From NCBI RefSeq assembly GCF_000403645.1, contig NC_021313.1, positions 558,001 to 622,000 on the forward strand: DNA of 64,000 nt. The letters run 5' to 3'. Made by a program: the position numbers and the translations under genes. Shown one piece after another: positions 1 through 64,000 of this stretch. The notes under the pieces were generated by a model. It saw nothing but the letters and a program-made list of their open reading frames with translations, was not told the origin of the DNA and made no database searches. Each line of letters opens with the position of its first letter. The first letter of the stretch is position 1. Source of the stretch: Salinarchaeum sp. Harcht-Bsk1. Lineage in GTDB: Archaea; Halobacteriota; Halobacteria; Halobacteriales; Salinarchaeaceae.

Positions 1-196
1 CTACGAGGTCCTCGGCGATCCGATCGAAGGTGTCGCTCATGCCCTCGAGGGCGTCGACGTCGGACGAATCGAAGCGCGTGAACTCCTTTCGCCACCGGAT
101 CTCCTGCTCGTCGATGCCGATGTCGTCGCTCAGTCGAGTGCCGTCGACCGCCTTGCGGTCGTCGTCCGTGATCTTGAAGCCGGAATCCGTCGACAT
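1..196 (-). CDS. HemAT-like globin-coupled transducer, N-terminal fragment (runs off window)
   Basis: Only the first 65 codons are present; the gene continues beyond base 1. The start is the ATG at 196. The peptide contains LSDDIGIDEQEIRWRKEF, which matches closely in order and spacing the LTDDIGLDRDEIAWRKEF stretch at the beginning of the full HemAT-type gene at 61990-63630. That region precedes the globin fold in heme-based aerotaxis transducers. The globin core and the signalling domain lie outside the window, so heme binding cannot be checked. It is a paralogue of the gene at the other end of the window. Confidence 0.7.
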   Translation of the reverse strand, partial: MSTDSGFKITDDDRKAVDGTRLSDDIGIDEQEIRWRKEFTRFDSSDVDALEGMSDTFDRIAEDLV

Positions 197-341
197 GCTA
201 TCAACCCACAACGGCAATCACGTAATAAGGACACTGGCGGCGTTATCAACGAGATAAATAGAAACCGGGCTTAGAATTTAATAACCGATCACGTTCGGGG
301 CCAGTATCCTCGATTGCCGGGATACTTGCTCCGACTTCAGT

Positions 342-725
342 TCACTCGCTAACGAACTCAACCAGTACACCTGCCGTGTCGCGGGGATGGAGAAACGCCA
401 CGTCGTGGCCCGCGGCACCCGGCCGCGGCTCCTCGTCGATCGGTTCGATGCCGAGCGAGCGGGCGTGTTCGATCGCACCCGGAAGGTCGTCGGTCGCGAA
501 CGCGAGGTGGTGGATCCCCGGCCCCTCCCGGTCGACGAACCGAGCGACGGTCCCGTCGGCCGTCGGTTCGAGAATCTCGAGGAGGCCGTCGCCGACCTCG
601 AGGAAGACGACGTCGAGGTCGTCGAGCGACTCCTCGTGGACGACCTCCGTGTCGAAGAGGTCGGCAAAGAGCGCCGCCGTGGCGGCGCCGTCCTCGGCCG
701 CGATTCCGGCGTGGTGAAACTCCAT
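342..725 (-). CDS. mce: methylmalonyl-CoA epimerase
   Basis: A 127-residue vicinal-oxygen-chelate protein that would interconvert the 2R and 2S forms of methylmalonyl-CoA, feeding the B12-dependent mutase encoded at 3296-4978. FHHAGIA (3-9), GIHHLAF (70-76) and the terminal LVEFV (121-125) are the conserved strands carrying the metal-binding His and Glu residues of the family. The ATG at 725 gives the usual family length; a longer open frame upstream is rich in Arg and Pro and was not used. It is transcribed away from the HAD gene at 862. Its pathway partner, the mutase, lies 2.5 kb away with other genes in between. Confidence 0.9.
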   Translation of the reverse strand: MEFHHAGIAAEDGAATAALFADLFDTEVVHEESLDDLDVVFLEVGDGLLEILEPTADGTVARFVDREGPGIHHLAFATDDLPGAIEHARSLGIEPIDEEPRPGAAGHDVAFLHPRDTAGVLVEFVSE

Positions 726-861
726 GGTGGTGGGATCGGGCGGACGTGCCGAGTGATTTGCGGTGGAGGAGCGTTCGCTCGGACATCGCCCAACTACCAG
801 CCCTGGTACCGCGACGCAGGGACCCGGAGCGCTTTTCCTCGCGGCCGTCGCATCGCCGCCC

Positions 862-1590
862 GTGCCCCTCGACGTCGACGCGATCTGTTTCGACCTCGAC
901 GACACGCTCTGCGTCTACGAACGCACCGTCGAGGACCTGTTGGCACTGTCCTTCGAGCGAGCGGCGGTCGAACCGTTCTTCGACGGCCCGACGTACCGGA
1001 CCTACTTCGACCGATTCCTCGAGGACTTCGACGACGCCGACGCCCTGCGGACCCACTGCTTCGAAGCGATCGCCGCGGACCAGGGCCGAGATCCAGCACT
1101 GGGCCGCGAGGTCGCCCGGGAGTACGCTGCGGCGAGAGACCAGTCGAACGTCCAACCTCGGTCCGGGGTCCCCGAGGTGGTTCGGCGACTCGGCGAGCGC
1201 TATCCGATCGCACTCGTCACCAATGGCGACGCCTCGATGCAGGGTGCCAAACTCGAGGGCGTCGGCCTCTCCGACGCGTTCGACGTGACCGTCTTCGCTG
1301 GCGAGGACGCGGCGCCGAAACCGTCCGCCGAACCGTTCGAGCACGCGCTGGTGGAACTGGGGGTCCGGGCCGATCGAACGGTCCACGTCGGCAACTCGCT
1401 CGAAAGCGACGTGGCGGGCGCGACGGCGGCCGGACTGCAGAGCGTCTGGACGCCGGCCGAGCACGATCTCCCGGCCGACGTCCAGGCGGCGGAGCGCCTC
1501 GACCCCGATCACCCCGAGATCGAGCCTCGACCGGACGTGGTGCTCTCCGGCGTCGATGCACTCGCAGACGAACTCGGCATCGAGCACTGA
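862..1590 (+). CDS. HAD superfamily hydrolase
   Basis: A 242-residue cytosolic haloacid-dehalogenase-fold hydrolase, probably a phosphatase. Motif I is FDLDDTL (10-16) with nucleophile Asp11 and general acid Asp13. Motif II is the VTNGD stretch, motif III the Lys in APKPS, and motif IV the HVGNSLESDVAGA loop. A helical cap follows motif I, as in class C1 (Had-like, phosphoglycolate phosphatase-type) enzymes. I chose the GTG at 862 because the upstream in-frame codons (from 763) do not look like haloarchaeal protein and motif I then sits at the expected position near the N-terminus. Substrate cannot be inferred; family members act on phosphoglycolate, sugar phosphates or nucleotides. Confidence 0.85.
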   Translation: MPLDVDAICFDLDDTLCVYERTVEDLLALSFERAAVEPFFDGPTYRTYFDRFLEDFDDADALRTHCFEAIAADQGRDPALGREVAREYAAARDQSNVQPRSGVPEVVRRLGERYPIALVTNGDASMQGAKLEGVGLSDAFDVTVFAGEDAAPKPSAEPFEHALVELGVRADRTVHVGNSLESDVAGATAAGLQSVWTPAEHDLPADVQAAERLDPDHPEIEPRPDVVLSGVDALADELGIEH

Positions 1591-1662
1591 GCGGACGAAC
1601 TCGGCATCGAGCGGACGAACTCGCCGTCGAGCGCTGAGCGGACCCGGTGACGCGGTAGCAGG

Positions 1663-1860
1663 CTACGCCTCATCGGGTTCGAAGACGTCCTCGATGGAAC
1701 ACCCGAAGTAATCGGCGAGGGAAAACGCGAGTTCCAGCGACGGATCGTATCGCTCGCGCTCGATGGCGTTGATCGTCTGCCGCGTGACGTCGACCGCCAC
1801 CGCTAGCTCCTCCTGGCTCAGGTCCTCGGCCTCCCGCCGTGCACGGAGGTCGTTCTTCAT
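1663..1860 (-). CDS. XRE-family transcriptional regulator, last gene of a membrane-protein cassette
   Basis: A 65-residue protein that is almost only a Cro/C1-type helix-turn-helix. LSQEELAVAVDV and TRQTINAIERERYDPS form the two DNA-binding helices, followed by SLELAFSLADYFGCSIEDVF, the usual end of the small XRE repressors. It is the final gene of a tightly packed minus-strand set that starts at 3179, 16 bp after the preceding stop. Regulators of this size encoded with their own target membrane proteins commonly autoregulate the operon. A set of inverted GTAAAG half-sites directly before the first gene (3190-3212) is the obvious candidate operator. Binding is inferred, not shown. Confidence 0.85.
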   Translation of the reverse strand: MKNDLRARREAEDLSQEELAVAVDVTRQTINAIERERYDPSLELAFSLADYFGCSIEDVFEPDEA

Positions 1861-1876
1861 CGCTGGATCACCCCCG

Positions 1877-2299
1877 TCATGAGCGAATCCTGAGCGCCGT
1901 GTAGACCGCACCCCAGACGAGGAACAGGGCCGAAAACGCGAACAGGAGCGTCTCGAGCGCCTCACTGAACGCGAAACGACCGGCGGCTTCGAGGACGAAG
2001 AGTGCCGGGAAGGTGGCGAGCCCCGCATAGGCCAGTCCCAGCAGCGTGTAGTGGCTGGCGCGACGCTCGATGGCCGCGAACCGTTCGTCAGAGATGGTGA
2101 CCGATCCGAGGACGCAGGCGTACACACAGAGGGCCCCGCCCACGGTCACGCCGAGGAAGTAGCCGATCGCGCCGACGAGGTCGAACCCGATTCCGACGCC
2201 GGCGAGCAGTGCCACGATACCGACGGTGAAACTGCCGTAGATCGCCACTCTCCAGCGCTGGCGCCGGCGTCCGACCGGGGTCTCGGGCCGGTCAATCAC
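1877..2299 (-). CDS. DUF2178-like membrane protein, cassette gene 4
   Basis: About 140 residues with four predicted membrane helices in two pairs. Between the pairs lies a short charged loop containing ISDERFAAIERRASHYT, which resembles the DER...A...YT signature of the DUF2178 family. Function of the family is unknown. I chose the GTG at 2299, giving a 17-residue basic leader before helix 1 as in the neighbouring paralogue. The frame also stays open to a TTG at 2365, directly abutting the upstream stop. It shares fold and loop motif with the product of 2366-2776, so the two probably arose by duplication and may form a complex. Confidence 0.7.
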   Translation of the reverse strand: MIDRPETPVGRRRQRWRVAIYGSFTVGIVALLAGVGIGFDLVGAIGYFLGVTVGGALCVYACVLGSVTISDERFAAIERRASHYTLLGLAYAGLATFPALFVLEAAGRFAFSEALETLLFAFSALFLVWGAVYTALRIRS

Positions 2300-2365
2300 G
2301 GCGGGCACCTCCCCGAATCTTCGCGGACGATACCGATTCCCGTTCGAGCGGCAGGTGCGGGCCAA

Positions 2366-2776
2366 TCATGCTCGGTAGTTCAACGCCAGGACGATCGCGA
2401 GGTACAGGTAGACGATGCCCATGAGCACGATGCCGATTCCGAGCAGCCACCCCTGCAGCGGGACGACGCCGAGCTGTTCGAGGACGATTGGAGCCACGAG
2501 ACTCGGGAGCGCCAGCGCCAGCACGATCACCATCGTGTACCAGGCCGCGCGCTCGTCCATCCGGCGATCGCGCTCGTCGAAGAGCGTGCGTCGGGCGAGC
2601 AGTTTCGGGACGACGATTGCGATCGCGACGACCCCTGCAGCCGCGAGCGCAGCGGCAGTGTGCTCGCCCCCGAGGAGATAGCCGACGATGCCGCCGCCGA
2701 CGAGGGAGGTAACCAGCACGTAGGCCAGGTATCGCCGACGGGTCAACCAGTCGATCCGGTAGGCGTCCACGTTCAC
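2366..2776 (-). CDS. DUF2178-like membrane protein, cassette gene 3
   Basis: A 136-residue membrane protein, paralogous to the next gene downstream. Helix pair one (about 18-60) is followed by the charged loop FDERDRRMDERAAWYT (about 71-86), and then a second helix pair. The DER repeat and following AAWYT match the DUF2178 pattern. The start is a GTG at 2776, which overlaps the stop of the preceding gene by 4 bp (GTGA), indicating translational coupling. No catalytic residues are evident. Role unknown; the operon context with an XRE regulator suggests a regulated membrane function. Confidence 0.75.
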   Translation of the reverse strand: MNVDAYRIDWLTRRRYLAYVLVTSLVGGGIVGYLLGGEHTAAALAAAGVVAIAIVVPKLLARRTLFDERDRRMDERAAWYTMVIVLALALPSLVAPIVLEQLGVVPLQGWLLGIGIVLMGIVYLYLAIVLALNYRA

Positions 2777-2982
2777 GGCGACTCACCCGGTTCGGAATTG
2801 GCGCCCTCCGCGGCCCCGTCCGTCAGCCCGTCGTGTAGCACCATCCCGACCGTCGTCGCACCCATTCCAGTGATCAGCAGGAGACTGATTTCGCCGGACG
2901 CGCCGGTGCGATACACGCCGGCGACGATCGAGACAATACCCAGCACCAGAAGCGCCCAGGCGAGCGATTTCCCGTTTTTCAT
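2773..2982 (-). CDS. small two-helix membrane protein, cassette gene 2
   Basis: A 69-residue protein. MKNGKSLAWALLVLGIVSIV starts the first membrane helix (about 7-25), followed by a second (about 31-50) and an acidic tail. The ATG at 2982 is 2 bp after the stop of the first cassette gene, and the end overlaps the next gene by 4 bp. No recognised family. Its size and place suggest an accessory subunit of the same membrane complex. A longer upstream frame exists but would overlap the preceding gene completely. Confidence 0.65.
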   Translation of the reverse strand: MKNGKSLAWALLVLGIVSIVAGVYRTGASGEISLLLITGMGATTVGMVLHDGLTDGAAEGANSEPGESP

Positions 2983-2984
2983 CG

Positions 2985-3179
2985 TCACCGCACCCCGCTG
3001 CAGGCGGCACAGTTCGACCCCTCGCCAGCGTAGACGGCAACGCCGACGGCCACAGCGATGGGCAGGAGTTCGCCGGAGAGGATCGGTTCGCCGCTGCCGA
3101 CCGCCAACAGGAGGAGCGTCCCAGCGGCGGTCGCGACGGCGAGCAGTGCACGTTCGAGGCGCGACTCGATGCGGAGCAT
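2985..3179 (-). CDS. small two-helix membrane protein, first cassette gene
   Basis: A 64-residue protein opening the cassette. After a charged N-terminus (MLRIESRLER) come two hydrophobic stretches, about 11-29 and 36-52, and a short tail NCAACSGVR with a CxxC. The paired cysteines at the C-terminus could bind a metal or be acylated or oxidised; nothing else points to a function. The ATG at 3179 lies only 10 bp downstream of the palindromic element at 3190-3212, so transcription probably starts very near the start codon (a leaderless or nearly leaderless mRNA, common in haloarchaea). Confidence 0.65.
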   Translation of the reverse strand: MLRIESRLERALLAVATAAGTLLLLAVGSGEPILSGELLPIAVAVGVAVYAGEGSNCAACSGVR

Positions 3180-3189
3180 GGAAAGTACG

Positions 3190-3230
3190 CTTTACAGTAA
3201 AGCATCCTTTACACTCAGACTTCAATCTGA
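3190..3230 (-). promoter_or_regulatory. alternating GTAAAG/CTTTAC half-sites upstream of the XRE cassette
   Basis: On the plus strand 3190-3202 reads CTTTACAGTAAAG, two 6-bp arms around one base. A third arm, CTTTAC at 3207-3212, pairs with GTAAAG at 3197-3202 across a 4-bp spacer. Thus three half-sites alternate in orientation within 23 bp. A further inverted repeat TCAGA/TCTGA with a 6-bp spacer lies at 3215-3230. The position, immediately before the first cassette start codon, is where a haloarchaeal promoter and a repressor site would be. The XRE protein encoded at the end of the operon is the likely ligand; this is inference. Confidence 0.6.
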
Positions 3231-3295
3231 CGGTGCCCGCTGCAGTCGCTCGACGGCAAGGACAGCACACAGCCAGCAGACCGATTAGCGGACGG

Positions 3296-4978
3296 TCAGA
3301 CGCTGCCGGCGCCGTACTCGCCGAACTCCTCCCGGAGGACCCCACAGATCTCGCCGACCGTGGCTTCGGCTTTCACCGCCTCGATCAGCGGCGGCATGAG
3401 GTTTCGATCGCCGCGGGCCGCGTCGCGGACGGTCGCCAGCGCCGCGTCCGCGGCCTCCTCGTCGCGATCAGCGCGCACGGACTCCAGGCGCTCGATCTGC
3501 CGTCGTTCGTCTTCCTCGGTGACCTCCTCGAGGTCCATCTCCTGCCCGCCCTCCTCCACGGTGAACTCGTTGACGCCGACGACGATCCGGTCACCCGCCT
3601 CGATCTCCTGCTGGCGATCGTACGCGACGTCCTGGATCTCCCGCTGGACGTAGCCGTCGTCGATCGCGTCGAGCATCCCGCCGCGTTGGTCGACGGAGTC
3701 GAGGATGTCGCGGGCTTCGGCTTCCAGGTCGTCGGTGAGCGACTCGACGTAGTAGCTCCCGGCGAGCGGATCGATCGTGTCCGCGGCGCCGGACTCGTGG
3801 GCGAGGATCTGCTGCGTGCGGAGTGCAGTGCGAACCGACTCCTCCGTGGGGAGGGCCAGCGCCTCGTCCTTTCCGTTCGTGTGGAGGCTCTGTGTGCCGC
3901 CGAGGACGGCCGCGAGGGCCTGGTAGGCTACCCTGACGACGTTGTTCTCGACCTGCTGGGCCGTGAGCGTCGAGCCAGCGGTCTGGGTGTGAAACTTGAG
4001 TTGCTTCGAAGCAGGCTGCTCCGCGCCGAAGCGCTCCTCCATGAGGGAATGCCAGAGTCGGCGGGCGGCGCGGAACTTCGCGACTTCCTCGAGGATGTTG
4101 TTGTACGACGCGAAGAAGAAGGACAACTGCGGCGCGAACTCGTCGACGTCCAGCCCGGCGTCGATGGCGGCCTCGACGTACTCGAGGCCGTTGCCGAGCG
4201 TGAAGGCGATCTCCTGGGCCGCCGTGGAGCCAGCCTCGCGGATGTGGTAGCCCGAGATCGAGATGGTGTTGAAGTTCGGGATCTCCTCGGCCGCGAACTC
4301 GAAGACGTCCGTCACGATCCGCATCGACGGCTCCGGCGGGTGGATGTAGGTGTTCCGCGCGACGTACTCCTTGAGCACGTCATTCTGGATGGTGCCCCGG
4401 AGCTCCTCGCGATCGACGCCCTGCTGGTCGCCGAGCGCGACGTACATCGCGAGGAGGACGGAGGCGGGCGCGTTGATCGTCATCGACGTCGAGACGTCGT
4501 CGAGCGGAATGCCGTCGAACACGGTCTCGAAGTCCCGGAGCGAGTCGATGGCGACGCCCGATCGGCCAACCTCGCCGGCCGCCATCGCGTCGTCGGAGTC
4601 GTAGCCCATCTGCGTCGGGAGGTCGAACGCCAGCGAGAGACCGGTCTGGCCCTCGTCGAGCAGGTAGTGGAAGCGCTCGTTCGTCTCTTCGGCGGTCCCC
4701 ATCCCCGCGTACTGGCGCATCGTCCAGAGCCGACCGCGGTAGCCCGTCGAGTAGACGCCGCGGGTGTAGGGCTCCTCGCCGGGGAAGCCGAGGTCCGCCT
4801 CGTAGTCGAGGTCGGCGACGTCGTTCGGCGTGTAGAGGCGGTCGACCGACTGGCCGCCAGTGTCCGTGCGGAACTCGTCCTTGCGCTCGCCGAAGCGATC
4901 GACGGTCGGCTCGACGTGTTCGGCCTTCCACTCCTCCCGGGACTCGCGGATCGCCGCGAGATCCTCCTCGTCGAACAT
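3296..4978 (-). CDS. mcmA1: methylmalonyl-CoA mutase, large (catalytic) subunit
   Basis: A 560-residue catalytic TIM-barrel subunit that rearranges methylmalonyl-CoA to succinyl-CoA with adenosylcobalamin. Recognisable stretches include [57 protein letters not shown], and [15 protein letters not shown]. The sequence ends soon after the barrel and its linker, so the cobalamin-binding domain (DxHxxG) is absent. As in other archaeal split mutases, it must be supplied by a separate small subunit, which is not in this window. The epimerase for the same pathway is at 342-725. In haloarchaea this serves propionyl-CoA use. Confidence 0.93.
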
Positions 4979-5059
4979 GCAAGATGCTCGGAGTGCTCGC
5001 GGTATAAGCGTGTTCGAGGAAAGCCTGCCACGGAACCGATCGACCGACCTCGAGGCCGT

Positions 5060-6442
5060 TCAACCGAGTCGGACATCGTCTCCGTTCGGGCTGCCGAACT
5101 CGTCGGCGGCGGGAGCGATCGCATCGATCCCCTCGACAGCAGCCGCTCCGGTGGCTGCCGCTGGATCGGCGTAGACGACCTCGCCTCGGCGAAGCGTCGC
5201 GAGCGGGAACACGCCGTCCATCCCTTCGAAGGGGGTCCACTCGCAGTTGCTGTGGAGGTCCTCCCCGCTGATCGGCCGCGTCGCGTCGGGGTCGACGAGC
5301 ACGAGGTCTGCATCCCGGCCGGCCTCGATCCGTCCCTTCCGGTCGAGGCCGAACACGTCGGCCGGATTCGCGGCCGTGAGGTCCCGGACGCGCTCGTAGG
5401 ACAGGCGATCGTCGGCGGCCGCGGTCGCGAGGAGGAGCGGGAGCATCGTTTCGACGCCGGGCACGCCACTGGGTGCCTCGGCGATCGTCGCCTCCTTCTC
5501 CTCGCGAGTGTGGGGCGCGTGGTCGGTCGCGATCATATCCACGGTGCCGTCCACGACCCGCTCGAAGACGGCCTCGCGGCGTTCCGCCGAGCGCAGCGGC
5601 GGGTTCATCCGACCGAACGTCCCCAGTTCGTCGAGGTCGTCCCGCGAGAGATACAGGTGGTGGGGCGTCACCTCGCAGGTCGCGCCGGCCTCGGCAGCCA
5701 GGTCGATACCCTCCGGCGTCGACGTGTGCGCGATGTGGACCGCGGCGTCGAAATCGCCCGCGACCGCCAGTGCGCGCTCGACGGCAGCGGCCTCGGCGTC
5801 TGCGGTGCGGAACGCCGACCAGGCGTCCGCGTCCGCGTCCCGACCGACGCCATCGCCGGCGTCTTCGAGCGCGTCCCCGTCGAACAGCGTCGCGTCCTCG
5901 GCGTGGACGGTGACCGTGGTGTCGGCAACCGCCGCTCGCTCGACCGCGTCCGCGAACAGGTCGCCCTCGATCCCCATCTCGCCGGTCGAATCTGCCAGAA
6001 AGACCTCGCCGAGGGCGAAGGGATCGGCGGTGAACAGGGAGTCGGGATCCCAGTCCGCCGTGACGCCGCCGTTGATCCCGAAGTCGACGAGTGATTGCTC
6101 GGCGGCGAGTTCGCGCTTCGCCTCCAGCGCCTCGCCAGTGACCGTCGGCGGATCGGTGTTCGGCTGGTCGACGACGGTCGTCACGCCACCGGCGGCCGCG
6201 CTCCGCGACCCTGTGGTCCAGGTTTCCTTGTGGCCGGCACCCGGCTCGCGAAAGTGGACGTGCACGTCGATGGCGCCCGGAAAGAGGCGAAGGCCCGCCG
6301 CGTCGACGACCGTCTCGTCCTCGGCGGCGTCGAGGCCGCCGTCCCCGCTCTCGGCAGACTCCGCGACCGCGGCGATCCGCTCGCCCTCGATCCGAACGTC
6401 GCAGGTGCGACCGTCGGGCAACGTCGCGTCGGCGATGAGCAT
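5060..6442 (-). CDS. pyrC: dihydroorotase
   Basis: A 460-residue zinc amidohydrolase that cyclises N-carbamoyl-aspartate to dihydroorotate in pyrimidine synthesis. DVHVHFREPG (59-68) supplies the first metal histidines and the substrate arginine. TVHAED, HIAHTST and ATDHAPH follow in the order expected for the family's remaining metal ligands and catalytic Asp. It is close to class I dihydroorotases and also resembles allantoinases; the arrangement HVHFREPG with NTDPPT favours dihydroorotase. It ends 81 bp before the mutase start and shares its orientation, without clear functional linkage. Confidence 0.88.
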   Translation of the reverse strand: MLIADATLPDGRTCDVRIEGERIAAVAESAESGDGGLDAAEDETVVDAAGLRLFPGAIDVHVHFREPGAGHKETWTTGSRSAAAGGVTTVVDQPNTDPPTVTGEALEAKRELAAEQSLVDFGINGGVTADWDPDSLFTADPFALGEVFLADSTGEMGIEGDLFADAVERAAVADTTVTVHAEDATLFDGDALEDAGDGVGRDADADAWSAFRTADAEAAAVERALAVAGDFDAAVHIAHTSTPEGIDLAAEAGATCEVTPHHLYLSRDDLDELGTFGRMNPPLRSAERREAVFERVVDGTVDMIATDHAPHTREEKEATIAEAPSGVPGVETMLPLLLATAAADDRLSYERVRDLTAANPADVFGLDRKGRIEAGRDADLVLVDPDATRPISGEDLHSNCEWTPFEGMDGVFPLATLRRGEVVYADPAAATGAAAVEGIDAIAPAADEFGSPNGDDVRLG

Positions 6443-6526
6443 GGCTGCGGCTCCGCTCGCTGGCGTCCTAAACGTCCCGACTCCGAGTTGTCCGGACCGA
6501 ATCGCCTGCGGATTGGCCCGAGCGCA

Positions 6527-7210
6527 TCAGGAGTGCTCCACGATCTCTGGCTCGGCGTCGCCGACGAGTTCGTCCTCGATCGCAGCGACGAGCGCGTCCG
6601 GGTCCCCGTCGCCGCCCGCCGATCGGACGCTACCGACGGTCTCTGGATCGAACGGCACGTCGAGCGCGTCGTAGACGGCCTCCAGCACCTCGGCGAGCGG
6701 CCAGCGATCGCGGGGGATCGCGACGCCCGCAACCAGCGCGGACTCCGTCGTCACCCGCTGGGCGATGCCGACGACCTTCCCGCCGCCGACCGACAGCGAG
6801 TGGCTTCCGGGGCAGAAGGTGTCGTCGGGCTCGCCAGCGCTGGCGGTCTCGATCCCCACCGTCTCGAGGGCGCGTGCGACGGCGTCGGTCGCTCGCTCGT
6901 ATCGGTCCTGCAGCCCTGTCCGCGGGTCCTCGACTGGCTCCACTCTGGCGAAGGCGACGGTCGAACCGTGGTAGGCTACAGCTCGGCCGCCGACCGTTCG
7001 GCCGACCGGCGTGTACCCCTTCTCCTGGGCGAGCCGGCGGGCGCGATCGTACCCGGGAGCGCCGACGTCACGCCGGCCGAACGCCACCTGTCGCTCCGGA
7101 AGCCAGACGCGTACGCCCTGCTCGCCGGTCTCGGCAGCGTGCGCTCGGAGGTCCGCGGTGAGTGCGCGATCCGCCTCGATCGTGTCCCCGCTCCCACGGA
7201 CGACGCGCAT
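6527..7210 (-). CDS. lipoate-protein ligase A family protein
   Basis: A 227-residue member of the BPL/LplA/LipB fold. The conserved core is VGRTVGGRAVAYHG (69-82), equivalent to the RRxxGGGAVxHD adenylate-binding stretch of LplA. FCPGSHSLSVGGGKVVGIAQ further on corresponds to the loop with the catalytic Lys (KVVG). It would attach lipoate or a related acyl group to lipoyl domains of 2-oxoacid dehydrogenases or glycine cleavage H protein, or act as an octanoyl carrier. No lipoyl synthase or target protein is encoded nearby. Divergent from the barrel-protein gene at 7346. Confidence 0.8.
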   Translation of the reverse strand: MRVVRGSGDTIEADRALTADLRAHAAETGEQGVRVWLPERQVAFGRRDVGAPGYDRARRLAQEKGYTPVGRTVGGRAVAYHGSTVAFARVEPVEDPRTGLQDRYERATDAVARALETVGIETASAGEPDDTFCPGSHSLSVGGGKVVGIAQRVTTESALVAGVAIPRDRWPLAEVLEAVYDALDVPFDPETVGSVRSAGGDGDPDALVAAIEDELVGDAEPEIVEHS

Positions 7211-7345
7211 TGATCGATACGTAGCCCCGCGCCGTGCTTAAGCGTGTGGTGGATTGGCACGCAGTCGGAGCGGATTCGACCCCAGCACGCGAGTACCGCC
7301 TCGCGACCGTCGATCCTATGCGCCGTCGCACCCAACCGTCGTTCG

Positions 7346-8374
7346 ATGCTCACCGTCCCGGAAGGCGTCCTCGAACGATTCCGGGCGTTCTCGCTCTACA
7401 ACTCGCCGTATCGCGCCCACGACGACGGCTCGGCGATCGACCTGTATCCTTCAGCGGAGACGGGCTCGAATGCGCCAGCCGCGCCGTCGCCAGTCGCAGG
7501 TGAAGTCGTCTCGGTCGAACGCGTCCGCGCGCCGCCCAAACCGTACGCACCGGAGCACGACGTCTTGCTCGCGGTCGACACCCAGCAGGCCGACGGATCT
7601 GCGCAGTACTCGACCGAGAACGACGATGCGCCGATCGCGCGGATCCTCCACGTCGATCCGACGGAGGAGGACGGCGTCGAGGTCGGGGATCGGGTCTCCG
7701 TCGGCGATTCGCTCGGCCAGCCGATCCGAGCGGGCTTCTTCGCGCCGTGGGTCGGCCATCACTTGCACCTCGGCTTCCGCGAACGCGACGCGGACCTGCG
7801 CCGGGCTGCCGGCTCGCGTCCGGTCTCACCGGCCACGACCGTCGAAGCCGTACCGTGGGACGGACGGGGAACCGTCGTCGAGACCGCGGACACCTACGCA
7901 GTGCTAGATCGACCGCTGCATCCCGATCCCGGAGAGCGATTCGCCGCGATCGCGGGATCGATCGGCTCGTCGATCGACGAGGTACTCGATTCGGCGACGG
8001 CGAGCGGGCACGATGCGGCGACGGCGAGCGGGCACGATGCGGCGACGGACGCTGGACTCGGTTCGACGGACAGCGCAGCGCGAGCGGTAGCGCTCGACGG
8101 CGGTCTTCCACATTACGACCACGGGGGACTACTGGGCCGGCAGATCGACCACGGAGAGGAGCCGGTCTCGCTACTGGGGGCGCGGATCGGCACTGTTTCC
8201 GGTCGGACTGCCGCGTGGGACGACCCGACGGTTCTCGTCGAGCGTGAAGGGTTCGACCCGACGCCGATCCAGGGACTCTCCCTCGCTGCGAGCCGGGACG
8301 ACCTGGGTACGAAGCTGATCTGTCCGGACCTGTCGCTCGCCGTCGGCGAGACGGTTCGCGTCCGGATTCGGTGA
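7346..8374 (+). CDS. uncharacterised protein with M23 (LytM)-like beta-barrel motif
   Basis: A 342-residue protein with no signal peptide or membrane segment. Its first half reads like a lipoyl or M23-type barrel: [15 protein letters not shown] (about 41-55), then [17 protein letters not shown], then [10 protein letters not shown] (about 138-147). HLH followed by a strand is the second metal motif of M23 peptidases, and GDxVxxGxxLG is the strand before it. I do not find the family's first HxxxD motif, so catalysis is doubtful. The middle holds a low-complexity insert with an exact 24-bp duplication. The C-terminal part repeats a barrel-like pattern. The ATG at 7346 was chosen because upstream codons are not protein-like. 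Function unknown. Confidence 0.7.
7994..8041 (+). repeat. 24-bp tandem duplication inside the M23-like gene
   Basis: Two identical consecutive 24-bp units, starting GCGACGGCGAGCGGGCACGA, with the first 7 bp of a third. In frame they encode ATASGHDA twice. The duplication keeps the reading frame and lies in a linker between the two barrel-like parts, so it is a recent in-frame slippage event rather than a separate element. Confidence 0.9.
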
Positions 8375-8447
8375 GTCCTCCACAGCCCCGGACGGCGGGT
8401 GCCATCGTCCCGTAATGATTTTCCGCTCGCTGCGGATACAGGTGCGT

Positions 8448-8792
8448 ATGAGCAACGAGGAGGACATCGACGACCTTCGGGAGAAGCGACTCCAGGAGCT
8501 GCAGGACCGAGCGGAGGGGCAGGGCGACCAGGCCGAGGCCGAGCAGGCCCGGAAGGAGTCCGCCGAGGCCCAGAAGAAGGCGATGCTCCGCCAGCATCTC
8601 ACCGACGGGGCGCGCAAGCGCCTCAACACGGTGAAGATGTCCAAGCCGGAGTTCGGCGAGCAAGTCGAACAGCAGGTGCTGGCACTCGCACGGAGCGGCC
8701 GCGTCCAGGGCCGCATCGACGAGGACCAGATGAAGGAGCTGCTCTCGGAGCTCAAGCCCGACTCGAAGAGCTTCAACGTCAAGCGCCGGTGA
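8448..8792 (+). CDS. DNA-binding protein, PDCD5 (TFAR19) family
   Basis: A 114-residue, highly charged, helical protein of the archaeal and eukaryotic PDCD5 family, a small three-helix-bundle nucleic-acid-binding protein. The N-terminal long helix ([12 protein letters not shown] onward) and the core [19 protein letters not shown], followed by [20 protein letters not shown] and LLSELKP, match the family pattern. The ATG at 8448 begins [11 protein letters not shown] as usual. Its cellular role in archaea is not settled; association with translation or chromatin has been proposed from gene context. The PP-loop gene follows 79 bp downstream. Confidence 0.92.
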
Positions 8793-8871
8793 CGCACGCC
8801 CCACGGCGAACTGCGGGTCCCATCGGCCCCAGCGCCGAAGTAGTCGCTACCCGAATCGACGTCTACTGACG

Positions 8872-9477
8872 ATGACGGCAGGTTCGCTCGCACTGTGTTA
8901 CAGCGGCGGTAAGGACTCCACGCTCGCCGCACTCTTGCTGGAGGACTTCTACGACGTCACCCTCGTGACCGCCCACTTCGGCGTGACCGACGACTGGGAG
9001 CACGCGGCGGCCGCCGCCGAACGGATCGGCCACGAGTTCGAACGCGTCGAGATGGAACGCTCCGTCGCCGACGACGCCGTCGATCAACTCCGCGAGGACG
9101 GCTTCCCGCGGAACGCGATCCAGTCCGTCCACGAGCACGCACTCGAGACCGTCGCGGAACTCGACTTCGACGCGGTCGCGGACGGAACTCGGCGAGACGA
9201 TCGCGTTCCCTCGGTCTCGCGAGCCCACGCCCAGAGCCTCGAGGACCGCCACGACGTCGATTACGTGGCCCCGCTCTCCGGATTCGGACGCGGCGCGGTC
9301 GATCGGATGGTCGACGCGACGCTCGAGGTCACCGTGGGGCCGAGCGAGGAGATCAGGCGCGCGGACTACGAGGGAGAACTGCGGGCCCTGCTCGCCGAGG
9401 CCGAGGGAGAAGCGGCGATCGCCGAGGTGTTCCCCGACCACGACCAGACTATCGTGACCGACGTGCGGCGGGAGTAG
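8872..9477 (+). CDS. PP-loop ATPase (alpha-hydrolase/ATP-pyrophosphatase type)
   Basis: A 201-residue protein with an N-terminal PP-loop SGGKDS (11-16) in the first strand-loop, as in QueC, NadE, GuaA and tRNA thiolation enzymes. These adenylate a substrate with release of pyrophosphate. Downstream it has a TAHFGV strand, an ADGTRRDDRVPS loop that lies where other family members bind substrate, and VAPLSGFGR. No zinc knuckle or thiouridylase cysteines are seen. It could be a nucleotide or tRNA-modifying enzyme; the substrate is not identifiable. The start ATG at 8872 puts the PP-loop at the expected distance from the N-terminus. Confidence 0.8.
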   Translation: MTAGSLALCYSGGKDSTLAALLLEDFYDVTLVTAHFGVTDDWEHAAAAAERIGHEFERVEMERSVADDAVDQLREDGFPRNAIQSVHEHALETVAELDFDAVADGTRRDDRVPSVSRAHAQSLEDRHDVDYVAPLSGFGRGAVDRMVDATLEVTVGPSEEIRRADYEGELRALLAEAEGEAAIAEVFPDHDQTIVTDVRRE

Positions 9478-9582
9478 CGAAGCGGCAGGAACGACGGCGG
9501 GAGCACGTGAGGAGGAGCAACGGGAACGCCGCAGCGAGCGGTTGCCGTCGGTGCGCGTCGGCACCGGAGCGACGTAGGGGTG

Positions 9583-9954
9583 TCAGAGCAGTTCCGGTGC
9601 TAGCGGATACTCCCAGGCGGTCCCGAAGATCGCCTTCGCCGTCGCCACGATCCCGAAAATCCAGGAGAGCGTGCCGCCCACCAGGAAGACGAGAGCGGCC
9701 GGGATGACGAAGACGTCCCACACGTAGAAGGCAAGCGGGAAGAAAACGAGGATCAGCCCGAGGATCGTCAGGTGCCAGTTCAGCGCATTCCTGGCGTTCT
9801 CGACGGTGTACGGGTGATCTGAAAGCACGTACACGGCGGCGACGATGGGAAGAGCGATCGGGATCAGTGCGAACAGGTGGACGAAGATTCCGAGGAGCGA
9901 CCGCTCTTCGAGCAGTTCCGGTCCGGGCGTCTCGGTATGTGTCGTGGTTGCCAT
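9583..9954 (-). CDS. DUF4870 (Tic20-like) membrane protein
   Basis: A 123-residue membrane protein. After an N-terminal tail of about 17 residues, helix one carries GIFVHLFALIPI (about 22-44). The NARNALNWHLT stretch (about 54-64) is the typical helix start of DUF4870. Two further hydrophobic helices follow. Function is unknown; the family is widespread in bacteria and archaea. The ATG at 9954 is preferred over a longer frame because the family begins shortly before the first helix. It lies 49 bp after the convergently unrelated regulator gene at 10004-10600, on the same strand. Confidence 0.85.
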   Translation of the reverse strand: MATTTHTETPGPELLEERSLLGIFVHLFALIPIALPIVAAVYVLSDHPYTVENARNALNWHLTILGLILVFFPLAFYVWDVFVIPAALVFLVGGTLSWIFGIVATAKAIFGTAWEYPLAPELL

Positions 9955-10003
9955 AGGTGTGTCTGGAGTGGATCGGTGAGTTGGCTGTACGAACTGCGGG
10001 CGA

Positions 10004-10600
10004 TCAGCGGGCCGTGTGACGGTCGCCGGACGAGATCGTACCGTCGCGACCACGAGCCCAGCGCGCGAGTCGCTCGGCACCCAGCAGCGCGATCGACACA
10101 AGTAGCAACGAGACCGACGTCGTCCAGAACGACTGCGTGCTGCTGACCAGTTCGTGGATCCCGAGCGCGGAGAAGACGACGCCCAGACAGAACGTCAGGA
10201 AGCTGAGCTGGAGGCCCGCGAGCACGAGCGTCCGGATTCCAGCGGGGTCGCTCAGCGTCAGGAAGTCCCGCAGGGAGAGCCGATCGAGCGGGTTGGTCCG
10301 CGTCAGCGCCTCGTGGCCCTCAGGCGAGAGCGGCCAGTTCGACTGGGGATGGTTGACGTAGTAGAGCGTGATCGTGTCGGGGTAGGTCTCGGCCGCCAGG
10401 ACGTCGATCTCGCGGAGTTCGTCGAGGCGATTGCGGACCGTCTCCCCGCTCACGTCCGGCTTGAGCCGTACCTGGAGCTGCGTAACCGAGAAGAACGGCC
10501 GCTCGGCTTCGAGCATCGTCTCGACGACGTGTCGCTGTGTGAGTTTGTGGTCGAGGTTCGGATCGAGCCGATCCTCGATCCACGTCGGGAGGGTCGTCAT
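10004..10600 (-). CDS. membrane-anchored winged-helix regulator
   Basis: A 198-residue protein. Residues about 10-100 form a winged helix: KLTQRHVVETML, FFSVTQLQVRL, VSGETVRNRLDELREIDVL (recognition helix region), then a beta wing TITLYYVN. Two hydrophobic helices follow (about 128-150 and 160-182), and the protein ends in a basic tail. This one-component layout, DNA-binding domain in the cytosol tethered to the membrane, is found in a number of haloarchaeal regulators of unknown target. ATG 10600 starts MTTLPTWIEDRLDP. It faces away from the RFC-like gene at 10822, with about 220 bp shared upstream DNA. Confidence 0.78.
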   Translation of the reverse strand: MTTLPTWIEDRLDPNLDHKLTQRHVVETMLEAERPFFSVTQLQVRLKPDVSGETVRNRLDELREIDVLAAETYPDTITLYYVNHPQSNWPLSPEGHEALTRTNPLDRLSLRDFLTLSDPAGIRTLVLAGLQLSFLTFCLGVVFSALGIHELVSSTQSFWTTSVSLLLVSIALLGAERLARWARGRDGTISSGDRHTAR

Positions 10601-10821
10601 CGTGGACGGTCGTACTGCAGCGGGGCTCCTAAACCCCCAGTCGACTTTTGCGGACGCCAACCGCGAAAACGGCGTTCCAGGATCGCGTTTGGCGCGCGCC
10701 AAACGACCGCCGACGGGCGATTTGATCGATCGGCCCGGTCGACCGGTTGGTCGCCGCACACTGGACACACCGTCGACGGGGACCGACCGATACTTGGGCG
10801 CGGGTCGTCTACGACGTTTCG

Positions 10822-11847
10822 ATGGAGTCGCCGCTGTGGACGGAGCGCCACGCCCCCGCGATAGAGGACCTGCGACAGGACCTCGCTCGCGACCAGTTCG
10901 AGCGCGCGGTCGACGATCCCGTGAACCTGCTCGTCCACGGGCCGCCCGGCGTCGGCAAGACCGCCGCGACCCGTGCGATGGCCCGAGAGGCCCACGAGCA
11001 GCCGGACTCGGACCTGATCGAGATCAACGTCGCGGACTTCTTCGCCCGCACCAAGACCGAGGTCAAGAACGACGACCGTTTCGCCTCGTTCCTCCAGGGC
11101 AAGTCGGACTACTCGAAGCGGGACATGATCAACCACGTCCTGAAGGAGTCCGCGAGCTACGCGCCCGTCACCGGCGAGTACAAGACCGTCCTGCTGGACA
11201 ACGCCGAGGGCATTCGCGAGGACTTCCAGCAAGCGCTGCGACGGGTGATGGAGCAGTACCACCGCAACACGCAGTTCGTCATCGCGACCCGGCAGCCCTC
11301 GAAGCTCATTCCGCCGCTTCGCTCACGGTGCTTCGCGGTGCCGATGCCCGCCCCCGATACCGACGAGGTCGCGGACGTCCTCGAGGAGGTCGCCGTCGCC
11401 GAGGACGTCGAGTACGAACGCGACGGGCTGGAGTTCGTCGCCGGAAGCGCGAACGGCGACCTCCGCGAGGCGATCCTCTCCGCCCAGACGACCGCGGAAT
11501 CCGAGGGCGAGATCACGATGAACGCCGCCTTCGAGGCGCTGGAAGACGTCGGCCTCGACGACCGGATCACCGAGATGCTCGACGCCGCCGAAGCGGGCGA
11601 GTTCACCGACGCCCGGAGCGAACTCGACGACCTCCTCGTCGACGAGGGGCTCTCCGGTCGGGAGATCCTCGAAGAAGTGCTCTCCGTTGGCCGGAGCCGC
11701 TACGACGGCGATCGACTGGCCGAACTCCACGAACTGGCGGGCGACGTGGACCTCGACCTCACAGAGGGCAGCAACGACCGGATCCAACTCGGTCACTTCC
11801 TCGCCGAACTCGGGCGGCCCGACGAGGCCCAGACCGCCGCGGATTGA
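10822..11847 (+). CDS. replication factor C small subunit paralogue (AAA+), altered ATPase motifs
   Basis: A 341-residue AAA+ protein of the clamp-loader small-subunit type. Walker A is HGPPGVGKT (39-47). QQALRRVMEQY (136-146) and the RFC-specific SRC arginine-finger motif (168-170) are clear. However Walker B reads LLDNAE (124-129), where active subunits have DEAD, so the catalytic Glu is Asn. The sensor-1 segment reads ATRQPSK where an Asn is usual. Walker A is intact, so it may bind ATP but hydrolyse poorly. Haloarchaea encode more than one RFC small subunit; this is likely the divergent one. The collar domain fills residues about 230-341. Start ATG 10822 gives the family N-terminus (LWTERHAP). 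Confidence 0.88.
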   Translation: MESPLWTERHAPAIEDLRQDLARDQFERAVDDPVNLLVHGPPGVGKTAATRAMAREAHEQPDSDLIEINVADFFARTKTEVKNDDRFASFLQGKSDYSKRDMINHVLKESASYAPVTGEYKTVLLDNAEGIREDFQQALRRVMEQYHRNTQFVIATRQPSKLIPPLRSRCFAVPMPAPDTDEVADVLEEVAVAEDVEYERDGLEFVAGSANGDLREAILSAQTTAESEGEITMNAAFEALEDVGLDDRITEMLDAAEAGEFTDARSELDDLLVDEGLSGREILEEVLSVGRSRYDGDRLAELHELAGDVDLDLTEGSNDRIQLGHFLAELGRPDEAQTAAD

Positions 11848-11862
11848 TCGTCGCCGGAGCGG

Positions 11863-12390
11863 TCACTCGGCTCGTTCGTAGGTCACGAACGCGAAGCCGT
11901 CGCGCTCGTCGCGGTCGATTTCCACCCAGTCGTCCGCGAGCGGCCAGCCCGGAAACGTCGGCTCGCCCTCGAATTCCTCGTCGATTTCGGTGAGCACCAT
12001 CCCGTCCGCGCGATCGAGGAGCGCGTCGTACACCGCGGCGCCGCCCATCACGTACGCGCGATCGACGCCCCGCTCCGCTGCGGCGCTGGCGGCAGCCGCG
12101 AGCGCGTCGTCGATCGATTCCGCGACGACGATCGAACCGTCGTCCGGCAGGTCGGGATTCGATCGGCTCAGGACGACGTTCGTCCGGCCGGGGAGCGGCC
12201 CGCCGAGCCCTGCGAGGACGTTCTCGAACGTCCTCCGCCCGACGATCACCGGGTGGCCCGTCGTCGTCTCCTTGAAGTGGGCCATGTCCTCGGGGATCTC
12301 CCAGGGCAGTTCGCCGTCCTTGCCGATCACGCCGTTGGCTGCGACCGCGGCGATGAGGTAGACGTCGAGATCCGACGGTGCCTCGACCAT
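11863..12390 (-). CDS. folA: dihydrofolate reductase
   Basis: A 175-residue DHFR that reduces dihydrofolate with NADPH. LIAAVAANGVIGKDGELPWEIP (near residues 12-33) contains the catalytic acidic residue after the PW; HFKETTTGHPVIVGRRTFEN holds the NADPH-binding part, and AYVMGGAAVYDALL the GG motif. It starts 1 bp after the stop of thymidylate synthase (12392-13492) and is read after it in the same transcript. This pairing regenerates the tetrahydrofolate that thymidylate synthase oxidises. The acidic insertions are typical of haloarchaeal DHFR. Confidence 0.95.
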   Translation of the reverse strand: MVEAPSDLDVYLIAAVAANGVIGKDGELPWEIPEDMAHFKETTTGHPVIVGRRTFENVLAGLGGPLPGRTNVVLSRSNPDLPDDGSIVVAESIDDALAAAASAAAERGVDRAYVMGGAAVYDALLDRADGMVLTEIDEEFEGEPTFPGWPLADDWVEIDRDERDGFAFVTYERAE

Positions 12391-12391
12391 C

Positions 12392-13492
12392 TCACTCGGC
12401 GACGGCGAAGCTGAGGCCCGGATGGGCGCCGTAGTTCCGGAGTTCGATGTCCTCGAAGGTCAGTTCGTCGAGGGGCACGTCGGCGATCTCGATCTCCGGG
12501 CGCTCCCGCGGTTCGCGCGTGAGCTGCGTGAGGAGTTCGGGGACGTGGTCGGACCCCTCGTCGCCCTCGGCCTCGTCCGGCGCGTTCCGGAGGATCCACT
12601 CGCGGACCTCGCGGTAGCCCTCGCTGACCTGCCGATCGGCGCCACGGGGTTCCTCGGGGTCGCCGCGAGCCTCGACCGCGGCGAGACGCTCCTGGAGTTC
12701 CTCGAGGTTCTCCTGGTACCACGCGCCGCGGTCGCCGCTGCCGCAGTAAACGTGCGCGTCGACGATCGTGTGGGAGAAGGTGCCCGGTTCGAACCCGGTG
12801 CGCTGGGCGATCGCCTCCGTGAGCAGGGAGTACGCCGCGACGTTGAACGGGATCCCGAGCGCGACGTCGCCGGAACGCTGCGTGAGGTGGCAGTTGAGTC
12901 GGTCGCCCTGGACGTTGAACACGAATGTGTAGTGACACGGCGGCAGCGTCGAGACCGCGGCGTTGGCCGGGTGCCAGGCGTTGACGACGAGTCGGCGGGT
13001 GTTTGGATTCTCCTCCAGCGAGTCGAGGACGTACTGGATCTGGTCGAAGACGCGGCGCTCGGTGGTGGAGCCCTCGCCAGCGTCGGTGCCGTCGTCGGTC
13101 TCGACCTCCTCGACGGAGACCCAGCGGTGTGCGTCGTCGGGCCAGGACTCTCCCGGGAGTTGCTGGCCGGCTTCGGGAATCGGGTATCGTCTCCAGAAGC
13201 GGCCGTACGCGGTGTCGAGGTGGCCGTCCTCGTCGGCCCAGTCGTTCCAGATGCCCGTCTCCTCGCGCAGTTCGCGGATGTGCTCCTGGCCGGAGAGGTA
13301 CCAGAGCACCTCGTGGAGCATCGAGTTCCAGCGGAAGCCGTCCATCTGCTTCGTCGTGAGGAGCGGGTAGCCCTCCTGGAGGTCGACCTCGTAGTGACGG
13401 GAGAACCCGGCGATAGTGTCCACGCCCGTCCGGTTGGGCTTGTAGGTGCCCTCCCCGAGGACGCCCGCGACGAGATCGAGATACTGCTGCAT
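12392..13492 (-). CDS. thyA: thymidylate synthase (ThyA type)
   Basis: A 366-residue ThyA that methylates dUMP with methylene-tetrahydrofolate. YKPNRTGVDTIAG (17-29) carries the phosphate-binding Arg; the nucleophile is Cys186 in LPPCHYTFVF; LTQRSGDVALGIPFN binds dUMP; and FSHTIVDAHVY follows. It is longer than bacterial ThyA because of acidic insertions at about 120-150 and 260-320, as in other haloarchaeal enzymes. I chose the ATG at 13492 (MQQYLDLV); an ATG nine residues upstream (13516) is possible. Co-transcribed with DHFR, forming a dTMP module. Confidence 0.94.
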   Translation of the reverse strand: MQQYLDLVAGVLGEGTYKPNRTGVDTIAGFSRHYEVDLQEGYPLLTTKQMDGFRWNSMLHEVLWYLSGQEHIRELREETGIWNDWADEDGHLDTAYGRFWRRYPIPEAGQQLPGESWPDDAHRWVSVEEVETDDGTDAGEGSTTERRVFDQIQYVLDSLEENPNTRRLVVNAWHPANAAVSTLPPCHYTFVFNVQGDRLNCHLTQRSGDVALGIPFNVAAYSLLTEAIAQRTGFEPGTFSHTIVDAHVYCGSGDRGAWYQENLEELQERLAAVEARGDPEEPRGADRQVSEGYREVREWILRNAPDEAEGDEGSDHVPELLTQLTREPRERPEIEIADVPLDELTFEDIELRNYGAHPGLSFAVAE

Positions 13493-13591
13493 GTTCTGCA
13501 CAACAGACCGGGGCATCAAAGACCTTGCTGACCCGGTGGATCCTCGGCGTCGTACCGTTGCCGTGAGATCGCGAAGCGATTCGCCCGACGC

Positions 13592-16132
13592 TCAGGCTGG
13601 CGCTGGCTCCGGGTCCTTGGAAGCGGTCCACTCGCCGCACCCGTATCGCCACCAGACGAGCAACGCGCTCGGCAGCACGAGCATGCTCGTCGCGAGCGCT
13701 GCGAGCAGTGCGAGGATCACGAGCGTCGCGAAACTCTCGAACTGTGGGTTGGGGTGCAAGACGAGCGCGGCGAAGGCCGCGACCGTGGTGAGCGTGCTGC
13801 CCAACAACGCACCGCCCGTCCCGATCACGGCCCGGTGTAGCGCCTGGACCGGTCCGTTCCCGCGATCGAGTTCCTGCGCGAACCGGTCGCCGACGTGGAT
13901 ATTGTGGTCGACGCCGATCCCGATCAGGAGGCTCACGAGCAGCGCCGTGAGGAACGTCAGCGGGACGTCGAGCAGCGCCATCCCGCCGACGACGAATCCG
14001 AGAACGAGAACGATCGGGCCGGCGGTGACGGCACCGAGGGTCCCACTGCCGTGCACGAGGCGGAAGGTAGCGACCAGAACGCCGAACACCGCCACGAGAG
14101 CGAGCACCATCGTCCGCAGGATGCCGTCCGTGATCGTCTCGAGTGTGGCGCGCTGGGCCGTGGCGTCGCTCACGACCGTCGCGGTAAGGCCATCCTGCTC
14201 GGTCTCGATGCGATCCTCGACCGCACGGAGGTCGGTGGCGCGGTCGTCCGGGACGGCGGTACCAGCCGCGGCTTCGGGCGGGCCGACGACCCGGAGCGAC
14301 TCGTAGCGACCGTCCGAGCGTTCGATCACCTGGCTGGCCGACTCGGGTTCGATCCGGTAGAGGTGGTCGTAGACGGCGTCGAGGTTCCGGTCGGGAACGC
14401 CGTCGCCGTCCGCGTCCGCAGCGGCGACGGTGGCCCCGAACGCCTCGCTTCGCTCGGCCACGGACCGGATGACCGTGAGGGGCGACCGAACGTTCGCGGC
14501 CCGCTGGGACGGGATCGCACCGCGCCGCTCGGCAGTTCGCAACCCTGCGTCGATCGCGTCGAGGGTCCCGTCGTCGGTCACGTCGCCCTCGATCAGCATC
14601 TGCATTCGATCGCCCTCCTCGGTCGTCCGAAACTGATCCGCGACGTATGCCTGGCGGCTGATCAGGTCGTTCTCCTCCCAGCCCATCGGTCCGGGAAGGT
14701 CCTGCTTCCACTCGGCAGCCGGTTCGCTCTGTTGCTGGACGCTGGCCTGGTCCAGCGTCGCCCACGCGAGGCCGCCGGCGGTCGCGAGTACGATGGCGAC
14801 GACGAGGACGACCGGCGCCCCACGACGTGCGAGCGTCACGGCACCGGCGAGCGTCGAGCGGACGTAGCGCCCCTGCCCGAGCGGCCGGCGGTGACGGTCG
14901 AATCCCGCGCCCTCGACGAGCGCGTCGACCTCGACGGTCAGTGCAGGAATCAGGGTGAGGAAGACGCCGAAGGCAGCCACGACGCCGACGGTGATGCCGA
15001 TTCCGAGGTCGCGGAGCATGCCGACGGGAGTGGCGACCGTGGCGAGAAAGCCGATGGCTGCCGTGATCGTCACCAGCGCGAGGGCAGGGGCGACGGAACG
15101 GAGGCCGCGGCCCATCGCGGGCCGGACCGACTCGTCAGCGTTCCGCTCCTCGCGATAGCGCATGAACACGTGGAACCCGTAGTCGATGGAGAGACCGGCG
15201 ACGAGCACCGGACCGATGACGGCGGCGGGGCCGGCGGCGACACCCGCCCAGCCGAGCAGCCCGAACATCCAGAGGATCGAGACGACGACGCCGACGATTC
15301 CGAGGAGCACGTCGACGGGATCGCGGTAGGTGAACGCCGCGACGCCGAGAATCAGCGCGAGGACGACCGGCACGATGAGCGTCATCGTGTTCTCGACGAA
15401 GACGCCCTGGGACGCGGCGAGTGCGTGTTCCCCCACGGTGAAGACCGTCGGATCGGTGCGGCCGGACGCTGCGTCGTGGAGCGCCGCGGTCGCGTCGCTC
15501 GGCGGTCTACCGTCCGCCGCCTCGTCGAAGCCGAAGACGACCTGGTGGCTCTCAGCGGTCGCAGTCCCAGACTCGTAGCTGTCGGGGAGGAGTCGCCGAG
15601 CGCGCTCGTTCTCGGCGATCGTCTCGTCGACGATCGTCGTCACCGTCGTCGCGTCGGTGGCTTCGAGGGCGGCGATCTGTTCTTCGATCGTCGGATCGGA
15701 CTCGTCCGCCGCCCTCGTTCCGACCATGCTCGCGATGCTGGAGGCGCCGTCGCGAGGACCCGCCGATCCGGCGGGGCGCTCGCGAAGCGCAGCGTCGACG
15801 GCGTCGGCTTCGAGGACCGTCCGCTGGAATCGCAGGGTAGCGAGCAGGTGCTCCTTCGAGAGCGCGTTCCCGTCGGCACTGCGGACGTAGACCGCCGTCC
15901 TCGCGACGCCGTCGTCGCCGCTATCGCTCGCACCGTACTCCTCCTCGATGTACTGTGCGCGGTCGTCGACGTGCGTGTCGACGGCGGCACCGATGCCGCC
16001 TCCTTCACCACCCATCGACAGGTGCGTGGTCCCGGCGGCCATCCCGGCCGTCAGGAGGAGCGTCAGTAGCAGGACGATTCGGGAGTGGGTCGTGACGAAA
16101 TCGGTCGTCGCTGCTGCGTATCGACGTATCAT
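13592..16132 (-). CDS. RND superfamily (MMPL-like) exporter
   Basis: An 846-residue membrane protein with the RND layout. Helix 1 (about 20-38) is followed by a large outside loop, then a five-helix bundle (about 230-400) including GLSIDYGFHVFMRYREER. A second half starts with helix 7 (about 430-450), another large loop, and a bundle with GIGVDHNIHVGDRF. These paired D-x-G/N-H segments are the proton-relay helices of MMPL/HpnN-type exporters. It may move lipids, isoprenoids or hydrophobic compounds; the substrate is unknown. The upstream DNA has an imperfect 22-bp palindrome (16195-16216), suggesting repressor control. No partner periplasmic-type subunit is encoded nearby, as expected for a monoderm archaeon. 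Confidence 0.88.
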   Translation of the reverse strand: MIRRYAAATTDFVTTHSRIVLLLTLLLTAGMAAGTTHLSMGGEGGGIGAAVDTHVDDRAQYIEEEYGASDSGDDGVARTAVYVRSADGNALSKEHLLATLRFQRTVLEADAVDAALRERPAGSAGPRDGASSIASMVGTRAADESDPTIEEQIAALEATDATTVTTIVDETIAENERARRLLPDSYESGTATAESHQVVFGFDEAADGRPPSDATAALHDAASGRTDPTVFTVGEHALAASQGVFVENTMTLIVPVVLALILGVAAFTYRDPVDVLLGIVGVVVSILWMFGLLGWAGVAAGPAAVIGPVLVAGLSIDYGFHVFMRYREERNADESVRPAMGRGLRSVAPALALVTITAAIGFLATVATPVGMLRDLGIGITVGVVAAFGVFLTLIPALTVEVDALVEGAGFDRHRRPLGQGRYVRSTLAGAVTLARRGAPVVLVVAIVLATAGGLAWATLDQASVQQQSEPAAEWKQDLPGPMGWEENDLISRQAYVADQFRTTEEGDRMQMLIEGDVTDDGTLDAIDAGLRTAERRGAIPSQRAANVRSPLTVIRSVAERSEAFGATVAAADADGDGVPDRNLDAVYDHLYRIEPESASQVIERSDGRYESLRVVGPPEAAAGTAVPDDRATDLRAVEDRIETEQDGLTATVVSDATAQRATLETITDGILRTMVLALVAVFGVLVATFRLVHGSGTLGAVTAGPIVLVLGFVVGGMALLDVPLTFLTALLVSLLIGIGVDHNIHVGDRFAQELDRGNGPVQALHRAVIGTGGALLGSTLTTVAAFAALVLHPNPQFESFATLVILALLAALATSMLVLPSALLVWWRYGCGEWTASKDPEPAPA

Positions 16133-16194
16133 TGCAGGTGGAAGACGGGACAGCCGGTAGCACTATAAGAATTATCGAATAATAGACACATAAC

Positions 16195-16216
16195 ACGACT
16201 GTTTCAAAACTGTCGT
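16195..16216 (-). promoter_or_regulatory. imperfect 22-bp palindrome upstream of the RND exporter
   Basis: The sequence has arms ACGACTGTTT and AAACTGTCGT around a 2-bp centre; 18 of 22 positions are self-complementary. It lies about 63 bp upstream of the exporter start. Between them is AT-rich DNA with a TTATAG element near 16160 that could be the TATA box. Operators of this length are typical for TetR-type repressors, which often control RND exporters. No TetR gene is in the window; the ArsR-like gene at 16316-17236 is the nearest regulator. Confidence 0.5.
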
Positions 16217-16315
16217 TGAGTCCCAACGTCCGATACGCCGTTCGCTGGACCGATAGCCGGAGCAATTCGGTCGGGACAGGCCGGCCCGCTCAATCCCAGT
16301 TAAGAAAGATACCTG

Positions 16316-17236
16316 TCAGGTTCGTTCCTCGTCGACCGTTCGCCCGCGGACGCGCTCGGTTCGTGACACCGCGAGGTCCTCGTCGAGGTCGAGTCGAAGC
16401 GCGTCTCGGTCGTGCCGGAGCACCACCTCGTATCCTGACTCGGCGACATCCGCAGTCCACTCGCCAGCGTAGACGCGGCGGAACAGCTCCCAGGGCGGAA
16501 TCGACGTCACGTCTACGCCACGTTCCCAGTGGAACGAGACCGATGCGGGGTGATAGCCCAGTGCGAGCTGAAGCGGCGCGTTGTAGGCGCGGAGGCACTC
16601 CTCGCAACGATCCATGACGATCAACAGATCCCGGTCGCCCGTGTCGGCGTCCTCCATCTCCGCGGTGGGATGGACCGATCCTTCGAGGGGACCCGCACAG
16701 GAGGGACAGAGTCCGTCGCGTACCTGTCTATAGTGTGAGACGAATCGATCACGGAAGCTCTCCAGTAGCTCCTCGGACGACCGAGAGCGTACCTGCGCCG
16801 GGGTGGCCTCGTACGCAATGGCCATTCGATCGCAGGTCGGACAGTCGATCCCCAGGAACTGGTTGTGTTTGCTCGCGCGGAGCGGTTCGGCCCCGCAAAA
16901 GGCGCACGGCGACTCGATCTCGATGGGGTCGAAATCCGGTGTGTTCGCGTAGTTCTCCGAGAGGAGAAGCCGGACGATCTGCTCGCCCCCGTGGGTCAGC
17001 GAGTAGCCCTCGGGGGAGTTCCTGAGGTAGACGCCTTCGAGTTCCCCGAGGTGGTAGGACAGTTTCGACGTTCCCTCGACGTCGACGCGGTCGTAGATTT
17101 CGGAGAAGGAGAGCGTCGCGGTGCCACCCGGCGGCCCCCGCTCGCCGGGAGTGCGAGCGATCGTGGAGAGTATCTCCACCCGAGTCGCGTCGGAGAGCAG
17201 GCCGAAGACGGCGTGGGCGGGCGGGTCCGGCGCCAT
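16316..17236 (-). CDS. ArsR-like winged-helix regulator with zinc-ribbon domains
   Basis: A 306-residue protein. Residues about 8-85 form an ArsR-type winged helix: VFGLLSDATRVEILSTIA, LSFSEIYDRVDV, then TSKLSYHLGELEG as recognition helix and wing. Next comes a domain with two CxxC pairs, CAFC and CPTC (about 112-138), that should bind zinc. Another pair follows further on, CPSC and CEEC. The C-terminal part resembles the haloarchaeal DUF family found with this HTH. The ligand or target is unknown. It is encoded upstream of the RND exporter on the same strand, 183 bp away, and could regulate it. Confidence 0.82.
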   Translation of the reverse strand: MAPDPPAHAVFGLLSDATRVEILSTIARTPGERGPPGGTATLSFSEIYDRVDVEGTSKLSYHLGELEGVYLRNSPEGYSLTHGGEQIVRLLLSENYANTPDFDPIEIESPCAFCGAEPLRASKHNQFLGIDCPTCDRMAIAYEATPAQVRSRSSEELLESFRDRFVSHYRQVRDGLCPSCAGPLEGSVHPTAEMEDADTGDRDLLIVMDRCEECLRAYNAPLQLALGYHPASVSFHWERGVDVTSIPPWELFRRVYAGEWTADVAESGYEVVLRHDRDALRLDLDEDLAVSRTERVRGRTVDEERT

Positions 17237-17293
17237 ATCGCCGCCATCGGCATCGCTCGATTTGGATGTTTCCCTGCCGCTACCTCGACGAGC

Positions 17294-18370
17294 CTACTCG
17301 GAACGCTCGAGCAGGTGGACCGACCGCACGAGCGAGCGATGGACGCGCCGTCTGTGCACGCACTCGACCGTCCACCCGACAGAGGTCGCCGCGTCGACCC
17401 ACTCCCGATCGGCCACGACGACGGCGCGAGGCGCGACGTCGTGGGCAGCAGCGAGCGCCCCTTCGACCAGATCGTCGAGGTCGTCCGCCGCGACGGCGGA
17501 CTGGCGCTCGTACGGCACGTCGACCACCAGGCCGTCCGCGGCGTCAGCTGCGAGCGGAAGCCGCCGGGCGTCCCCGCGAGCGACCTCCCAGTCGGCGTCT
17601 CTGGGCGCCAACTCGCCAAGATTCTCCCGACTCCCCCGAACCATCTTCTGCTGGGCGTCGACGCCAACCATCCGCGCGCCGAGCAGCGTGCCTTCCAGCA
17701 GGAGCCCGCCGGTGCCACACATCGGATCGACGATCGTCGCGCCGGGTCGCGCGCCGGCGAGGTTGCCGAGCGCTCGCGCGAGCGCCGGGTCCATACTTCC
17801 GGGCTGGAAGAACGGCCGGTCGGTCGGGGCACGGTCGCCGAAGGCAGCCGCCCGCTCGACGTCGACCCACCCGAGCAGGCAGACGTCCGCGTCGTCGGCG
17901 TCGGCTGCGACCTCGACCAGCCCGCTGGCTTCGACGCCCAGCGGGGACCCCTCCGCAGCGGCGCCGTCCCGCGCCAGTTCGCCGCGGGCGAACAGCGCGC
18001 GAAGCGTGTGGTCGGGGTCGTCGAGGTCGACCGAGAAGCCGCGGTCCGTGAGCACGCCACCGAGTTCGCGCTCCGCGCGCTGGGTGTCGACGTCCGCGCT
18101 CGATCGAACGTCTCGGGCCCGGACCGCGACGGTGCCCTCGCGCTCGATCCCGGCCGTTTCGAGCAGCGCTCGCGCGCTCTCGACGCTGGCGTCGGTGTGG
18201 CCCACGACCTCCCCGGCAGCAGTCGTGAGCGCGAGCCCCGCCATCCGATCGGGTGCGAGTGCCGTCGCGGTGCCGATTCCCGGCGCGAGCATCCGAACGT
18301 CGCTGGCGGCCGCCGTCGCCTCCAGCGCGGCGAAGGGATCGTCCTCGCCCCCGAACTCCAGCCAGTACAC
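17294..18370 (-). CDS. tRNA (guanine-10-N2)-dimethyltransferase, TIGR01177 family
   Basis: A 358-residue SAM-dependent methyltransferase. The N-terminal half (about 1-165) is the THUMP-containing RNA-binding part. FFQPGSMDPALARALGNLAG (about 196-215) precedes motif I DPMCGTGG, where SAM binds. GVDAQQKMV is the motif II strand, and DVPYERQ is the catalytic D/N-PPY motif, with Val in the second position as in related haloarchaeal proteins. The enzyme makes N2-methyl and N2,N2-dimethyl guanosine at tRNA position 10. It is transcribed ahead of the ArsR-like gene with a 57-bp gap. Confidence 0.88.
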   Translation of the reverse strand: MYWLEFGGEDDPFAALEATAAASDVRMLAPGIGTATALAPDRMAGLALTTAAGEVVGHTDASVESARALLETAGIEREGTVAVRARDVRSSADVDTQRAERELGGVLTDRGFSVDLDDPDHTLRALFARGELARDGAAAEGSPLGVEASGLVEVAADADDADVCLLGWVDVERAAAFGDRAPTDRPFFQPGSMDPALARALGNLAGARPGATIVDPMCGTGGLLLEGTLLGARMVGVDAQQKMVRGSRENLGELAPRDADWEVARGDARRLPLAADAADGLVVDVPYERQSAVAADDLDDLVEGALAAAHDVAPRAVVVADREWVDAATSVGWTVECVHRRRVHRSLVRSVHLLERSE

Positions 18371-18481
18371 GCCTGGACCTCGACTGGCGCGGAAATGAGC
18401 GTGGCGGTGTCGCCCGAATCCTCGACGTCGCCCGCCGCGCGACCGTCACGTACTTCCTCCGCTGCGTCGTGGTCGTGCACA

Positions 18482-19048
18482 ATGTGGCCGCTGGGACACG
18501 CCGCCGGTGCGTACCTCCTCGCGAGCGTCGGTGCCGAGCGTGACTGGCTGCCCGAACCGAACGCAGTGCTCGTCGTGACGGTGCTGTTCGCCTCGCAGAC
18601 GCCAGACCTGATCGACAAGCCGTTCGCGTGGTACATTCCGATCCTGCCGGCAGGGCGATCGTTCGGCCACTCGCTGTTTTTCGTCCTTCCGCTCTGTCTG
18701 CTCGCGGTCCTCGCCGCGCGGCGGGTCGGGTGGGCGGGGCTGGGACTGGCGATCAGCGCCGCTCTCCTCTCACATCTCGCGCTCGACGTGATTCCAGCGC
18801 TGTGGGGTGGTGGCGGCTGGCGATACCTGCTCTGGCCGGTCCTGTCGGTCGAGGGGTTCAACTCGGCGCCGTCGATCGGTGCGATGTTAGAGGATTCCCT
18901 CGATATGCCCTACTTCTGGGCGGAGTTCGTGCTCGCCGGCCTGGCGTTCGTCCGCTGGCGCGCCGACGACTGGCCTGGCGTGACGTGGCTGTTCGAGCGT
19001 GGAGGAACGGCCCCGACCGTCGTTCGATCCCGCCAGGACGACGACTGA
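18482..19048 (+). CDS. DUF457/YdjM-like membrane metal-dependent hydrolase
   Basis: A 188-residue integral membrane protein with about four helices. His6 (LGHAAGAYL), Asp42 and Asp45 (TPDLIDKP), His63 (FGHSLFF), His98 and Asp102 (SHLALDV) sit where the family has its conserved metal ligands. Members are annotated as inner-membrane metal-dependent hydrolases from sequence; the bacterial relatives include YdjM. The substrate is unknown. An open frame continues far upstream in the same phase but is antisense to two real genes; the ATG at 18482 starts right before the first helix. It ends 98 bp before tbp. Confidence 0.8.
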   Translation: MWPLGHAAGAYLLASVGAERDWLPEPNAVLVVTVLFASQTPDLIDKPFAWYIPILPAGRSFGHSLFFVLPLCLLAVLAARRVGWAGLGLAISAALLSHLALDVIPALWGGGGWRYLLWPVLSVEGFNSAPSIGAMLEDSLDMPYFWAEFVLAGLAFVRWRADDWPGVTWLFERGGTAPTVVRSRQDDD

Positions 19049-19110
19049 CCGGGACGATCCGGGGGTCGAGCGGGTCGACGAGGCTGGCTGACGATGCCGT
19101 GGCACCAACC

Positions 19111-19139
19111 TTTATAAACCTTAAATACGCTCTTTAAAG
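19111..19139 (+). promoter_or_regulatory. tbp promoter: strong TATA box and CTTTAAAG palindrome
   Basis: TTTATAAA at 19111-19118 is preceded by CCAACC and lies about 33 bp before the ATG at 19147, the right distance for a short-leader haloarchaeal promoter. Two further AT elements follow, CTTAAATA near 19120 and the 8-bp palindrome CTTTAAAG at 19132-19139, which overlaps the expected start of transcription. TBP could bind here and limit its own expression; that part is inference. Confidence 0.75.
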
Positions 19140-19146
19140 CGTGGCA

Positions 19147-19707
19147 ATGTCCGACCCGAAGGAAACCATCAATATCGAGAACGTCGTCGCCTCCACGGGG
19201 ATCGGCCAGGAGCTCGACCTCCAGAGCGTCGCCATGGACCTGGAGGGAGCCGACTACGATCCCGAGCAGTTCCCCGGCCTCGTCTACCGGACCCAGGAGC
19301 CCAAGTCCGCCGCCCTGATCTTCCGATCCGGGAAGATCGTCTGCACCGGCGCGAAGAGCACGGACGACGTCCACGAGAGCCTCCGGATCGTCTTCGACAA
19401 GCTCCGCGATCTCAAGATCGACGTCAACGACGACCCGGAGATCGTCGTCCAGAACATCGTCACCAGCGCCGACCTCGGTCGCAACCTCAATCTCAACGCG
19501 ATCGCGATCGGACTCGGCCTGGAGAACATCGAGTACGAGCCCGAGCAGTTCCCCGGCCTCGTCTACCGTCTCGACGAGCCCGAAGTCGTCGCGCTGCTGT
19601 TTGGCTCCGGAAAGCTCGTGATCACCGGTGGGAAGCAGCCCGAGGACGCCGAGCACGCCGTCGACGAGATCGTCACCCGCCTCGAGGACCTCGGCCTGCT
19701 CGAGTAG
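19147..19707 (+). CDS. tbp: TATA-box-binding protein
   Basis: A 186-residue TBP made of two direct repeats. Repeat one includes NIENVVASTGIGQELDLQSV and FPGLVYRTQEPKSAALIF; repeat two includes NIVTSADLGRNLNLNAIAI and FPGLVYRLDEPEVVALLF. Each has the saddle's DNA-contacting Val, Leu and Phe residues. With TFB it recruits RNA polymerase. The protein is very acidic, as in halophiles. The ATG at 19147 gives the standard MSDPKETINIENVV start; a GTG two codons earlier (19141) is also in frame. Strong promoter upstream. Haloarchaea often have several TBPs; this sequence is of the main housekeeping type. Confidence 0.96.
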   Translation: MSDPKETINIENVVASTGIGQELDLQSVAMDLEGADYDPEQFPGLVYRTQEPKSAALIFRSGKIVCTGAKSTDDVHESLRIVFDKLRDLKIDVNDDPEIVVQNIVTSADLGRNLNLNAIAIGLGLENIEYEPEQFPGLVYRLDEPEVVALLFGSGKLVITGGKQPEDAEHAVDEIVTRLEDLGLLE

Positions 19708-19955
19708 CGCTCCCCGACCCGCGCCGACCCCGGCCGGAGCACAGCCACCGGCACGTCGATCGGTTCCGACCGCCCGGCCCCGCTTTTCGCGGTGTACGTC
19801 GCTACCACCGGTTCGCCCGGCGGTGGCTCGATGCGTCGTTGCGCCCGTACGAACGATACGAGAGGACGCGACGCTCCACAGTCCAGTCGCTCCGCTTCCC
19901 TCCGCTCCCCGCTCCCGATCGCCAGCGCCAAGACGATGGTCCGACCAGCACGAGT

Positions 19956-20315
19956 ATGACACTCGCGGAGGTCGCGATCCGGGCGGTCGGTACGTTCGTG
20001 GTCGCGACCGTCTTCTACACGCTGACGGTTCACCTCGCCGCAACCTACGTCCTCGAGGAGGCGTCGATCTTCGAGGCGCTGCTCGTCGGTCCGGTTCCGG
20101 CCGCGATCAGCGTCGGACTCGGACTCGCGGCCCAGTCCACCGTTCCAGCGGCGTCGGCAGTGGCCGTGCCACTCGTCGCGATCCCCGCGGACTTCCTCGC
20201 CATCGCGTGGAGCTACGAGCTCGATCGACGGATGGCGGCGCTCGTCACGCTGGGACACTTCGTCGTGAGCATCCTGCTGGCGGCGAGCCTGATCGGGCTG
20301 TTCGGTGGGCTCTAA
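19956..20315 (+). CDS. small four-helix membrane protein, function unknown
   Basis: A 119-residue hydrophobic protein with four predicted helices (about 5-30, 38-56, 62-84 and 92-114) and almost no loops. No recognised catalytic residues; similar short proteins are common in haloarchaea. The ATG at 19956 begins MTLAEVAIRAVG. It follows tbp after 248 bp of G+C-rich DNA in which I see no gene, and ends shortly before the convergent hisG. Confidence 0.65.
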   Translation: MTLAEVAIRAVGTFVVATVFYTLTVHLAATYVLEEASIFEALLVGPVPAAISVGLGLAAQSTVPAASAVAVPLVAIPADFLAIAWSYELDRRMAALVTLGHFVVSILLAASLIGLFGGL

Positions 20316-20363
20316 ACGGCAGCGATAGTGAGAATTAGTCGAATTGCACGACGACGCAGTCGG

Positions 20364-21236
20364 CTACTCCACGAGCCGCTCGATCTCGGTCACCAGAATC
20401 CCGCTCGCGCCCGCTGCCTTCAGGTTCGTGATCGTCTCGAAGACGTCCCGCTCGTCGACGACGACGTGGACGGCGAGCATGTCCTCCTCGTCCGACGCTG
20501 GTTCCTCGCGGTCGGCCACGTCCATGACCGTCGGCCCGCCGAGTCCGGGAATCTGCTCGCGGACGGCCTCGAGTTGCCCGCGCGGAACGTTCATCATCAG
20601 GTAGCGCTTCCCCTCGGCGTCGAGGACGGACTCCATCGCGGTGCGGATCTGCTCGACCTTGTTCTGGTCGATCACGTCCTCGCGGGCGAACAGCCGGACC
20701 GAACTCTGGAGCACTTCGTCGATAACGGCGAGGCGGTTGACCTGCAGCGTCGTGCCGGTCGAGGTGATGTCGACGATCGCGTCGGCCATGCCGGCGTGCG
20801 GGGTGAGTTCGGTCGCCCCCGTCACTTCGACGACCTTCGCGTCGATCCCGGCCTCCTCGAGGTAGTTCCGCGTGATCGTCGGGAACTCCGTCGCGACCTT
20901 ACCGCCGGCGACGTCCCCGGGCTCGGTGATTTCGCCGTCCTCGGGCGCGGCGAGGACCAGCCGGCACTCGCCGAATTCGAGGTCGAGGAGGTCCGTCACG
21001 TTGCCCGGGTCGGCCTCCGCGATCTGGTCCCTGCCAGTGATGCCGACCTCCGCAGCGCCGTCGGCGACGTACTCGGGGATGTCCGCCGCCCGAGCGAAGA
21101 GGACGGTCACGTCGGGATCGACGGTGTCGGCGTAGAGCTTCCGGTCGGCGCCGTCGCGGAGATGCAGGCCAGCGCGCTCGAGCAGCTCGATCGTCGGCTC
21201 GTGGAGGCGCCCCTTGTTCGGCACGGCGATTCGCAT
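20364..21236 (-). CDS. hisG: ATP phosphoribosyltransferase, long form
   Basis: A 290-residue HisG catalysing the first step of histidine synthesis, joining ATP and [15 protein letters not shown] opens the first domain; [10 protein letters not shown] and [15 protein letters not shown] are conserved; [19 protein letters not shown] is the PRPP-binding loop. Residues about 215-290 form the ACT-like regulatory domain ([34 protein letters not shown]), so it belongs to the long, histidine-inhibited hexameric form that needs no HisZ. No other his genes are nearby. It is 23 bp downstream of the GT87 gene on the same strand. Confidence 0.95.
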
Positions 21237-21259
21237 GAGCAGTCATTCCGGCGCGAGGG

Positions 21260-22810
21260 TCAACTGTCTTTCCGTCCGTCGGCGTCGACTACCTGGGATC
21301 TGCCGTTCGGTGCCCGGTCCGATTCCGGGGCCGGTGCAGCGTCCGTAGCCCCAACTGACCAGCCCCGGGTCGGATCCCACGAACCCGGGAGTTCGACGCC
21401 GCGATCGGCGAACCATCGGCGGAGCGGTGGGCCAGCGGGTCGGGGCTCGAGCGCTCGGGCCGGGATCGAGGCCGCGTCACCGCCGCGCCGCCGGACCAGC
21501 CCGCAGGCCAGCAGCATGATCGCGAGCCCGAGCAACTGCGTCGACGTCGTCGCCGCGATCGGATCGAGAAGCACCTGGACGACCGCCGGCGCGTCGTCGA
21601 GGCGGTCCAGCACGCCCGCGGGCCAGACGGCGTAGGCGAGGACGATCCCGCCCACGACGAAGAGCGGCTGGAACGGGTGTCCGTCGAGAAGGTACGCCAG
21701 CACGACGATCGGGAGGAAGCTGAGGGCGACGTAGTACTGGAGCGACGGCATAACGAGGATCGCGACGGACGCCACGGCGAAGGCGGCGACGAGGCGATCG
21801 AAGCGGGTGTCGAGCCGGCGGAGTGCAGCGATCGCGACCGCGAGACCGATCGCGAAGGAGCCAGCGACGAGCACGGGCGCGAGCCACGCCGGCGTGCCGG
21901 GCACGATGCCGTAGAGCACGTGCGACAGCGGGCGCTGGATCGTGACGTAGAAAAAGGCGTCCGGTGGCAGGCCGCCGACGAACAGGTGCGTATCGCCCCG
22001 GGGGAGAATCGCCTCCTGGAGCCACCGAACGGTCATGCCGAAGCCCAGCGGCCCGTCGCCGGTCTCCCAGCCGAACAGCCCACCGACCGCGAACAGCAGT
22101 TCCCCCGCGAGCAGGCCGCCGATGCCGACCGCGATCGCTGCCGCCGTCGCCCACCACGCCCGGATCCTGAGGAGGTAGAGCCCGAGGAGTGCGGGGAACA
22201 GTTTGAACAGGGCGACGACGGCGAAGCACGCGCCGGCGATCGACTCGCGACGCGGTGTGCGATCGCCCACTTCCAGGAGGTAGAGCCCTGCAGCCACGCC
22301 CGTCCCGAGCAGGAGATTGACGTTGCCGAAGTAGGCGTTCGTCACCATCTGACTGCAGCCATAGCAGAAGGCGAAGACGAGGGCCACGTCGAGCCAGCCC
22401 AGCGGACGGCCGAGGTCCTCCACGTAGCGCACCGCGAAGACGGTGAGGGCGGCGGCAGCGAGGCCGTTGAGCCCCAGAAAGAGCCAGTAGCCGCTGGTCG
22501 GCGAGACGAGCAGCGTCGGGAGGAAGACCAGGATCGTGATCGGCGGGTAGAGGTACTCGTAGAACTCGCCCTCCCCCGGTGGCGAGACGTCGTACACGTG
22601 CTGTCCCTCGAGGAGGGCGTCCGCCGCGTAGTAGTACACCTCGTAGTTGACGCCGACCTGCTCGGCCGGAGCGACACCGGGAGGAACCAGCGTCGGTGCG
22701 AACTTCGCCTGGAGTTCGTAGATTCCGAACGCGATCGGGGCGAGCAAGACGAGCCACGCGCCCGGGTAGAAGTCAGCGAGGAGCGGGCGGTCGGACCCCG
22801 GGAGCTTCAT
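21260..22810 (-). CDS. GT87-type membrane glycosyltransferase (DUF2029)
   Basis: A 516-residue polytopic protein with about ten to eleven membrane helices and a soluble C-terminal tail. After helix 1 the outside loop contains NYEVYYYAADALLEG and FYEYLYPPITILVF. This YPP with a preceding acidic segment is typical of GT87/DUF2029 transferases, which use polyprenyl-phosphate sugars (mannose in actinobacteria). Other marks are NAYFGNVNLLLG and FKLFPALLGLYLL. It probably adds a sugar to a lipid or glycan on the outer membrane face. The ATG at 22810 begins MKLPGSDRP. A small hypothetical gene precedes it by 83 bp on the same strand. Confidence 0.83.
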   Translation of the reverse strand: MKLPGSDRPLLADFYPGAWLVLLAPIAFGIYELQAKFAPTLVPPGVAPAEQVGVNYEVYYYAADALLEGQHVYDVSPPGEGEFYEYLYPPITILVFLPTLLVSPTSGYWLFLGLNGLAAAALTVFAVRYVEDLGRPLGWLDVALVFAFCYGCSQMVTNAYFGNVNLLLGTGVAAGLYLLEVGDRTPRRESIAGACFAVVALFKLFPALLGLYLLRIRAWWATAAAIAVGIGGLLAGELLFAVGGLFGWETGDGPLGFGMTVRWLQEAILPRGDTHLFVGGLPPDAFFYVTIQRPLSHVLYGIVPGTPAWLAPVLVAGSFAIGLAVAIAALRRLDTRFDRLVAAFAVASVAILVMPSLQYYVALSFLPIVVLAYLLDGHPFQPLFVVGGIVLAYAVWPAGVLDRLDDAPAVVQVLLDPIAATTSTQLLGLAIMLLACGLVRRRGGDAASIPARALEPRPAGPPLRRWFADRGVELPGSWDPTRGWSVGATDAAPAPESDRAPNGRSQVVDADGRKDS

Positions 22811-22893
22811 CGATCGCGGATATTCGGGAGCGCTACAAGGGCGTTGTGCAAGCGCGACGGAGCGCGGACCGGCGCGTTGCCGGGAACTCCGGC

Positions 22894-23226
22894 TTACTCG
22901 GTGTCGTCGCCTGTATCGGCGACCACGCGCGCCTCGACGTCGCCGACGAGCGCCGTGAGCGCCTCGGCCCGGAGTCGCTCGGCGTCGTCGGAGCCGCGCT
23001 CGCTCGTTACCTGCTCGACGAGGGCGTCCCGGGGCTCGCTGTCGGCGAGGTCGAGGACCCGATTGCAGACCGGATCGGTCAGTTGCGGTACGACCGTACC
23101 GACGGTGTCCCAGACGGCGTCGGCACGCGAGCGGTCCGGGAGTTCCGTCGTTGCCTGGGCAGCGAGGTCGGCGACGAGGTCGTCGTACTGCTCGGCGTCG
23201 AGGTCACCAGCGAGGTCGGCGTCCAT
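22894..23226 (-). CDS. small acidic hypothetical protein
   Basis: A 110-residue very acidic, helical protein starting MDADLAGDLDAEQYDDL. It has one Cys and no recognisable motif; the pattern LADSEPRDALVEQVTSERG suggests a helical bundle. Codon third positions are as G/C-biased as in neighbouring genes, supporting that it is real. It precedes the GT87 gene on the same strand and faces away from the acyl-CoA dehydrogenase at 23371. Function unknown. Confidence 0.6.
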   Translation of the reverse strand: MDADLAGDLDAEQYDDLVADLAAQATTELPDRSRADAVWDTVGTVVPQLTDPVCNRVLDLADSEPRDALVEQVTSERGSDDAERLRAEALTALVGDVEARVVADTGDDTE

Positions 23227-23370
23227 CGACTGCGTCGATGCCCGCCACCGCCAAGTTGGTTTCGCCGATCGGGAGTGGAGAACCAGCCAGTGCACCGATG
23301 GCCGGATCTGGCACCTCGGGGGCACGGACGGCGACGTAGCTTTTTGCCGCAGCGCGGTCTCCTTCCGATC

Positions 23371-24552
23371 ATGCTGGACTACCTGGATCTCGAGGCGGAC
23401 CTGACGAGCGAGGAGCGGCTGATTCGCGACACGGCCCGGGAGTTCGTCGAGGATCGCGTCCGACCCGACGTCGGCGACTGGTACGAGGCCGGGGAGTTCC
23501 CCGAGCACCTGATCGGCACGATGGGCGACCTGGACTTCTTCGCGCCCAACCTCGAGTGGGGCGACCTCCCGGGAATCGGCGCCCGTGCGTACGGCCTGCT
23601 CATGCAGGAACTGGAGGCGGGCGACTCTGGCATCCGCTCGATGGCGAGCGTCCAGGGCGCGCTCGTGATGTACCCGATCGCGACCTACGGCAGCGACGAC
23701 CAGAAGGAGCGCTGGCTGCCCGACCTCGCGAGCGGCGACGCCGTGGGCTGTTTCGGCCTGACGGAGCCAGAGCACGGCTCGAATCCTTCCGCAATGGAGA
23801 CGACTGCAGCGCCTGTCGACGACGGCGAGGGATACGTCCTTTCGGGGACGAAGATCTGGATCACGAACGCCCCGATCGCCGACGTGGCAGTCGTGTGGGC
23901 GAAGCTCTCGGCGGACACCGAGCACGGCGACGCCGGGACGGTCCGTGGGTTCGTCGTCGACACCGCCCGCGACGGGTGCACCGCCAGCGAGCAGGAGGGG
24001 AAGCTCTCGATGCGCGCCTCGGCGACCGGGGAGCTATCACTCTCGGGCGTCGAGGTGCCCGCGGATGCGGTGCTGCCAGGCGTCTCTGGGATGAAGGGGC
24101 CGCTCTCCTGTCTCACGCAGGCACGCTACGGCATCGCCTGGGGCGCGGTGGGTGCGACCCGGGACTGCTTCGAAACCGCACGGGAGTACGCGACCGATCG
24201 CGAGCAGTTCGGCGGCCCCATCGCCCGGTTCCAGCTCCAACAGTCGAAGCTCGCGGAGATGGCGACTCAGCACACGACGGCCAGGCAGATGGCGTTCCGA
24301 CTCGCCGAGCTGAAAGAGCGCGGCGAGCTCCGACCGCAGCAGGTCTCGATGGCGAAGCGCCACAACGTCCGGGTCGCCCGGGACCAGGCCAGGATTGCTC
24401 GGGAGATGCTCGGCGCGAACGGGATCACGACCGACTACCCACCGATGCGCCACGCCGCGAACATGGAGACGGTCTACACTTACGAGGGGACCGACGACAT
24501 CCACACGCTGATTCTCGGAGAGGATCTGACCGGTATTGCGGCGTTCGAGTGA
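23371..24552 (+). CDS. acyl-CoA dehydrogenase, glutaryl-CoA dehydrogenase-like
   Basis: A 393-residue FAD enzyme that oxidises an acyl-CoA. CFGLTEPEHGSNPSAMET (about 128-145) binds FAD and substrate; WITNAPIADVAVVWA follows; LTQARYGIAWGAVGA and YATDREQFGGPIARFQLQQ are helix signatures. The catalytic base is the Glu of YTYEGTDD near 371, and IHTLILGEDLTGIAAF closes the protein. This ending is characteristic of glutaryl-CoA dehydrogenases, which couple oxidation to decarboxylation, but a general acyl-CoA specificity is possible. A partner electron transfer flavoprotein is not in the window. The ATG at 23371 starts MLDYLDLEADLT. Confidence 0.9.
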   Translation: MLDYLDLEADLTSEERLIRDTAREFVEDRVRPDVGDWYEAGEFPEHLIGTMGDLDFFAPNLEWGDLPGIGARAYGLLMQELEAGDSGIRSMASVQGALVMYPIATYGSDDQKERWLPDLASGDAVGCFGLTEPEHGSNPSAMETTAAPVDDGEGYVLSGTKIWITNAPIADVAVVWAKLSADTEHGDAGTVRGFVVDTARDGCTASEQEGKLSMRASATGELSLSGVEVPADAVLPGVSGMKGPLSCLTQARYGIAWGAVGATRDCFETAREYATDREQFGGPIARFQLQQSKLAEMATQHTTARQMAFRLAELKERGELRPQQVSMAKRHNVRVARDQARIAREMLGANGITTDYPPMRHAANMETVYTYEGTDDIHTLILGEDLTGIAAFE

Positions 24553-24627
24553 CGGAGTCGATTCGAACGGGCCGAAGCCATCCCCCTCGAACGGAACGCC
24601 TTTCCGCGACCACGGAAACCCAAAATC

Positions 24628-26850
24628 ATGGAGCCCAAGCGGGAACTCGCCAGCGTCGACCTCCGCGCGCTCGTCGGCGAACTCGGCGGCTACGAGGGCG
24701 CGATCGTCGACAAGGCGTACCTCTACGGGGACGACCTCCTCCGCTTGCGGCTACGCGATCACGACCGCGGCCGCCTCGAGTTACTGATCGAGGTCGGGGA
24801 GCAGAAGCGGATTCACATGGCCGACCCGGACCTGGTGCCCGACGCGCCGGGACGTCCGCCGAACTTCGCGAAGATGCTCCGGAACCGGATGTCCGGCGCG
24901 ACGTTCGAAGGGATCGAGCAGCACGGCTTCGACCGGATCCTCAAACTCGACTTCGAGCGCACGGACTCGGACACCTCGATCGTCGCGGAACTGTTCGGCG
25001 ACGGGAACATTGCGGTCCTCGACGAGAACGGGAGCGTCGTGGACTCGCTCGAAACCGTCCGCCTGCACTCGCGAACCGTCGCCCCCGGCTCGAAGTACGA
25101 GTACCCGGAGGCCCGGGTCGACCCCCTGTCGCTGTCCTACGAGGCGTTCGTCGAGCACATGGACGCCTCGGACACGGACGTCGTCCGGACGCTCGCGACG
25201 CAACTCGACCTCGGCGGCGAGTACGCCGAGGAGCTGTGCGCCCGCGCCGGCGTCGAGAAGGAACTACCGATCGCCGAGGCCGACGATTCCGTCTACGAAC
25301 CCGTCTACGACGCCCTCCAGTGGCTCGCCGACGCGCTCGAAACGGCGGCCCTCGATCCCCGGGTCTACTACGCCGATCCGGAGGACGGCGGCGGTGCGGA
25401 CGCCGCCGGCGAGGGGGACGGACGCCAGCGCGGTCAGCCAGTCGACGTGACGCCGGTCCCGCTCGCGGATCACGAGAATCTCGCGAGCGAGCCCCACGAC
25501 AGCTTCAACGCCGCCGTCGACGCGTACTTCCACGAACTCGAGAGCTACGAGGCCGACGCGGGAGGGGCTGCGGGAGAACCGGACCGCCCGGACTTCGAGG
25601 GCGAAATCGAGAAGCAAGAGCGGATCATCGCCCAGCAGCAGGAGGCCATCGCGGGGTTCGAGCAGGAGGCCCAGTCGTTGCGGGCCGCCGCAGAGGCGCT
25701 CTATGCCCAGTACGACCTCGTCGACGAACTCCTCAGCACGGTCCGGGCCGCTCGCGAGGAGGGCCACGACTGGGACGCCGTCGAGGAGCGCCTCGACGAA
25801 GGCGCCGAGCGGGGGATCGAGGCCGCCGAAATCGTCGCTTCCGTCGATCCGCAGAACGCCCGCATCCGCGTCGAACTCGAAACCGGCGAGGGGGACGACG
25901 CCGAGACCCACACTGCCTGGATCGAGGCCGAGGAGGGCGTCGAGCACAACGCCGACCGGCTCTACACCGAGGCGAAAGCCGTCGAGGAGAAGAAGGAAGG
26001 TGCCGAATCAGCGATCGAGGACACCCGCGAACGGCTCGCGGAGATCGAACAGCGACGCGAGGAGTGGGAGGCCCGCGACGAGCAGGAGGACGGCGCTGAA
26101 GCCGGCGACGGGAGCGGGGGAGCCGAGGACGGCGACGAGGACGGGGGGCGCTCCGACCAGGAGTGGCTCGACCTGCCCTCGATCCCGATCCGGAGCCGCG
26201 ACTGGTGGTACGACCGGTTCCGGTGGTTCCGGACCTCCCAGGGCTTCCTCGTCATCGGGGGCCGCGACGCCGACCAGAACGAGGAACTTGTCCAGAAGTA
26301 CCTCGAACCCGGCGACCGGTTCCTCCACGCGCAGGCCCACGGCGGCCCAGTGACGATCCTGAAGGCCGCCGACCCGAGCGAGTCCGGTCGCGACGTGGAG
26401 ATTCCGGAGGCCGCCGAGCGCGAGGCCGCCCGCTTCGCCGTGACCTACTCCTCGGTCTGGAAGGAGGGGAAGTTCTCCGGCGACGTCTACGCCGTCGATC
26501 ACGACCAGGTCTCGAAGACCCCCGAGAGCGGCGAGTACCTCGAGAAGGGCGGGTTCGCGATCCGTGGCGACCGCACCTACTACGACGACGTCGAGGTCGC
26601 CTGCACGGTCGGGATCCAGTGCGAACCCGAGACCCGCGTGATCGGCGGACCGCCCGAAGCGATCGAGGACCAGGCCGTGACGACCGTCGCCGTCGAACCG
26701 GGGAAGTTCGCCCAGGGCGACGTCGGCAAGCGGATCTACCGGCAGTTCCGCGAGCGATTTTCCGACACGAGTTTCGTACGGAAGGTCGCGAGTCCGGACC
26801 TGATCCAGCACTTCCTGCCGCCGGGGACGAGTCGGATCGCCGAGGAGTGA
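24628..26850 (+). CDS. rqcH: RqcH (NFACT/Rqc2 family) ribosome-rescue protein
   Basis: A 740-residue NFACT protein, the archaeal counterpart of Rqc2/NEMF. In the family it binds stalled large ribosomal subunits with peptidyl-tRNA and, in bacteria, adds C-terminal tails. NFACT-N (about 1-190) includes GFDRILKLDF with the Asp102-Arg103 pair, the DR motif needed for tail synthesis in bacteria and yeast. A long coiled coil follows (about 325-500, EKQERIIAQQQEAIAGFEQE). An acidic linker (about 480-510) leads to the NFACT-R domain with SRDWWYDRFRWFRTSQGFLVIGG and GGPVTILK. The end holds KRIYRQFRERFSD. Start ATG 24628. Pth2, another peptidyl-tRNA enzyme, is at 55327. Confidence 0.93.
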   Translation: MEPKRELASVDLRALVGELGGYEGAIVDKAYLYGDDLLRLRLRDHDRGRLELLIEVGEQKRIHMADPDLVPDAPGRPPNFAKMLRNRMSGATFEGIEQHGFDRILKLDFERTDSDTSIVAELFGDGNIAVLDENGSVVDSLETVRLHSRTVAPGSKYEYPEARVDPLSLSYEAFVEHMDASDTDVVRTLATQLDLGGEYAEELCARAGVEKELPIAEADDSVYEPVYDALQWLADALETAALDPRVYYADPEDGGGADAAGEGDGRQRGQPVDVTPVPLADHENLASEPHDSFNAAVDAYFHELESYEADAGGAAGEPDRPDFEGEIEKQERIIAQQQEAIAGFEQEAQSLRAAAEALYAQYDLVDELLSTVRAAREEGHDWDAVEERLDEGAERGIEAAEIVASVDPQNARIRVELETGEGDDAETHTAWIEAEEGVEHNADRLYTEAKAVEEKKEGAESAIEDTRERLAEIEQRREEWEARDEQEDGAEAGDGSGGAEDGDEDGGRSDQEWLDLPSIPIRSRDWWYDRFRWFRTSQGFLVIGGRDADQNEELVQKYLEPGDRFLHAQAHGGPVTILKAADPSESGRDVEIPEAAEREAARFAVTYSSVWKEGKFSGDVYAVDHDQVSKTPESGEYLEKGGFAIRGDRTYYDDVEVACTVGIQCEPETRVIGGPPEAIEDQAVTTVAVEPGKFAQGDVGKRIYRQFRERFSDTSFVRKVASPDLIQHFLPPGTSRIAEE

Positions 26851-26867
26851 GTCGCTACTTCGCCGGA

Positions 26868-28046
26868 TCACTCAATGGCGTCGAGCACGTCGCCGATCCA
26901 CTCCAGATTGCGCTCGGGAAGCACGCCGTAGCCGTAAAACGAGAGTCGATCGGCGCCGGCGTCGACTGCCGTCTCGATCTGCGAGCGGAGCCGCGCCTTC
27001 GAGTCGAGGATCGGGTGCCCGGCGAGGATCCCCGCCGTGACTGGCACGTCGAGCATCGTCCGCGTCGCCCGCACGTCGTCCCGGACGACCGTGGGGTCCT
27101 CGTGGTAGGCGAGCACGGTCACGCCGTCGACGATCCCGGATAGGGCGTCGAGGTCGAGCCCGTGCTTCCAGGAGTGCTCGATCCCCATCCGGTCGTCGCC
27201 GAGCCCGCCCATCTTCAGGTAGTAGGTGAAGTCCGCGGGCGCGATTTCGTCGGCGAAGTCTTCGAGTAGCTCCGACAGCGTCTCCCGGCGAACGTGGGCG
27301 TAGTCACGAACTGCCGGGTGCTCGGCGAGCCAGCCGCCGACGTCGGTGTCCGCGGCGAGGTCGCCGTCGAAGCGGGCATCGAGCGCGTCCTGGGCGCTCT
27401 CCCGCGCTGCGTCGACGTCGACACCGGCGTCCGTGGCGTTCGCTCGGCAGTGCTCGCAGAAACACAGGCCGAACAGGAACTCGCCGAGGGGCCCGAGTTC
27501 CGTGAAGAACTCCTGGTGGTGCCAGCCGTAGCCCGTGCCGTACTGGTAGTCGGCGAGTTCCATCTCGACGGCCTCGAAGTCCCGAGCGTCTGCGACGTCC
27601 GCGGCGAGCGCTCGACCATACTCCTGGACGTCCGGGTTCGACGGGCAGAGCCCCCAGACGAGCGAGTCGCCGAAGGGCGAGCGCATCGTGGCGTCGGGGT
27701 GGTTCCGGCCCTGCTTCGAGCTGTGGAAGGGCACGGTCCAGGATCGCAGCGCGACTGGTGAGCCCGCGAACGCGTCCGTAATCTCGCCGACCCAGTCCGC
27801 CTCGCCCATCGTCTCGTTCACGTCCGGCGTGAGCTCCCCGTACCGAGATTCGTCCGGTTGGAAGTAGGCGCTCGCGTCAGCGAAGAACGTCTTCCGCTCG
27901 GGGTTGTGCGGGTTCAGCGTCTGCACGGAGTGCATCGTCGTCGCGAGGTTCACCGTGTCGATGCCGAGGTCGTCGAGTCGCTCGGCGACCGCTTCGGGCC
28001 CCTCGTCCACGAGGTCCCAAGGATGGGCCCAGATGCTCGCGTTCAC
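26868..28046 (-). CDS. putative TIM-barrel protein with CxCxxC motif, coupled to M81 gene
   Basis: A 392-residue soluble protein that reads like an (alpha/beta)8 barrel of the glycoside-hydrolase-like kind: VNLATTMHSVQTL, WTVPFHSS, LVWGLCPSNPDVQEYGRAL, EMELADYQYG, then GLCFCEHC with Cys195, Cys197 and Cys200. The last strands are VTVLAYHEDP and DRLSFYGYGVL. The cysteines may bind a metal. Related sequences occur in bacteria as uncharacterised hydrolase-like proteins. The GTG at 28046 overlaps the stop of the M81 gene by 4 bp (GTGA); three codons further upstream another GTG (28055) is possible. No function can be assigned; tight coupling says it acts with the M81 protein. Confidence 0.72.
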   Translation of the reverse strand: MNASIWAHPWDLVDEGPEAVAERLDDLGIDTVNLATTMHSVQTLNPHNPERKTFFADASAYFQPDESRYGELTPDVNETMGEADWVGEITDAFAGSPVALRSWTVPFHSSKQGRNHPDATMRSPFGDSLVWGLCPSNPDVQEYGRALAADVADARDFEAVEMELADYQYGTGYGWHHQEFFTELGPLGEFLFGLCFCEHCRANATDAGVDVDAARESAQDALDARFDGDLAADTDVGGWLAEHPAVRDYAHVRRETLSELLEDFADEIAPADFTYYLKMGGLGDDRMGIEHSWKHGLDLDALSGIVDGVTVLAYHEDPTVVRDDVRATRTMLDVPVTAGILAGHPILDSKARLRSQIETAVDAGADRLSFYGYGVLPERNLEWIGDVLDAIE

Positions 28047-29473
28047 GCCGACCACCCAGTCTCCTCGTCGATCGGTGCGATCGGACGCGGGACGCGCTCG
28101 TAGGGCAGTTCGGAGAGCACTTGATCGGTGTTCCCACGCGTGAGGGCAAAGAGCCGTCGGCCTGCGAGCGCCTTCCAGGCCGGACTGAGGTAGCCGCTCT
28201 TGAGGACGACGAGGTCCCTGGCGGTCGGCTCGATGCCGACGTCTCGCAGGTTCGCGGGGTCGCGGTGGACGTTGGTCCGCTCCTCGGTGACCAGCACCGT
28301 CGTCCCGTCGACGACGACCCGGGCAGTTCCGACGCCGTCGACGGTCGCGACCTCCCGGACGTCGGCTGCTGTGTCGTACGGCTCCCCGCTACCGGCTGCC
28401 TGGCCGAGCGCGAGGTCCACTGTCTCGCCGTCGCCCGCTGACGCACAGGTATCGTACGCGTCCGGGTCGGCGATCACCGCCACCAGGGGATCGTCGAACG
28501 CCGACCGCTCGGTGACGGTCTGCAGGAAATCGACGACGTCCTCGGAGCCGCCCGCACCGGGAATGTCGCCGGTGTCGGCTACGACGACCGGTCCGTCCGT
28601 CGTCGCGGCCGCCTCGTCCAGTGCAGTTTCGGGATCGTACGCCTCCGTCGTAAACGCGAACTCGTCGCGACGATCCCAGAATGCCTCTGCGAGTTCGGTG
28701 GCAGTCGACTCCACAGAGGCTTCGTCGCTGGCGTCGCCGGTGACGAGTGCGTGACAGCCGGCGTGGGGCGAGTCGGCCCACGGGAACCCGAGGAAGTAGT
28801 TCGCGTCGAGGATCCCCGACTCCTCGTCGGCCGACCGACACCGCTCGATCAGCGAGGCCATCGGCGCTGCCTCCGTCTCCGATCGCTCACCGGCGAGGAG
28901 CATCGGCAGTCGCTCCCACCCGAGCGTCAACTCGCGATCGTCCCGGACCGATTCGAGCAGGAGCGACGCTGCCCGCTCGCCAGTCTCGACGACGTCGGTG
29001 TGGGGAGCGGTGCGATACCCCGCAACGCCGTCGAGTTGCTCGACGAGTCGTTCGGTGATCGTGGCGTGCATGTCGAGGGCGGCCGTGATCGGCACGTCTG
29101 GGCCGATCGTCTCCCGGATCGCAGCGACCAACGCTCCCTCGGGATCCGGGTAGTGCTCGGCGTGCATCGAGCCGTGGAGGTCGAGACAGACGCCGTCGAG
29201 GTGCTCGCCCTCGATTCGGTCGAGCAGTTCGTCGCGGAACCGCTCGAACGCAGCGTCGGTCACCGTCGGGCCCGGAATCGCGTCGGTACCGATCGTCGGT
29301 AGCAGGTCCGCGTCGGCGGCCAGGAGGGCGTCGCGGATCCCCGCGATCGAGCGTCCGGTTGCGAACGATCCGAGGAGCGCGTCGTCGGTCGCGACCTCGA
29401 AATCCTCGAACTCCGTCGATCCATCGGCGAACGTATTCGTCTCGTGTTTGACCGTCGCGACGGCGATTCGCAT
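28043..29473 (-). CDS. M81 family metallopeptidase-like protein (MlrC-related)
   Basis: A 476-residue member of the M81 family, whose best known member MlrC cleaves linearised microcystin. AVATVKHETNTF (4-15) is the conserved start; LDLHGSMHAEHYPD and ALDMHATITERL contain the Asp and His metal ligands; YRTAPHTDVVETGERA is the third; and VVADTGDIPGAGGSED opens the C-terminal domain. In bacteria relatives are predicted to open lactams or hydrolyse cyclic amides. It is first in a two-gene unit with the TIM-barrel gene. No transporter is adjacent, so an intracellular substrate is likely. Start ATG 29473. Confidence 0.85.
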   Translation of the reverse strand: MRIAVATVKHETNTFADGSTEFEDFEVATDDALLGSFATGRSIAGIRDALLAADADLLPTIGTDAIPGPTVTDAAFERFRDELLDRIEGEHLDGVCLDLHGSMHAEHYPDPEGALVAAIRETIGPDVPITAALDMHATITERLVEQLDGVAGYRTAPHTDVVETGERAASLLLESVRDDRELTLGWERLPMLLAGERSETEAAPMASLIERCRSADEESGILDANYFLGFPWADSPHAGCHALVTGDASDEASVESTATELAEAFWDRRDEFAFTTEAYDPETALDEAAATTDGPVVVADTGDIPGAGGSEDVVDFLQTVTERSAFDDPLVAVIADPDAYDTCASAGDGETVDLALGQAAGSGEPYDTAADVREVATVDGVGTARVVVDGTTVLVTEERTNVHRDPANLRDVGIEPTARDLVVLKSGYLSPAWKALAGRRLFALTRGNTDQVLSELPYERVPRPIAPIDEETGWSA

Positions 29474-29645
29474 CGAGTGAACGAGGTCCGGGGCGGGCAG
29501 TAAACCACCCGATGGGTTTCACCGTGGCGGGTGTAGAACCAATACGACTCGCCCACAACAGCAAAGACTCCCCTTTGCGTCACCCCGTTCAGGACCGATC
29601 CAGCGTGCCCCCGAGGTACTGCAACCTCACGGGGTATCCCTCTCC

Positions 29646-30377
29646 GTGAGCGACGCCAACGACGGTCTCGTCTGCCCAGAATGCGGCGGACCGATCGGGC
29701 AGACGTCCACGTACAGCATGCACTGCTCGGCGGACCTCACCGCGGAGCGGGAAGCCGCCGACGCGGACGACGACGGCGTCTGGGACAGCGCCGAGATTCC
29801 GGCCTCGGGCTGGGGCGAGGAGGCGGCAGACGCCGACCAGTCCCTGGAGGCGGGTGCCGGCGGGGCCGCCGAATCGGGCGCCCGCGGGGCTGCCGAATCG
29901 GGCACCGGCGACGCTGCCGGATCGGGCACCGACGGAACGGCGACGTCCGTCGACCAGCACGACGGCCTGCTCGATCCCCAGGGTATCGTCGACGACGCGC
30001 TCACGGTCGTGGTCGGCATACTCGGCGGCATCGTCGTCGGCCTCGTCGCGACGGTCGTCCTGTTGATCCTGACCGGCTCAGGCTGGGCGCTGCTGTTCGG
30101 CTTCGTCGGTTGGCTCGGCGCGACTGCCTACCTCGTGCGCCGGCGGACCGTCCAGGGCGCGATCTCCAAGAGCGCGTACGCCGTCGCGGCCGTGTTCCTG
30201 CTAATTCCGCTCGTCGTCGCGAGCCCGGTGATACACGTCGAGGGTGGGGTCGAGGACCGCGTCGAAGGCTTCCTCGTCCTGCTGGTGCTGGTCGCGTTCC
30301 CGGCGGGGGTTGCTGCCGTGGTCGGGTTCGTCGCGGCACGCTTCGTCCCCGAGGAGGCCGACGGAAGCATCGACTGA
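29646..30377 (+). CDS. zinc-ribbon membrane protein, paralogue A (one cysteine lost)
   Basis: A 243-residue protein. The N-terminus has CPECGGP (10-16) and, 10 residues later, SMHC (24-27). The partner gene at 30535 has CMHC there, so here the third zinc ligand is Ser24. An acidic, low-complexity linker with 24-bp repeats follows (about 31-105), then four membrane helices (about 113-136, 141-158, 168-188, 202-228). Start is a GTG at 29646. Proteins with a short zinc ribbon and membrane helices are common in haloarchaea and have no known function. With three ligands the ribbon may not hold zinc. Confidence 0.75.
   Translation: MSDANDGLVCPECGGPIGQTSTYSMHCSADLTAEREAADADDDGVWDSAEIPASGWGEEAADADQSLEAGAGGAAESGARGAAESGTGDAAGSGTDGTATSVDQHDGLLDPQGIVDDALTVVVGILGGIVVGLVATVVLLILTGSGWALLFGFVGWLGATAYLVRRRTVQGAISKSAYAVAAVFLLIPLVVASPVIHVEGGVEDRVEGFLVLLVLVAFPAGVAAVVGFVAARFVPEEADGSID
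29862..29933 (+). repeat. three 24-bp imperfect tandem repeats in paralogue A linker
   Basis: Three consecutive units at 29862-29885, 29886-29909 and 29910-29933 share the core GCCGAATCGGGC or a one-to-two-base variant. They encode GAAESGAR, GAAESGTG and DAAGSGTD. They extend the flexible acidic linker between zinc ribbon and membrane helices. The partner gene has no such repeats. Confidence 0.85.
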
Positions 30378-30534
30378 GGCCCGGGAGTCTGGGATTGGGA
30401 TCCGGCGTGGGCCGACAGACCGTTCGATCCAGGTCCACAACAGTGATAAGAACGACGCGAGTCGGAGCGACCACCCCTAGCCGTGTCCCCACCGATCAGA
30501 CGATCACGTTCGCCTTCCAGGAGGTGTCGCTCGC

Positions 30535-31050
30535 GTGGCTGAGAACGGCCCCGTCTGTCCGGAGTGTGGCGGCCCGGTCGCACAGACGTCGACGTTCTGC
30601 ATGCACTGCTCGGCCGATCTCGAGGACGCCGATCGCGTGGACGCTGAACCCACCGGCGCCGATGCCGCAGACGCAGCCGACGTCGCCTGGGACGATTCAC
30701 CGGACGTGGCGGACTGGCGTGACGGGACTCCAGAGCGCGAGTCGGAATGGGAGGGAGGCACCGGCGGTGGCGCCCCGGAGGAGCCGGGCGACGGCGACGA
30801 CGTCGCCGCACAGGGCGACCTGCCATCCGAGTATCGATCGAGCGGCGGCACCACGTCCAGACGGTTGCTGCCCGACCGGTTCGTGACCAAGGCGGTCACC
30901 TTCGTTCTCTCGATCGTCGGTGGGCTCACCGTCGGCGCCGTCAGTGCGATCGTGCTCGGTCCCCTGATCCCGACCGGCTGGGCGTTCCTGCTCGTCGTTG
31001 TGCTGTGGCTGGGATCGACGACCGTGTTCCTCCGAATAGCGCCCGGATAG
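30535..31050 (+). CDS. zinc-ribbon membrane protein, paralogue B
   Basis: A 171-residue protein homologous to the preceding gene. CPECGGPVAQTSTFCMHCSA (8-27) has all four zinc-binding cysteines (8, 11, 22, 25). An acidic linker (about 30-110) leads to two membrane helices (about 118-140 and 146-165). Start is the GTG at 30535; the first codons correspond to those of paralogue A. It is shorter by one helix pair. The two genes are 157 bp apart on the same strand, with a separate probable promoter between them. Function unknown; a membrane-tethered zinc ribbon could bind nucleic acid or protein partners. Confidence 0.75.
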   Translation: MAENGPVCPECGGPVAQTSTFCMHCSADLEDADRVDAEPTGADAADAADVAWDDSPDVADWRDGTPERESEWEGGTGGGAPEEPGDGDDVAAQGDLPSEYRSSGGTTSRRLLPDRFVTKAVTFVLSIVGGLTVGAVSAIVLGPLIPTGWAFLLVVVLWLGSTTVFLRIAPG

Positions 31051-31120
31051 CAGCGCGCTCCGAGAGCGAACCGAATTCGCTCGGTCCCGTTCAGGCAGTC
31101 GGCCCCGGGCGGACGGCTGA

Positions 31121-31699
31121 TCACTCCAGCGGTCGCTTCGTCTTCTCGACGACGCCGACGCCCTCGATCTGCGCCGTGGGGTAGCCACCGTCAGCGTCTT
31201 TTTCCGCCGACTTCACCATGTCCCAGACGACGTTGAGCCCGGTCGTCACGCCCTCGAGTGCCTCCATCTCGCAGCCGGTCTTGCCGGTCGTCTCGACGGC
31301 GACGGTCAGTTCGACCGCTGGCGAACTCCCCACGTCGTCCACGTCACCGACGGCGGATTCGGAATCGCCGTCGCCATCGGCATGGACGGGACCGTCGTGG
31401 AGATCGAACGTCGTCTCGACGTTCGTGATCGGAATCTGGTGACACAGCGGGATCGTCTCCCAGGTGTGCTTGACCGCCTGGATCGCACCGACCCGGGCCG
31501 TCGCGAGGACGTCGCCCTTCTCGATCTCGCTGGCTGTGATCGCCTCGATCGTCGACGGCTGGAGACGAAGTCGTCCGCGAGCGACGGCCCGCCGAGCGGT
31601 GTCTGGCTTGTCGCCGACGTCGACCATGTCGACGGCGCCCTCGGCGTCCGTGTGCGTGAGATCGTCCGGATCCTCGCCGGACGCTCCCTCCTCACCCAT
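31121..31699 (-). CDS. moaC: cyclic pyranopterin monophosphate synthase
   Basis: A 192-residue MoaC that acts with the radical-SAM enzyme MoaA to make cyclic pyranopterin from GTP in molybdenum cofactor synthesis. DMVDVGDKPDTARRAVARG, KHTWETIPLCHQIPIT, TGKTGCEMEALEGVTTGLN, and DMVKSAEKDADG are the conserved family blocks, with the catalytic Lys and Asp in the last. An acidic insert of about 15 residues (HADGDGDSESAVGDVDD) interrupts the usual sequence. It overlaps the end of the NAD(P)H-hydrate repair gene by 8 bp and is read after it. moaA is not in the window. Confidence 0.94.
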   Translation of the reverse strand: MGEEGASGEDPDDLTHTDAEGAVDMVDVGDKPDTARRAVARGRLRLQPSTIEAITASEIEKGDVLATARVGAIQAVKHTWETIPLCHQIPITNVETTFDLHDGPVHADGDGDSESAVGDVDDVGSSPAVELTVAVETTGKTGCEMEALEGVTTGLNVVWDMVKSAEKDADGGYPTAQIEGVGVVEKTKRPLE

Positions 31700-33185
31700 C
31701 GGTCTTCCCCCACATCGCCAGCGGAATCTCGGCGAGGAGGTCCGAGGCGAGCATGCCGTACCCTCGCTCGTCGACGACGGCGTCGCCCGCGGTTCCGTTG
31801 ACGTACGCGGCGATCGCGCCGGCGTCGACCGGCCGCTGCGTCGAAACGAGTGCGCCCGTGATCCCGGCGAGGACGTCGCCGGTGCCGCCCGCCGTCATCC
31901 CCGGATTCCCGGTCCGGTTCACGCGGGTCGTCTCGCCGCCACTGATCACGTCGTAGGGACCCTTGACCAGCAGCGTCGCGCCGAGATCGCTGGCGAACGC
32001 CTCCACTGCGTCCGCGCGATCCCGCCAATCGTCGGCCTCCGGCCCGCCCATCGCCACGAGTTCGCCGCGGTGGGGCGTACAGAGCAGCGTCGCGTCGGTC
32101 TCCGCGACCACGTCCGGGACGACGCGGAGCGGGTCCGCGTCGACGACGACGGTCCCGCTCGCGGCGGCGAGGAACTCCCGTGCCGCGTCGAGCGTGTCCT
32201 CCGCTCGGCCGAGGCCCGGGCCGATCACCGTCGTGGTGCGATCGGCTGCGAGGTCGAGCAGTCGGTCGACGTGTCCAGGCAGGAGTCGATCGCCCGGAAG
32301 CGGCTTCGTGATGATGCTCTCGGAGTACCCCTGGACCTCGTCAGCGACGGACTCCGGACACGCGACGGTCGCCAGATCCGCGCCAGCCCGAAGCGCCGCC
32401 TGGGCCGTGAGGGCCGGTGCGCCGGTGTAGGGACCGCCGCCGACCACGAGGACGTGGCCGAAGTCGCCCTTGTGGCTGTCCTCGGGGCGGGAGAGCGCCT
32501 GCAGGTCGCCGGGACCGACGAACAGTTCGGCGGCGTCGGGAATGCCGATGTCCGCGACCTCGACGGTCGCGGCGACGTCGGCGAGGCCGGGCTTCTCGTC
32601 GTGGAAGGTCACGACGTGATCGGCTTCGACTGCGGCGTGTGGGCCATCGCCCGCGGCGTCGCCGGTGTCCGCGTCGACGCCAGAGGGCACGTCGACGGCG
32701 ACGACGGTCGCGCCGGCGTCGCTCGCGTCGTTGATCCGCTCCGTGGCCGTAGCAGCCGGTTCCCGCAACGCCCCGGTGACGCCGGTTCCGAGCATCGCGT
32801 CCACGACCAGGTCGGCCTCGTCGATCGCTGCGGCCGCGTCCGCGTCGCTCCCTGCCAACGCCGCGGTATCCCGGACCTCGATCGTCTGCTGTTCGGCCTG
32901 CTGGAGCGCGTCCCAGTTCTCGCGGGCGATGTCGGTCGTGATCGTCTCGGCACGGCCAAGGAGCAGCGTCGTCAGGTCGCGATCCTCGAGAAATCGCGCC
33001 GCGACGAACGCGTCGCCACCGTTGTTGCCCCGGCCGGCGACGATCGCGAGGGCGTCGCCCGGCTCCGTTCGCTCGCGAACCGCTCGCGCGACGGCGTTCC
33101 CACTGGACTCCATGAGCTGCTTCCGGGGGACGCCGAGCGCCGCAGCGTTAGCGTCGACGGCGGCCATCCGGTCGCTGGTGATCAT
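31692..33185 (-). CDS. nnr: bifunctional NAD(P)H-hydrate epimerase / ADP-dependent dehydratase
   Basis: A 497-residue repair enzyme. The N-terminal YjeF_N domain (about 1-215) epimerises damaged NAD(P)H hydrates: VAGRGNNGGDAFVAARFL carries the catalytic and nucleotide-binding residues, and VVDAMLGTGVTGAL follows. The C-terminal ribokinase-like domain (about 225-497) dehydrates the S form using ADP: VVGGGPYTGAPALTAQAAL, VIGPGLG, and NPGMTAGGTGDVLAG with the catalytic Asp. I chose the ATG at 33185 (MITSDRMAAVD); the frame is open much further upstream but consists of repeats. It ends in an 8-bp overlap with moaC. Confidence 0.93.
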   Translation of the reverse strand: MITSDRMAAVDANAAALGVPRKQLMESSGNAVARAVRERTEPGDALAIVAGRGNNGGDAFVAARFLEDRDLTTLLLGRAETITTDIARENWDALQQAEQQTIEVRDTAALAGSDADAAAAIDEADLVVDAMLGTGVTGALREPAATATERINDASDAGATVVAVDVPSGVDADTGDAAGDGPHAAVEADHVVTFHDEKPGLADVAATVEVADIGIPDAAELFVGPGDLQALSRPEDSHKGDFGHVLVVGGGPYTGAPALTAQAALRAGADLATVACPESVADEVQGYSESIITKPLPGDRLLPGHVDRLLDLAADRTTTVIGPGLGRAEDTLDAAREFLAAASGTVVVDADPLRVVPDVVAETDATLLCTPHRGELVAMGGPEADDWRDRADAVEAFASDLGATLLVKGPYDVISGGETTRVNRTGNPGMTAGGTGDVLAGITGALVSTQRPVDAGAIAAYVNGTAGDAVVDERGYGMLASDLLAEIPLAMWGKTDG

Positions 33186-33256
33186 GGACCGGCCTTCGAC
33201 GCCGGAGGACAAAGGTCCCGGGGACGGCGATCGTGACGGAAGAATGGACATTGGTG

Positions 33257-33405
33257 GATTCGACGGAGAACGAGTCGTCGGGAATCGATTCGACGAGCGG
33301 TCAATGTGACGCGAGGTCGATTCGACAGGAGAGCGATCCGACGGAGATCGATTCGACGGGAGATCGAATCGAGGAGACATTGACTCGACGAGGAGCGAAT
33401 CGGCG
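33257..33405. repeat. degenerate 15-16 bp repeats, core GATTCGACGGAGA
   Basis: About eight copies of a variable unit occur in 150 bp: for example GATTCGACGGAGA at 33257, CGATTCGACGAG near 33287, CGATTCGACAGGAGA near 33318, GATCCGACGGAGAT near 33335, CGATTCGACGGGAGAT near 33350, CGAATCGAGGAGA near 33365 and GACTCGACGAGGAGC near 33381. Spacing is uneven, about 14-30 bp. Not CRISPR-like because there are no distinct spacers. Could be a slippage-derived tract or a cluster of protein-binding sites. Confidence 0.65.
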
Positions 33406-33638
33406 GCGGATGCTCTCGGCGACGATCGACCCGGCAAGCCCAGGATACCGCCACTCACAGACCGGCGCTCCGAGGGACGCACGATCGGGGCGCCGTCCGA
33501 CGCACGACACACGTGCTCGCTGGCGACCGCCGTATCCCTGGTGGATCCCCAGGACAGCCTCCCCCGTCGCCGCACGTATCTTCAAACGAAACTGGTACGG
33601 ATCCAATTACTCATCGTAGGTTCGAGGTAATCCCAAGA

Positions 33639-33645
33639 CCTTAAG
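33639..33645 (+). promoter_or_regulatory. probable TATA element of the GT2 gene
   Basis: CCTTAAG centred about 31 bp upstream of the ATG at 33673, in otherwise G+C-rich DNA. The distance fits a short-leader transcript. Identified by position and composition only. Confidence 0.4.
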
Positions 33646-33672
33646 CCCCAGCGAGACGGATTGCGGCAGTAT

Positions 33673-34566
33673 ATGGAGCTCTCGGTAGTGGTCCCTACAC
33701 TGAACGGCCGGGACCAGCTCGGTGGGTGCCTCGACGCGCTCGCCGAACACGTTCCCGAGGCGGAGGTCGTCGTCGTCAATGGCCCCTCCGCCGACGGAAC
33801 GACCGGGATGGTTTCCGAGCGGGGGGACGTCGAAACGCTCGTCGAGATCGCGGATCGTAACGTCAACGCGGCACGCAACGCCGGCTTCGAGGCCGCGACC
33901 GGCGACACCATCGCACTCCTCCGGTTCGATCGCGTCGTCGACGAGAGCTGGCTCGACGCGCTCGAAGCGGGCCTGGAATCGGGCGCCGACGTCGTTACGG
34001 GGCCGACGCGAACGACGCTCGAGGGGATCGAAGAACCGGCGCAGTCGATCGCCGGTCGGTCCGTCACCTTCTGCAACGGTGAGAACGTCGTCTTCTCCCG
34101 CGAGGCAATCGAGGCCCTCGACGGGTTCGACGAGTACCTGGAGGTCGGGGGTTCCCGCGACGCCTCGCACCGTCTCGCGGGCCTCGACTACGAGGTCGAG
34201 TGGCTGCCGGAGCTGTCCGTCCACAGCCAGTATGGCGCCGACGGCGGCGAACCCGAAACCGATCGCCGCGCTCGATATCGATCGCTCGCCTACCAGCTCG
34301 TGAAGAACTACGGCCTCCGGCCCTCCATCGTGATCCGATCGCTCCGCGACGCGACTGCAGACGCCGTCGGTGCCGCCCGCTCCGTCCTCGACGGCGATGG
34401 ACGCTTTACGAGCTGGTTCGGGCACGGCCGCGCCGCGATCGCCGGCCTGTCCGTCGGCGCGAAGGACGGCTGGCGCGCCCGACGACGCGACCGGAGCCGC
34501 CGCCGGAACCCCAACGGCATCTCCGCACGCGCCGATCGCGTCGTCCAGCGCTACGACTGGCGATAA
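33673..34566 (+). CDS. family 2 glycosyltransferase
   Basis: A 297-residue GT-A-fold transferase. MELSVVVPTLNGRDQLGGCL opens the nucleotide-binding domain; VVVNGPSADGTTGM and NVNAARNAGFEAATGDTIALL are the usual following strands and helix. The metal-binding DXD position reads RFDRV, so the classic DXD is weak. ENVVFSREAIEALDGFDEYL is the acceptor-side motif common in GT2 proteins. The C-terminal 80 residues are helical and basic (RARRRDRSRRR), possibly for membrane association. Acceptor unknown; S-layer or lipid glycosylation is plausible. No other glycosylation genes adjoin. Start ATG 33673. Confidence 0.85.
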   Translation: MELSVVVPTLNGRDQLGGCLDALAEHVPEAEVVVVNGPSADGTTGMVSERGDVETLVEIADRNVNAARNAGFEAATGDTIALLRFDRVVDESWLDALEAGLESGADVVTGPTRTTLEGIEEPAQSIAGRSVTFCNGENVVFSREAIEALDGFDEYLEVGGSRDASHRLAGLDYEVEWLPELSVHSQYGADGGEPETDRRARYRSLAYQLVKNYGLRPSIVIRSLRDATADAVGAARSVLDGDGRFTSWFGHGRAAIAGLSVGAKDGWRARRRDRSRRRNPNGISARADRVVQRYDWR

Positions 34567-34590
34567 CCGGCGTTCGAACCTCGCCGCTGC

Positions 34591-35028
34591 TCATTCCTCG
34601 TACCGATAGGTCATGCGCACCAGCTCCTCCGTCCCACCCTCCGGTACGTCGATCTCCGGATCGAACAGCTCGAAGCCGACGGACTCGTAGTACGGAACGA
34701 GGCCTCGGCGACAGAGCAGGGCGAGCCGGGGGAGCTCCTGGAGGTCGGCGTGTTCGACGATGGCCTCCAGTAGCCGGTCGCCGTGCCCTTCGCCGCGACG
34801 GTCGGCAGCGACGATCACGTCGTAGACCATCGCGTAGTACGTGAAGTCCGTCACGACGCGAGCCGCGGCGGCGAGACGGCCGTCCACCGTCACGCCGATC
34901 GCGACGTCGGTGTCTTCGAGGGCCGACCGGACGCCCTCGACCTCGCGATCTGCCCACCACTCGTAGTCCTCGTAGAGGCAGGTCAGTGCTACAGCGTCGT
35001 CGGGCCTGAGATCACGAACCGTCGGCAT
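34591..35028 (-). CDS. GNAT family N-acetyltransferase
   Basis: A 145-residue acetyltransferase that would transfer acetyl from acetyl-CoA to an amine. VRDLRPDDAVALTCLYEDY opens the fold; AAAARVVTDFTYYAMVYDVIVAADRRGEGHGDRLL contains the RxxGxG/A pyrophosphate-binding loop (RRGEGHG); LALLCRRGLVPYYESVGFE is the closing strand and helix. The substrate could be a protein N-terminus, small molecule or antibiotic. The gene is convergent with the GT2 and ends 25 bp after its stop. Start ATG 35028. Confidence 0.88.
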   Translation of the reverse strand: MPTVRDLRPDDAVALTCLYEDYEWWADREVEGVRSALEDTDVAIGVTVDGRLAAAARVVTDFTYYAMVYDVIVAADRRGEGHGDRLLEAIVEHADLQELPRLALLCRRGLVPYYESVGFELFDPEIDVPEGGTEELVRMTYRYEE

Positions 35029-35149
35029 GGCAGTACGAGGGAGGACCAGCCACTATACGCTTCTCCCTGTGTGCGAGGCGTCCACGAATGGCTGCGTGGC
35101 GACGAAGCCAACCGGTATCGAAAAATCGCCGACCGAATTGATCGGCGAC

Positions 35150-35986
35150 TCAGCCGATCGGCGCTCCTTCCTCCTCGGGTGCGAGTGCGTCGACGACGCG
35201 GCTCGGGTTCCGGTCGAACGCTCGGCGGAGCTTGTCCTCGGAGACGTCGAGCGTGAGCAGTTCCATCACGCCGACGTTCGGGTGACTCGCGGGCGCGCCG
35301 CTGCCGAACAGCACCCGATCGGGATGTTCGAGGAGCGCTCGCTCCAGGGGTTCGCGATAGCGAACGAGACTCGTGTCGAGGTAGTAGCCGTCGTACTCCC
35401 CAAGCAGGTCGATCGCCCGGCCCATCAGGTCGCGCTGGAGCGGGTGACCGCCGAAGTGGCCGACGATCGTCGGGAAGGACCGATCGAGGAGCGTCTCGGC
35501 GATCCGTTCCGGCGGGAACGCCTCGCCGCCAGGGACGAGCACGGGGAGGTCGACCTCCTCGAGCTCGTCGAGGGTCTGCTCGTCGGGGAGACCGTCCCTC
35601 GCCGGGTCCATCACGAACCCGTGGAACCGATCGTCGTAGGCGTACTGCTCGATCTCGTCGGGATCGGTGTGGTGGTCGTCGCGGCCGGAGACGGCTGAGC
35701 GGAGCCGGTTCGTCGCCGATTCGGAGAGGGACCGGGGACCGCTGAGCCGGGCGAACGCGACGAACGGGCGCTCGACGCTCAGGCGCGCGACGGCGTTGTT
35801 GAACTGCAGGTAGCGGCTCTCGGGGTTCGTCTCGGGAACGACGACGGCGCGAACGACGCCGGCCTGGCGCATCTCCCGCTCGAGTCGGTCCGGGGAGATC
35901 ATCCGCCCCCGGGCTGCCACGTCCTCGTCGACGGAGAGGCGCGCGTGGACGTCGACGACCCGGAAGCCGTGTTCCAGCTCCAGCAT
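35150..35986 (-). CDS. amidohydrolase-2 (ACMSD-like) family protein with altered metal site
   Basis: A 278-residue TIM-barrel protein of the amidohydrolase 2 family. The first strand reads VVDVHARLSVDED (12-24): the family's HxH becomes HAR, so the second His is missing. PTIVGHFGGHPLQRDLMGRAIDLL matches the strand with the conserved His, and YYLDTSLVRY and VLFGSGAPASHPNVGVMELL the last two, with Ser-Gly in place of the usual GSDxP. Altogether at least two metal ligands differ, so it may be a different enzyme or non-catalytic. I chose the ATG at 35986; the frame is open to 36073. No partner genes adjoin. Confidence 0.75.
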   Translation of the reverse strand: MLELEHGFRVVDVHARLSVDEDVAARGRMISPDRLEREMRQAGVVRAVVVPETNPESRYLQFNNAVARLSVERPFVAFARLSGPRSLSESATNRLRSAVSGRDDHHTDPDEIEQYAYDDRFHGFVMDPARDGLPDEQTLDELEEVDLPVLVPGGEAFPPERIAETLLDRSFPTIVGHFGGHPLQRDLMGRAIDLLGEYDGYYLDTSLVRYREPLERALLEHPDRVLFGSGAPASHPNVGVMELLTLDVSEDKLRRAFDRNPSRVVDALAPEEEGAPIG

Positions 35987-36210
35987 TGCTCCGGCGTACC
36001 ATCCCCGTCTACATAACAGCCCTGCCCGTTCGGCGGCGTAGCCCGGTGCTTCGAGAGCGGAACTGGCCACCACCTGGCCAAACCGACGGCCGTCCAGTCG
36101 GTTCGCGTCTCGGTTCGCGGAACCGGCAATCGCCTGCTACCGGCTGGTCGAACGGTTCGTGAACGGGGACGCAACCGAAGAAAACGTAGCTGGTAACGAA
36201 GCCGCGAGCC

Positions 36211-37479
36211 TCAGGCCAGCGCTTCGATCGCGGACACGATCTCGTCGGCGTACTCGTCCGTACCGAGCTTCTCTGCCCCCTCGAGCTGGCGTTCGAGGTC
36301 GTAGGTGACCGTGCCGCTGGAAATCGTCTGCTCGACGGCGTCGCGGATGAGGTCCGCTGCGTCCTGCCAGCCGATGTACTCGAACATCAGGCGACCGGAG
36401 AGGATGAGCGCGGTCGGGTTGGCCATGTTCTGGCCGGCGCGCTTGGGCGCGGAGCCGTGGACCGGCTCTGCGAGCATCCGCTGCTCGCCGAAGTTCCCGC
36501 CGGGCGCGATGCCGAGACCGCCGATCTGGGCGCCCGCGGCGTCGGAGAGGTAGTCACCGTTGAGGTTCGGCATCGCGAGGACGTCGAACTCGTCGGTGCG
36601 AAGCTGCATCCACTGGAGCATCGCGTCGGCGAGGCGCTCCTCGACCATGACGGCGTCCTCGGGGATGTCGACCTCGTCCTGCTCCTCCCAGAGGGAGTCG
36701 GGTGCGGCGAAGACCTCGTCGTCGGGGTACTCCTCGTCGGCGACCTCCATCCCCCAGGTGCCGAACTGCCCCTCGGTGAACTTCATGATGTTCCCCTTGT
36801 GGACGAGGGTGACCTTGTCGCGGTCGTTCTCGAGGGCGTAGTCGATCGCCTCGCGAACGAGGCGCTTGGAGCCCTTCTCGGAGATCGGCTTGAGACCGAG
36901 GCCGATCGGGCCCTCGTGCATGATGTCGTCCATGCCCATCTCGTCTTCGACGAAGTCGCGGACGGCCTCCACGTCGTCGGTGCCCTGCTCCCACTCGATG
37001 CCGGCGTAGACGTCCTCGGTGTTTTCCCGGAACGTCACCATGTCCATCTCCTCGGGCGCCTTCATCGGTGACGGAACGCCGTCGAGGTAGTAGGTCGGCC
37101 GGACGTTCGCGAAGAGGTCGAGCGTCTGGCGCAGCGCGACGTTGAGCGATCGGAAACCGGCACCGACGGGCGTCGTCAGCGGGCCCTTGATGGCGACGCG
37201 GTGCTCGCGGATGGCGTCGACGGTCTCGTCGGGGAGGTTGACGTCGTCGCCGTACTTGTCTCGGGCGCTCTGTCCAGCGTAGACGCGCATCCAGCTAACG
37301 TCCCTGCCTGTCGCGTTCGCAGCGGCCTCGAGGACCTTCTGTGCTGCCGGCCCCACGTCCTGCCCGATACCGTCGCCGTGGATGATCGGGATGATGGGGT
37401 TGTCCGGAACCTCCAGTCCGTCGTCGCCGGCCTGAATCTGCTCGCCCTCGGCCGGGACCTCGATCTTGTCGTAGCTCAT
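36211..37479 (-). CDS. icd: NADP-dependent isocitrate dehydrogenase
   Basis: A 422-residue TCA-cycle enzyme converting isocitrate to 2-oxoglutarate with CO2 release. IPIIHGDGIGQDVGPAA is the start of the nucleotide domain; RSLNVALRQTLDLFANVRPTYYLDG holds the substrate-binding Ser and Arg residues; TFRENTEDVYAGIEW; VHKGNIMKFTEG; and MPNLNGDYLSDAAGAQIGGLG with the metal Asp. HGSAPKRAGQNMANPTA at the cofactor site is as in NADP-linked bacterial-type ICD. Citrate synthase, the preceding cycle enzyme, is at 52604. It begins with ATG 37479, about 28 bp after a TTTTAC element. Confidence 0.96.
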   Translation of the reverse strand: MSYDKIEVPAEGEQIQAGDDGLEVPDNPIIPIIHGDGIGQDVGPAAQKVLEAAANATGRDVSWMRVYAGQSARDKYGDDVNLPDETVDAIREHRVAIKGPLTTPVGAGFRSLNVALRQTLDLFANVRPTYYLDGVPSPMKAPEEMDMVTFRENTEDVYAGIEWEQGTDDVEAVRDFVEDEMGMDDIMHEGPIGLGLKPISEKGSKRLVREAIDYALENDRDKVTLVHKGNIMKFTEGQFGTWGMEVADEEYPDDEVFAAPDSLWEEQDEVDIPEDAVMVEERLADAMLQWMQLRTDEFDVLAMPNLNGDYLSDAAGAQIGGLGIAPGGNFGEQRMLAEPVHGSAPKRAGQNMANPTALILSGRLMFEYIGWQDAADLIRDAVEQTISSGTVTYDLERQLEGAEKLGTDEYADEIVSAIEALA

Positions 37480-37502
37480 GACGGGTGAGGCTTGCCTGCG
37501 GG

Positions 37503-37511
37503 GGGTAAAAG
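37503..37511 (-). promoter_or_regulatory. probable icd TATA element
   Basis: On the minus strand CCTTTTACC is centred 28 bp before the icd start codon. It is the only A/T-rich element in the region and fits a leaderless promoter. Confidence 0.5.
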
Positions 37512-37707
37512 GGCTCCCGTTTCGGAGGAGCGCTACCCGGGAGTAACCGTCCGGGCAGCGACCACCCGTTCACGTGCCGTGGAGGAATCGCTCGCCTCTG
37601 TGCCGTCACGCGGCGGAACCTCGTGGCGGATTTCACGCGCCGAATTCATCGTGCCGGAAGCCGCTCGCAACGGAACCGTCTTGCCCCGTCGTTGCCTACG
37701 CCGCAGC

Positions 37708-38733
37708 GTGCGCGGTTCCGTCACACTCGGCGACGGCGTGCGGATCGAGACCGCTATCGGTGACGTGGTCGCCGACGGCAAGCGCCCGAGCGGCGACCTC
37801 GCGGTCACGTCCCACGCCCACTCCGATCACCTCCCCAGCGTCGCCAGCGCCAGCGACACGCCCGCGATCTGCTCGCCGCTCACCGCCAACCTCGCCGGCG
37901 TCCGGCGGAGCGAGGCACTCACCGTCGCCGAACACCCCGACGTCACGCTCCTCCCGGCCGGCCACGTCGCCGGTTCGCGGGCGGTGCTGATCGACGACGG
38001 GGAGACGCGCTACTGTTACACCGGCGACGTGTGCACCCGCGATCGCTGCCATCTCGACGGGTTCGAACCGCCCGACGCGGACGTGTTGATCGTCGAGGCG
38101 ACGTACGGCAGGCCCGGCTACGTGTTCCCGGACCACGACGAGATCGAACGCGAGATCTTCGCGTGGCTCACCGAGACGATGGATCGGCCGGTCGTCCTCG
38201 TCGGCTACGCGCTCGGCAGAGCACAGAAGCTCCAGGAGATCGTCTCGCGGTCGGATCGCACTCGCTGTCTCGTCTCAGAGGGCGTCGCGGCGGTAACCGA
38301 CCCCATCGAGGCTGCGCTGGGCGTCGATTTCGGCGCGGAGCCGTTCGATCCCGAGACGTCGGCGGACGGCCGAGACGCGGGCAGCCCTGGAACCGAACCC
38401 ACGCTCGAACCTGGCGACGCACTCGTCGTTCCGTCGAACGTGCGACGGAGCGAACGCGTCCAACAGCTCGTCGAGGAGACCGGAGCGCTCACCGCCGGCT
38501 TCTCCGGCTGGGCGGCCGGCTCCTCGTTCCGCTACCGTGGCGACTACGACGCGACGTTTCCGCTCTCGGATCACTGCGACTTCGAGGAACTGCTGGAACT
38601 CGTCGAGACCGCCGATCCGGACGCGGTCTACACCCAGCACGGATTCACCGACGACCTCGCGGAGGCGCTCGTCGATCGAGGCTACCGGGCGCGCTCGCTG
38701 AAGCGGAATCAGACCACCCTCGCGGACTTCTGA
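37708..38733 (+). CDS. metallo-beta-lactamase fold mRNA 3'-processing factor-like protein
   Basis: A 341-residue protein of the MBL/beta-CASP nuclease group (CPSF-73-like exonuclease family). TSHAHSDHL (about 31-39) is the metal motif HxHxDH; AGHVAGSRAVLIDD and YTGDVCTRD supply the next His and Asp; ATYGRPGYVFPDHDEIEREIFAWL starts the beta-CASP part; GWAAGSSFRYRGDYDATFPLSDHCDFEELLELV has the C-terminal His motif. It probably degrades or trims RNA, though repair-type DNA ligase-associated exonucleases share this layout. Chosen start is the GTG at 37708 (MRGSVTLGDGV), since upstream codons are not protein-like. No ligase gene is next to it. Confidence 0.82.
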   Translation: MRGSVTLGDGVRIETAIGDVVADGKRPSGDLAVTSHAHSDHLPSVASASDTPAICSPLTANLAGVRRSEALTVAEHPDVTLLPAGHVAGSRAVLIDDGETRYCYTGDVCTRDRCHLDGFEPPDADVLIVEATYGRPGYVFPDHDEIEREIFAWLTETMDRPVVLVGYALGRAQKLQEIVSRSDRTRCLVSEGVAAVTDPIEAALGVDFGAEPFDPETSADGRDAGSPGTEPTLEPGDALVVPSNVRRSERVQQLVEETGALTAGFSGWAAGSSFRYRGDYDATFPLSDHCDFEELLELVETADPDAVYTQHGFTDDLAEALVDRGYRARSLKRNQTTLADF

Positions 38734-38868
38734 TCGGACGATCGCGGCCGGACTGCGTGCGGAGATCGAGAGGCCCCGTGGACCTCACTGTCCGCAGTCG
38801 CGGCGTATTTCACGGTCGCACTCGATTCCCCAGGACATGTACTGCAGACGATCACAGGAGGCACCGCG

Positions 38869-39750
38869 ATGGACCTGATCGTCCACGGCGGGGCTGGCAG
38901 CGCGCCGGAGGAGCCCGAACCCCGACAGCGCGCGCTCGACGCGGCCGCGACGGCCGGAACGGCCGAGAACAGCCCGCTGGACGCCGTCGAGGTCGCCGTT
39001 CGCGCGCTCGAGCACGACCCGCGCTTCAACGCTGGCGTCGGATCGAGCGTCCAGGCCGACGGCATCCCGCGGACGGACGCCGGCGTGATGACGTCCGATC
39101 GATCGATCGGTGCGGCGGCCTCCATGCCTGGCGTCGAGCACGCGGTGACGGTCGCCCGCGTCGTGATGGAAGAGACGCCACACGTCCAGATCGCCGGCGT
39201 CCACGCCGTCGACCTCGCCGAGCAGTTCGGGGTCCCCGTGGAGGTCGACCTCTGGTGTGACCGGACGCGGGAGCACTGGGACGACCTCGGCGGGCCGCCG
39301 CGACACCTCGGCGTCCAGGTCGACTGGGTGAACGAGCAGTACGGCGAGGCGGATTCCGGCGGCGGCGAGGAGGGTCCGACCGGCACCGTGGGCGCCGTCG
39401 CTCGCGAGGACGAGCAGATCGCCGCGGCGACGTCGACCGGGGGCCGCTGGGCGGCGCTCGCCGGCCGCGTCGGCGACGTGCCCCAGGTCGGTTCGGGCTT
39501 TTTCGCGACGGAGGCGGCCGGTGCGAGCGCGACGGGTGCCGGCGAGGACATCGTACGGACGACCGTCGCGAAGGAGGCGGTCGGTGCGGTCGAGGACGGA
39601 ATGGACGCAGACGCGGCAGCCACTGCAGCGATCGACGCGTTCGGGGACCACGCGACGGGCACTGCGGGCGTCATCGTGGCCGACGCTGACGGCAGACTCG
39701 GGAGTGCCTTCGACAGTGAAGCGATGCAGACCGCCACCGCACGGCGCTGA
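38869..39750 (+). CDS. isoaspartyl peptidase / L-asparaginase (Ntn hydrolase)
   Basis: A 293-residue plant-type asparaginase precursor that cleaves itself to expose an N-terminal Thr. MDLIVHGGAGSAP starts it; ALEHDPRFNAGVGSSVQADG is conserved; the cleavage point lies before Thr173 in TGTVGAVA; and STGGRWAALAGRVGDVPQVGSG follows with the substrate-binding Arg. An 18-residue acidic, Gly-rich loop (EADSGGGEEGP) precedes the cleavage site. It removes isoaspartyl residues from peptides or deamidates asparagine. Start ATG 38869 follows within 136 bp of the CPSF-like gene, same strand. Confidence 0.92.
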   Translation: MDLIVHGGAGSAPEEPEPRQRALDAAATAGTAENSPLDAVEVAVRALEHDPRFNAGVGSSVQADGIPRTDAGVMTSDRSIGAAASMPGVEHAVTVARVVMEETPHVQIAGVHAVDLAEQFGVPVEVDLWCDRTREHWDDLGGPPRHLGVQVDWVNEQYGEADSGGGEEGPTGTVGAVAREDEQIAAATSTGGRWAALAGRVGDVPQVGSGFFATEAAGASATGAGEDIVRTTVAKEAVGAVEDGMDADAAATAAIDAFGDHATGTAGVIVADADGRLGSAFDSEAMQTATARR

Positions 39751-40533
39751 TAGGGACCGCGGACCGATCGCCGGGGCTCCGGCGACGTGACGACGGCTGT
39801 CGACGGCACCGGTGAGCGGCACTGACACCAAGTAATTAGGGTCTGGTATCATTGTTGGAGCAGTCCTTGGTCAACCCGTGCCTCCGCGGGCACACACTGC
39901 CCCGGACAATCACCATCCCCCGCCGTCCGGGCGTGGCGACCGCGTGGGCACCACGCGAGTTGGAATCGTCGGATCGCTGCTGGTCCCAGCGATCCGTTCC
40001 ACCACTGTCGAAGGCTGTCGTGTCGACGCCGGCGATCCCCGTGCCACAGTCGCCGGCCATCGACGCGGCACCGTCGCCGATATCTACGTGCCATCGTCGG
40101 TGCGATGACGTGCCACTGTCGCTGCGTTTAGCGTGCCGTTCGTCGCTTCTATGAGGAGTGTGCGTGTGCTCGATCGTCGTCCGGTGGAAGCGGCGATCGA
40201 GGGAGGGAGCGGGGTGGGTGGTCACGGCGCCCGCGTCGTGATTCGAGACCGATGCAGTGAGGACGTGTCGGTGACGCTGGGAACGGTGTACGGTCCCGCC
40301 GTCCGTGAGCGAACGGACGGATCCGCTGCCCGCGGTTGTGGACCGAGCGATCGCCCAGGGCGCGTGGTGAGAGCTACGGAGCACTACTCCTCAGGAGATG
40401 GCTCGTTCGATCGCGTCCGTTCCGACCCGCGCTCTTCGGGAGCCATTGCTAGCGCGTCGGCGTGACACGCACGACCTTCGACGATCGACGAGACGTAGTT
40501 TTATTATCGTCGTACCTGTCTTCGGACCCACGA
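39751..40533. other. 783-bp stretch without a recognisable gene
   Basis: Open frames exist on both strands (minus 39836-40384; plus 39852-40154 and 40133-40465), but their products are rich in Arg, Ser and His and match nothing. Third-position G/C preference in the plus 40151-40465 frame is clearly lower than in flanking genes. Short inverted repeats occur, such as GTGCCTCCGCGGGCAC near 39879-39894. I do not see RNase P, SRP RNA or tRNA signatures. The last 40 bp hold the promoter of the small zinc-finger gene. Confidence 0.55.
40499..40507 (+). promoter_or_regulatory. TATA box of the 40-residue zinc-finger gene
   Basis: TTTTATTAT centred 31 bp before the ATG at 40534. It is a good haloarchaeal TATA element and supports expression of this very short gene as a leaderless or near-leaderless mRNA. 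Confidence 0.6.
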
Positions 40534-40656
40534 ATGGCTCACCTTCGCCACGCGAACCAGTCCGACTGTCCACAGTGTGGGGCGACCACGCTCAACGTCC
40601 AGGGGCTCGCGGACTGCCCGCAGTGTTCGTGGCTGGATCCTGCGGACGGGAACTGA
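40534..40656 (+). CDS. 40-residue zinc-ribbon protein
   Basis: A tiny protein with two CPxC knuckles: CPQCGATTLNVQGLADCPQC (13-32), with cysteines 13, 16, 29 and 32 giving a complete four-Cys zinc site. N-terminus MAHLRHANQSD. Haloarchaea encode many one-domain zinc-finger proteins under 60 residues, several shown by deletion to affect motility, biofilm or stress growth, though not this one. The strong TATA box and G/C-biased codons support it. Stands alone between the empty stretch and map. Confidence 0.75.
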   Translation: MAHLRHANQSDCPQCGATTLNVQGLADCPQCSWLDPADGN

Positions 40657-40774
40657 CTGATCGCCGAGCCCGGAGCGGATGGTCAGTCCGGGAGACGGCT
40701 CGGCCGTCCGCGGCTGTTCGCCCGAGTAGTACCCGAAGGAAATCCCTTTCCCCCGTACCTGCGAAGACAGTCCC

Positions 40775-41674
40775 ATGACAGACGTGGACTTCGACGCCGA
40801 GCAGTACGAGAAGCACCGCGAGGCCGGCGAGATCCTCGCGCAGGCCCGCGAGGAGACCGTCGAGCAGATCGAGGTCGGCGCGACCCACACCGAGATCGCG
40901 GAGTTCGCCGAGGAACGGATCCGCGAACTCGGTGGCGAGCCCGCCTTCCCGCTCAACATCTCGATCGACCACGAGGCCGCCCACGCGACGGCGACCGTCG
41001 ACGACGACCGCACGATCGGCGAGGAACTCGTCAACATCGACATCGGGGTCCACGTCGACGGCTGGCTCGCCGACTCCGCCGTCACCGTCGACCTCACCGG
41101 CGAGTGGGACGACCTCGTGGCAGCCAGTGCAGAAGCGCTCGACGCAGCGATCGACGAAATCGAGGCCGGCGTCCAGACTGGCGAGGTCGGCGCCGCAATC
41201 GAGGCCGCGATCGACGAGCACGGCTACAACCCCGTCGTGAACCTCACCGGCCACGGCCTCGGGCACTGGGAGCAACACGCCTCGCCGAACATCCCGAACC
41301 GGGCGGTCTCGCAGGGCACCACCCTCGAAGCGGGCGACGTCGTCGCCATCGAACCCTTCGCCACCGACGGCCGGGGCAAGGTTAGCGAAGGCAGCCACGA
41401 GGAGATCTTCGCACTCGAACGCGAGGGCTCCGTACGGAACCGCGAGGCGCGGCAGGCCCTCGCCCAGATCACCGAGGAGTGGAAGACCCTGCCGTTCGCG
41501 ACGCGGTGGCTCGACGTCAACCGGCCGGAGATGGCGCTCCGTCGACTCAAGCAGCACGACATCGTCCACGGCTACCCAGTCTTGCAGGAGGAGGAAGGGA
41601 CGATGGTCAGCCAGAAGGAACACACCGTCATCGTGACCGAGGACGGCTGTGAAGTGACGACCAGGGCGGAGTAG
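40775..41674 (+). CDS. map: methionine aminopeptidase, type II
   Basis: A 299-residue MetAP2-type enzyme removing initiator Met from nascent proteins. HEAAHAT has the conserved His; NIDIGVHVDGWLADSAVTVDL contains the two Asp metal ligands; LTGHGLGHWEQH the His; AIEPFAT the first Glu; and QKEHTVIVTEDG the last Glu. The insert typical of type II lies between about 195 and 265 (REARQALAQITEEWKTLPFATRWL). Start ATG 40775, with an AATCCCTTTCCC stretch upstream. It converges on the EF-1beta gene. Confidence 0.96.
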   Translation: MTDVDFDAEQYEKHREAGEILAQAREETVEQIEVGATHTEIAEFAEERIRELGGEPAFPLNISIDHEAAHATATVDDDRTIGEELVNIDIGVHVDGWLADSAVTVDLTGEWDDLVAASAEALDAAIDEIEAGVQTGEVGAAIEAAIDEHGYNPVVNLTGHGLGHWEQHASPNIPNRAVSQGTTLEAGDVVAIEPFATDGRGKVSEGSHEEIFALEREGSVRNREARQALAQITEEWKTLPFATRWLDVNRPEMALRRLKQHDIVHGYPVLQEEEGTMVSQKEHTVIVTEDGCEVTTRAE

Positions 41675-41787
41675 CGCAGGTCGTTCTATCACCTGAGTGG
41701 AGGAGCCGCAGAATACGTCGAGAGACCGATAGTACTGCCGCTAGTCGTACGAGCCGACCCGAAAATCCGCACGCTATCGAGGACCGA

Positions 41788-42054
41788 TTACAGGCGACCG
41801 GTTTCCTGCACTTCGACGGACTCGACGTCGTCGACGCTCGCGAACGCCTCCTCGACGGGCTCGGTGCCACCTGCGCCGTCGGCGACGATGACGGTCGGCA
41901 GCAGGGCGACGAGGCCGAAGGCGACGTCGTCGCGGCCGATACCGTTGATCTCGGCGCCCTCGGGGAGGGAGTCGGCGAGGCGCTCCTCGAGATCGTCGAG
42001 GTCGACCTCGGGGCTCTCCGGCATGACCTTGATCTGCGCGGCTACCTTTCCCAT
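41788..42054 (-). CDS. ef1b: elongation factor 1-beta
   Basis: An 88-residue archaeal EF-1beta, the nucleotide exchange factor that recharges EF-1alpha with GTP. It starts [21 protein letters not shown], followed by the typical [22 protein letters not shown] and a closing strand VESVEVQET. It begins 2 bp after the stop of the zinc-finger gene and is therefore read from the same mRNA. The fold is a small alpha/beta sandwich. Confidence 0.94.
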
Positions 42055-42056
42055 GG

Positions 42057-42236
42057 TTATGGCCCCGTGAACCCGCAGGACGGGCACTGGTAGAGGTTGC
42101 TCTGCTTGCGGCACTTCGCACACCGGTGAATCCGGGTGCCACAGTCGGGGCAATCGAACGACGCGGCGTTCGTGCCGGCGACGTTGATCCCACACGAGAC
42201 GCACTTCTGCGCTCGCTTCTGTCGGGACTCACTCAT
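42057..42236 (-). CDS. HVO_2753-type double zinc-finger protein
   Basis: A 59-residue protein with two zinc sites formed by [22 protein letters not shown] and YQCPSCGF. The arrangement matches the Haloferax HVO_2753 protein, a small double zinc-finger protein also found directly ahead of EF-1beta and linked to swarming and biofilm formation by deletion; I rely on memory for that identity. Start ATG 42236 ([10 protein letters not shown]). Its fixed pairing with EF-1beta suggests a translation-related role. Confidence 0.88.
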
Positions 42237-42300
42237 GGATCCGATTTCCACAGCACCGGGGTTAAGGGTTGTCTTTCCGCCCGCAGGCGGACCCACCGAT

Positions 42301-43542
42301 TCAGGCTGCGAGCAACAGCGGCCCGATCAACACCCCCATGCAGTGTACGCGGTAGGCACCTGCGCGGACGGGAATCAGTCCGACGAGCGACGCGGCGACG
42401 AACAGCCCCACGCCGAGGAACCCGGCGAAGAGGAACGAGATCCCGACGAGCAGCGTGAGCACGCCGATCGCCACGAGTCTGTGATCGAGACCGCCGACGA
42501 CTCGGAGGTACGGGTCACCGAGGACCATCGTGATACCAGCAGCGAGACCCCCGGCGAGCAGGACGCCGGCGGTCAGCACCGGCAGGTTCACCGGCGCGCC
42601 GAGGTCCGCAACCCCGACGAGCACGCCGGTCCGTGGGCTGCCGATCGCCCAGAGCGCGAACAGGGCGAAGATCGAGTTGGCGGTGTCGACGCCGCTCGTC
42701 GCGACGACGTAGTCCCGCTCCGAGAGATCGCCGGGCATCGCGACGAGGACGCCCACCGCCGCGATCGCCGAGGAGATCCCCGGCAGATAGCCGACGATCG
42801 CACCGCCGAGCGTGCCCGCACCGGCTGCCGCCCCGACCGATCCGGGCGACTCGCAGATCGCGGCGTCGCCCTGCGGCGGGACCCCGCCACCACGCAACGC
42901 TTCGAGCAATACGGGCGCGCCGAACAAGCCAGCAAACAGTGGTGCGAGCACGCCGCCCGCAGAAAGTGGTGCAGCAGGATCGGCGTCGAGGAATCGCCAT
43001 CCCAGCCCGGCCGCCAAGAGGAACGTCACCGCGCCCGCGAAGCGCGAGCGCCGGGAGCGCTCCATCGCGAGCATCCCGACCACGACGACGGCGAGCACGA
43101 CGCGGAGGTTCGCGGCGATCGCCGGATAGACGTCGAGCATCGCGAGCGTGACCGGGATCGCGAGCGGCACCGCCAGCACGACCGCCAGCGAACTCCCGAG
43201 CACCGAGAGTCGGATCGCCTCGCGGCCCCGGCCCTCGCGCACGAGACGGTGGCCCGGCAGCGCGGAGACGGCCATTTCGGCGTCGGGCACCCCGATTGCC
43301 AGCGCCGGAATCGCGTTGAGGAAGGTGTGCGCGACGCCCGCTGCGAGCATGGCGGCTGCGACCGCGATTCGGGGGCCCGGAAGGCCGACGGCGACGCTCG
43401 CCAGCACGAGCGCGACGTTGTTGGCGTGGAGGCCCGGCACCAGCCCGGTCGCCGTACCGAGCAACGTGCCGCCGGCGACCGCCGTGAGCAGGGTCAGCGA
43501 TAGCTGGAGGTCGAGGACTGGCGTGACGCCGGGCAGGCCCAT
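42301..43542 (-). CDS. TctA-like (DUF112) membrane permease
   Basis: A 413-residue protein with about eleven helices. [22 protein letters not shown] (about 28-50) is the family's GxxPG loop, repeated at [22 protein letters not shown] in the second half, as in the large subunit of tripartite tricarboxylate transporters. No TctB- or TctC-like subunit is encoded next to it. Archaeal stand-alone members are of unknown substrate. The ATG at 43542 begins [12 protein letters not shown]. It lies 145 bp downstream of nuoCD on the same strand. Confidence 0.85.
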
Positions 43543-43687
43543 CGCCAATCGCTCGCCGCGGGATCGCACTTGAGGGTTTGGAGCGTGGAAACGCGGGGAG
43601 TGTGGAGAACGTGGGGAGCGTGGCAAACTTGCGGAGCGTATAGAGCGTGGGAGGCGAGCAGGCCGACGTGGAAGCGATACTGGCCCG

Positions 43688-45439
43688 TCAGCGATCCACG
43701 TCGCCCATGATCGGATCAAGGCTGCCGAGCGTCGCGACGAGGTCGGCCACGTACCCGCCCTCGGCCATCTCCGGGAGCGCCTGGAGGTTCGAGAAGGATG
43801 GGCCGCGGATCTTGAATCTGGCGGGCGTGTCGGTGCCGTCGGCGCGGATGTAGATCCCGAGTTCGCCCTTGGCGCCCTCGACGGCGCGGTAGATCTCGGC
43901 GTCGCGCTCGGGCTTGAGCGTGCGCGGGACGTTCGACTGGATCTCCCGCTCGTCGTCTGGCCAGGCCTCCAGCAGGTCGATGCACTGCTCGACGATCCTC
44001 GCGGACTGTTCGAGTTCGCGAAGGCGGACCAGCACGCGGGCGTAGTTGTCGCAGCCGTCCTCGACGCACACCTCCCAGTCGAGTTCGTCGTAGTAGCCAT
44101 AGGGATCGTCGCGGCGCACGTCGTAGTCGATGCCCGAGCCGCGTGCGACGGGGCCGGTGCAGCCGTAGGACTTCGCGACCTCCGGCTCCAGCACGCCGGT
44201 GTCGATCGTCCTGAGCTGCATGACCTCGTTGTTCGTCAGGAGCGCGTGGTACTCGTCCATCGCCTTCGGGATGCCCTCGACGACGTCCCGCGTGAGGTCG
44301 AAGAACTCCTCCCGGGGCTCGGGGAGGTCCCAGGCGACCCCGCCGAGTCGGTAGTAGTTGAACATCAGGCGCTGGCCGGTTAGCTCCTCGAGGACCGCCT
44401 GGACCTTCTCGCGTTCGCGCATCGACCACATGAACAGCGCCGTGAAGTCGCCGACGATGTCGAGGGCGTAGGTGCCTGCCGCGAGGAGGTGGCCGAGCAT
44501 CCGCGAGAGCTCCGCGGACATCGTCCGGATGACCTGGGCGTACTCCGGCACCTCGATTTCAGCGAGGTCTTCCGCGGCGCGGGCGTAGGCCCACTCGTTG
44601 CAGAGCCCCGCGCCGGACCAGTCCCAGCGATCCGGGTAGGGCATGATCTGGTGGCGGTAAGTGCCTTGCTGGCACATCTGCTCCTCGCAGCGGTGGATGT
44701 AGCCGATGTCCGGTTCGACGTCGAGGACCTGCTCGCCGTCGAGGACGGCCTTCAGGTGGAGCACGCCGTGCGTGGCTGGATGGTGCGGGCCGATGTTGAG
44801 GAACATCGTGTCCGTGTCGGCGGCGTGGGCGGCTCCGGTGGTGCGCTCGTCCGTAGCCTCCGTCGCCGGTTGGCCGGCGACCCGTTCGTCTACCGCGAGC
44901 GGGTTGGCGTGCTCGGAGAGCGTGACGATCTGCGGTCGATCCTGGTCGTAGTCGTCGCGAAGCGGGTGGCCCTGCCAGGTGTCGGGGAGGAGGATCCGTT
45001 CGAGGTTCGGGTGGCCGTCGTACTCGATGCCGACGAGGTCGTAGGCCTCTCGCTCGTGCCATCGGGCGGTGTCGTAGACTGCCGCCGCGCTCTCGCTCGT
45101 CGGATCCTCGGGCGTCGTCGGCACGACGACGCCCAGTTCGTCGGTCGGGTCGGCGTACGTCCGGAGGTGGTAGATCGACTCGTAGCGATCGGCGTACTGC
45201 TGGGCGGTGACGCAGGCGCAGTGATCGTAGCCTGCCTCGCGTTTCAGAGCCGCGAGGACCCGCTCGACGTCGTCGGGCCGAATCACGATCGCTGGCGCAT
45301 TCAGGTGGTCGTCGGTGTCGAGTACCGCGTCGGCAATCGAGGCGGGAACCGCCGACGGCAGATCGACGAGTGGACCCGCGGCGTCGCACGCTTCGGGTTC
45401 CGGTCGCTCCAGACGCTGCTGTTCGGGCTGTCTGCTCAC
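43688..45439 (-). CDS. nuoCD: NADH-quinone-type dehydrogenase subunit CD (fused 30 and 49 kDa subunits)
   Basis: A 583-residue fusion. The C part (about 30-170) has the HEREAYDLVGIEY and LLPDTWQGHPLRDDY blocks. The D part (212-583) starts FLNIGPHHPATHGVLHLK and has IGYIHRCEEQMCQQGTYRHQ, NYYRLGGVAWDLP, GCTGPVARGSG and ends GSLDPIMGDVD. These residues line the quinone site of complex I. Unlike the usual nuoA-B-CD-H-I order, here a divergent regulator lies upstream and a TctA-like permease downstream, so the gene is isolated. I chose the GTG at 45439. It may be a second copy or a member of another hydrogenase-like complex. Confidence 0.9.
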   Translation of the reverse strand: MSRQPEQQRLERPEPEACDAAGPLVDLPSAVPASIADAVLDTDDHLNAPAIVIRPDDVERVLAALKREAGYDHCACVTAQQYADRYESIYHLRTYADPTDELGVVVPTTPEDPTSESAAAVYDTARWHEREAYDLVGIEYDGHPNLERILLPDTWQGHPLRDDYDQDRPQIVTLSEHANPLAVDERVAGQPATEATDERTTGAAHAADTDTMFLNIGPHHPATHGVLHLKAVLDGEQVLDVEPDIGYIHRCEEQMCQQGTYRHQIMPYPDRWDWSGAGLCNEWAYARAAEDLAEIEVPEYAQVIRTMSAELSRMLGHLLAAGTYALDIVGDFTALFMWSMREREKVQAVLEELTGQRLMFNYYRLGGVAWDLPEPREEFFDLTRDVVEGIPKAMDEYHALLTNNEVMQLRTIDTGVLEPEVAKSYGCTGPVARGSGIDYDVRRDDPYGYYDELDWEVCVEDGCDNYARVLVRLRELEQSARIVEQCIDLLEAWPDDEREIQSNVPRTLKPERDAEIYRAVEGAKGELGIYIRADGTDTPARFKIRGPSFSNLQALPEMAEGGYVADLVATLGSLDPIMGDVDR

Positions 45440-45525
45440 GCTCAGCAGTTGGGACGCTCGCCCGCTGGATCTGCTGCCCCTGCAGAGGGGCTGATTTAAG
45501 TGAGAGGGCGAACAGCCTCCGCGCG

Positions 45526-46224
45526 ATGCGATCGATCCGGCTCGCCGTCGCAATGCCACCCGACGATCGGCACCCGATGCACCAGTACGCGATGGATCAC
45601 GGCGGATACACCGCCTACTGGCAGCTCCACTGGCAAGGCCGTCCGGACGACGGCATGACGCTCCTCTTCTATATCGAGGGACCCCAGGAGCCCTACCTCG
45701 AGGCGCTGGAGGAGCGCGTGCCCGACGCGACGCACTCGGTGACCGACGCCGAGGGTAACGGCTTCTACCTCTACGTCCACGCGGACCTCGACGGGCTGGA
45801 TCGCGGCCTCGCCGACGCGATCGATCGGCCCGGCGTGCTGCTCGTTCCCCCGCTGGAGTATCGGATGGACGGCACGCTCGTTGCCTCGCTCGTCGGCCCG
45901 GCCGAAGCGCTGTCGGTAACCGTCGACGAGATTCCCGACGCACTCGACCCCGAGGTCCTGCAGGTCCGGCCCTACGGCGAGCGATCGTTCCGGACGGCGG
46001 GCGCGCTCACCGACCGCCAGCGGGAGATCGTCGACGCGGCGCTGGAGGAAGGGTACTACGAGGAACCGCGCGAGGCCAGCGTCGAGGACGTCGCCACGGC
46101 GACGGGGTGTGCCCCGAGCACGGCTGCAGAACACCTCCGGAAAGCGGAAGCAGTGGTGATGGAACGGGCGGCGACCGGACCGGTGACGGAGCCGGCGGTG
46201 GGCAGGCCAGCGGCGAGCGAGTGA
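45526..46224 (+). CDS. Bat-type (HTH_10) transcriptional regulator
   Basis: A 232-residue regulator. The N-terminal 155 residues are a sensor of the bacterio-opsin-activator type (a beta-rich domain, RSIRLAVAMPP onward). The C-terminal HTH_10 domain has LTDRQREIVDAALEEGYYEEPREASVEDVATATGCAPSTAAEHLRKAEAVV spread over about 164-215. Haloarchaea encode many such proteins that respond to light, oxygen or metabolites. It is divergent from nuoCD with 86 bp between starts, so it may control it. Start ATG 45526. Confidence 0.85.
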   Translation: MRSIRLAVAMPPDDRHPMHQYAMDHGGYTAYWQLHWQGRPDDGMTLLFYIEGPQEPYLEALEERVPDATHSVTDAEGNGFYLYVHADLDGLDRGLADAIDRPGVLLVPPLEYRMDGTLVASLVGPAEALSVTVDEIPDALDPEVLQVRPYGERSFRTAGALTDRQREIVDAALEEGYYEEPREASVEDVATATGCAPSTAAEHLRKAEAVVMERAATGPVTEPAVGRPAASE

Positions 46225-46342
46225 CCGAGACCGCCGACCGTTCGATACCGCCGAGCGCGACGCTCTCGGTCGAATCGACCGGCGAAGAATCGAGTGCGCA
46301 TCCGAGAATCGGGCGGGGCGATTCCCGATCGAATCGGCGGCG

Positions 46343-46615
46343 CTATTCCTCGATCGCGAGGGTGTAGAGGCGCTTCCTGGCGTCCGAGAAGGAGAAGCGC
46401 GAGTCGACGGCGCCCTCCTCTTCGAGCCGGTTCAGCGCGTACCGGACGGTCCGGGGCGGCAGCAGCGTCTCGTCTGCGAGCTGGCTCTGAGTCAGCGTCT
46501 CGTTGTACTCGAGCACCTTCGCGACGAGTTTGGCGCTCGGGGGCAGGTCGCGGACGTCGTCCCACGAGGCGGTCGATTCGTCGGATTCGGGCAGGGTGGA
46601 CTCGGATGCGCTCAT
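46343..46615 (-). CDS. MarR-like winged-helix regulator
   Basis: A 90-residue DNA-binding protein. Helices LPPSAKLVAKVLEYNE and LTQSQLADETLL precede the recognition helix PPRTVRYALNRLEEEGAV and the wing FSFSDARKRLYTL. This minimal MarR/ArsR-like layout is frequent in haloarchaea, where members regulate nearby transport or metabolic genes. The upstream DNA (46616-46700) is unusually A/T-rich, with AATAATATTT and TTATTACTT stretches. Start ATG 46615; a regulated neighbour cannot be told. Confidence 0.8.
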   Translation of the reverse strand: MSASESTLPESDESTASWDDVRDLPPSAKLVAKVLEYNETLTQSQLADETLLPPRTVRYALNRLEEEGAVDSRFSFSDARKRLYTLAIEE

Positions 46616-46777
46616 CGTGGAGCAGGGTACTGGATGCCGACTAATAATATTTCCTCTTTGTATTTATTACTTCAGAGAATAATTACTGGGCGGAGCCGTC
46701 GCGCGATCGGATGCCGTGATGGCGCATCGGAGTCGGTCGATTTTGCTTCACAACGGCGGTGTCACCACCCGAAGTCT

Positions 46778-46785
46778 CTTATGAA
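46778..46785 (+). promoter_or_regulatory. probable TATA element of the PAN gene
   Basis: CTTATGAA centred about 27 bp before the ATG at 46808. Position is right for a leaderless start; composition is only moderately TATA-like. Confidence 0.45.
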
Positions 46786-46807
46786 CCACACCCCTAACTC
46801 ATCAGCA

Positions 46808-48022
46808 ATGAGCGACACTGCGGAGGAGGTCGACTTTCCCTACGACGAGCAGGAGGCCTCCCTGTCCGACAAGATCGAGGCACTGCAGGAACGTCTGGAG
46901 GTCCTCGAATCACAGAACGAGGAGATGCGAGACAAACTCCTGGACGCGAACGCGGAGAACAACAAGTACCAGCAGAAACTCGAGCGGCTGACCCACGAGA
47001 ACAAGAAGCTCAAGCAGTCACCGCTGTTCGTCGCGACGGTCCAGGAGGTCACCGAGGAGGGCGTCATCGTCAAACAGCACGGCAACAACCAGGAGATGCT
47101 CACGGAGGTCACCGAAGAACTTCGCGAGCGCCTCGACCCCGACAGCCGGGTCGCGCTGAACAACTCCCGCTCGATCGTCAAGGCCCTCGACGACGAGACC
47201 GACGTCCGCGCCCGCGTGATGCAGGTCGAGGAGTCTCCCGGCGTCACGTACGGCGACATCGGTGGCCTGGAAGAACAGCTCCTCGAGGTCCGCGAGACCG
47301 TCGAGATGCCCCTGACGAAGCCCGGCGACTTCGAGACCGTCGGCATCGAGCCCCCGAGCGGCGTCCTGCTCCACGGCCCGCCGGGCACCGGGAAGACCCT
47401 CCTCGCGAAAGCAGTCGCCGAGGAGACCGACGCGACCTTCATCAAGATGGCCGGCTCCGAACTCGTTCACAAGTTCATCGGCGAGGGCGCGAAGCTGGTG
47501 CGGGACCTGTTTCAGGTCGCCCGCGACCACGAGCCCGCCGTCATCTTCATCGACGAGATCGACGCCATCGCCGCGAAGCGGACCGACTCCAAGACCTCCG
47601 GCGACGCCGAGGTCCAGCGCACGATGATGCAGCTCCTCTCGGAGATGGACGGGTTCGAGGACCGCGGCGAGATCCGAATCATCGCCGCGACGAACCGCTT
47701 CGACATGCTCGATCGCGCCATCCTCCGTCCCGGCCGCTTCGACCGCCTCATCGAAGTGCCAAAGCCCAACGAAGAGGGTCGCCGCAAGATCTTCGAAATC
47801 CACACCCGCGACATGAACGTCGCTGACGACGTCGACTTCGACGTGCTCGCCACGATGGCCGAGGACGCCTCCGGTGCCGACGTCAAGGCCGTCTGCACGG
47901 AGGCCGGGATGTTCGCCATCCGCGACGACCGCACCGAGGTCCGCGAGACCGACTTCCGCGAGGCGTGGCGCAAGGTGCAGGCCGACGAGTCCGACGAGGG
48001 CGTCTCGAAGACGTTCGCCTGA
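46808..48022 (+). CDS. pan: proteasome-activating nucleotidase
   Basis: A 404-residue AAA ATPase that forms the hexameric cap of the archaeal 20S proteasome, unfolding and feeding substrates. A coiled coil spans about 20-70; the OB domain is 75-130 (SPLFVATVQEV). Walker A is GPPGTGKT (190-197), the pore loop includes KFIGEG, Walker B is IFIDEID, and the second region of homology is AATNRFDMLDRAILRPGRFDR. It ends SKTFA, so the HbYX tail that opens the 20S gate is only approximate. I chose the ATG at 46808 (MSDTAEEVDF). Haloarchaea commonly have two PANs. Confidence 0.96.
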   Translation: MSDTAEEVDFPYDEQEASLSDKIEALQERLEVLESQNEEMRDKLLDANAENNKYQQKLERLTHENKKLKQSPLFVATVQEVTEEGVIVKQHGNNQEMLTEVTEELRERLDPDSRVALNNSRSIVKALDDETDVRARVMQVEESPGVTYGDIGGLEEQLLEVRETVEMPLTKPGDFETVGIEPPSGVLLHGPPGTGKTLLAKAVAEETDATFIKMAGSELVHKFIGEGAKLVRDLFQVARDHEPAVIFIDEIDAIAAKRTDSKTSGDAEVQRTMMQLLSEMDGFEDRGEIRIIAATNRFDMLDRAILRPGRFDRLIEVPKPNEEGRRKIFEIHTRDMNVADDVDFDVLATMAEDASGADVKAVCTEAGMFAIRDDRTEVRETDFREAWRKVQADESDEGVSKTFA

Positions 48023-48085
48023 TCGCCGGGGCAGCGCGATAGCTTTCTTCATCCCGGACTCGCCCGGGAATGCGCTATCGGCCGA

Positions 48086-48229
48086 CTAGAGCGCGCTCAG
48101 CACGAGCCACGGCACAAGGAACAGGACAGTGAAGACGGCGATCAGGAAGAGCGCGTAGCCCGTAATCGTCGCGAGTCCAGTCGTCCACGCCGGATGATCG
48201 AAGTCGTCGAGCCGAGCAGCGACGTCCAT
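48086..48229 (-). CDS. 47-residue single-span membrane protein
   Basis: A small protein beginning MDVAARLDDFDHPAWTTGL with one or two hydrophobic stretches from about 20 to 47 (ITGYALFLIAVFTVLFLVPW). It converges on the PAN gene. Related tiny proteins with the DHPAW motif near the start are seen in haloarchaea. Function unknown; below typical gene-finding limits but with G/C-biased codons. Confidence 0.6.
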   Translation of the reverse strand: MDVAARLDDFDHPAWTTGLATITGYALFLIAVFTVLFLVPWLVLSAL

Positions 48230-48341
48230 ACACCGACTTCGAACGTCGCTCGCATAGTGATTGGGGTGGGACGCCGGCTGGGGATCGCCACTGCCCGGCG
48301 TATCGGACGCCTTTTTGCCCCGCTCCGAGTACCCGCTGGAA

Positions 48342-48890
48342 ATGACGCGGATCGACGTGGTCGACAACCACGGGCAGTTCACGCATCTGGAGCAGCGCGC
48401 GCTCCGCGATCTCGGCATCGACTGCGAGATCATCGACAACGACACGCCACCCGAGGAGATCGAGGCCGACGGGCTCGTGCTCTCCGGTGGACCGGACATG
48501 GACGATCGCGGTCGTTGCGGCGACTACCTCGATCTCGATATTCCAGTCCTCGGCATCTGTCTCGGTATGCAGGCGATGGCGCTGGAACTCGGCGGCGAGG
48601 TCGGCGGCGGGGACTACGGCGGCTACGCCGACGTCACCGTCGAACTCCTCGACGAAGACGACCCGCTGACCGGCTCGCTCTATCCAGAGACGCGTGTCTG
48701 GGCGAGCCACGCCGACGAGGTCACGGAGCTTCCGGAGGGATTCACCCTCACCGGCCGGAGCGACGTCTGCGACGTCGAGTCGATGAGCGACGCTGACCGC
48801 GATCTCTACGGCGTCCAGTGGCACCCCGAGGTCGCTCACACCGCCGAAGGCGAGGAGGTCTTCGAGAACTTCGTCGCGCTCTGCGAGTAA
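48342..48890 (+). CDS. guaAA: GMP synthase, glutaminase subunit A
   Basis: A 182-residue class I glutamine amidotransferase that makes ammonia for conversion of XMP to GMP. The nucleophile is Cys73 in LGICLGMQ; the catalytic His-Glu pair is in GVQWHPEVAHT; LVLSGGPDM is the oxyanion part. In archaea GuaA is split; the ATP-pyrophosphatase subunit is not in the window. Start ATG 48342 begins MTRIDVVDNHGQFTH, with a CTTTTTGCC element about 30 bp upstream as likely TATA. Confidence 0.93.
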   Translation: MTRIDVVDNHGQFTHLEQRALRDLGIDCEIIDNDTPPEEIEADGLVLSGGPDMDDRGRCGDYLDLDIPVLGICLGMQAMALELGGEVGGGDYGGYADVTVELLDEDDPLTGSLYPETRVWASHADEVTELPEGFTLTGRSDVCDVESMSDADRDLYGVQWHPEVAHTAEGEEVFENFVALCE

Positions 48891-48971
48891 GGACGGCGAT
48901 CGACGAACGGCAAACTCCGGGGAACGAGTTAGCGCGGAACGACGGACGCGAAGGCTCCGTTTTCGAGCGAG

Positions 48972-49256
48972 TCAGGGCTCGTCGAAGAGGTCGTCGACCG
49001 CGCCCTGGGCCGCCAGCGCTGCGTCGTCCGCGACCTGCTCGGGATCGGCGTCGCCGTCGGCCTCGATGTAGACGTCGACCTCGAGGATGCCGTCCTCGAA
49101 GTTCACCGAGATGTCGACGTCGCTCACGTCGCTTCGACCGAACCGCGAGAAAACGACCTGCTCTGCGGCCTCGGCCGCCGTCTGGACGACCTCGTCGTCG
49201 GAGGGCCCGTCGCCGTCCGCATTCGGGTCGTCGTCCCCGGGGTCCGAGGCTCCCAT
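48972..49256 (-). CDS. DUF3194 family protein
   Basis: A 94-residue acidic protein of a family that is conserved next to prefoldin beta in archaea. Helix DDEVVQTAAEAAEQVVFSRF, then beta strands VDISVNFEDGILEVDVYIEA. It begins 3 bp after the stop of pfdB and so is co-translated with it. Function unknown; the fixed context suggests a chaperone or ribosome-linked role. Confidence 0.85.
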   Translation of the reverse strand: MGASDPGDDDPNADGDGPSDDEVVQTAAEAAEQVVFSRFGRSDVSDVDISVNFEDGILEVDVYIEADGDADPEQVADDAALAAQGAVDDLFDEP

Positions 49257-49259
49257 CGT

Positions 49260-49655
49260 TCAGTCGCCGCCAGCGCCGGGCCCGCCGCCCATGCCGCCCA
49301 TCGGGCCACCGCCGCCCTGGAGCATCTCCTGGAGTTCCTGCTGGAGTTCCTCGAACTGCTCCTGGACGCGATCCTCCTGCTTCTGGAGCGTCTCGACGCG
49401 GATCTCGAGACTCTCGACGTTCTCCTCGAGGTCGTCCTTCGCGGTCTCGTAGTCCGTCTCGAGGAGGAGTTCGCCGACCTCCCGGTACATGACGGTGTCC
49501 TCGTCGACGTCCTCGAGCTCCTCGAGGGCGGACTGGGACTCGGTCAGTTCCGTCTCGGCCTCGTTCTTCTGGACGGCGACCTCCTGGGCCGTCTCCTGGA
49601 GATCCTGCAGTTCCTCGACTTTCTCCTGTGCTTCCGGCGGCAGACTACCCTGCAT
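49260..49655 (-). CDS. pfdB: prefoldin subunit beta
   Basis: A 131-residue coiled-coil protein forming, with prefoldin alpha, the jellyfish-shaped chaperone that passes unfolded proteins to the thermosome. The two long helices (about 5-50 and 72-112) flank a central beta hairpin ([20 protein letters not shown]). It ends in a Gly-rich, acidic tail ([17 protein letters not shown]) which is longer than in most homologues. Start ATG 49655. Prefoldin alpha is not in the window. Confidence 0.94.
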
Positions 49656-49779
49656 AGCTTCGAGGTCGGTCCGGGTACTGAAAAACCCCTGCTTTTGTGG
49701 CCAGTGGCTGGCGTGGGAGCAGGGCAGGCGATTCGACCGCCCTGACGACCGAGGCGACCGAGACGAAGGCTACGGTGCC

Positions 49780-50025
49780 TCAGCGCGCCGCGATCGCCGT
49801 CTCCTCGGCGGCCGCCACGTGGGAGCACCACGTTCGCTTCGCGGCACGGAGCGCCTTCGGATCGGCGGCGTCGATTTCGACGATCACGGTATCGTCGTCC
49901 CGCGTCACCGCCGTCGCCGACCGATCGCCCTCGATCGCTCCGGCATCTAGCGAGATGGCGCGCTCGATCGACTGGGCGAGGGCGGAATCCGCGTAGGAAA
50001 ACTCGAGCGTGGCGCGGATCGCCAC
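49780..50025 (-). CDS. pcc1: KEOPS complex subunit Pcc1
   Basis: An 81-residue dimerising subunit of KEOPS, the complex making N6-threonylcarbamoyl-adenosine on tRNA. AIRATLEFSYADSALAQSIERAISLD, then TVIVEIDAADPKALRAAKRTW, follow the family's two-strand, two-helix fold. The GTG at 50025 starts it, 4 bp after the rpoP stop, in the conserved L37Ae-RpoP-Pcc1 order. Other KEOPS genes are elsewhere. Confidence 0.88.
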   Translation of the reverse strand: MAIRATLEFSYADSALAQSIERAISLDAGAIEGDRSATAVTRDDDTVIVEIDAADPKALRAAKRTWCSHVAAAEETAIAAR

Positions 50026-50029
50026 GGCG

Positions 50030-50167
50030 CTACTGGACGTCGATCTCCTTGACGTCGGGGCTGCGCTCCTTCAGCAGGACGCGGTGCCCGCAGTACGGAC
50101 AGCGGACCCCGCCGTACTCGTCCAGCGAGACGTCACGCTTGCAGCGCGAGCACTTGTACGCGCTCAT
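50030..50167 (-). CDS. rpoP: DNA-directed RNA polymerase subunit P
   Basis: A 45-residue zinc-ribbon subunit of RNA polymerase (Rpb12 homologue). [20 protein letters not shown] and [15 protein letters not shown] carry two CxxC pairs and the final basic segment. Its ATG overlaps the stop of the ribosomal gene by 4 bp (ATGA), so translation is coupled. Too short for many gene finders but unmistakable. Confidence 0.95.
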
Positions 50168-50448
50168 TCGTCGTCTTCGTCCTCGGCGAGGGCAGCGCGG
50201 ATCGACCGTCGGACCGTGGTCCCGGCCGGGGTCTGGGGACGGTAGGCGCCGCCAGTGAACGTGTAGTTGCAGGTCTCGCACTCCCAGATGCCGGTGTCGG
50301 TCCGGACGACGCGCTCGCGACCACACTCGGGGCACTCGTGGTCGTCGCGCGTGTCGGCCTCGATCTCGGCGACGCGCTTGCGGGCGACGCGCCCGTAGCG
50401 TGCACCGAATCGGCCGGCACTGCCGGTCCGACTCGAATTGCTGCTCAT
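50164..50448 (-). CDS. rpl37ae: 50S ribosomal protein L37Ae
   Basis: A 94-residue large-subunit ribosomal protein. [22 protein letters not shown] is the rRNA-binding start; [22 protein letters not shown] is the zinc ribbon; [13 protein letters not shown] is the family's GGAYxPxT segment. The C-terminal AEDEDDE is an acidic halophilic extension. First gene of a conserved group followed by rpoP, pcc1, prefoldin and DUF3194. The start ATG at 50448 lies 28 bp after a clear TATA element. Confidence 0.96.
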
Positions 50449-50474
50449 AGTGGCTCAGGGTATCCGTGGCGCGC

Positions 50475-50483
50475 TGATAAAGG
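50475..50483 (-). promoter_or_regulatory. TATA box of the L37Ae operon
   Basis: CCTTTATCA on the minus strand, centred about 30 bp upstream of the ATG at 50448. A typical haloarchaeal ribosomal-gene promoter for the L37Ae-RpoP-Pcc1 transcript. Confidence 0.65.
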
Positions 50484-50570
50484 CTGCGAACCCGAGATGG
50501 AACGACGTGGACGCAGGAATGCGAATCCGCACGGTGAACGCATTGGAAGCCCCCTCCCGCTCGACTCGGG

Positions 50571-50612
50571 CGACTCGCTACGCGCTTCCTTCGCTCACTT
50601 CGTTCGCTCAGT
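50571..50612. repeat. short REP-like haloarchaeal sequence
   Basis: The stretch includes TTCGCTCACTTCGTTCGCTC, a self-complementary run (GAGCGAACG / TGAGCGAAG on the other strand) often scattered between haloarchaeal genes. It lies in the 299-bp gap between L37Ae and the DUF2103 gene, which otherwise holds nothing I recognise except the promoter. Confidence 0.45.
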
Positions 50613-50747
50613 CCAGTGCTTGCTTCGTCGGCCGTCGCCGAGCGGTCGGCCCCTTCCAGTCCCACCCGCTGTGATCGGTCGACACTCGGGAAATCCGGTG
50701 GAACGGCGAATCGGGCGTGAGCGGTAGGCGGCCACCTCGCGCGCTCG

Positions 50748-51464
50748 TCAGTAGAGGTCGGCCTCGTCGAGGGCGGCGTTGAGGTCCTCACGGATCAACT
50801 CCCCGGCGTCGGCCTCTCTCGCGGTGGTGACAACCCGGTTCTCCTGGACGGAAGAGCCGTCGCGCAAGAGCAGGCGCACGTTCCCGCCGGCGTCGGCGCG
50901 GGTGGCCTTCGCGCGGAGCCCCGACTGGGAGCCCGTCCCACCGGCGTCGATCGGGCCCGGAATCACCTTCTTCACGTGCGGGTGGCCGGCGACGGTCCGG
51001 ATCGCGCGCATCCCCTCGCGGCCCCCGATCAGCGTGGAGTGCGAGCCGCCGATCTTCTCTGCGGGAGCGGCGTCGACCACGTCGAGGGAGCGTTCGCCCC
51101 GGCGGTCGATCGCGGTTTCGACGGGGTCGTCACCGGTCACGCGGAGGAGTTCGTACTGGCTCTCGCCCTGGATCTCCCTGAGGACCTGCCGGTCGCCGGC
51201 AGCGTAGACGGTTTCCGGCCGTTTGCGGTGGAGTTCGTCCGCGATCTGGCCGGCGAACGCCCGGAGTTCCTTAATCGCGTTCTCGCCGTCCTCCTCGGTG
51301 GTCCGCACCACGCTCGATCCGACCACGGCGTCCTCGTCGAGCATCGTCAGCGTGGCCCGCTCGCGGTCGGCGTCGATCACCACTGCGTCGGCGTTGGCAG
51401 TGTTACAGACCAGACAGTAATCGCCCGGTCGGTCGAGTGGCTCCGCACAACGCCGGCAGTCCAT
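50748..51464 (-). CDS. DUF2103 / zinc-ribbon RNA-linked protein
   Basis: A 238-residue protein. [20 protein letters not shown] gives an N-terminal zinc ribbon with CxxC pairs (3, 6 and 17, 20). The remaining domain resembles DUF2103: [17 protein letters not shown] and [13 protein letters not shown] contain conserved Gly, His and Lys residues. The family is predicted to bind metal; a role in ribosome or RNA handling is guessed from its place near ribosomal genes. Start ATG 51464. Transcribed in the same direction as L37Ae, 300 bp ahead of it. Confidence 0.8.
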
Positions 51465-51626
51465 CGACCGTGTTTGTTCACCGCCGGGAAAAAGCAGCGC
51501 GGATCCGCGACGACCGTTTGCGCACTCCAAAAGAACGAAGTGGATCACCCCGCGACCTCCTGTCGTCCTTCTCGCCGGCCGGAGCGGCTGCGCTGCGGCC
51601 GACGGCCGCACGAACGCGGCACAGTC

Positions 51627-52583
51627 ATGACCAGATCAGTTCACGACGCGCTCGCATCGCACCCGGTCGAAACGACGGTCCACCGGCGGCTGCACGACGT
51701 CCGCCCGCACGAGGTCTTCGAGGTGACCTACGACGGACAGCGCGTTGTTTGCAAGGTCGCCCAGCATCCGCTCGGCGATCCCGAACTCGAGGCACGAATC
51801 CTCCAGTTCGTCGCCGCGGAGACGCCCGTTCCCGTCCCGCCGATCATGGCGGTCGGATCAGACCACTTCGTCGCCGGCTGGTGCCGGGACCTGCCGGCGG
51901 ATCCGACCGTCGACGAGACGAGAAGTCGGGCGATGGGTGCCGGCCTCGCTCGGCTCCACGAGTCAGCGAGCGAACGGTTCGACGCCCCGGGGCACCTGGA
52001 GGCCGAGAACGGCTCGCTCGCCCTCGACGCCGACGACCGCTGGAGCGACACGCTCGTAGCGTTCCTCGATGAGCGACGTCGCTTCCTCGAACCACGCGGG
52101 TACGGCGACGTGGCGACCGAGGTGCTCGGCCTGGTCGAAGCGTTCCCCGAGGCCTTCGACGACGTCGGCGACCCTACCCTGCTCCACGGCAACGCCCTCC
52201 CGGACCACGTCGGGATCGACCGATCCGCGGATCCCGCCCGTGTCACCCGCGTCATCGACTTCGAGCACGCACTCGTGGGACCACCTGCGTTCGATCTCCT
52301 GCGATCGATCGGACCGACCTACGGGCCGCCGGGCGCGACCCACGATCCCGACGGTCGAGCGGCGTTCCTCGAGGGCTACGCCACGGTTCGCCCGCTCCCA
52401 GCGGACCTGGAGGAAACGTTCCGGCCGCTCGGCGTCGTCAACGGCGTCGCGTACCTCAGGGCGCTGCACCTCCAGCGCGGTGACCGCGACGCACCGCAGT
52501 CTGTCGCTCGCCGGGCGCGGGGGCTGGCGGAGCACGTGCTCGAAGCAGCATCCGAGGTCAGGTCGGCCCTCAGGTCGGAGTAA
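51627..52583 (+). CDS. APH-family phosphotransferase-like protein with altered active site
   Basis: A 318-residue protein with the aminoglycoside-phosphotransferase (choline-kinase-like) fold. The N-lobe has VVCKVAQHP with Lys43; the catalytic loop reads LLHGNALPDHVGID (186-198) where active kinases have HGDxxxxN. Thus the catalytic Asp is Asn189 and the metal Asn is His194. The DFE (211-213) metal motif is intact. It may bind a nucleotide without phosphorylating, or use a different base. Relatives are found in other haloarchaea. Start ATG 51627. Convergent with citrate synthase. Confidence 0.82.
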   Translation: MTRSVHDALASHPVETTVHRRLHDVRPHEVFEVTYDGQRVVCKVAQHPLGDPELEARILQFVAAETPVPVPPIMAVGSDHFVAGWCRDLPADPTVDETRSRAMGAGLARLHESASERFDAPGHLEAENGSLALDADDRWSDTLVAFLDERRRFLEPRGYGDVATEVLGLVEAFPEAFDDVGDPTLLHGNALPDHVGIDRSADPARVTRVIDFEHALVGPPAFDLLRSIGPTYGPPGATHDPDGRAAFLEGYATVRPLPADLEETFRPLGVVNGVAYLRALHLQRGDRDAPQSVARRARGLAEHVLEAASEVRSALRSE

Positions 52584-52603
52584 GCAACCGAGATCGAGGC
52601 GCG

Positions 52604-53737
52604 TTACCGCTCGTCGACGGGCGTCCAGGTCCGACCGGAATCGCCGACGTAGTTCGAACTCGGGCGGATCAGCCGGTTGTCTTCGAGCTGTTCGAGACAG
52701 TGGGCCATCCAGCCGCCGGAGCGCGAGATGCCGAACGTCGCAGTGAACAGCTGTCGGGGGATGCCGACGCCGTGGAGGAGTGCTGCGGTGTAGAACTCGA
52801 CGTTCGTCTCGAGGCGGCGATCCGGTTTGTGCTCTTCGAGTGCGGCGACGGCGACCTCCTCGTACTCCTCTGCTGCCTCGAAGAACGCAGCGTCGCCGCC
52901 GTCCTGGTAGAACTGCTCGGCTGCCGAGGAGAGCACCGCGGCGCGGGGATCACGCACCCGGTAGACGCGGTGACCGAAGCCCATGATGCGCTCGCCGTTT
53001 TCGAGCTTCTGCTGGACGTAGCCCTCGGGATCGCCGGACTCGTAGACGGCCTGGAGGTCCTCGAGGACCGGACCGGGCGCACCGCCGTGGAGCGGACCCT
53101 TCAGCGTGCCGACTGCGGCCGTGGCCGCGGAGACGACGTCGGACTCCGTCGAGACCACGACCCGCGCGGAGAACGTCGACGCGTTGAGCCCGTGATCGAC
53201 GACCGTGTTGAGGTACGTCTCGAGGCCGCGGGCCTCTGCCTCGTCGGGCACCTCGCCGTCGAGCATGTAGAGGTAGTTCGCGGCGTGGCGGAGATCCTCG
53301 CGCGGCTCGACGGGCTCCTCACCCTGACGGTACCGCCAGTACGTCGCGACGATCGTCGGGAAGATGGCGATGACGCGCTTCGCGTCGGCCTCAGGATCCT
53401 CCTCGCCCTGGTCGAGGTTCGCTGCCGCGGCGCCCATCCGTAGCGCGTCCATCGCGGGCTTGTCCTGCTCGGCGGCCTGCCGGAGCACGGCCCGGACCTC
53501 GTCGCTGATCTCGCGGCGGCCCGCGAGATCCGCTCGGAAATCCTCGAGTTCCTCTGCGTCCGGCAATCGATCCTCGAAGAGCAGGAAGAGGGTCTCCTCG
53601 TAGGTCGCGTTGCCAGCCAGTTCGCCGAGCGGGAAGCCACCGATGACGAGTTCCCCCTGCTCGCCGTCGATGTCGCTCAGACGCGTCTCGGCGACGGTGA
53701 TTCCCTCGAGTCCCCTCGCGACGTCGGAATCGGCCAT
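52604..53737 (-). CDS. gltA: citrate synthase
   Basis: A 377-residue enzyme condensing acetyl-CoA with oxaloacetate. LVIGGFPLGELA near 30-42 is the family start; VDHGLNASTFSARVV includes the first His; GPLHGGAPGPV the second region; MGFGHRVYRVRDPRA the catalytic His and substrate Arg. The last catalytic residue is usually Asp in NVDFY; here the segment reads NVEFYTAALLHGVGIP, giving Glu. This may be a family-wide feature of haloarchaeal enzymes. The ATG at 53737 starts MADSDVARGLEG. Together with icd (36211) it gives two consecutive TCA steps, not adjacent. Confidence 0.93.
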   Translation of the reverse strand: MADSDVARGLEGITVAETRLSDIDGEQGELVIGGFPLGELAGNATYEETLFLLFEDRLPDAEELEDFRADLAGRREISDEVRAVLRQAAEQDKPAMDALRMGAAAANLDQGEEDPEADAKRVIAIFPTIVATYWRYRQGEEPVEPREDLRHAANYLYMLDGEVPDEAEARGLETYLNTVVDHGLNASTFSARVVVSTESDVVSAATAAVGTLKGPLHGGAPGPVLEDLQAVYESGDPEGYVQQKLENGERIMGFGHRVYRVRDPRAAVLSSAAEQFYQDGGDAAFFEAAEEYEEVAVAALEEHKPDRRLETNVEFYTAALLHGVGIPRQLFTATFGISRSGGWMAHCLEQLEDNRLIRPSSNYVGDSGRTWTPVDER

Positions 53738-53839
53738 GTCGAGTATTGCCGGATGGCCCTGTAATGTCTTACCATCGCGGCACGCGGGATCTGCCTCGTC
53801 GGCACCTCGCATCCGTACGAACGTCCAGTTTCTCCCAGT

Positions 53840-55327
53840 CTACCCGAGTGCGATTGGGTCGACTTTCAGGTACTCCCGCAGCAGCACCGTCGCGTAGGAT
53901 CCCTTCGGCAGCGCGAAGGAGAGCGTCGGCTCGTCGTGGTCGTCGATCGAGAGCTCGGTCCCGACGAGCACCGCCCGACGCGTCCCGGTCGAGCCGAACG
54001 GATCGGGCAGGTCGAAATCGCCGGGCGACAGGTCGAGGTCGTCGAGTATCCGCCGCTCGATCTCCCCCGGATCGCCGTCGCCGAGGTCGGTGTCCGTCCC
54101 GACGAGCGGCGCGGTGACGAACGCCCGGCCTCGCTCGCAGTGACGAGCGATCGTGTCGACGCGATCCGCAGTGACCGCCTGCAACCGATCGGTGTCCGGG
54201 AGCGCGACCTCTTCGGGCGCTCCCGCGTCTGCAAAGCAGACCACGTCGCCGGCGACGGGTTCGTGGAACGGCAGGCCGGCGTCCAGTCGCGCCGAGAGTA
54301 TCCGGTTGAACGCGTAGGACTGCGCGGCGTGGACGAACATTCGCTGGAGGTTCTCCGGCAGGTCGGCCAGTGCTTCTCGGAAGACGGCAGCGTCGTCCCC
54401 GGGGTCCGCGTCCGCCCGTTCCAGCGCGTGGAGCAGCGTCCGCTCGTAGCCCAGCCGGTTCGGCATCGCGTCCAGCGCGCCGGTCCAGTCGCCGTCGTCG
54501 AAACAGTCGCCGGCGGCAGCGCGAGCGTCCTGGGTCGAATCGGGTTCGGAGTCGTAGGCGTCGGCGACGTAGATGCGGACCGCCTCGCGCCACTCGCCGC
54601 GGACGATCGCCAGGCCGACGGCGTGCGTGATCGGTCGACGGCTTCCGAAGCGCTGCTGTCCGAAGAAGTTGGGCACGGCGACCGGGGTCGGATTCCCCGG
54701 TTCGTCGCGGTCCGGCGCGTCGCCGCCGGTTCGGAACGTGGCGAGCGCGTCGGTGATCGGGCCCACGTGCTCCGGCCGCTCGGCGTCGGTGATCCTCACC
54801 TCGAATTCGTTGCCGACGAGGTCGCCGAGTTCGATCGAGCGACCGAGCCTGCCGAGCACCTCGACGTCGGCCTCGTCGATGGCGGGAGTGGCTTTCTGGC
54901 CGGTCGCGTCGGCAGCCCCGTCGACGCTGCTCGCCGCTCCAGCCCCCGGGATCACCGCCGGATCGACGCCGTCGATCGAGAACAGCTGCGTCGTCACCGC
55001 GCGCTTGTCCTTCGTGCCGGCCCAGTGCACGCGGTGACGGCTAATTCCGAGCCGATCAGAGAGGGTTCCGGCGAAGTCGTTGGTGTCCCAGCTCCGGAGC
55101 GTCGCACGCACGACCACGTGTCCATAGGCTCCCGGATCGGCGTCGATCGGCTCCGGATCGATCCGCTCGATCTCGCGGACGCGGAAGTCGTCGGGCGAGC
55201 GTCGGAGGCGCCCGCCGGTCCCGTCGACGTCGGTGACGTAGTGCTCGATGCCGACGGCCTGCTCCGTCGGGTGTGCGGGCCGGAGATCGAACCGTCGCGT
55301 AGCTCCGTCGTCGGACGAGTCGGCCAT
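53840..55327 (-). CDS. truD: tRNA pseudouridine(13) synthase TruD
   Basis: A 495-residue TruD that isomerises U13 of t[16 protein letters not shown] (42-54) opens the catalytic domain; [14 protein letters not shown] has the catalytic Asp107; [15 protein letters not shown] is the family signature; and [20 protein letters not shown] follows. An acidic, Gly-rich insertion lies around 120-145. ATG 55327 overlaps the last base of the pth2 stop (TGATG), so the two genes are translationally coupled, with pth2 first. C-terminus [15 protein letters not shown] is conserved. Confidence 0.94.
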
Positions 55328-55665
55328 CAGTACAGCGAGAGGTCGCCGGTGATCTCGTCGACGGCACGCTCGCTGGCGGGACCGATCGCGAGCGCGGTGA
55401 CGGTTCCCGGTTCGAGTTGCGTGTGGCCGGCGTCCCGGACGATGGCGTGGGGGAGGCCGGCGCGCTCGGCGCGGTCGGCGAGTTCGAAGAGCTGGTCCTC
55501 GCCGTTCGCCTGCAGGACGATCTTCTTCTGGCCGCTCCCCTGCCATTCTCGCTTGGCAGTGCCGTCGGCGTCCTCGACGGCGGAGAGAGAGGCGTGCGCG
55601 ACCTGGGCGGCGAGTTTGCCCTCGCCCATGTTCAGATCCGCGCGGGCGACGATGGCCTGTTTCAT
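55327..55665 (-). CDS. pth2: peptidyl-tRNA hydrolase, Pth2 type
   Basis: A 112-residue Pth2 that releases tRNA from stray peptidyl-tRNAs. [27 protein letters not shown] is the family's N-terminal segment with the catalytic Lys and Gln-Ala-His; [19 protein letters not shown] and [23 protein letters not shown] complete it. Start ATG 55665. It precedes truD in an overlapping pair devoted to tRNA handling; RqcH at 24628 acts on the related problem of stalled peptidyl-tRNA. Confidence 0.96.
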
Positions 55666-55785
55666 GGACGCTGCTGGGCGCCCGCAGCCTATACCTCTGG
55701 CTACTCGGTTCCGGCAACGAAGCGATGCGACCCCGTCGAACCAAGCTTTATCGCCCGAATAGCCCAACGTTCACCCACGACCGAC

Positions 55786-56628
55786 ATGCTCGAACGGATC
55801 TGCATCGGCGTCGACGGGTCGGACTGCGCGCGACGAGCCACGGCGGTCGGCGTCGCCATCGCGGAAGCTGCTGACGCCCACGTAGACCTCGTCTACGTGA
55901 GGAAAGAAACGGACGAGACAGCCGAACAGGACGCCAATGCGGTCCTCGAAGACGCGCTCGAGTCCTGCGAGGACGCGTCAGTCCAGGTCGACGGCCACTC
56001 GCTCACCGGCAAACCGGCAACGCGCCTCGTTTCCTTCGCCGACGAGCACGACGCCGACCTGCTCGTCCTCGGTAGAATCGGGCGCACGGGCCTGGGCAAG
56101 CGGCTCCTCGGGAGCGTCGTTCACTCGGCGTTCCGACAGTCCGACCGTCCGATCCTCACAGTCCCCGAGGGCGACGGCCAGGTCGAGATATCCGACCTGC
56201 TCGTCCCCACGGACGGGAGCGAAGCCGCCGAACGAGCCGCACCGATGGCAGGGACGATCGCGACCGATCACGACGCGACCGTGCACGCGCTCTACGCACT
56301 CGACCTGGCGACCGCGGTCGGACCGTTCAGCGCCGGTGGCCTCACCGGCCCCGAGATCGAGCGCCTCGAAGCCGACCGCAAAGCGCACGTCGACCGCCTC
56401 GCCGATCGACTCCGAAGTGACGACGCAGAGCGCTCGATCCAGACGGTTGTCGTTCGGAACTCGCCACACAGGGCGATCCGTGACTACGTCGACGAGGCTG
56501 GCGTCGACCTGGTCGTCATGAGTTCCCGGGGCCAGACGAGCGCGCTGGGGCAGGTTCTCGGCAGCGTCACCGACCGGGTGCTTCGTACGGTCGACGTCCC
56601 CGTGCTCGTCGTAACGGACGATCGATGA
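55786..56628 (+). CDS. tandem-domain universal stress protein (UspA)
   Basis: A 280-residue protein of two UspA domains (about 1-140 and 142-280). Domain one: ICIGVDGSDCARRA and VLGRIGRTGLGKRLLGSV; domain two: LLVPTDGSEAAERA and VMSSRGQTSALGQVLGSVTDRVLRTV. The GxxG-9x-GS/T nucleotide loop is present in both, more complete in the second. Such proteins bind ATP or AMP and accumulate under stress. Promoter: GCTTTATCG about 35 bp upstream of the ATG at 55786. It faces away from pth2. Another double-domain member is at 61032. Confidence 0.88.
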   Translation: MLERICIGVDGSDCARRATAVGVAIAEAADAHVDLVYVRKETDETAEQDANAVLEDALESCEDASVQVDGHSLTGKPATRLVSFADEHDADLLVLGRIGRTGLGKRLLGSVVHSAFRQSDRPILTVPEGDGQVEISDLLVPTDGSEAAERAAPMAGTIATDHDATVHALYALDLATAVGPFSAGGLTGPEIERLEADRKAHVDRLADRLRSDDAERSIQTVVVRNSPHRAIRDYVDEAGVDLVVMSSRGQTSALGQVLGSVTDRVLRTVDVPVLVVTDDR

Positions 56629-56655
56629 CGGTCGCGGGGCTGCCCCGACCCGGCG

Positions 56656-57231
56656 TCACGTCGCCGAACCGTCCGGCTCCGTCCGCTCGATCGCTCCGAC
56701 AGAGCACGTCCGCGGATCGCCGGAGCGCGTCAGGAAGCCCACCAGGAGTACGATACCGCCGACGCGCAACAGCGTACCGTCGTAGGGCAGTGCAGCCATC
56801 GCACCGACGAACCCGAGCGCACCGAGCACGCCCGCGCCACAGCTCGCACACCCGGCTGCGAGCACGCCGGGCAGGATGCCCGCGACGCCCGTCGCGCCCG
56901 AGCGCCGTCGGCGCCGGAGGAGCGCGGCGGCATTCGTCACTGCGACGCCGGTGAGCAGTGCGTACAGGACGACGAGGGAGAGGCCGAGCCAGCCACTCGT
57001 GAGGTACACCTCTCGGGTGAGCACCGAAACGCCGTAGGTGACATCCGTGAGGTCCCGCTCTAAGAACTGGCGGGTGAACTGCGGGTAGGTGCTCAGCACG
57101 AGGAGCACGTACGTCCCGATCGTCACGACCCCCGCACCGAGGAGGCGGGCGTCGGAGGTGAGCGGATAGACGAGCGCGTCGCGAAGGGCGACCGCTACAC
57201 CGTGGATCCGGCGTCGATCGACCCTGGTCAC
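56656..57231 (-). CDS. membrane protein with CxxC inside a helix, coupled to DsbA-like gene
   Basis: A 191-residue protein with about four helices (30-48, 80-104, 116-148, 154-168). The third contains AAGCASCGAG with Cys128 and Cys131; a third cysteine is Cys176 after the last helix. An intramembrane CxxC is seen in thiol-redox carriers and in a family of uncharacterised proteins linked to thioredoxin-like partners. GTG at 57231 overlaps the preceding stop by 4 bp (GTGA), so it is made with the DsbA-like protein. It may pass electrons or oxidise its partner, like DsbB; this is inference. Confidence 0.7.
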   Translation of the reverse strand: MTRVDRRRIHGVAVALRDALVYPLTSDARLLGAGVVTIGTYVLLVLSTYPQFTRQFLERDLTDVTYGVSVLTREVYLTSGWLGLSLVVLYALLTGVAVTNAAALLRRRRRSGATGVAGILPGVLAAGCASCGAGVLGALGFVGAMAALPYDGTLLRVGGIVLLVGFLTRSGDPRTCSVGAIERTEPDGSAT

Positions 57232-57965
57232 GTCGCCAACACCTGGTCGATCGCCGACGCGAAGTTCTCGTAGGGGTGGGCGCCGACGAGGCGCCCAGCC
57301 CGGTCGTTCTCACGGTTGTAGACGACGAACGCGGGCGTGCCGCGGATCCCGGCCGACTGGGCCGCGGATACGTCTGCGTCGAGGCGGTCGCGAATCGCGT
57401 CGCTGCGGGTCTCCCTGCAGGACTCGACCGCCGATCGAGAGACGCCCTCGACCCGTTCGGTTACCTCGGCGAACGTCGCGTCGTCGGCCCAGTCCTCCCC
57501 GGACGATCGCTGGACGTCGAACACCTCGCCGTGCCAGTTCCAGTACGCCATCGGATCGTCGGCGCCGACCTGCTCCCAGACGCAGCGGTCCCAGATCGCG
57601 GCGGGCATCGAGTACTCGCCGATGTTCGGAAACAGGAGGAAGGGGATGCGCACCTGGCCGGCGTCGACGTAGTTTCGCCCGATCTTCGCGAGCGTGTTGG
57701 CTTCGAAGCGCGCACAGAACGGACAGAGGTAGTCGGTCCAGTAGTAGAGGTCGACCGGCGCAGCGGCGTCGCCAACGACCGGACGCCCCGACAGTTCGAT
57801 GCCCAGACCACTGGTACCGGAGCCCTCGTGAATCGTCGCAGGTTCGTAGGCCGAGTCCGTCGAGGCCGAGCGCGTCGCGAGGTACGCGACGCCGGCGCCG
57901 AACCCGATCGTCGCACCGCCCGCGAGGAGCGCCCGACGCCGGGTGATCGTGTCTTCGTCGTCCAT
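57228..57965 (-). CDS. exported DsbA-like thiol-disulfide protein
   Basis: A 245-residue protein with a twin-arginine-like start (TRRRALLAGGATIGFGAG, residues 8-25), so folded export by the Tat pathway is likely, as for many haloarchaeal secreted proteins. The thioredoxin-fold domain has LCPFCARFEANTL with Cys81 and Cys84. A helical insert follows, and GIRGTPAFVVYNRE gives the cis-Pro loop. It would oxidise or isomerise disulfides outside the membrane. Overlaps the CxxC membrane protein gene by 4 bp. Start ATG 57965. Confidence 0.88.
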   Translation of the reverse strand: MDDEDTITRRRALLAGGATIGFGAGVAYLATRSASTDSAYEPATIHEGSGTSGLGIELSGRPVVGDAAAPVDLYYWTDYLCPFCARFEANTLAKIGRNYVDAGQVRIPFLLFPNIGEYSMPAAIWDRCVWEQVGADDPMAYWNWHGEVFDVQRSSGEDWADDATFAEVTERVEGVSRSAVESCRETRSDAIRDRLDADVSAAQSAGIRGTPAFVVYNRENDRAGRLVGAHPYENFASAIDQVLAT

Positions 57966-58176
57966 CGACGTACAAGACTATCGGCATCCGTGCCAAGGGC
58001 CTTTCGTCCGTCGGGGACGGCGGACCGGACGCGAGCAGCGAGACTCCGAGACGCGTCGCTCCGAACCGTGGCGGACGGTGCCCCAGACCGGGGCACCGAG
58101 GCGCTTCCGACGGCGACCGCCGGGAAGCGAGAGGGCGCAGCAGGAATCACACTGCAGGCGCCGACGATCGGCGACC

Positions 58177-58536
58177 TCAGTTCGCGTAGCGGTCGATCAG
58201 CGACGCGAGGCGATCCTTGGACTGGACGCCGACGATCTCCTCGACCTGTTCGCCGCCGGCGAACAGCACCAGCGTCGGGACGCCACGGACGCCGTAGGCA
58301 GCAGCGAGTGGCTGGTTCGCGTCGACGTCGACCTTGGCGACCGTGGCCTCGGTCTCTGCAGCCAGTTCCTCGACGACGGGCGCGATCATCTGGCAGGGGC
58401 CACACCAGTCGGCGTAGAAGTCCGCCAGCACGACGCCTCCGTCGCCGACCAGTTCTTCGAGGTCGCTCTGGCCGTTCACGGGCACCGGCGTGTCGTTCGT
58501 CTCCGCGCTCTGATTCGTAGCAGTATCGGTCGTCAT
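58177..58536 (-). CDS. trxA: thioredoxin
   Basis: A 119-residue cytosolic thioredoxin. ADFYADWCGPCQMIAPVVEEL carries the redox pair Cys45 and Cys48; VAKVDVDANQPLAAAYGVRGVPTLVLF includes the cis-Pro loop. An N-terminal acidic extension of about 20 residues precedes the fold. Three starts are possible (GTG 58542, GTG 58539, ATG 58536); I use the ATG. It is 211 bp upstream of the DsbA-like gene on the same strand, separate from it. Confidence 0.94.
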   Translation of the reverse strand: MTTDTATNQSAETNDTPVPVNGQSDLEELVGDGGVVLADFYADWCGPCQMIAPVVEELAAETEATVAKVDVDANQPLAAAYGVRGVPTLVLFAGGEQVEEIVGVQSKDRLASLIDRYAN

Positions 58537-58769
58537 CACCACCAGGTACGAGCGGGTCGGTACTTAGGAGTTTTGGATGGATGTCACAATACTACGAAAC
58601 ACCAGCAGCGATACCTGGTGCCGACGAGCAGATTCGATCGCTGGCCGAGACCGATCAGATCGTCGTGGAGATATCGACCGACGGAGCTCGTTCGAAAGTG
58701 CCCTTGGACGGTAGGCGACGTGAGAATCGAGAGATGGAAGAGCGGAGCGGTAGATCCGGTAGAATCCTG

Positions 58770-59159
58770 TTAGCTCTGGATGGACGCGGTCGCCTCTGTC
58801 TCGTCGTACTTCGACTCGAACTCCTGGATGAGCTGGCCCATCTTGGCGTACCAGTCGTTGAGCATCCGCTGCATGTCGTCGGCGATCTTCTGTGGATCCG
58901 TCGGCGAGTAGACGTGATAGTAGCCGCCCTGTTCGTAGTTGACCTGTTCCTTCTGGATGAATCCGGTCTGCAGAAGACGCTGGACGGCGCGGTAGGCGGT
59001 CGATCGCTCGCGGTCCACGCCCTCGGCGATCTCGTCGACCGTGAGGGGGTCGTCGGCCGCGACGAGCGCCTGGAAACAGTCCTTGTCGAGCTGCTTCAGC
59101 CCGTGGAAACACTCCAGGAGCCCCTCACACTCCATGTCCTGCTGGAGTTGTTCGGACAT
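58770..59159 (-). CDS. TrmB-like winged-helix regulator
   Basis: A 129-residue regulator with Cys-containing start (MECEGLLECFHGLKQLDKDC). The winged helix lies at about 15-75: DCFQALVAADDPLTVDEIAE, then DRERSTAYRAVQRLLQTGF as recognition helix, then the wing QKEQVNYEQGGYYHVYSP. A C-terminal helix (QRMLNDWYAKMGQLIQEFESKY) probably dimerises. Cys8, Cys14 and Cys26 might sense thiols or metal. An ATG four codons further upstream (59171) is possible. It lies in front of the TauE/SafE gene on the same strand in many genomes as I recall, here 331 bp downstream. Confidence 0.8.
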   Translation of the reverse strand: MSEQLQQDMECEGLLECFHGLKQLDKDCFQALVAADDPLTVDEIAEGVDRERSTAYRAVQRLLQTGFIQKEQVNYEQGGYYHVYSPTDPQKIADDMQRMLNDWYAKMGQLIQEFESKYDETEATASIQS

Positions 59160-59489
59160 CGAATCTGGCATCTGTATCGAACGAACGTACCCACTGTGGC
59201 GGCAAAAGACTTGTGTATGGTTCCTACAATTCTGGAGCAGCGAACCCGGGCGGAGAACGCGACTGGTTCTCGTCGCCTCCCGGTTCGTCGAGCAGGAGAC
59301 GTCGGCCGCTGAGTAGCCACTATTGCCTATCGAGTTTGCACGTCGCGAATCGGCGCCCGGAGACCGCCTCCGAGCGCCCGGCAAAAACGAGGTCGAAACG
59401 ACAGCGGGGGCGTCGCCGGCAGCGAGGGGTTCGACGGCGGTGAGCCCCCCGGTGGGCGCGAGCCCTTCGACGCCGGCGCTCGTCCGTGC
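59160..59489. other. 330-bp intergenic region
   Basis: Separates the TrmB-like regulator from the TauE/SafE gene. It must hold the regulator's promoter (a CAAGTCTTTTGCC segment on the minus strand near 59205). Short G+C-rich inverted repeats (GAGCCCCCCGGTGGGCGCGA near 59440) could end the TauE/SafE transcript. No coding frame is convincing. Confidence 0.5.
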
Positions 59490-60530
59490 TCAGTCCGCGA
59501 TGGTCGAGCCGGAGCGGTTGGATTCCCGCAGCGCACTCAGGCTGCTCTGCACGACTGCACCGCTGACCAGCAGCGCGGAGCCGAGGATCAGCACCATGCT
59601 GACGATGCTCAGCTCCTCGATCCCGGTCGCGTTGCCGATCTGTCGGACTGCGACCGCGACCGCGCCGCCCAGCAGCATCACGCCGAAGTACACCTTGATC
59701 TCGTCCTCGTCGACGATGCTGGTGGCCGCGGAACCGACGCGGGCACCCAGGGCGCTCCCAGCCAGCAGCGGAACGACGATGCCGAGGTTGACGCCGCCGT
59801 CCATCGCGTAGAGGAAGCTCCCGATCCCGCCCGAGAAGACGATCTCGAACAGGTCCGTCCCGACGGCGATCGGGACCGGCACGCCGATCAGGTAGAACAG
59901 CGCGGGCATGCGGATGAATCCGCCGCCGACGCCGAGCAGCCCGGACAGCAGGCCGGTCGCGAATGCGACGGCGAGGATCATCCACAGCGAGACGCTGACG
60001 CCGCCTCGCAGGTCGATCATCGGCGGGAGGTGATACGACTGAATTTTCTTGGCGATGTCGGGGATGTCGTCGGAGAGGTCCTCGTCGGGGTCGACGTCCT
60101 CCACGTCGTGGTCGACGCCACCGCCGCCGTCACCCTTGATCGCCTCATAGGTGACGAACGCACCGATGCCACCCAGCAGGACGACGTAAGTGACGCTGAT
60201 GACGCTCCCGGCCAGGCCGAGTTCCTGGAGGTGGAGCACGATTTCCTTGCCGACCTCGATGCCGGCAGTCGTCCCAGCGATCATCAACACCCCGAGCTTG
60301 TAGTCGACCTGCCCGAGGTCGCGGTGTTTCAACGTCGCGATAACCGAGGTCCCGAAGACGAACGCGAGACCGCTCCCGACGGCGACGCTGGACTCGTAGC
60401 CCATGACCAGCAGTGCCGGCGTCACCAGGAAGGAACCGCCCATCCCGAAGAAGCCGAAGAGGATGCCGATCAGGAGGCCGAAGCCGACGAACAGGGCCAG
60501 CATCGCCACGCTCATTCCAAACAATGCCAT
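59490..60530 (-). CDS. TauE/SafE family sulfite or sulfur-compound exporter
   Basis: A 346-residue protein with about eight to nine helices in two halves. GFGLLIGILFGFFGMGGSFLVTPALLVMGYES is the first half signature and FATGLLSGLLGVGGGFIRMPALFYLIGVP the second: each is the family's GxGGGxxxxP pattern. An acidic cytosolic loop of about 40 residues (VDHDVEDVDPDEDLSDD) divides the halves. The family exports sulfite, sulfoacetate or similar anions, or takes them up. A 48-residue membrane protein gene starts the unit 4 bp ahead. ATG 60530. Confidence 0.88.
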   Translation of the reverse strand: MALFGMSVAMLALFVGFGLLIGILFGFFGMGGSFLVTPALLVMGYESSVAVGSGLAFVFGTSVIATLKHRDLGQVDYKLGVLMIAGTTAGIEVGKEIVLHLQELGLAGSVISVTYVVLLGGIGAFVTYEAIKGDGGGGVDHDVEDVDPDEDLSDDIPDIAKKIQSYHLPPMIDLRGGVSVSLWMILAVAFATGLLSGLLGVGGGFIRMPALFYLIGVPVPIAVGTDLFEIVFSGGIGSFLYAMDGGVNLGIVVPLLAGSALGARVGSAATSIVDEDEIKVYFGVMLLGGAVAVAVRQIGNATGIEELSIVSMVLILGSALLVSGAVVQSSLSALRESNRSGSTIAD

Positions 60531-60534
60531 CGTA

Positions 60535-60681
60535 TTAGCTCGTAAGTCGGTCGATCAGTTTCTGGCCGATCGCCTGTTCCAGCGCGCCGTAGCCGACGTA
60601 GAGGACCATCGCCTCTACGAGGACGACGCCGATCAGCGCTGCCGCCTGCGTCCACCCTGGCAGCCCTGACACGTCGATCAT
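60535..60681 (-). CDS. 48-residue single-span membrane protein (DUF7512-like), partner of TauE/SafE
   Basis: A very short gene found by reading between the larger ones. It encodes MIDVSGLPGWTQAAALIGVV, a hydrophobic span to about residue 34, then LEQAIGQKLIDRLTS. ATG 60681; the TAA ends 4 bp before the TauE/SafE ATG, so they are one transcript. From memory, similar short proteins (DUF7512) precede TauE/SafE genes in other haloarchaea. A role as a subunit or stabiliser of the exporter is likely but not shown. Confidence 0.75.
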   Translation of the reverse strand: MIDVSGLPGWTQAAALIGVVLVEAMVLYVGYGALEQAIGQKLIDRLTS

Positions 60682-61031
60682 CGATACTCACCCGCTCGGT
60701 TGCACAGTTGTGTGCGAATCATGCTTTTCTACTCGAATCATCGTACCCGGAGCAACCTAATAACGGTTGTGGAAGTACAGTACAAGATTACTGCAGTGGT
60801 TCGTATGGCTATCCCATCGAAATATCCGAATAACTTATGCGGATACTGGGAGTTCAGCGCCCGGACGATTTCCGCGGTATTTCGCCTCTTCGAGCGCTCG
60901 CGCGCGCTCACCGGACGAGCAGCCCCCAGGCCCCAGACCGGGCCGAAACCCCCCGCGAGCGCCCGTGGACCGGCGCAATCGAATATTGTGAGAACAAAAC
61001 AATATTATAGGGCGGTCCCGTACGCGTGTAC
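60682..61031. other. 350-bp divergent regulatory region
   Basis: Lies between the TauE/SafE unit and a UspA gene. The left part is A/T-rich for this genome (AACCTAATAACGG near 60755, AAGTACAGTACAAG near 60774, ATCCGAATAACTTATGCGG near 60825) and should hold the exporter promoter. The right end holds a 25-bp inverted repeat before the UspA gene. No gene seen in either strand. Confidence 0.6.
60982..61006 (+). promoter_or_regulatory. AATATTGT-N9-ACAATATT palindrome before the UspA gene
   Basis: A perfect 8+8 bp inverted repeat with a 9-bp spacer, 25 bp long. It ends 25 bp before the ATG at 61032. The right arm runs into AATATTATAG, which is at TATA-box distance, so a protein bound here would cover the promoter. 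The symmetry and A/T-rich arms make it a probable operator. Confidence 0.65.
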
Positions 61032-61880
61032 ATGCGAGCAATATACGCGACCGACCTGTCGGCTGCGAGCGAGGCTGCTATCGAGAACGAGACCTGCCTG
61101 GAGTGTCTCGAGCGCATCGGCGTCGACACCTTCCACCTCGTCACGGTCATCCCTTCCAACGTGCACGCGGGGATGCCGGGCATGCGCTTCGAGGAGCGCC
61201 GGGAGCAGGCGCTCGACCGCTACAGTCGCGTGATGGAGGACGCGGGCTTCGACGTCGAGACCCACGTCGTCCGCGGAACGCCTCACCGTCGGATCAACGG
61301 CGTCGCCGAGTCCGTCCGGGCGGACCTCACCATCGTCGGGTCGCGCGGGAAGAGCCCGCTCGAGAACCGCGTGATCGGCTCGACCGCACGGAACCTCGCG
61401 CGAACGACCGTCGTCCCGCTCGTGGTCAATCGGATCGAACGCGAGGCCGAACAGCCGGACGTCCTCCGGGAGCACCTCTTCCAGCGCGTGCTCTTCGCCA
61501 CGGACTTCTCGGAGAACGCCGAGCGCGCGTTCGACTCCTTCTCCTACCTCCGCCACGCGACCCAGGAGGCCACGCTGGTCCACGTCGAGTCCCCGAAGGA
61601 TCCGATCCCGGAGGAGGCCGAGCCGTCGCCCGAGGAGCGCCTCGACGAACTCGCCGAGACGCTGGAACAGTGGGACATAGAGACGGAGATCGACGTCCGG
61701 CGCGGCGATCCGTCCGACGAGATCCTCGCCGCCGAGGAGGAGTTCGTCCCCACGACCACGCTCGTCGGGTCCCGTGGCCGAAGCCGGATGCGACGGCTGC
61801 TCCTCGGGAGCACCTCCGAAGACATCGTCGCGCGTGCGAACGGGAACGTGTTCCTCGTCCCGCCGCCACGGACGGCCTGA
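61032..61880 (+). CDS. tandem-domain universal stress protein (UspA)
   Basis: A 282-residue protein with two UspA domains. MRAIYATDLSAASEAAIENE opens the first, which has IVGSRGKSPLENRVIGSTARNLARTT as nucleotide loop. The second, from VLFATDFSENAERAF, has LVGSRGRSRMRRLLLGSTSEDIVARANGNV. Both loops follow GxxG-9x-GS, so ATP binding is likely. The start ATG at 61032 (a GTG at 61026 is also in frame) lies just behind the 25-bp palindrome. Different from the 55786 paralogue in most positions. Role in stress response; trigger unknown. Confidence 0.9.
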   Translation: MRAIYATDLSAASEAAIENETCLECLERIGVDTFHLVTVIPSNVHAGMPGMRFEERREQALDRYSRVMEDAGFDVETHVVRGTPHRRINGVAESVRADLTIVGSRGKSPLENRVIGSTARNLARTTVVPLVVNRIEREAEQPDVLREHLFQRVLFATDFSENAERAFDSFSYLRHATQEATLVHVESPKDPIPEEAEPSPEERLDELAETLEQWDIETEIDVRRGDPSDEILAAEEEFVPTTTLVGSRGRSRMRRLLLGSTSEDIVARANGNVFLVPPPRTA

Positions 61881-61989
61881 TCGCACGCGGGTCGCAGTAC
61901 ACAGTTCGATCACTTCGAGGAACGACCGACAGGCCGATAGCTGGCGCGACCGGTCGATAACGGTTCCGGATCGGCGGAGAAAGGTGGGC

Positions 61990-63630
61990 CTACCGCGCCG
62001 GGCGACGTTCTTCGGCGTTCGACGCAAGGTCAGACGTGTCGGTGAGCCGCTCGACCGACTCGGCGACGTCGCCGAGTGCAGCGGTCTGTTCCTCCGCAGA
62101 TGCAGCGAGTGATTCGGTCTCGCTGGCGACGCGGTCGGCCGCGTCGGCGAGGCCGTCCATCTCCGCCGCGATCGCCTCGGCGCTTCGGGCCTGTTGCTCG
62201 GTCGCCTGCTCGATTTCCGCCATGCCGTCGGCGGTCTCGTCGGCCGCACCGTGGACGGTGTCGAGCCGCTCGCCGAGGGATTCGACCTGCTCGGAACTGT
62301 CCTCGAGCTGGGCGGCGGCGGCGTCGATCGCGTCCGAGACCTCCCGGGCGATCCCTCGGAGCTCCTCGACCGTCTCCGGAAGCGCCTGGAGTTGCTCGCT
62401 GGTTTCCTCGGCGAACGACCGCACCTCCTCGCCGAGGACGTCGAGCGCCTCGCTCGAGGCGTCGCTTCGGCTCGCCTCGACCCGGGCGTTCGCGGCGAGG
62501 ATCTTCGTCTGGTTCGTGACCTCCTCGATCGTCTCGACGACGTCGTCGATGCGATCGGCCTGCTGTTCGAGGCGCTCGGTCGCCGCCACGGCGGCCTGCG
62601 TCTCTTCCCGGAGGTCGTCCATCGCGGCGACGGTCTCCTCGGCCTCAGCAACGCCCTCGCTGGCGACCTCCTCGGTGCGCTCGCCGAGCGTCCGAACGTT
62701 CCCCGCGGTGCCGGCGATCTCCTCGACGGTCGCGCTCAGGTCCTCGGCCTCCTCGGCGGCGGTCCGCACGCCCTGTGACTGGTCGGTCGTCAGTTCGTGG
62801 ATCGTCTCCGCGCCCTCCGCCACGGTTCCTGCCGCGTCGTGGAGGTCGCCGATCGGTTCCTGGACGTCGGTCTCGACCTCGCTGGCGAGCCGCTGTCGTC
62901 GCTGGATCTCCGCTTCGAGCCGGTTGCTGTAGGAGTCGACGTAGGTGTCACAGGCCACCTGCACGTCGAGGTTGATGATCCGGAGCAGCGCCAGCAGGTC
63001 CGCGACGCCGTCGTGGATCGCGTCTCTGACCGTCGACTCGAAGTCCTCGTCCAGGTCGCCCGGATCGTCCGCGTCGTCGCCGAGCGCCCCCAGAACGCTC
63101 CCGAAGAGCCCGTCCGAGCGCTCTGCCTCGGCCCGCTCGACCGCCCAGTCTTCGATGGCCGCGACCACCTGATTCTGGATCCGATCGTCGAGTCGCTCGA
63201 ACAGCAGGTCGTAGTAGACGCCGTACTGTCCGATGTAGTGTTTGAGCGGCATGTCCAGCAGCTCGTGGAGCTTCCCGATCCGCGCCCGATTCCGGAAGTA
63301 GGCCTCGTCGTACTCGCCGGTCGCGAGCGTCACCATGTAGGCCTGCTGGGTCTGCTTGAGTTGCTCGACGGATTTCTCGGAGCGGCCGATCACGTCGGTC
63401 GTCTGCTCGTACTGCGTGAGATTCTCGTAGAACCGCTCCGCGATCTCCTCGCGATGCTCGCGGAGCAAGGGTTCCATCGACGCGAGGCGGCGCTCGTCCT
63501 CGGCATCGAAGCCGATGAACTCCTTTCGCCACGCGATCTCGTCGCGATCCAGCCCGATGTCGTCGGTCAACTGGTCGGCGTCGACGTTCGCGTTCAATCC
63601 CCCGCGGCCGAAGACCTCCTCCGGGTTCAT
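61990..63630 (-). CDS. hemAT: HemAT-type globin-coupled signal transducer
   Basis: A 546-residue soluble chemoreceptor. The globin sensor (about 20-190) has FRNRARIGKLHELLDMPL, with proximal heme His122, as in oxygen-sensing HemAT. After a helical linker comes the methyl-accepting signalling domain (about 265-546): its hairpin tip reads VTNQTKILAANARVEASRSD, matching the conserved CheA/CheW-contact region EIxxQTxxLALNAxIEAARAG. It would steer motility by oxygen. No membrane helix. I chose the ATG at 63630; a TTG nine codons upstream is possible. A paralogue fragment is at 1-196. Confidence 0.92.
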   Translation of the reverse strand: MNPEEVFGRGGLNANVDADQLTDDIGLDRDEIAWRKEFIGFDAEDERRLASMEPLLREHREEIAERFYENLTQYEQTTDVIGRSEKSVEQLKQTQQAYMVTLATGEYDEAYFRNRARIGKLHELLDMPLKHYIGQYGVYYDLLFERLDDRIQNQVVAAIEDWAVERAEAERSDGLFGSVLGALGDDADDPGDLDEDFESTVRDAIHDGVADLLALLRIINLDVQVACDTYVDSYSNRLEAEIQRRQRLASEVETDVQEPIGDLHDAAGTVAEGAETIHELTTDQSQGVRTAAEEAEDLSATVEEIAGTAGNVRTLGERTEEVASEGVAEAEETVAAMDDLREETQAAVAATERLEQQADRIDDVVETIEEVTNQTKILAANARVEASRSDASSEALDVLGEEVRSFAEETSEQLQALPETVEELRGIAREVSDAIDAAAAQLEDSSEQVESLGERLDTVHGAADETADGMAEIEQATEQQARSAEAIAAEMDGLADAADRVASETESLAASAEEQTAALGDVAESVERLTDTSDLASNAEERRPAR

Positions 63631-63763
63631 ACCTCCCGGTCGGACGTCCTGTTTCAAAACCAGTCAGCCGGGTTCCTCCAGCGCGAGAACGGGGCAGTCG
63701 TTTAAAACGGGTCCCGAAGATGTGCGGACGTGTGCCCGGTGGCCGACCGGGAGCGATCGGCAG

Positions 63764-64000
63764 TTAGACCAGCGAGAGCACCACGATCGCGACGTACCCG
63801 ACGACGAACGCCAGCACGAACGAGCCAGCCCACGCGGCGAGCGTCATCCCGATCTTCCGCGGATCGACCGCGGCGCCGCCGCCGACCGCGGCGCCGCTCC
63901 CGATGATCGCGCTGACGACGATCTCGTTGAACGAGACCGGCACGCCGAGCACGACGGCGAGTTGGGCGATCAGGAATGAGGGGACCAGCGCGGCGATCGA
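63764..64000 (-). CDS. pit: PiT-family phosphate transporter, C-terminal part (runs off window)
   Basis: The last 78 codons of a membrane protein whose beginning is outside the window. VVLGVPVSFNEIVVSAIIGSGAAVGG followed by KIGMTLAAWAGSFVLAFVVG matches the final repeat of PiT (PHO-4) inorganic phosphate permeases, where the PxSxxxxxxSAxxG segment contributes to the transport path. It ends in a membrane helix and TAA at 63764. It is on the same strand as hemAT, 133 bp before it. Confidence 0.82.
   Translation of the reverse strand, partial: SIAALVPSFLIAQLAVVLGVPVSFNEIVVSAIIGSGAAVGGGAAVDPRKIGMTLAAWAGSFVLAFVVGYVAIVVLSLV

Follow-up and report, generated by a model that had tools for sequence, protein, structure and literature searches.

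A membrane protein with three near-invariant cysteines is encoded beside an exported DsbA-like protein in two clades of halophilic archaea, and, judging from sequence, we put at about even odds (roughly 0.5) the reading that the membrane protein is the dedicated partner of the DsbA-like protein in a transmembrane thiol relay. The pair was found in a window of 64,000 nucleotides, the whole stretch of DNA that was analysed, which spans positions 558001-622000 of the 3.26-Mb genome of Salinarchaeum sp. Harcht-Bsk1; coordinates below are those of the window.

Gene order and family assignment

Three genes follow one another on the minus strand: a thioredoxin, then the DsbA-like exported protein, then the membrane protein. 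The cytosolic thioredoxin, which carries a WCGPC motif, occupies 58177-58536 (reading frame 58542/58536-58177, with 58536 the first ATG) and lies 211 bp upstream of the DsbA-like gene (57228-57965, 245 aa), whose CPFC active site, residues 81-84, is at 57714-57725. The membrane protein (56656-57231, 191 aa) belongs to a family without a name and begins at a GTG that overlaps the stop of the DsbA-like gene by 4 bp (GTGA, 57231-57228). Its CASC motif, residues 128-131 with C128 and C131, is encoded at 56839-56850, and a further cysteine, C176, at 56704-56706. Two more genes on the same strand, a TrmB-type winged-helix regulator with an N-terminal CEGLLEC (58770-59162) and a TauE/SafE-type transporter (59490-60530), are co-directional neighbours whose belonging to the locus is uncertain. 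In the regulator family the first cysteine of CEGLLEC is present in 20/20 and the second in 18/20 aligned sequences, window included; a thiol- or sulfur-sensing role could follow from this motif.

Two of the three proteins are readily assigned. The DsbA-like protein scores above the curated cut-offs of Pfam Thioredoxin_4 (PF13462, 67.7 bits against 23.2) and DSBA (PF01323, 45.7 bits against 25.6) and has the CPFC of the DsbA-like proteins. The upstream gene scores 95.9 bits against the Pfam thioredoxin cut-off of 23.5 and 106.4 against 96.8 for TIGR01068. A preliminary description made from the DNA letters was thus right about the CPFC protein, the 4-bp overlap and the thioredoxin just upstream. 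The nearest solved relative of the DsbA-like protein is BdbD (3eu3, E 2e-16), an oxidase; other relatives include chains named DsbA and chains labelled 'Copper resistance protein' and 'Metal resistance protein', which we take to be ScsC. As for the twin-arginine start that had been proposed, 105 of 107 DsbA-like partners carry RR among their first 60 residues when the longest open frame is taken; the TAT-like reading of the start is based on the twin arginines only.

The membrane protein matched no Pfam or NCBIfam family above threshold, the best Pfam row being a sub-threshold T2SSK (E 0.037). Searching with 77 family members found no covering model in either library (one weak, apparently unrelated match in each), and no solved relative of the family was found by sequence. 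None of the 77 members matches DsbB (PF02600), VKOR (PF07884), CcdA/DsbD_TM (PF02683) or MerT (PF02411) at E 0.01. The cysteines likewise differ from those of the known families: DsbB has two outside cysteine pairs, against one pair and one predicted cytosolic cysteine here; CcdA has two single cysteines in pseudo-symmetric helices, against one CxxC and C176; and MerT has a vicinal CC (5/5 rows), against CxxC in 41/41 rows. By these models and cysteine layouts the membrane protein falls outside the DsbB and CcdA families, as had been suspected.

Conservation of the membrane cysteines

A whole-protein search found relatives in 45 of 98 genomes, the Harcht-Bsk1 genome included, and a profile search in 49 of the 98; in a phylum sample the profile matched at least 31 of 392 genomes, with part of the candidates scored. 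The best match among named genomes is in Salinarchaeum laminariae. C128, C131 and C176 are invariant in 41/41 aligned proteins, comprising the window's own and 40 fetched after the whole-protein search. This set was gathered without any cysteine pattern, from hand-chosen places (29 strong and 11 weaker matches, fragments left out). The preliminary description had staked its reading on these cysteines being conserved in orthologues, and they are.

A larger set retained 80 loci from 90 relatives. Because CxxC formed part of its search pattern, the CxxC count there carries no weight; C176, which the pattern left out, is present in 76 of 77 rows (named genomes), the sole exception terminating early. 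The 77-row alignment omits L076, a duplicate, and L091, which is short. Halophile members fall into two clades, the window's clade at 46-80% identity to the window protein and a sister clade at 26-33% in the sampled rows and as low as 19% in the larger set; these labels (87 and 34 loci) were given by motif, not by tree, and a few odd members are possibly misplaced. S. laminariae also encodes a tandem paralogue of the membrane protein (L070:2198-2776) that lacks both the CxxC and the C-terminal cysteine and adjoins an ABC transporter pair.

Predicted topology

Mean K+R/D+E counts for the successive loop segments, whose borders were set by hand from model and hydrophobicity, are 3.47/2.06, 1.08/3.04, 1.88/0.87, 0/0.84 and 2.21/1.92 (77 rows), which fits a predicted topology with the N terminus inside, four TM helices and the C terminus inside. 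AlphaFold models of one member per clade have mean pLDDT 77.2 and 77.5. Helices in the model of the window protein span residues 6-24, 27-48, 50-59, 61-110, 116-125, 133-146 and 152-170. The GCASCG sequence sits in a helix break, in the third predicted TM helix, and in the sister-clade model a helix stops at residue 143, within the C141-C144 pair; the CxxC region is of low confidence in both models (pLDDT about 50-68 per block of ten). C176 follows six residues beyond the last predicted helix (152-170). From the loop charges together with the models, CASC is predicted to lie mid-membrane and C176 on the cytosolic face after TM4, in keeping with the earlier placement of CASC in a helix and of a further cysteine by the last helix. 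Foldseek searches of the PDB with the two models gave no match at E 0.001, where a missing row says little, and the best VIA-align Z for the first model was 6.6.

Pairing with the DsbA-like gene

We searched 138 stretches of DNA. One (L127) had no match and two (L132 and L160) scored below 100 bits and were left out, and removing rows identical over the last 140 residues reduced the remaining 135 to 121 loci. A DsbA-like gene lies within 500 bp of the membrane gene in 107 of these 121 non-identical loci, which bears out the gene-pair conservation that the preliminary description had proposed to check. In 84 of the 121 it is directly upstream on the same strand, either overlapping or no more than 20 bp away, and 41 of those 84 have an overlap of exactly 4 bp. 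The DsbA-like gene is more than 500 bp off in 10/121 loci, and none was found within the fetched stretch in 4/121; at some loci the two genes are divergent or apart. All 107 DsbA-like partners contain a CxxC somewhere, and the pairing is present in both halophile clades. The Harcht-Bsk1 genome has three Thioredoxin_4 genes, two of which adjoin its two membrane-family genes; by simple arithmetic, the chance that a random gene would have such a neighbour should be well under 1%. The L160 locus, from outside the haloarchaeal order, showed no DsbA-like gene by eye among the ORFs listed for 5.8 kb of a 9.2-kb contig. Plasmid location is frequent, with 25 plasmid records.

Thioredoxin and other neighbours

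The preliminary description had placed the thioredoxin in the relay as its third member. Within the fetched stretches, 33/87 window-clade loci and 1/34 sister-clade loci contain a WC[GPA]xC motif, and the thioredoxin cluster itself, named by eye, is found at 21/87 window-clade loci. These counts rule out a fixed triad of thioredoxin, DsbA-like protein and membrane protein; thioredoxin is not a constant partner.

Other neighbours were counted over the 87 window-clade loci, where the figures are rough (a home-made gene caller, single-linkage clusters, antisense frames admitted and stretches of unequal length). Winged-helix regulators occur at 61 loci, M20 peptidases at 24, rhodanese-MBL proteins and DUF302 at 13 each and TusA at 8. 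TauE neighbours occur at 11 loci, with a second cluster of 10 that was named by likeness to the TauE of the window. A small DUF7521 protein (L058:2533-2799) is a neighbour at 40/87 loci. An 88-aa membrane protein (L088:468-734; 29/87 loci) carries CC in helix 1 and CSC close to the C terminus; it has no Pfam family, and its layout resembles that of MerF. A 310-aa CcdA-like protein (L093:5541-6473), named by eye and with no Pfam family at E 0.01, occurs at 19/87 loci; its membrane family also includes L197:1297-2007, and a relative stands in the Harcht-Bsk1 genome behind SCO-like and TlpA-like genes.

Neighbours at some loci include TusA, DsrE, MBL-fold and TauE proteins, and at some loci SCO, heavy-metal P-type ATPases and multicopper oxidases. 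In all six-frame ORFs of the 121 loci a MerA-type motif occurred at 3, an HMA motif at 1 and a P-type ATPase motif at 2. On the MerA and HMA counts we rejected a classical mercury operon. To us the neighbourhood looks like one of sulfur and thiol stress, in which metal genes turn up now and then.

A second small membrane family and its link to MerT

Near the pair, a second small membrane gene is found at 54 of 87 window-clade loci, in 34 of the 54 directly downstream, and at 0/34 sister-clade loci. It is absent from the window, and none was found in the rest of the genome among the 36 of 83 candidates scored. Its products have GCPxC in 50/54 and C..C near the end in 53/54. The profile of this second family matches the window family with Prob 94 and E 1.3e-7 (score 48; none of the 60 window-shuffled controls exceeded 25) and MerT, an alignment of 5 rows, with Prob 92 and E 6.1e-7 (score 44; none of the 60 window-shuffled controls exceeded 26). 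Direct comparison of the window family with MerT was not significant (Prob 0.4; score 15, the median of the shuffles being 14.5); the similarity to MerT is significant only through the second family. Pfam MerT gave sub-threshold matches to 3 of 10 scanned small membrane proteins, all three bacterial, with a best E of 9e-4. The suggestion of a new kind of carrier holds as far as named Pfam and NCBIfam models go, but the family is not entirely isolated, since profiles connect it with the second membrane family and, by way of that, with MerT.

The second family is also found in bacteria. In Azospirillum a DsbD-domain gene is followed by DsbA and then by the linked membrane gene, with a 4-bp overlap; Pseudonocardia has overlapping DsbA, CcdA and linked membrane genes; Arthrobacter has a Trx-domain gene, CcdA and the linked membrane gene; Mycolicibacterium has the linked membrane gene followed by TlpA; and in Rhodococcus sp. 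DN22 the linked membrane gene is divergent from a Trx-domain-CcdA pair. Of 13 hand-picked bacterial loci, 5 have a Trx-fold gene adjoining or in the same operon and 8 have no adjoining Trx-fold gene; one of the 8 is unannotated, and one has a DsbA gene about 3 kb away.

DsbB, VKOR and CcdA in the genomes

The Harcht-Bsk1 genome has no match to the VKOR, DsbB or DsbD_TM models. An apparent absence of CcdA in the Pfam search was dropped as a conclusion, as a divergent CcdA-like gene follows SCO-like and TlpA-like genes (both named by eye) in an operon at about 1.87 Mb.

Co-occurrence was scored in one sample of 98 genomes, with several tests, no tree and carrier lists compiled by hand. DsbB is present in 3/27 carriers of the window's clade and 33/71 other genomes; under permutation within taxonomic families the expected count is 7.4 (P 0.0025). 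VKOR is not avoided by this clade (9/27 carriers, 15/71 others). Carriers of the sister clade do not avoid DsbB (15/30, against 21/68 others), are weakly short of VKOR (3/30, against 21/68; P 0.04) and are enriched in CcdA (10/30, against 6/68; P 0.006). Neither clade, nor VKOR, nor DsbB was found in 17 of the 79 more complete genomes, and such a pathway is therefore not universally needed. Some VKOR matches lie in open frames of about 460-520 aa (G031, G055, G083, G091, G046, G061, G069 and G056), which are possibly fusions or over-long open frames.

Discussion

In the relay that we favour, the outside CPFC of the DsbA-like protein would swap disulfides with C128/C131, which would exchange with C176, and C176 would in turn exchange with a cytosolic thiol carrier, for example the thioredoxin encoded next door. 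We lean slightly towards reducing power moving outwards, because some relatives adjoin CcdA, TlpA or Trx genes, and give almost equal odds to a relay that oxidises the DsbA-like protein, in view of the BdbD-like partner and the avoidance of DsbB by the window's clade. The genome's own CcdA-like gene in the SCO-TlpA operon means that the cell would have a reducing relay in any case, and at loci with CcdA next door a second one looks redundant. Also to be set against the relay are the 14/121 loci without a DsbA-like gene within 500 bp, the 8/13 bacterial loci without a Trx-fold neighbour and the S. laminariae tandem paralogue without the cysteines. A more specific version of the relay is tentative, and in our judgement somewhat more probably wrong than right: that it adds a third kind to DsbB/VKOR and CcdA/DsbD, in the form of a four-helix protein with a CxxC in a broken helix and a cytosolic cysteine, descended from MerT stock and dedicated in haloarchaea to an exported DsbA-like partner.

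Because of the link to MerT through the second family, conduction of a metal or of sulfur has to be considered as well. It is possible, if on the whole unlikely, that the membrane protein is a MerT-like conduit, with copper, mercury, another soft metal or sulfane sulfur as the thiophilic cargo that moves along its cysteines. The DsbA-like protein would then resemble the copper-linked ScsC and either deliver this cargo or maintain the cysteines in their reduced state. Such a role would fit the match of the linked family to MerT (Prob 92, E 6.1e-7, score 44 against at most 26) and the sub-threshold Pfam rows (3/10), the shared layout of intramembrane cysteines, next helix and then a cysteine, and neighbours such as SCO, P-type ATPase, multicopper oxidase, TusA, DsrE, MBL-fold and TauE proteins. 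It would also suit the solved relatives named for copper and metal resistance, and Trx-fold partners of the ScsC type can serve copper tolerance (PMC8900818, PMC5524982). Pulling the other way, the window family itself does not match MerT significantly (Prob 0.4), it has CxxC rather than CC, metal motifs are scarce at its loci (MerA 3/121, HMA 1/121, P-type ATPase 2/121), and its usual neighbour is a Trx-fold protein rather than MerP.

We regard as improbable a simple stand-in for DsbB or VKOR, in which the membrane CxxC would oxidise the DsbA-like protein and pass electrons to quinone: the protein has no second outside cysteine pair, its third cysteine is predicted to be cytosolic, and it has no family match. 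The nearness of the partner to BdbD, the lack of DsbB and VKOR matches in the genome, and the genome counts (the window's clade anti-correlating with DsbB within families, the sister clade weakly short of VKOR) speak for it, but VKOR is not rarer among carriers of the window's clade, nor is DsbB among those of the sister clade. Still less credible, and in our view very improbable, is that the two genes merely share a sulfur- or metal-stress cassette, the membrane protein having a role unrelated to the DsbA-like protein. Stress-type neighbours, frequent plasmid location (25 records) and loci where the genes are divergent or apart would agree with this, but a pairing that persists in both clades, which share about 30% identity, and in many loci comes with overlapping translation, and three near-invariant cysteines argue against it.

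No paper on this gene pair was found among open-licence PMC titles, abstract beginnings and passages of PMC8261052, and titles and abstract beginnings in open-licence PMC gave no relevant paper for haloarchaea with DsbA or DsbB. The pair, recurring widely in related archaea, points to an undescribed transmembrane thiol route, and its conserved DsbA-like and membrane-cysteine components make it a small and concrete candidate, accessible to experiment, for the route by which thiol chemistry crosses the haloarchaeal membrane. Through the profile link between this family, its bacterial relatives and MerT, a single small membrane fold would connect the transport of metals with the relay of thiols; if a relay of MerT stock is real, importing metals and relaying disulfides would go back to the same ancestral membrane-cysteine device.

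Among known systems, the CcdA/DsbD domain (PF02683), of which SoxV-SoxW is a functional example, likewise has membrane-embedded cysteines thought to supply an exported Trx-fold partner with reducing power drawn from thioredoxin; the window protein differs in having four predicted helices, one CxxC and a cytosolic cysteine, and no two-fold repeat that we could see. In DsbA-DsbB, BdbD-BdbC and DsbA-VKOR, too, a membrane protein is dedicated to an exported DsbA-like protein, whereas the window membrane protein has no DsbB or VKOR match and, by predicted topology, no outside pair. ScsB-ScsC of copper tolerance combines a DsbA-like exported protein with a membrane thiol partner, and the Azospirillum locus has a DsbD-domain gene, DsbA and the linked membrane gene in a row; the window membrane protein is not of the DsbD kind, and it is not known to have a metal phenotype. 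MerT (PF02411) shares the order of cysteines inside a TM helix, a next TM helix and then a cysteine near the cytosolic side, but it has CC and a MerP partner, whereas the window family has CxxC, a DsbA-like partner and a longer N-terminal part with further helices.
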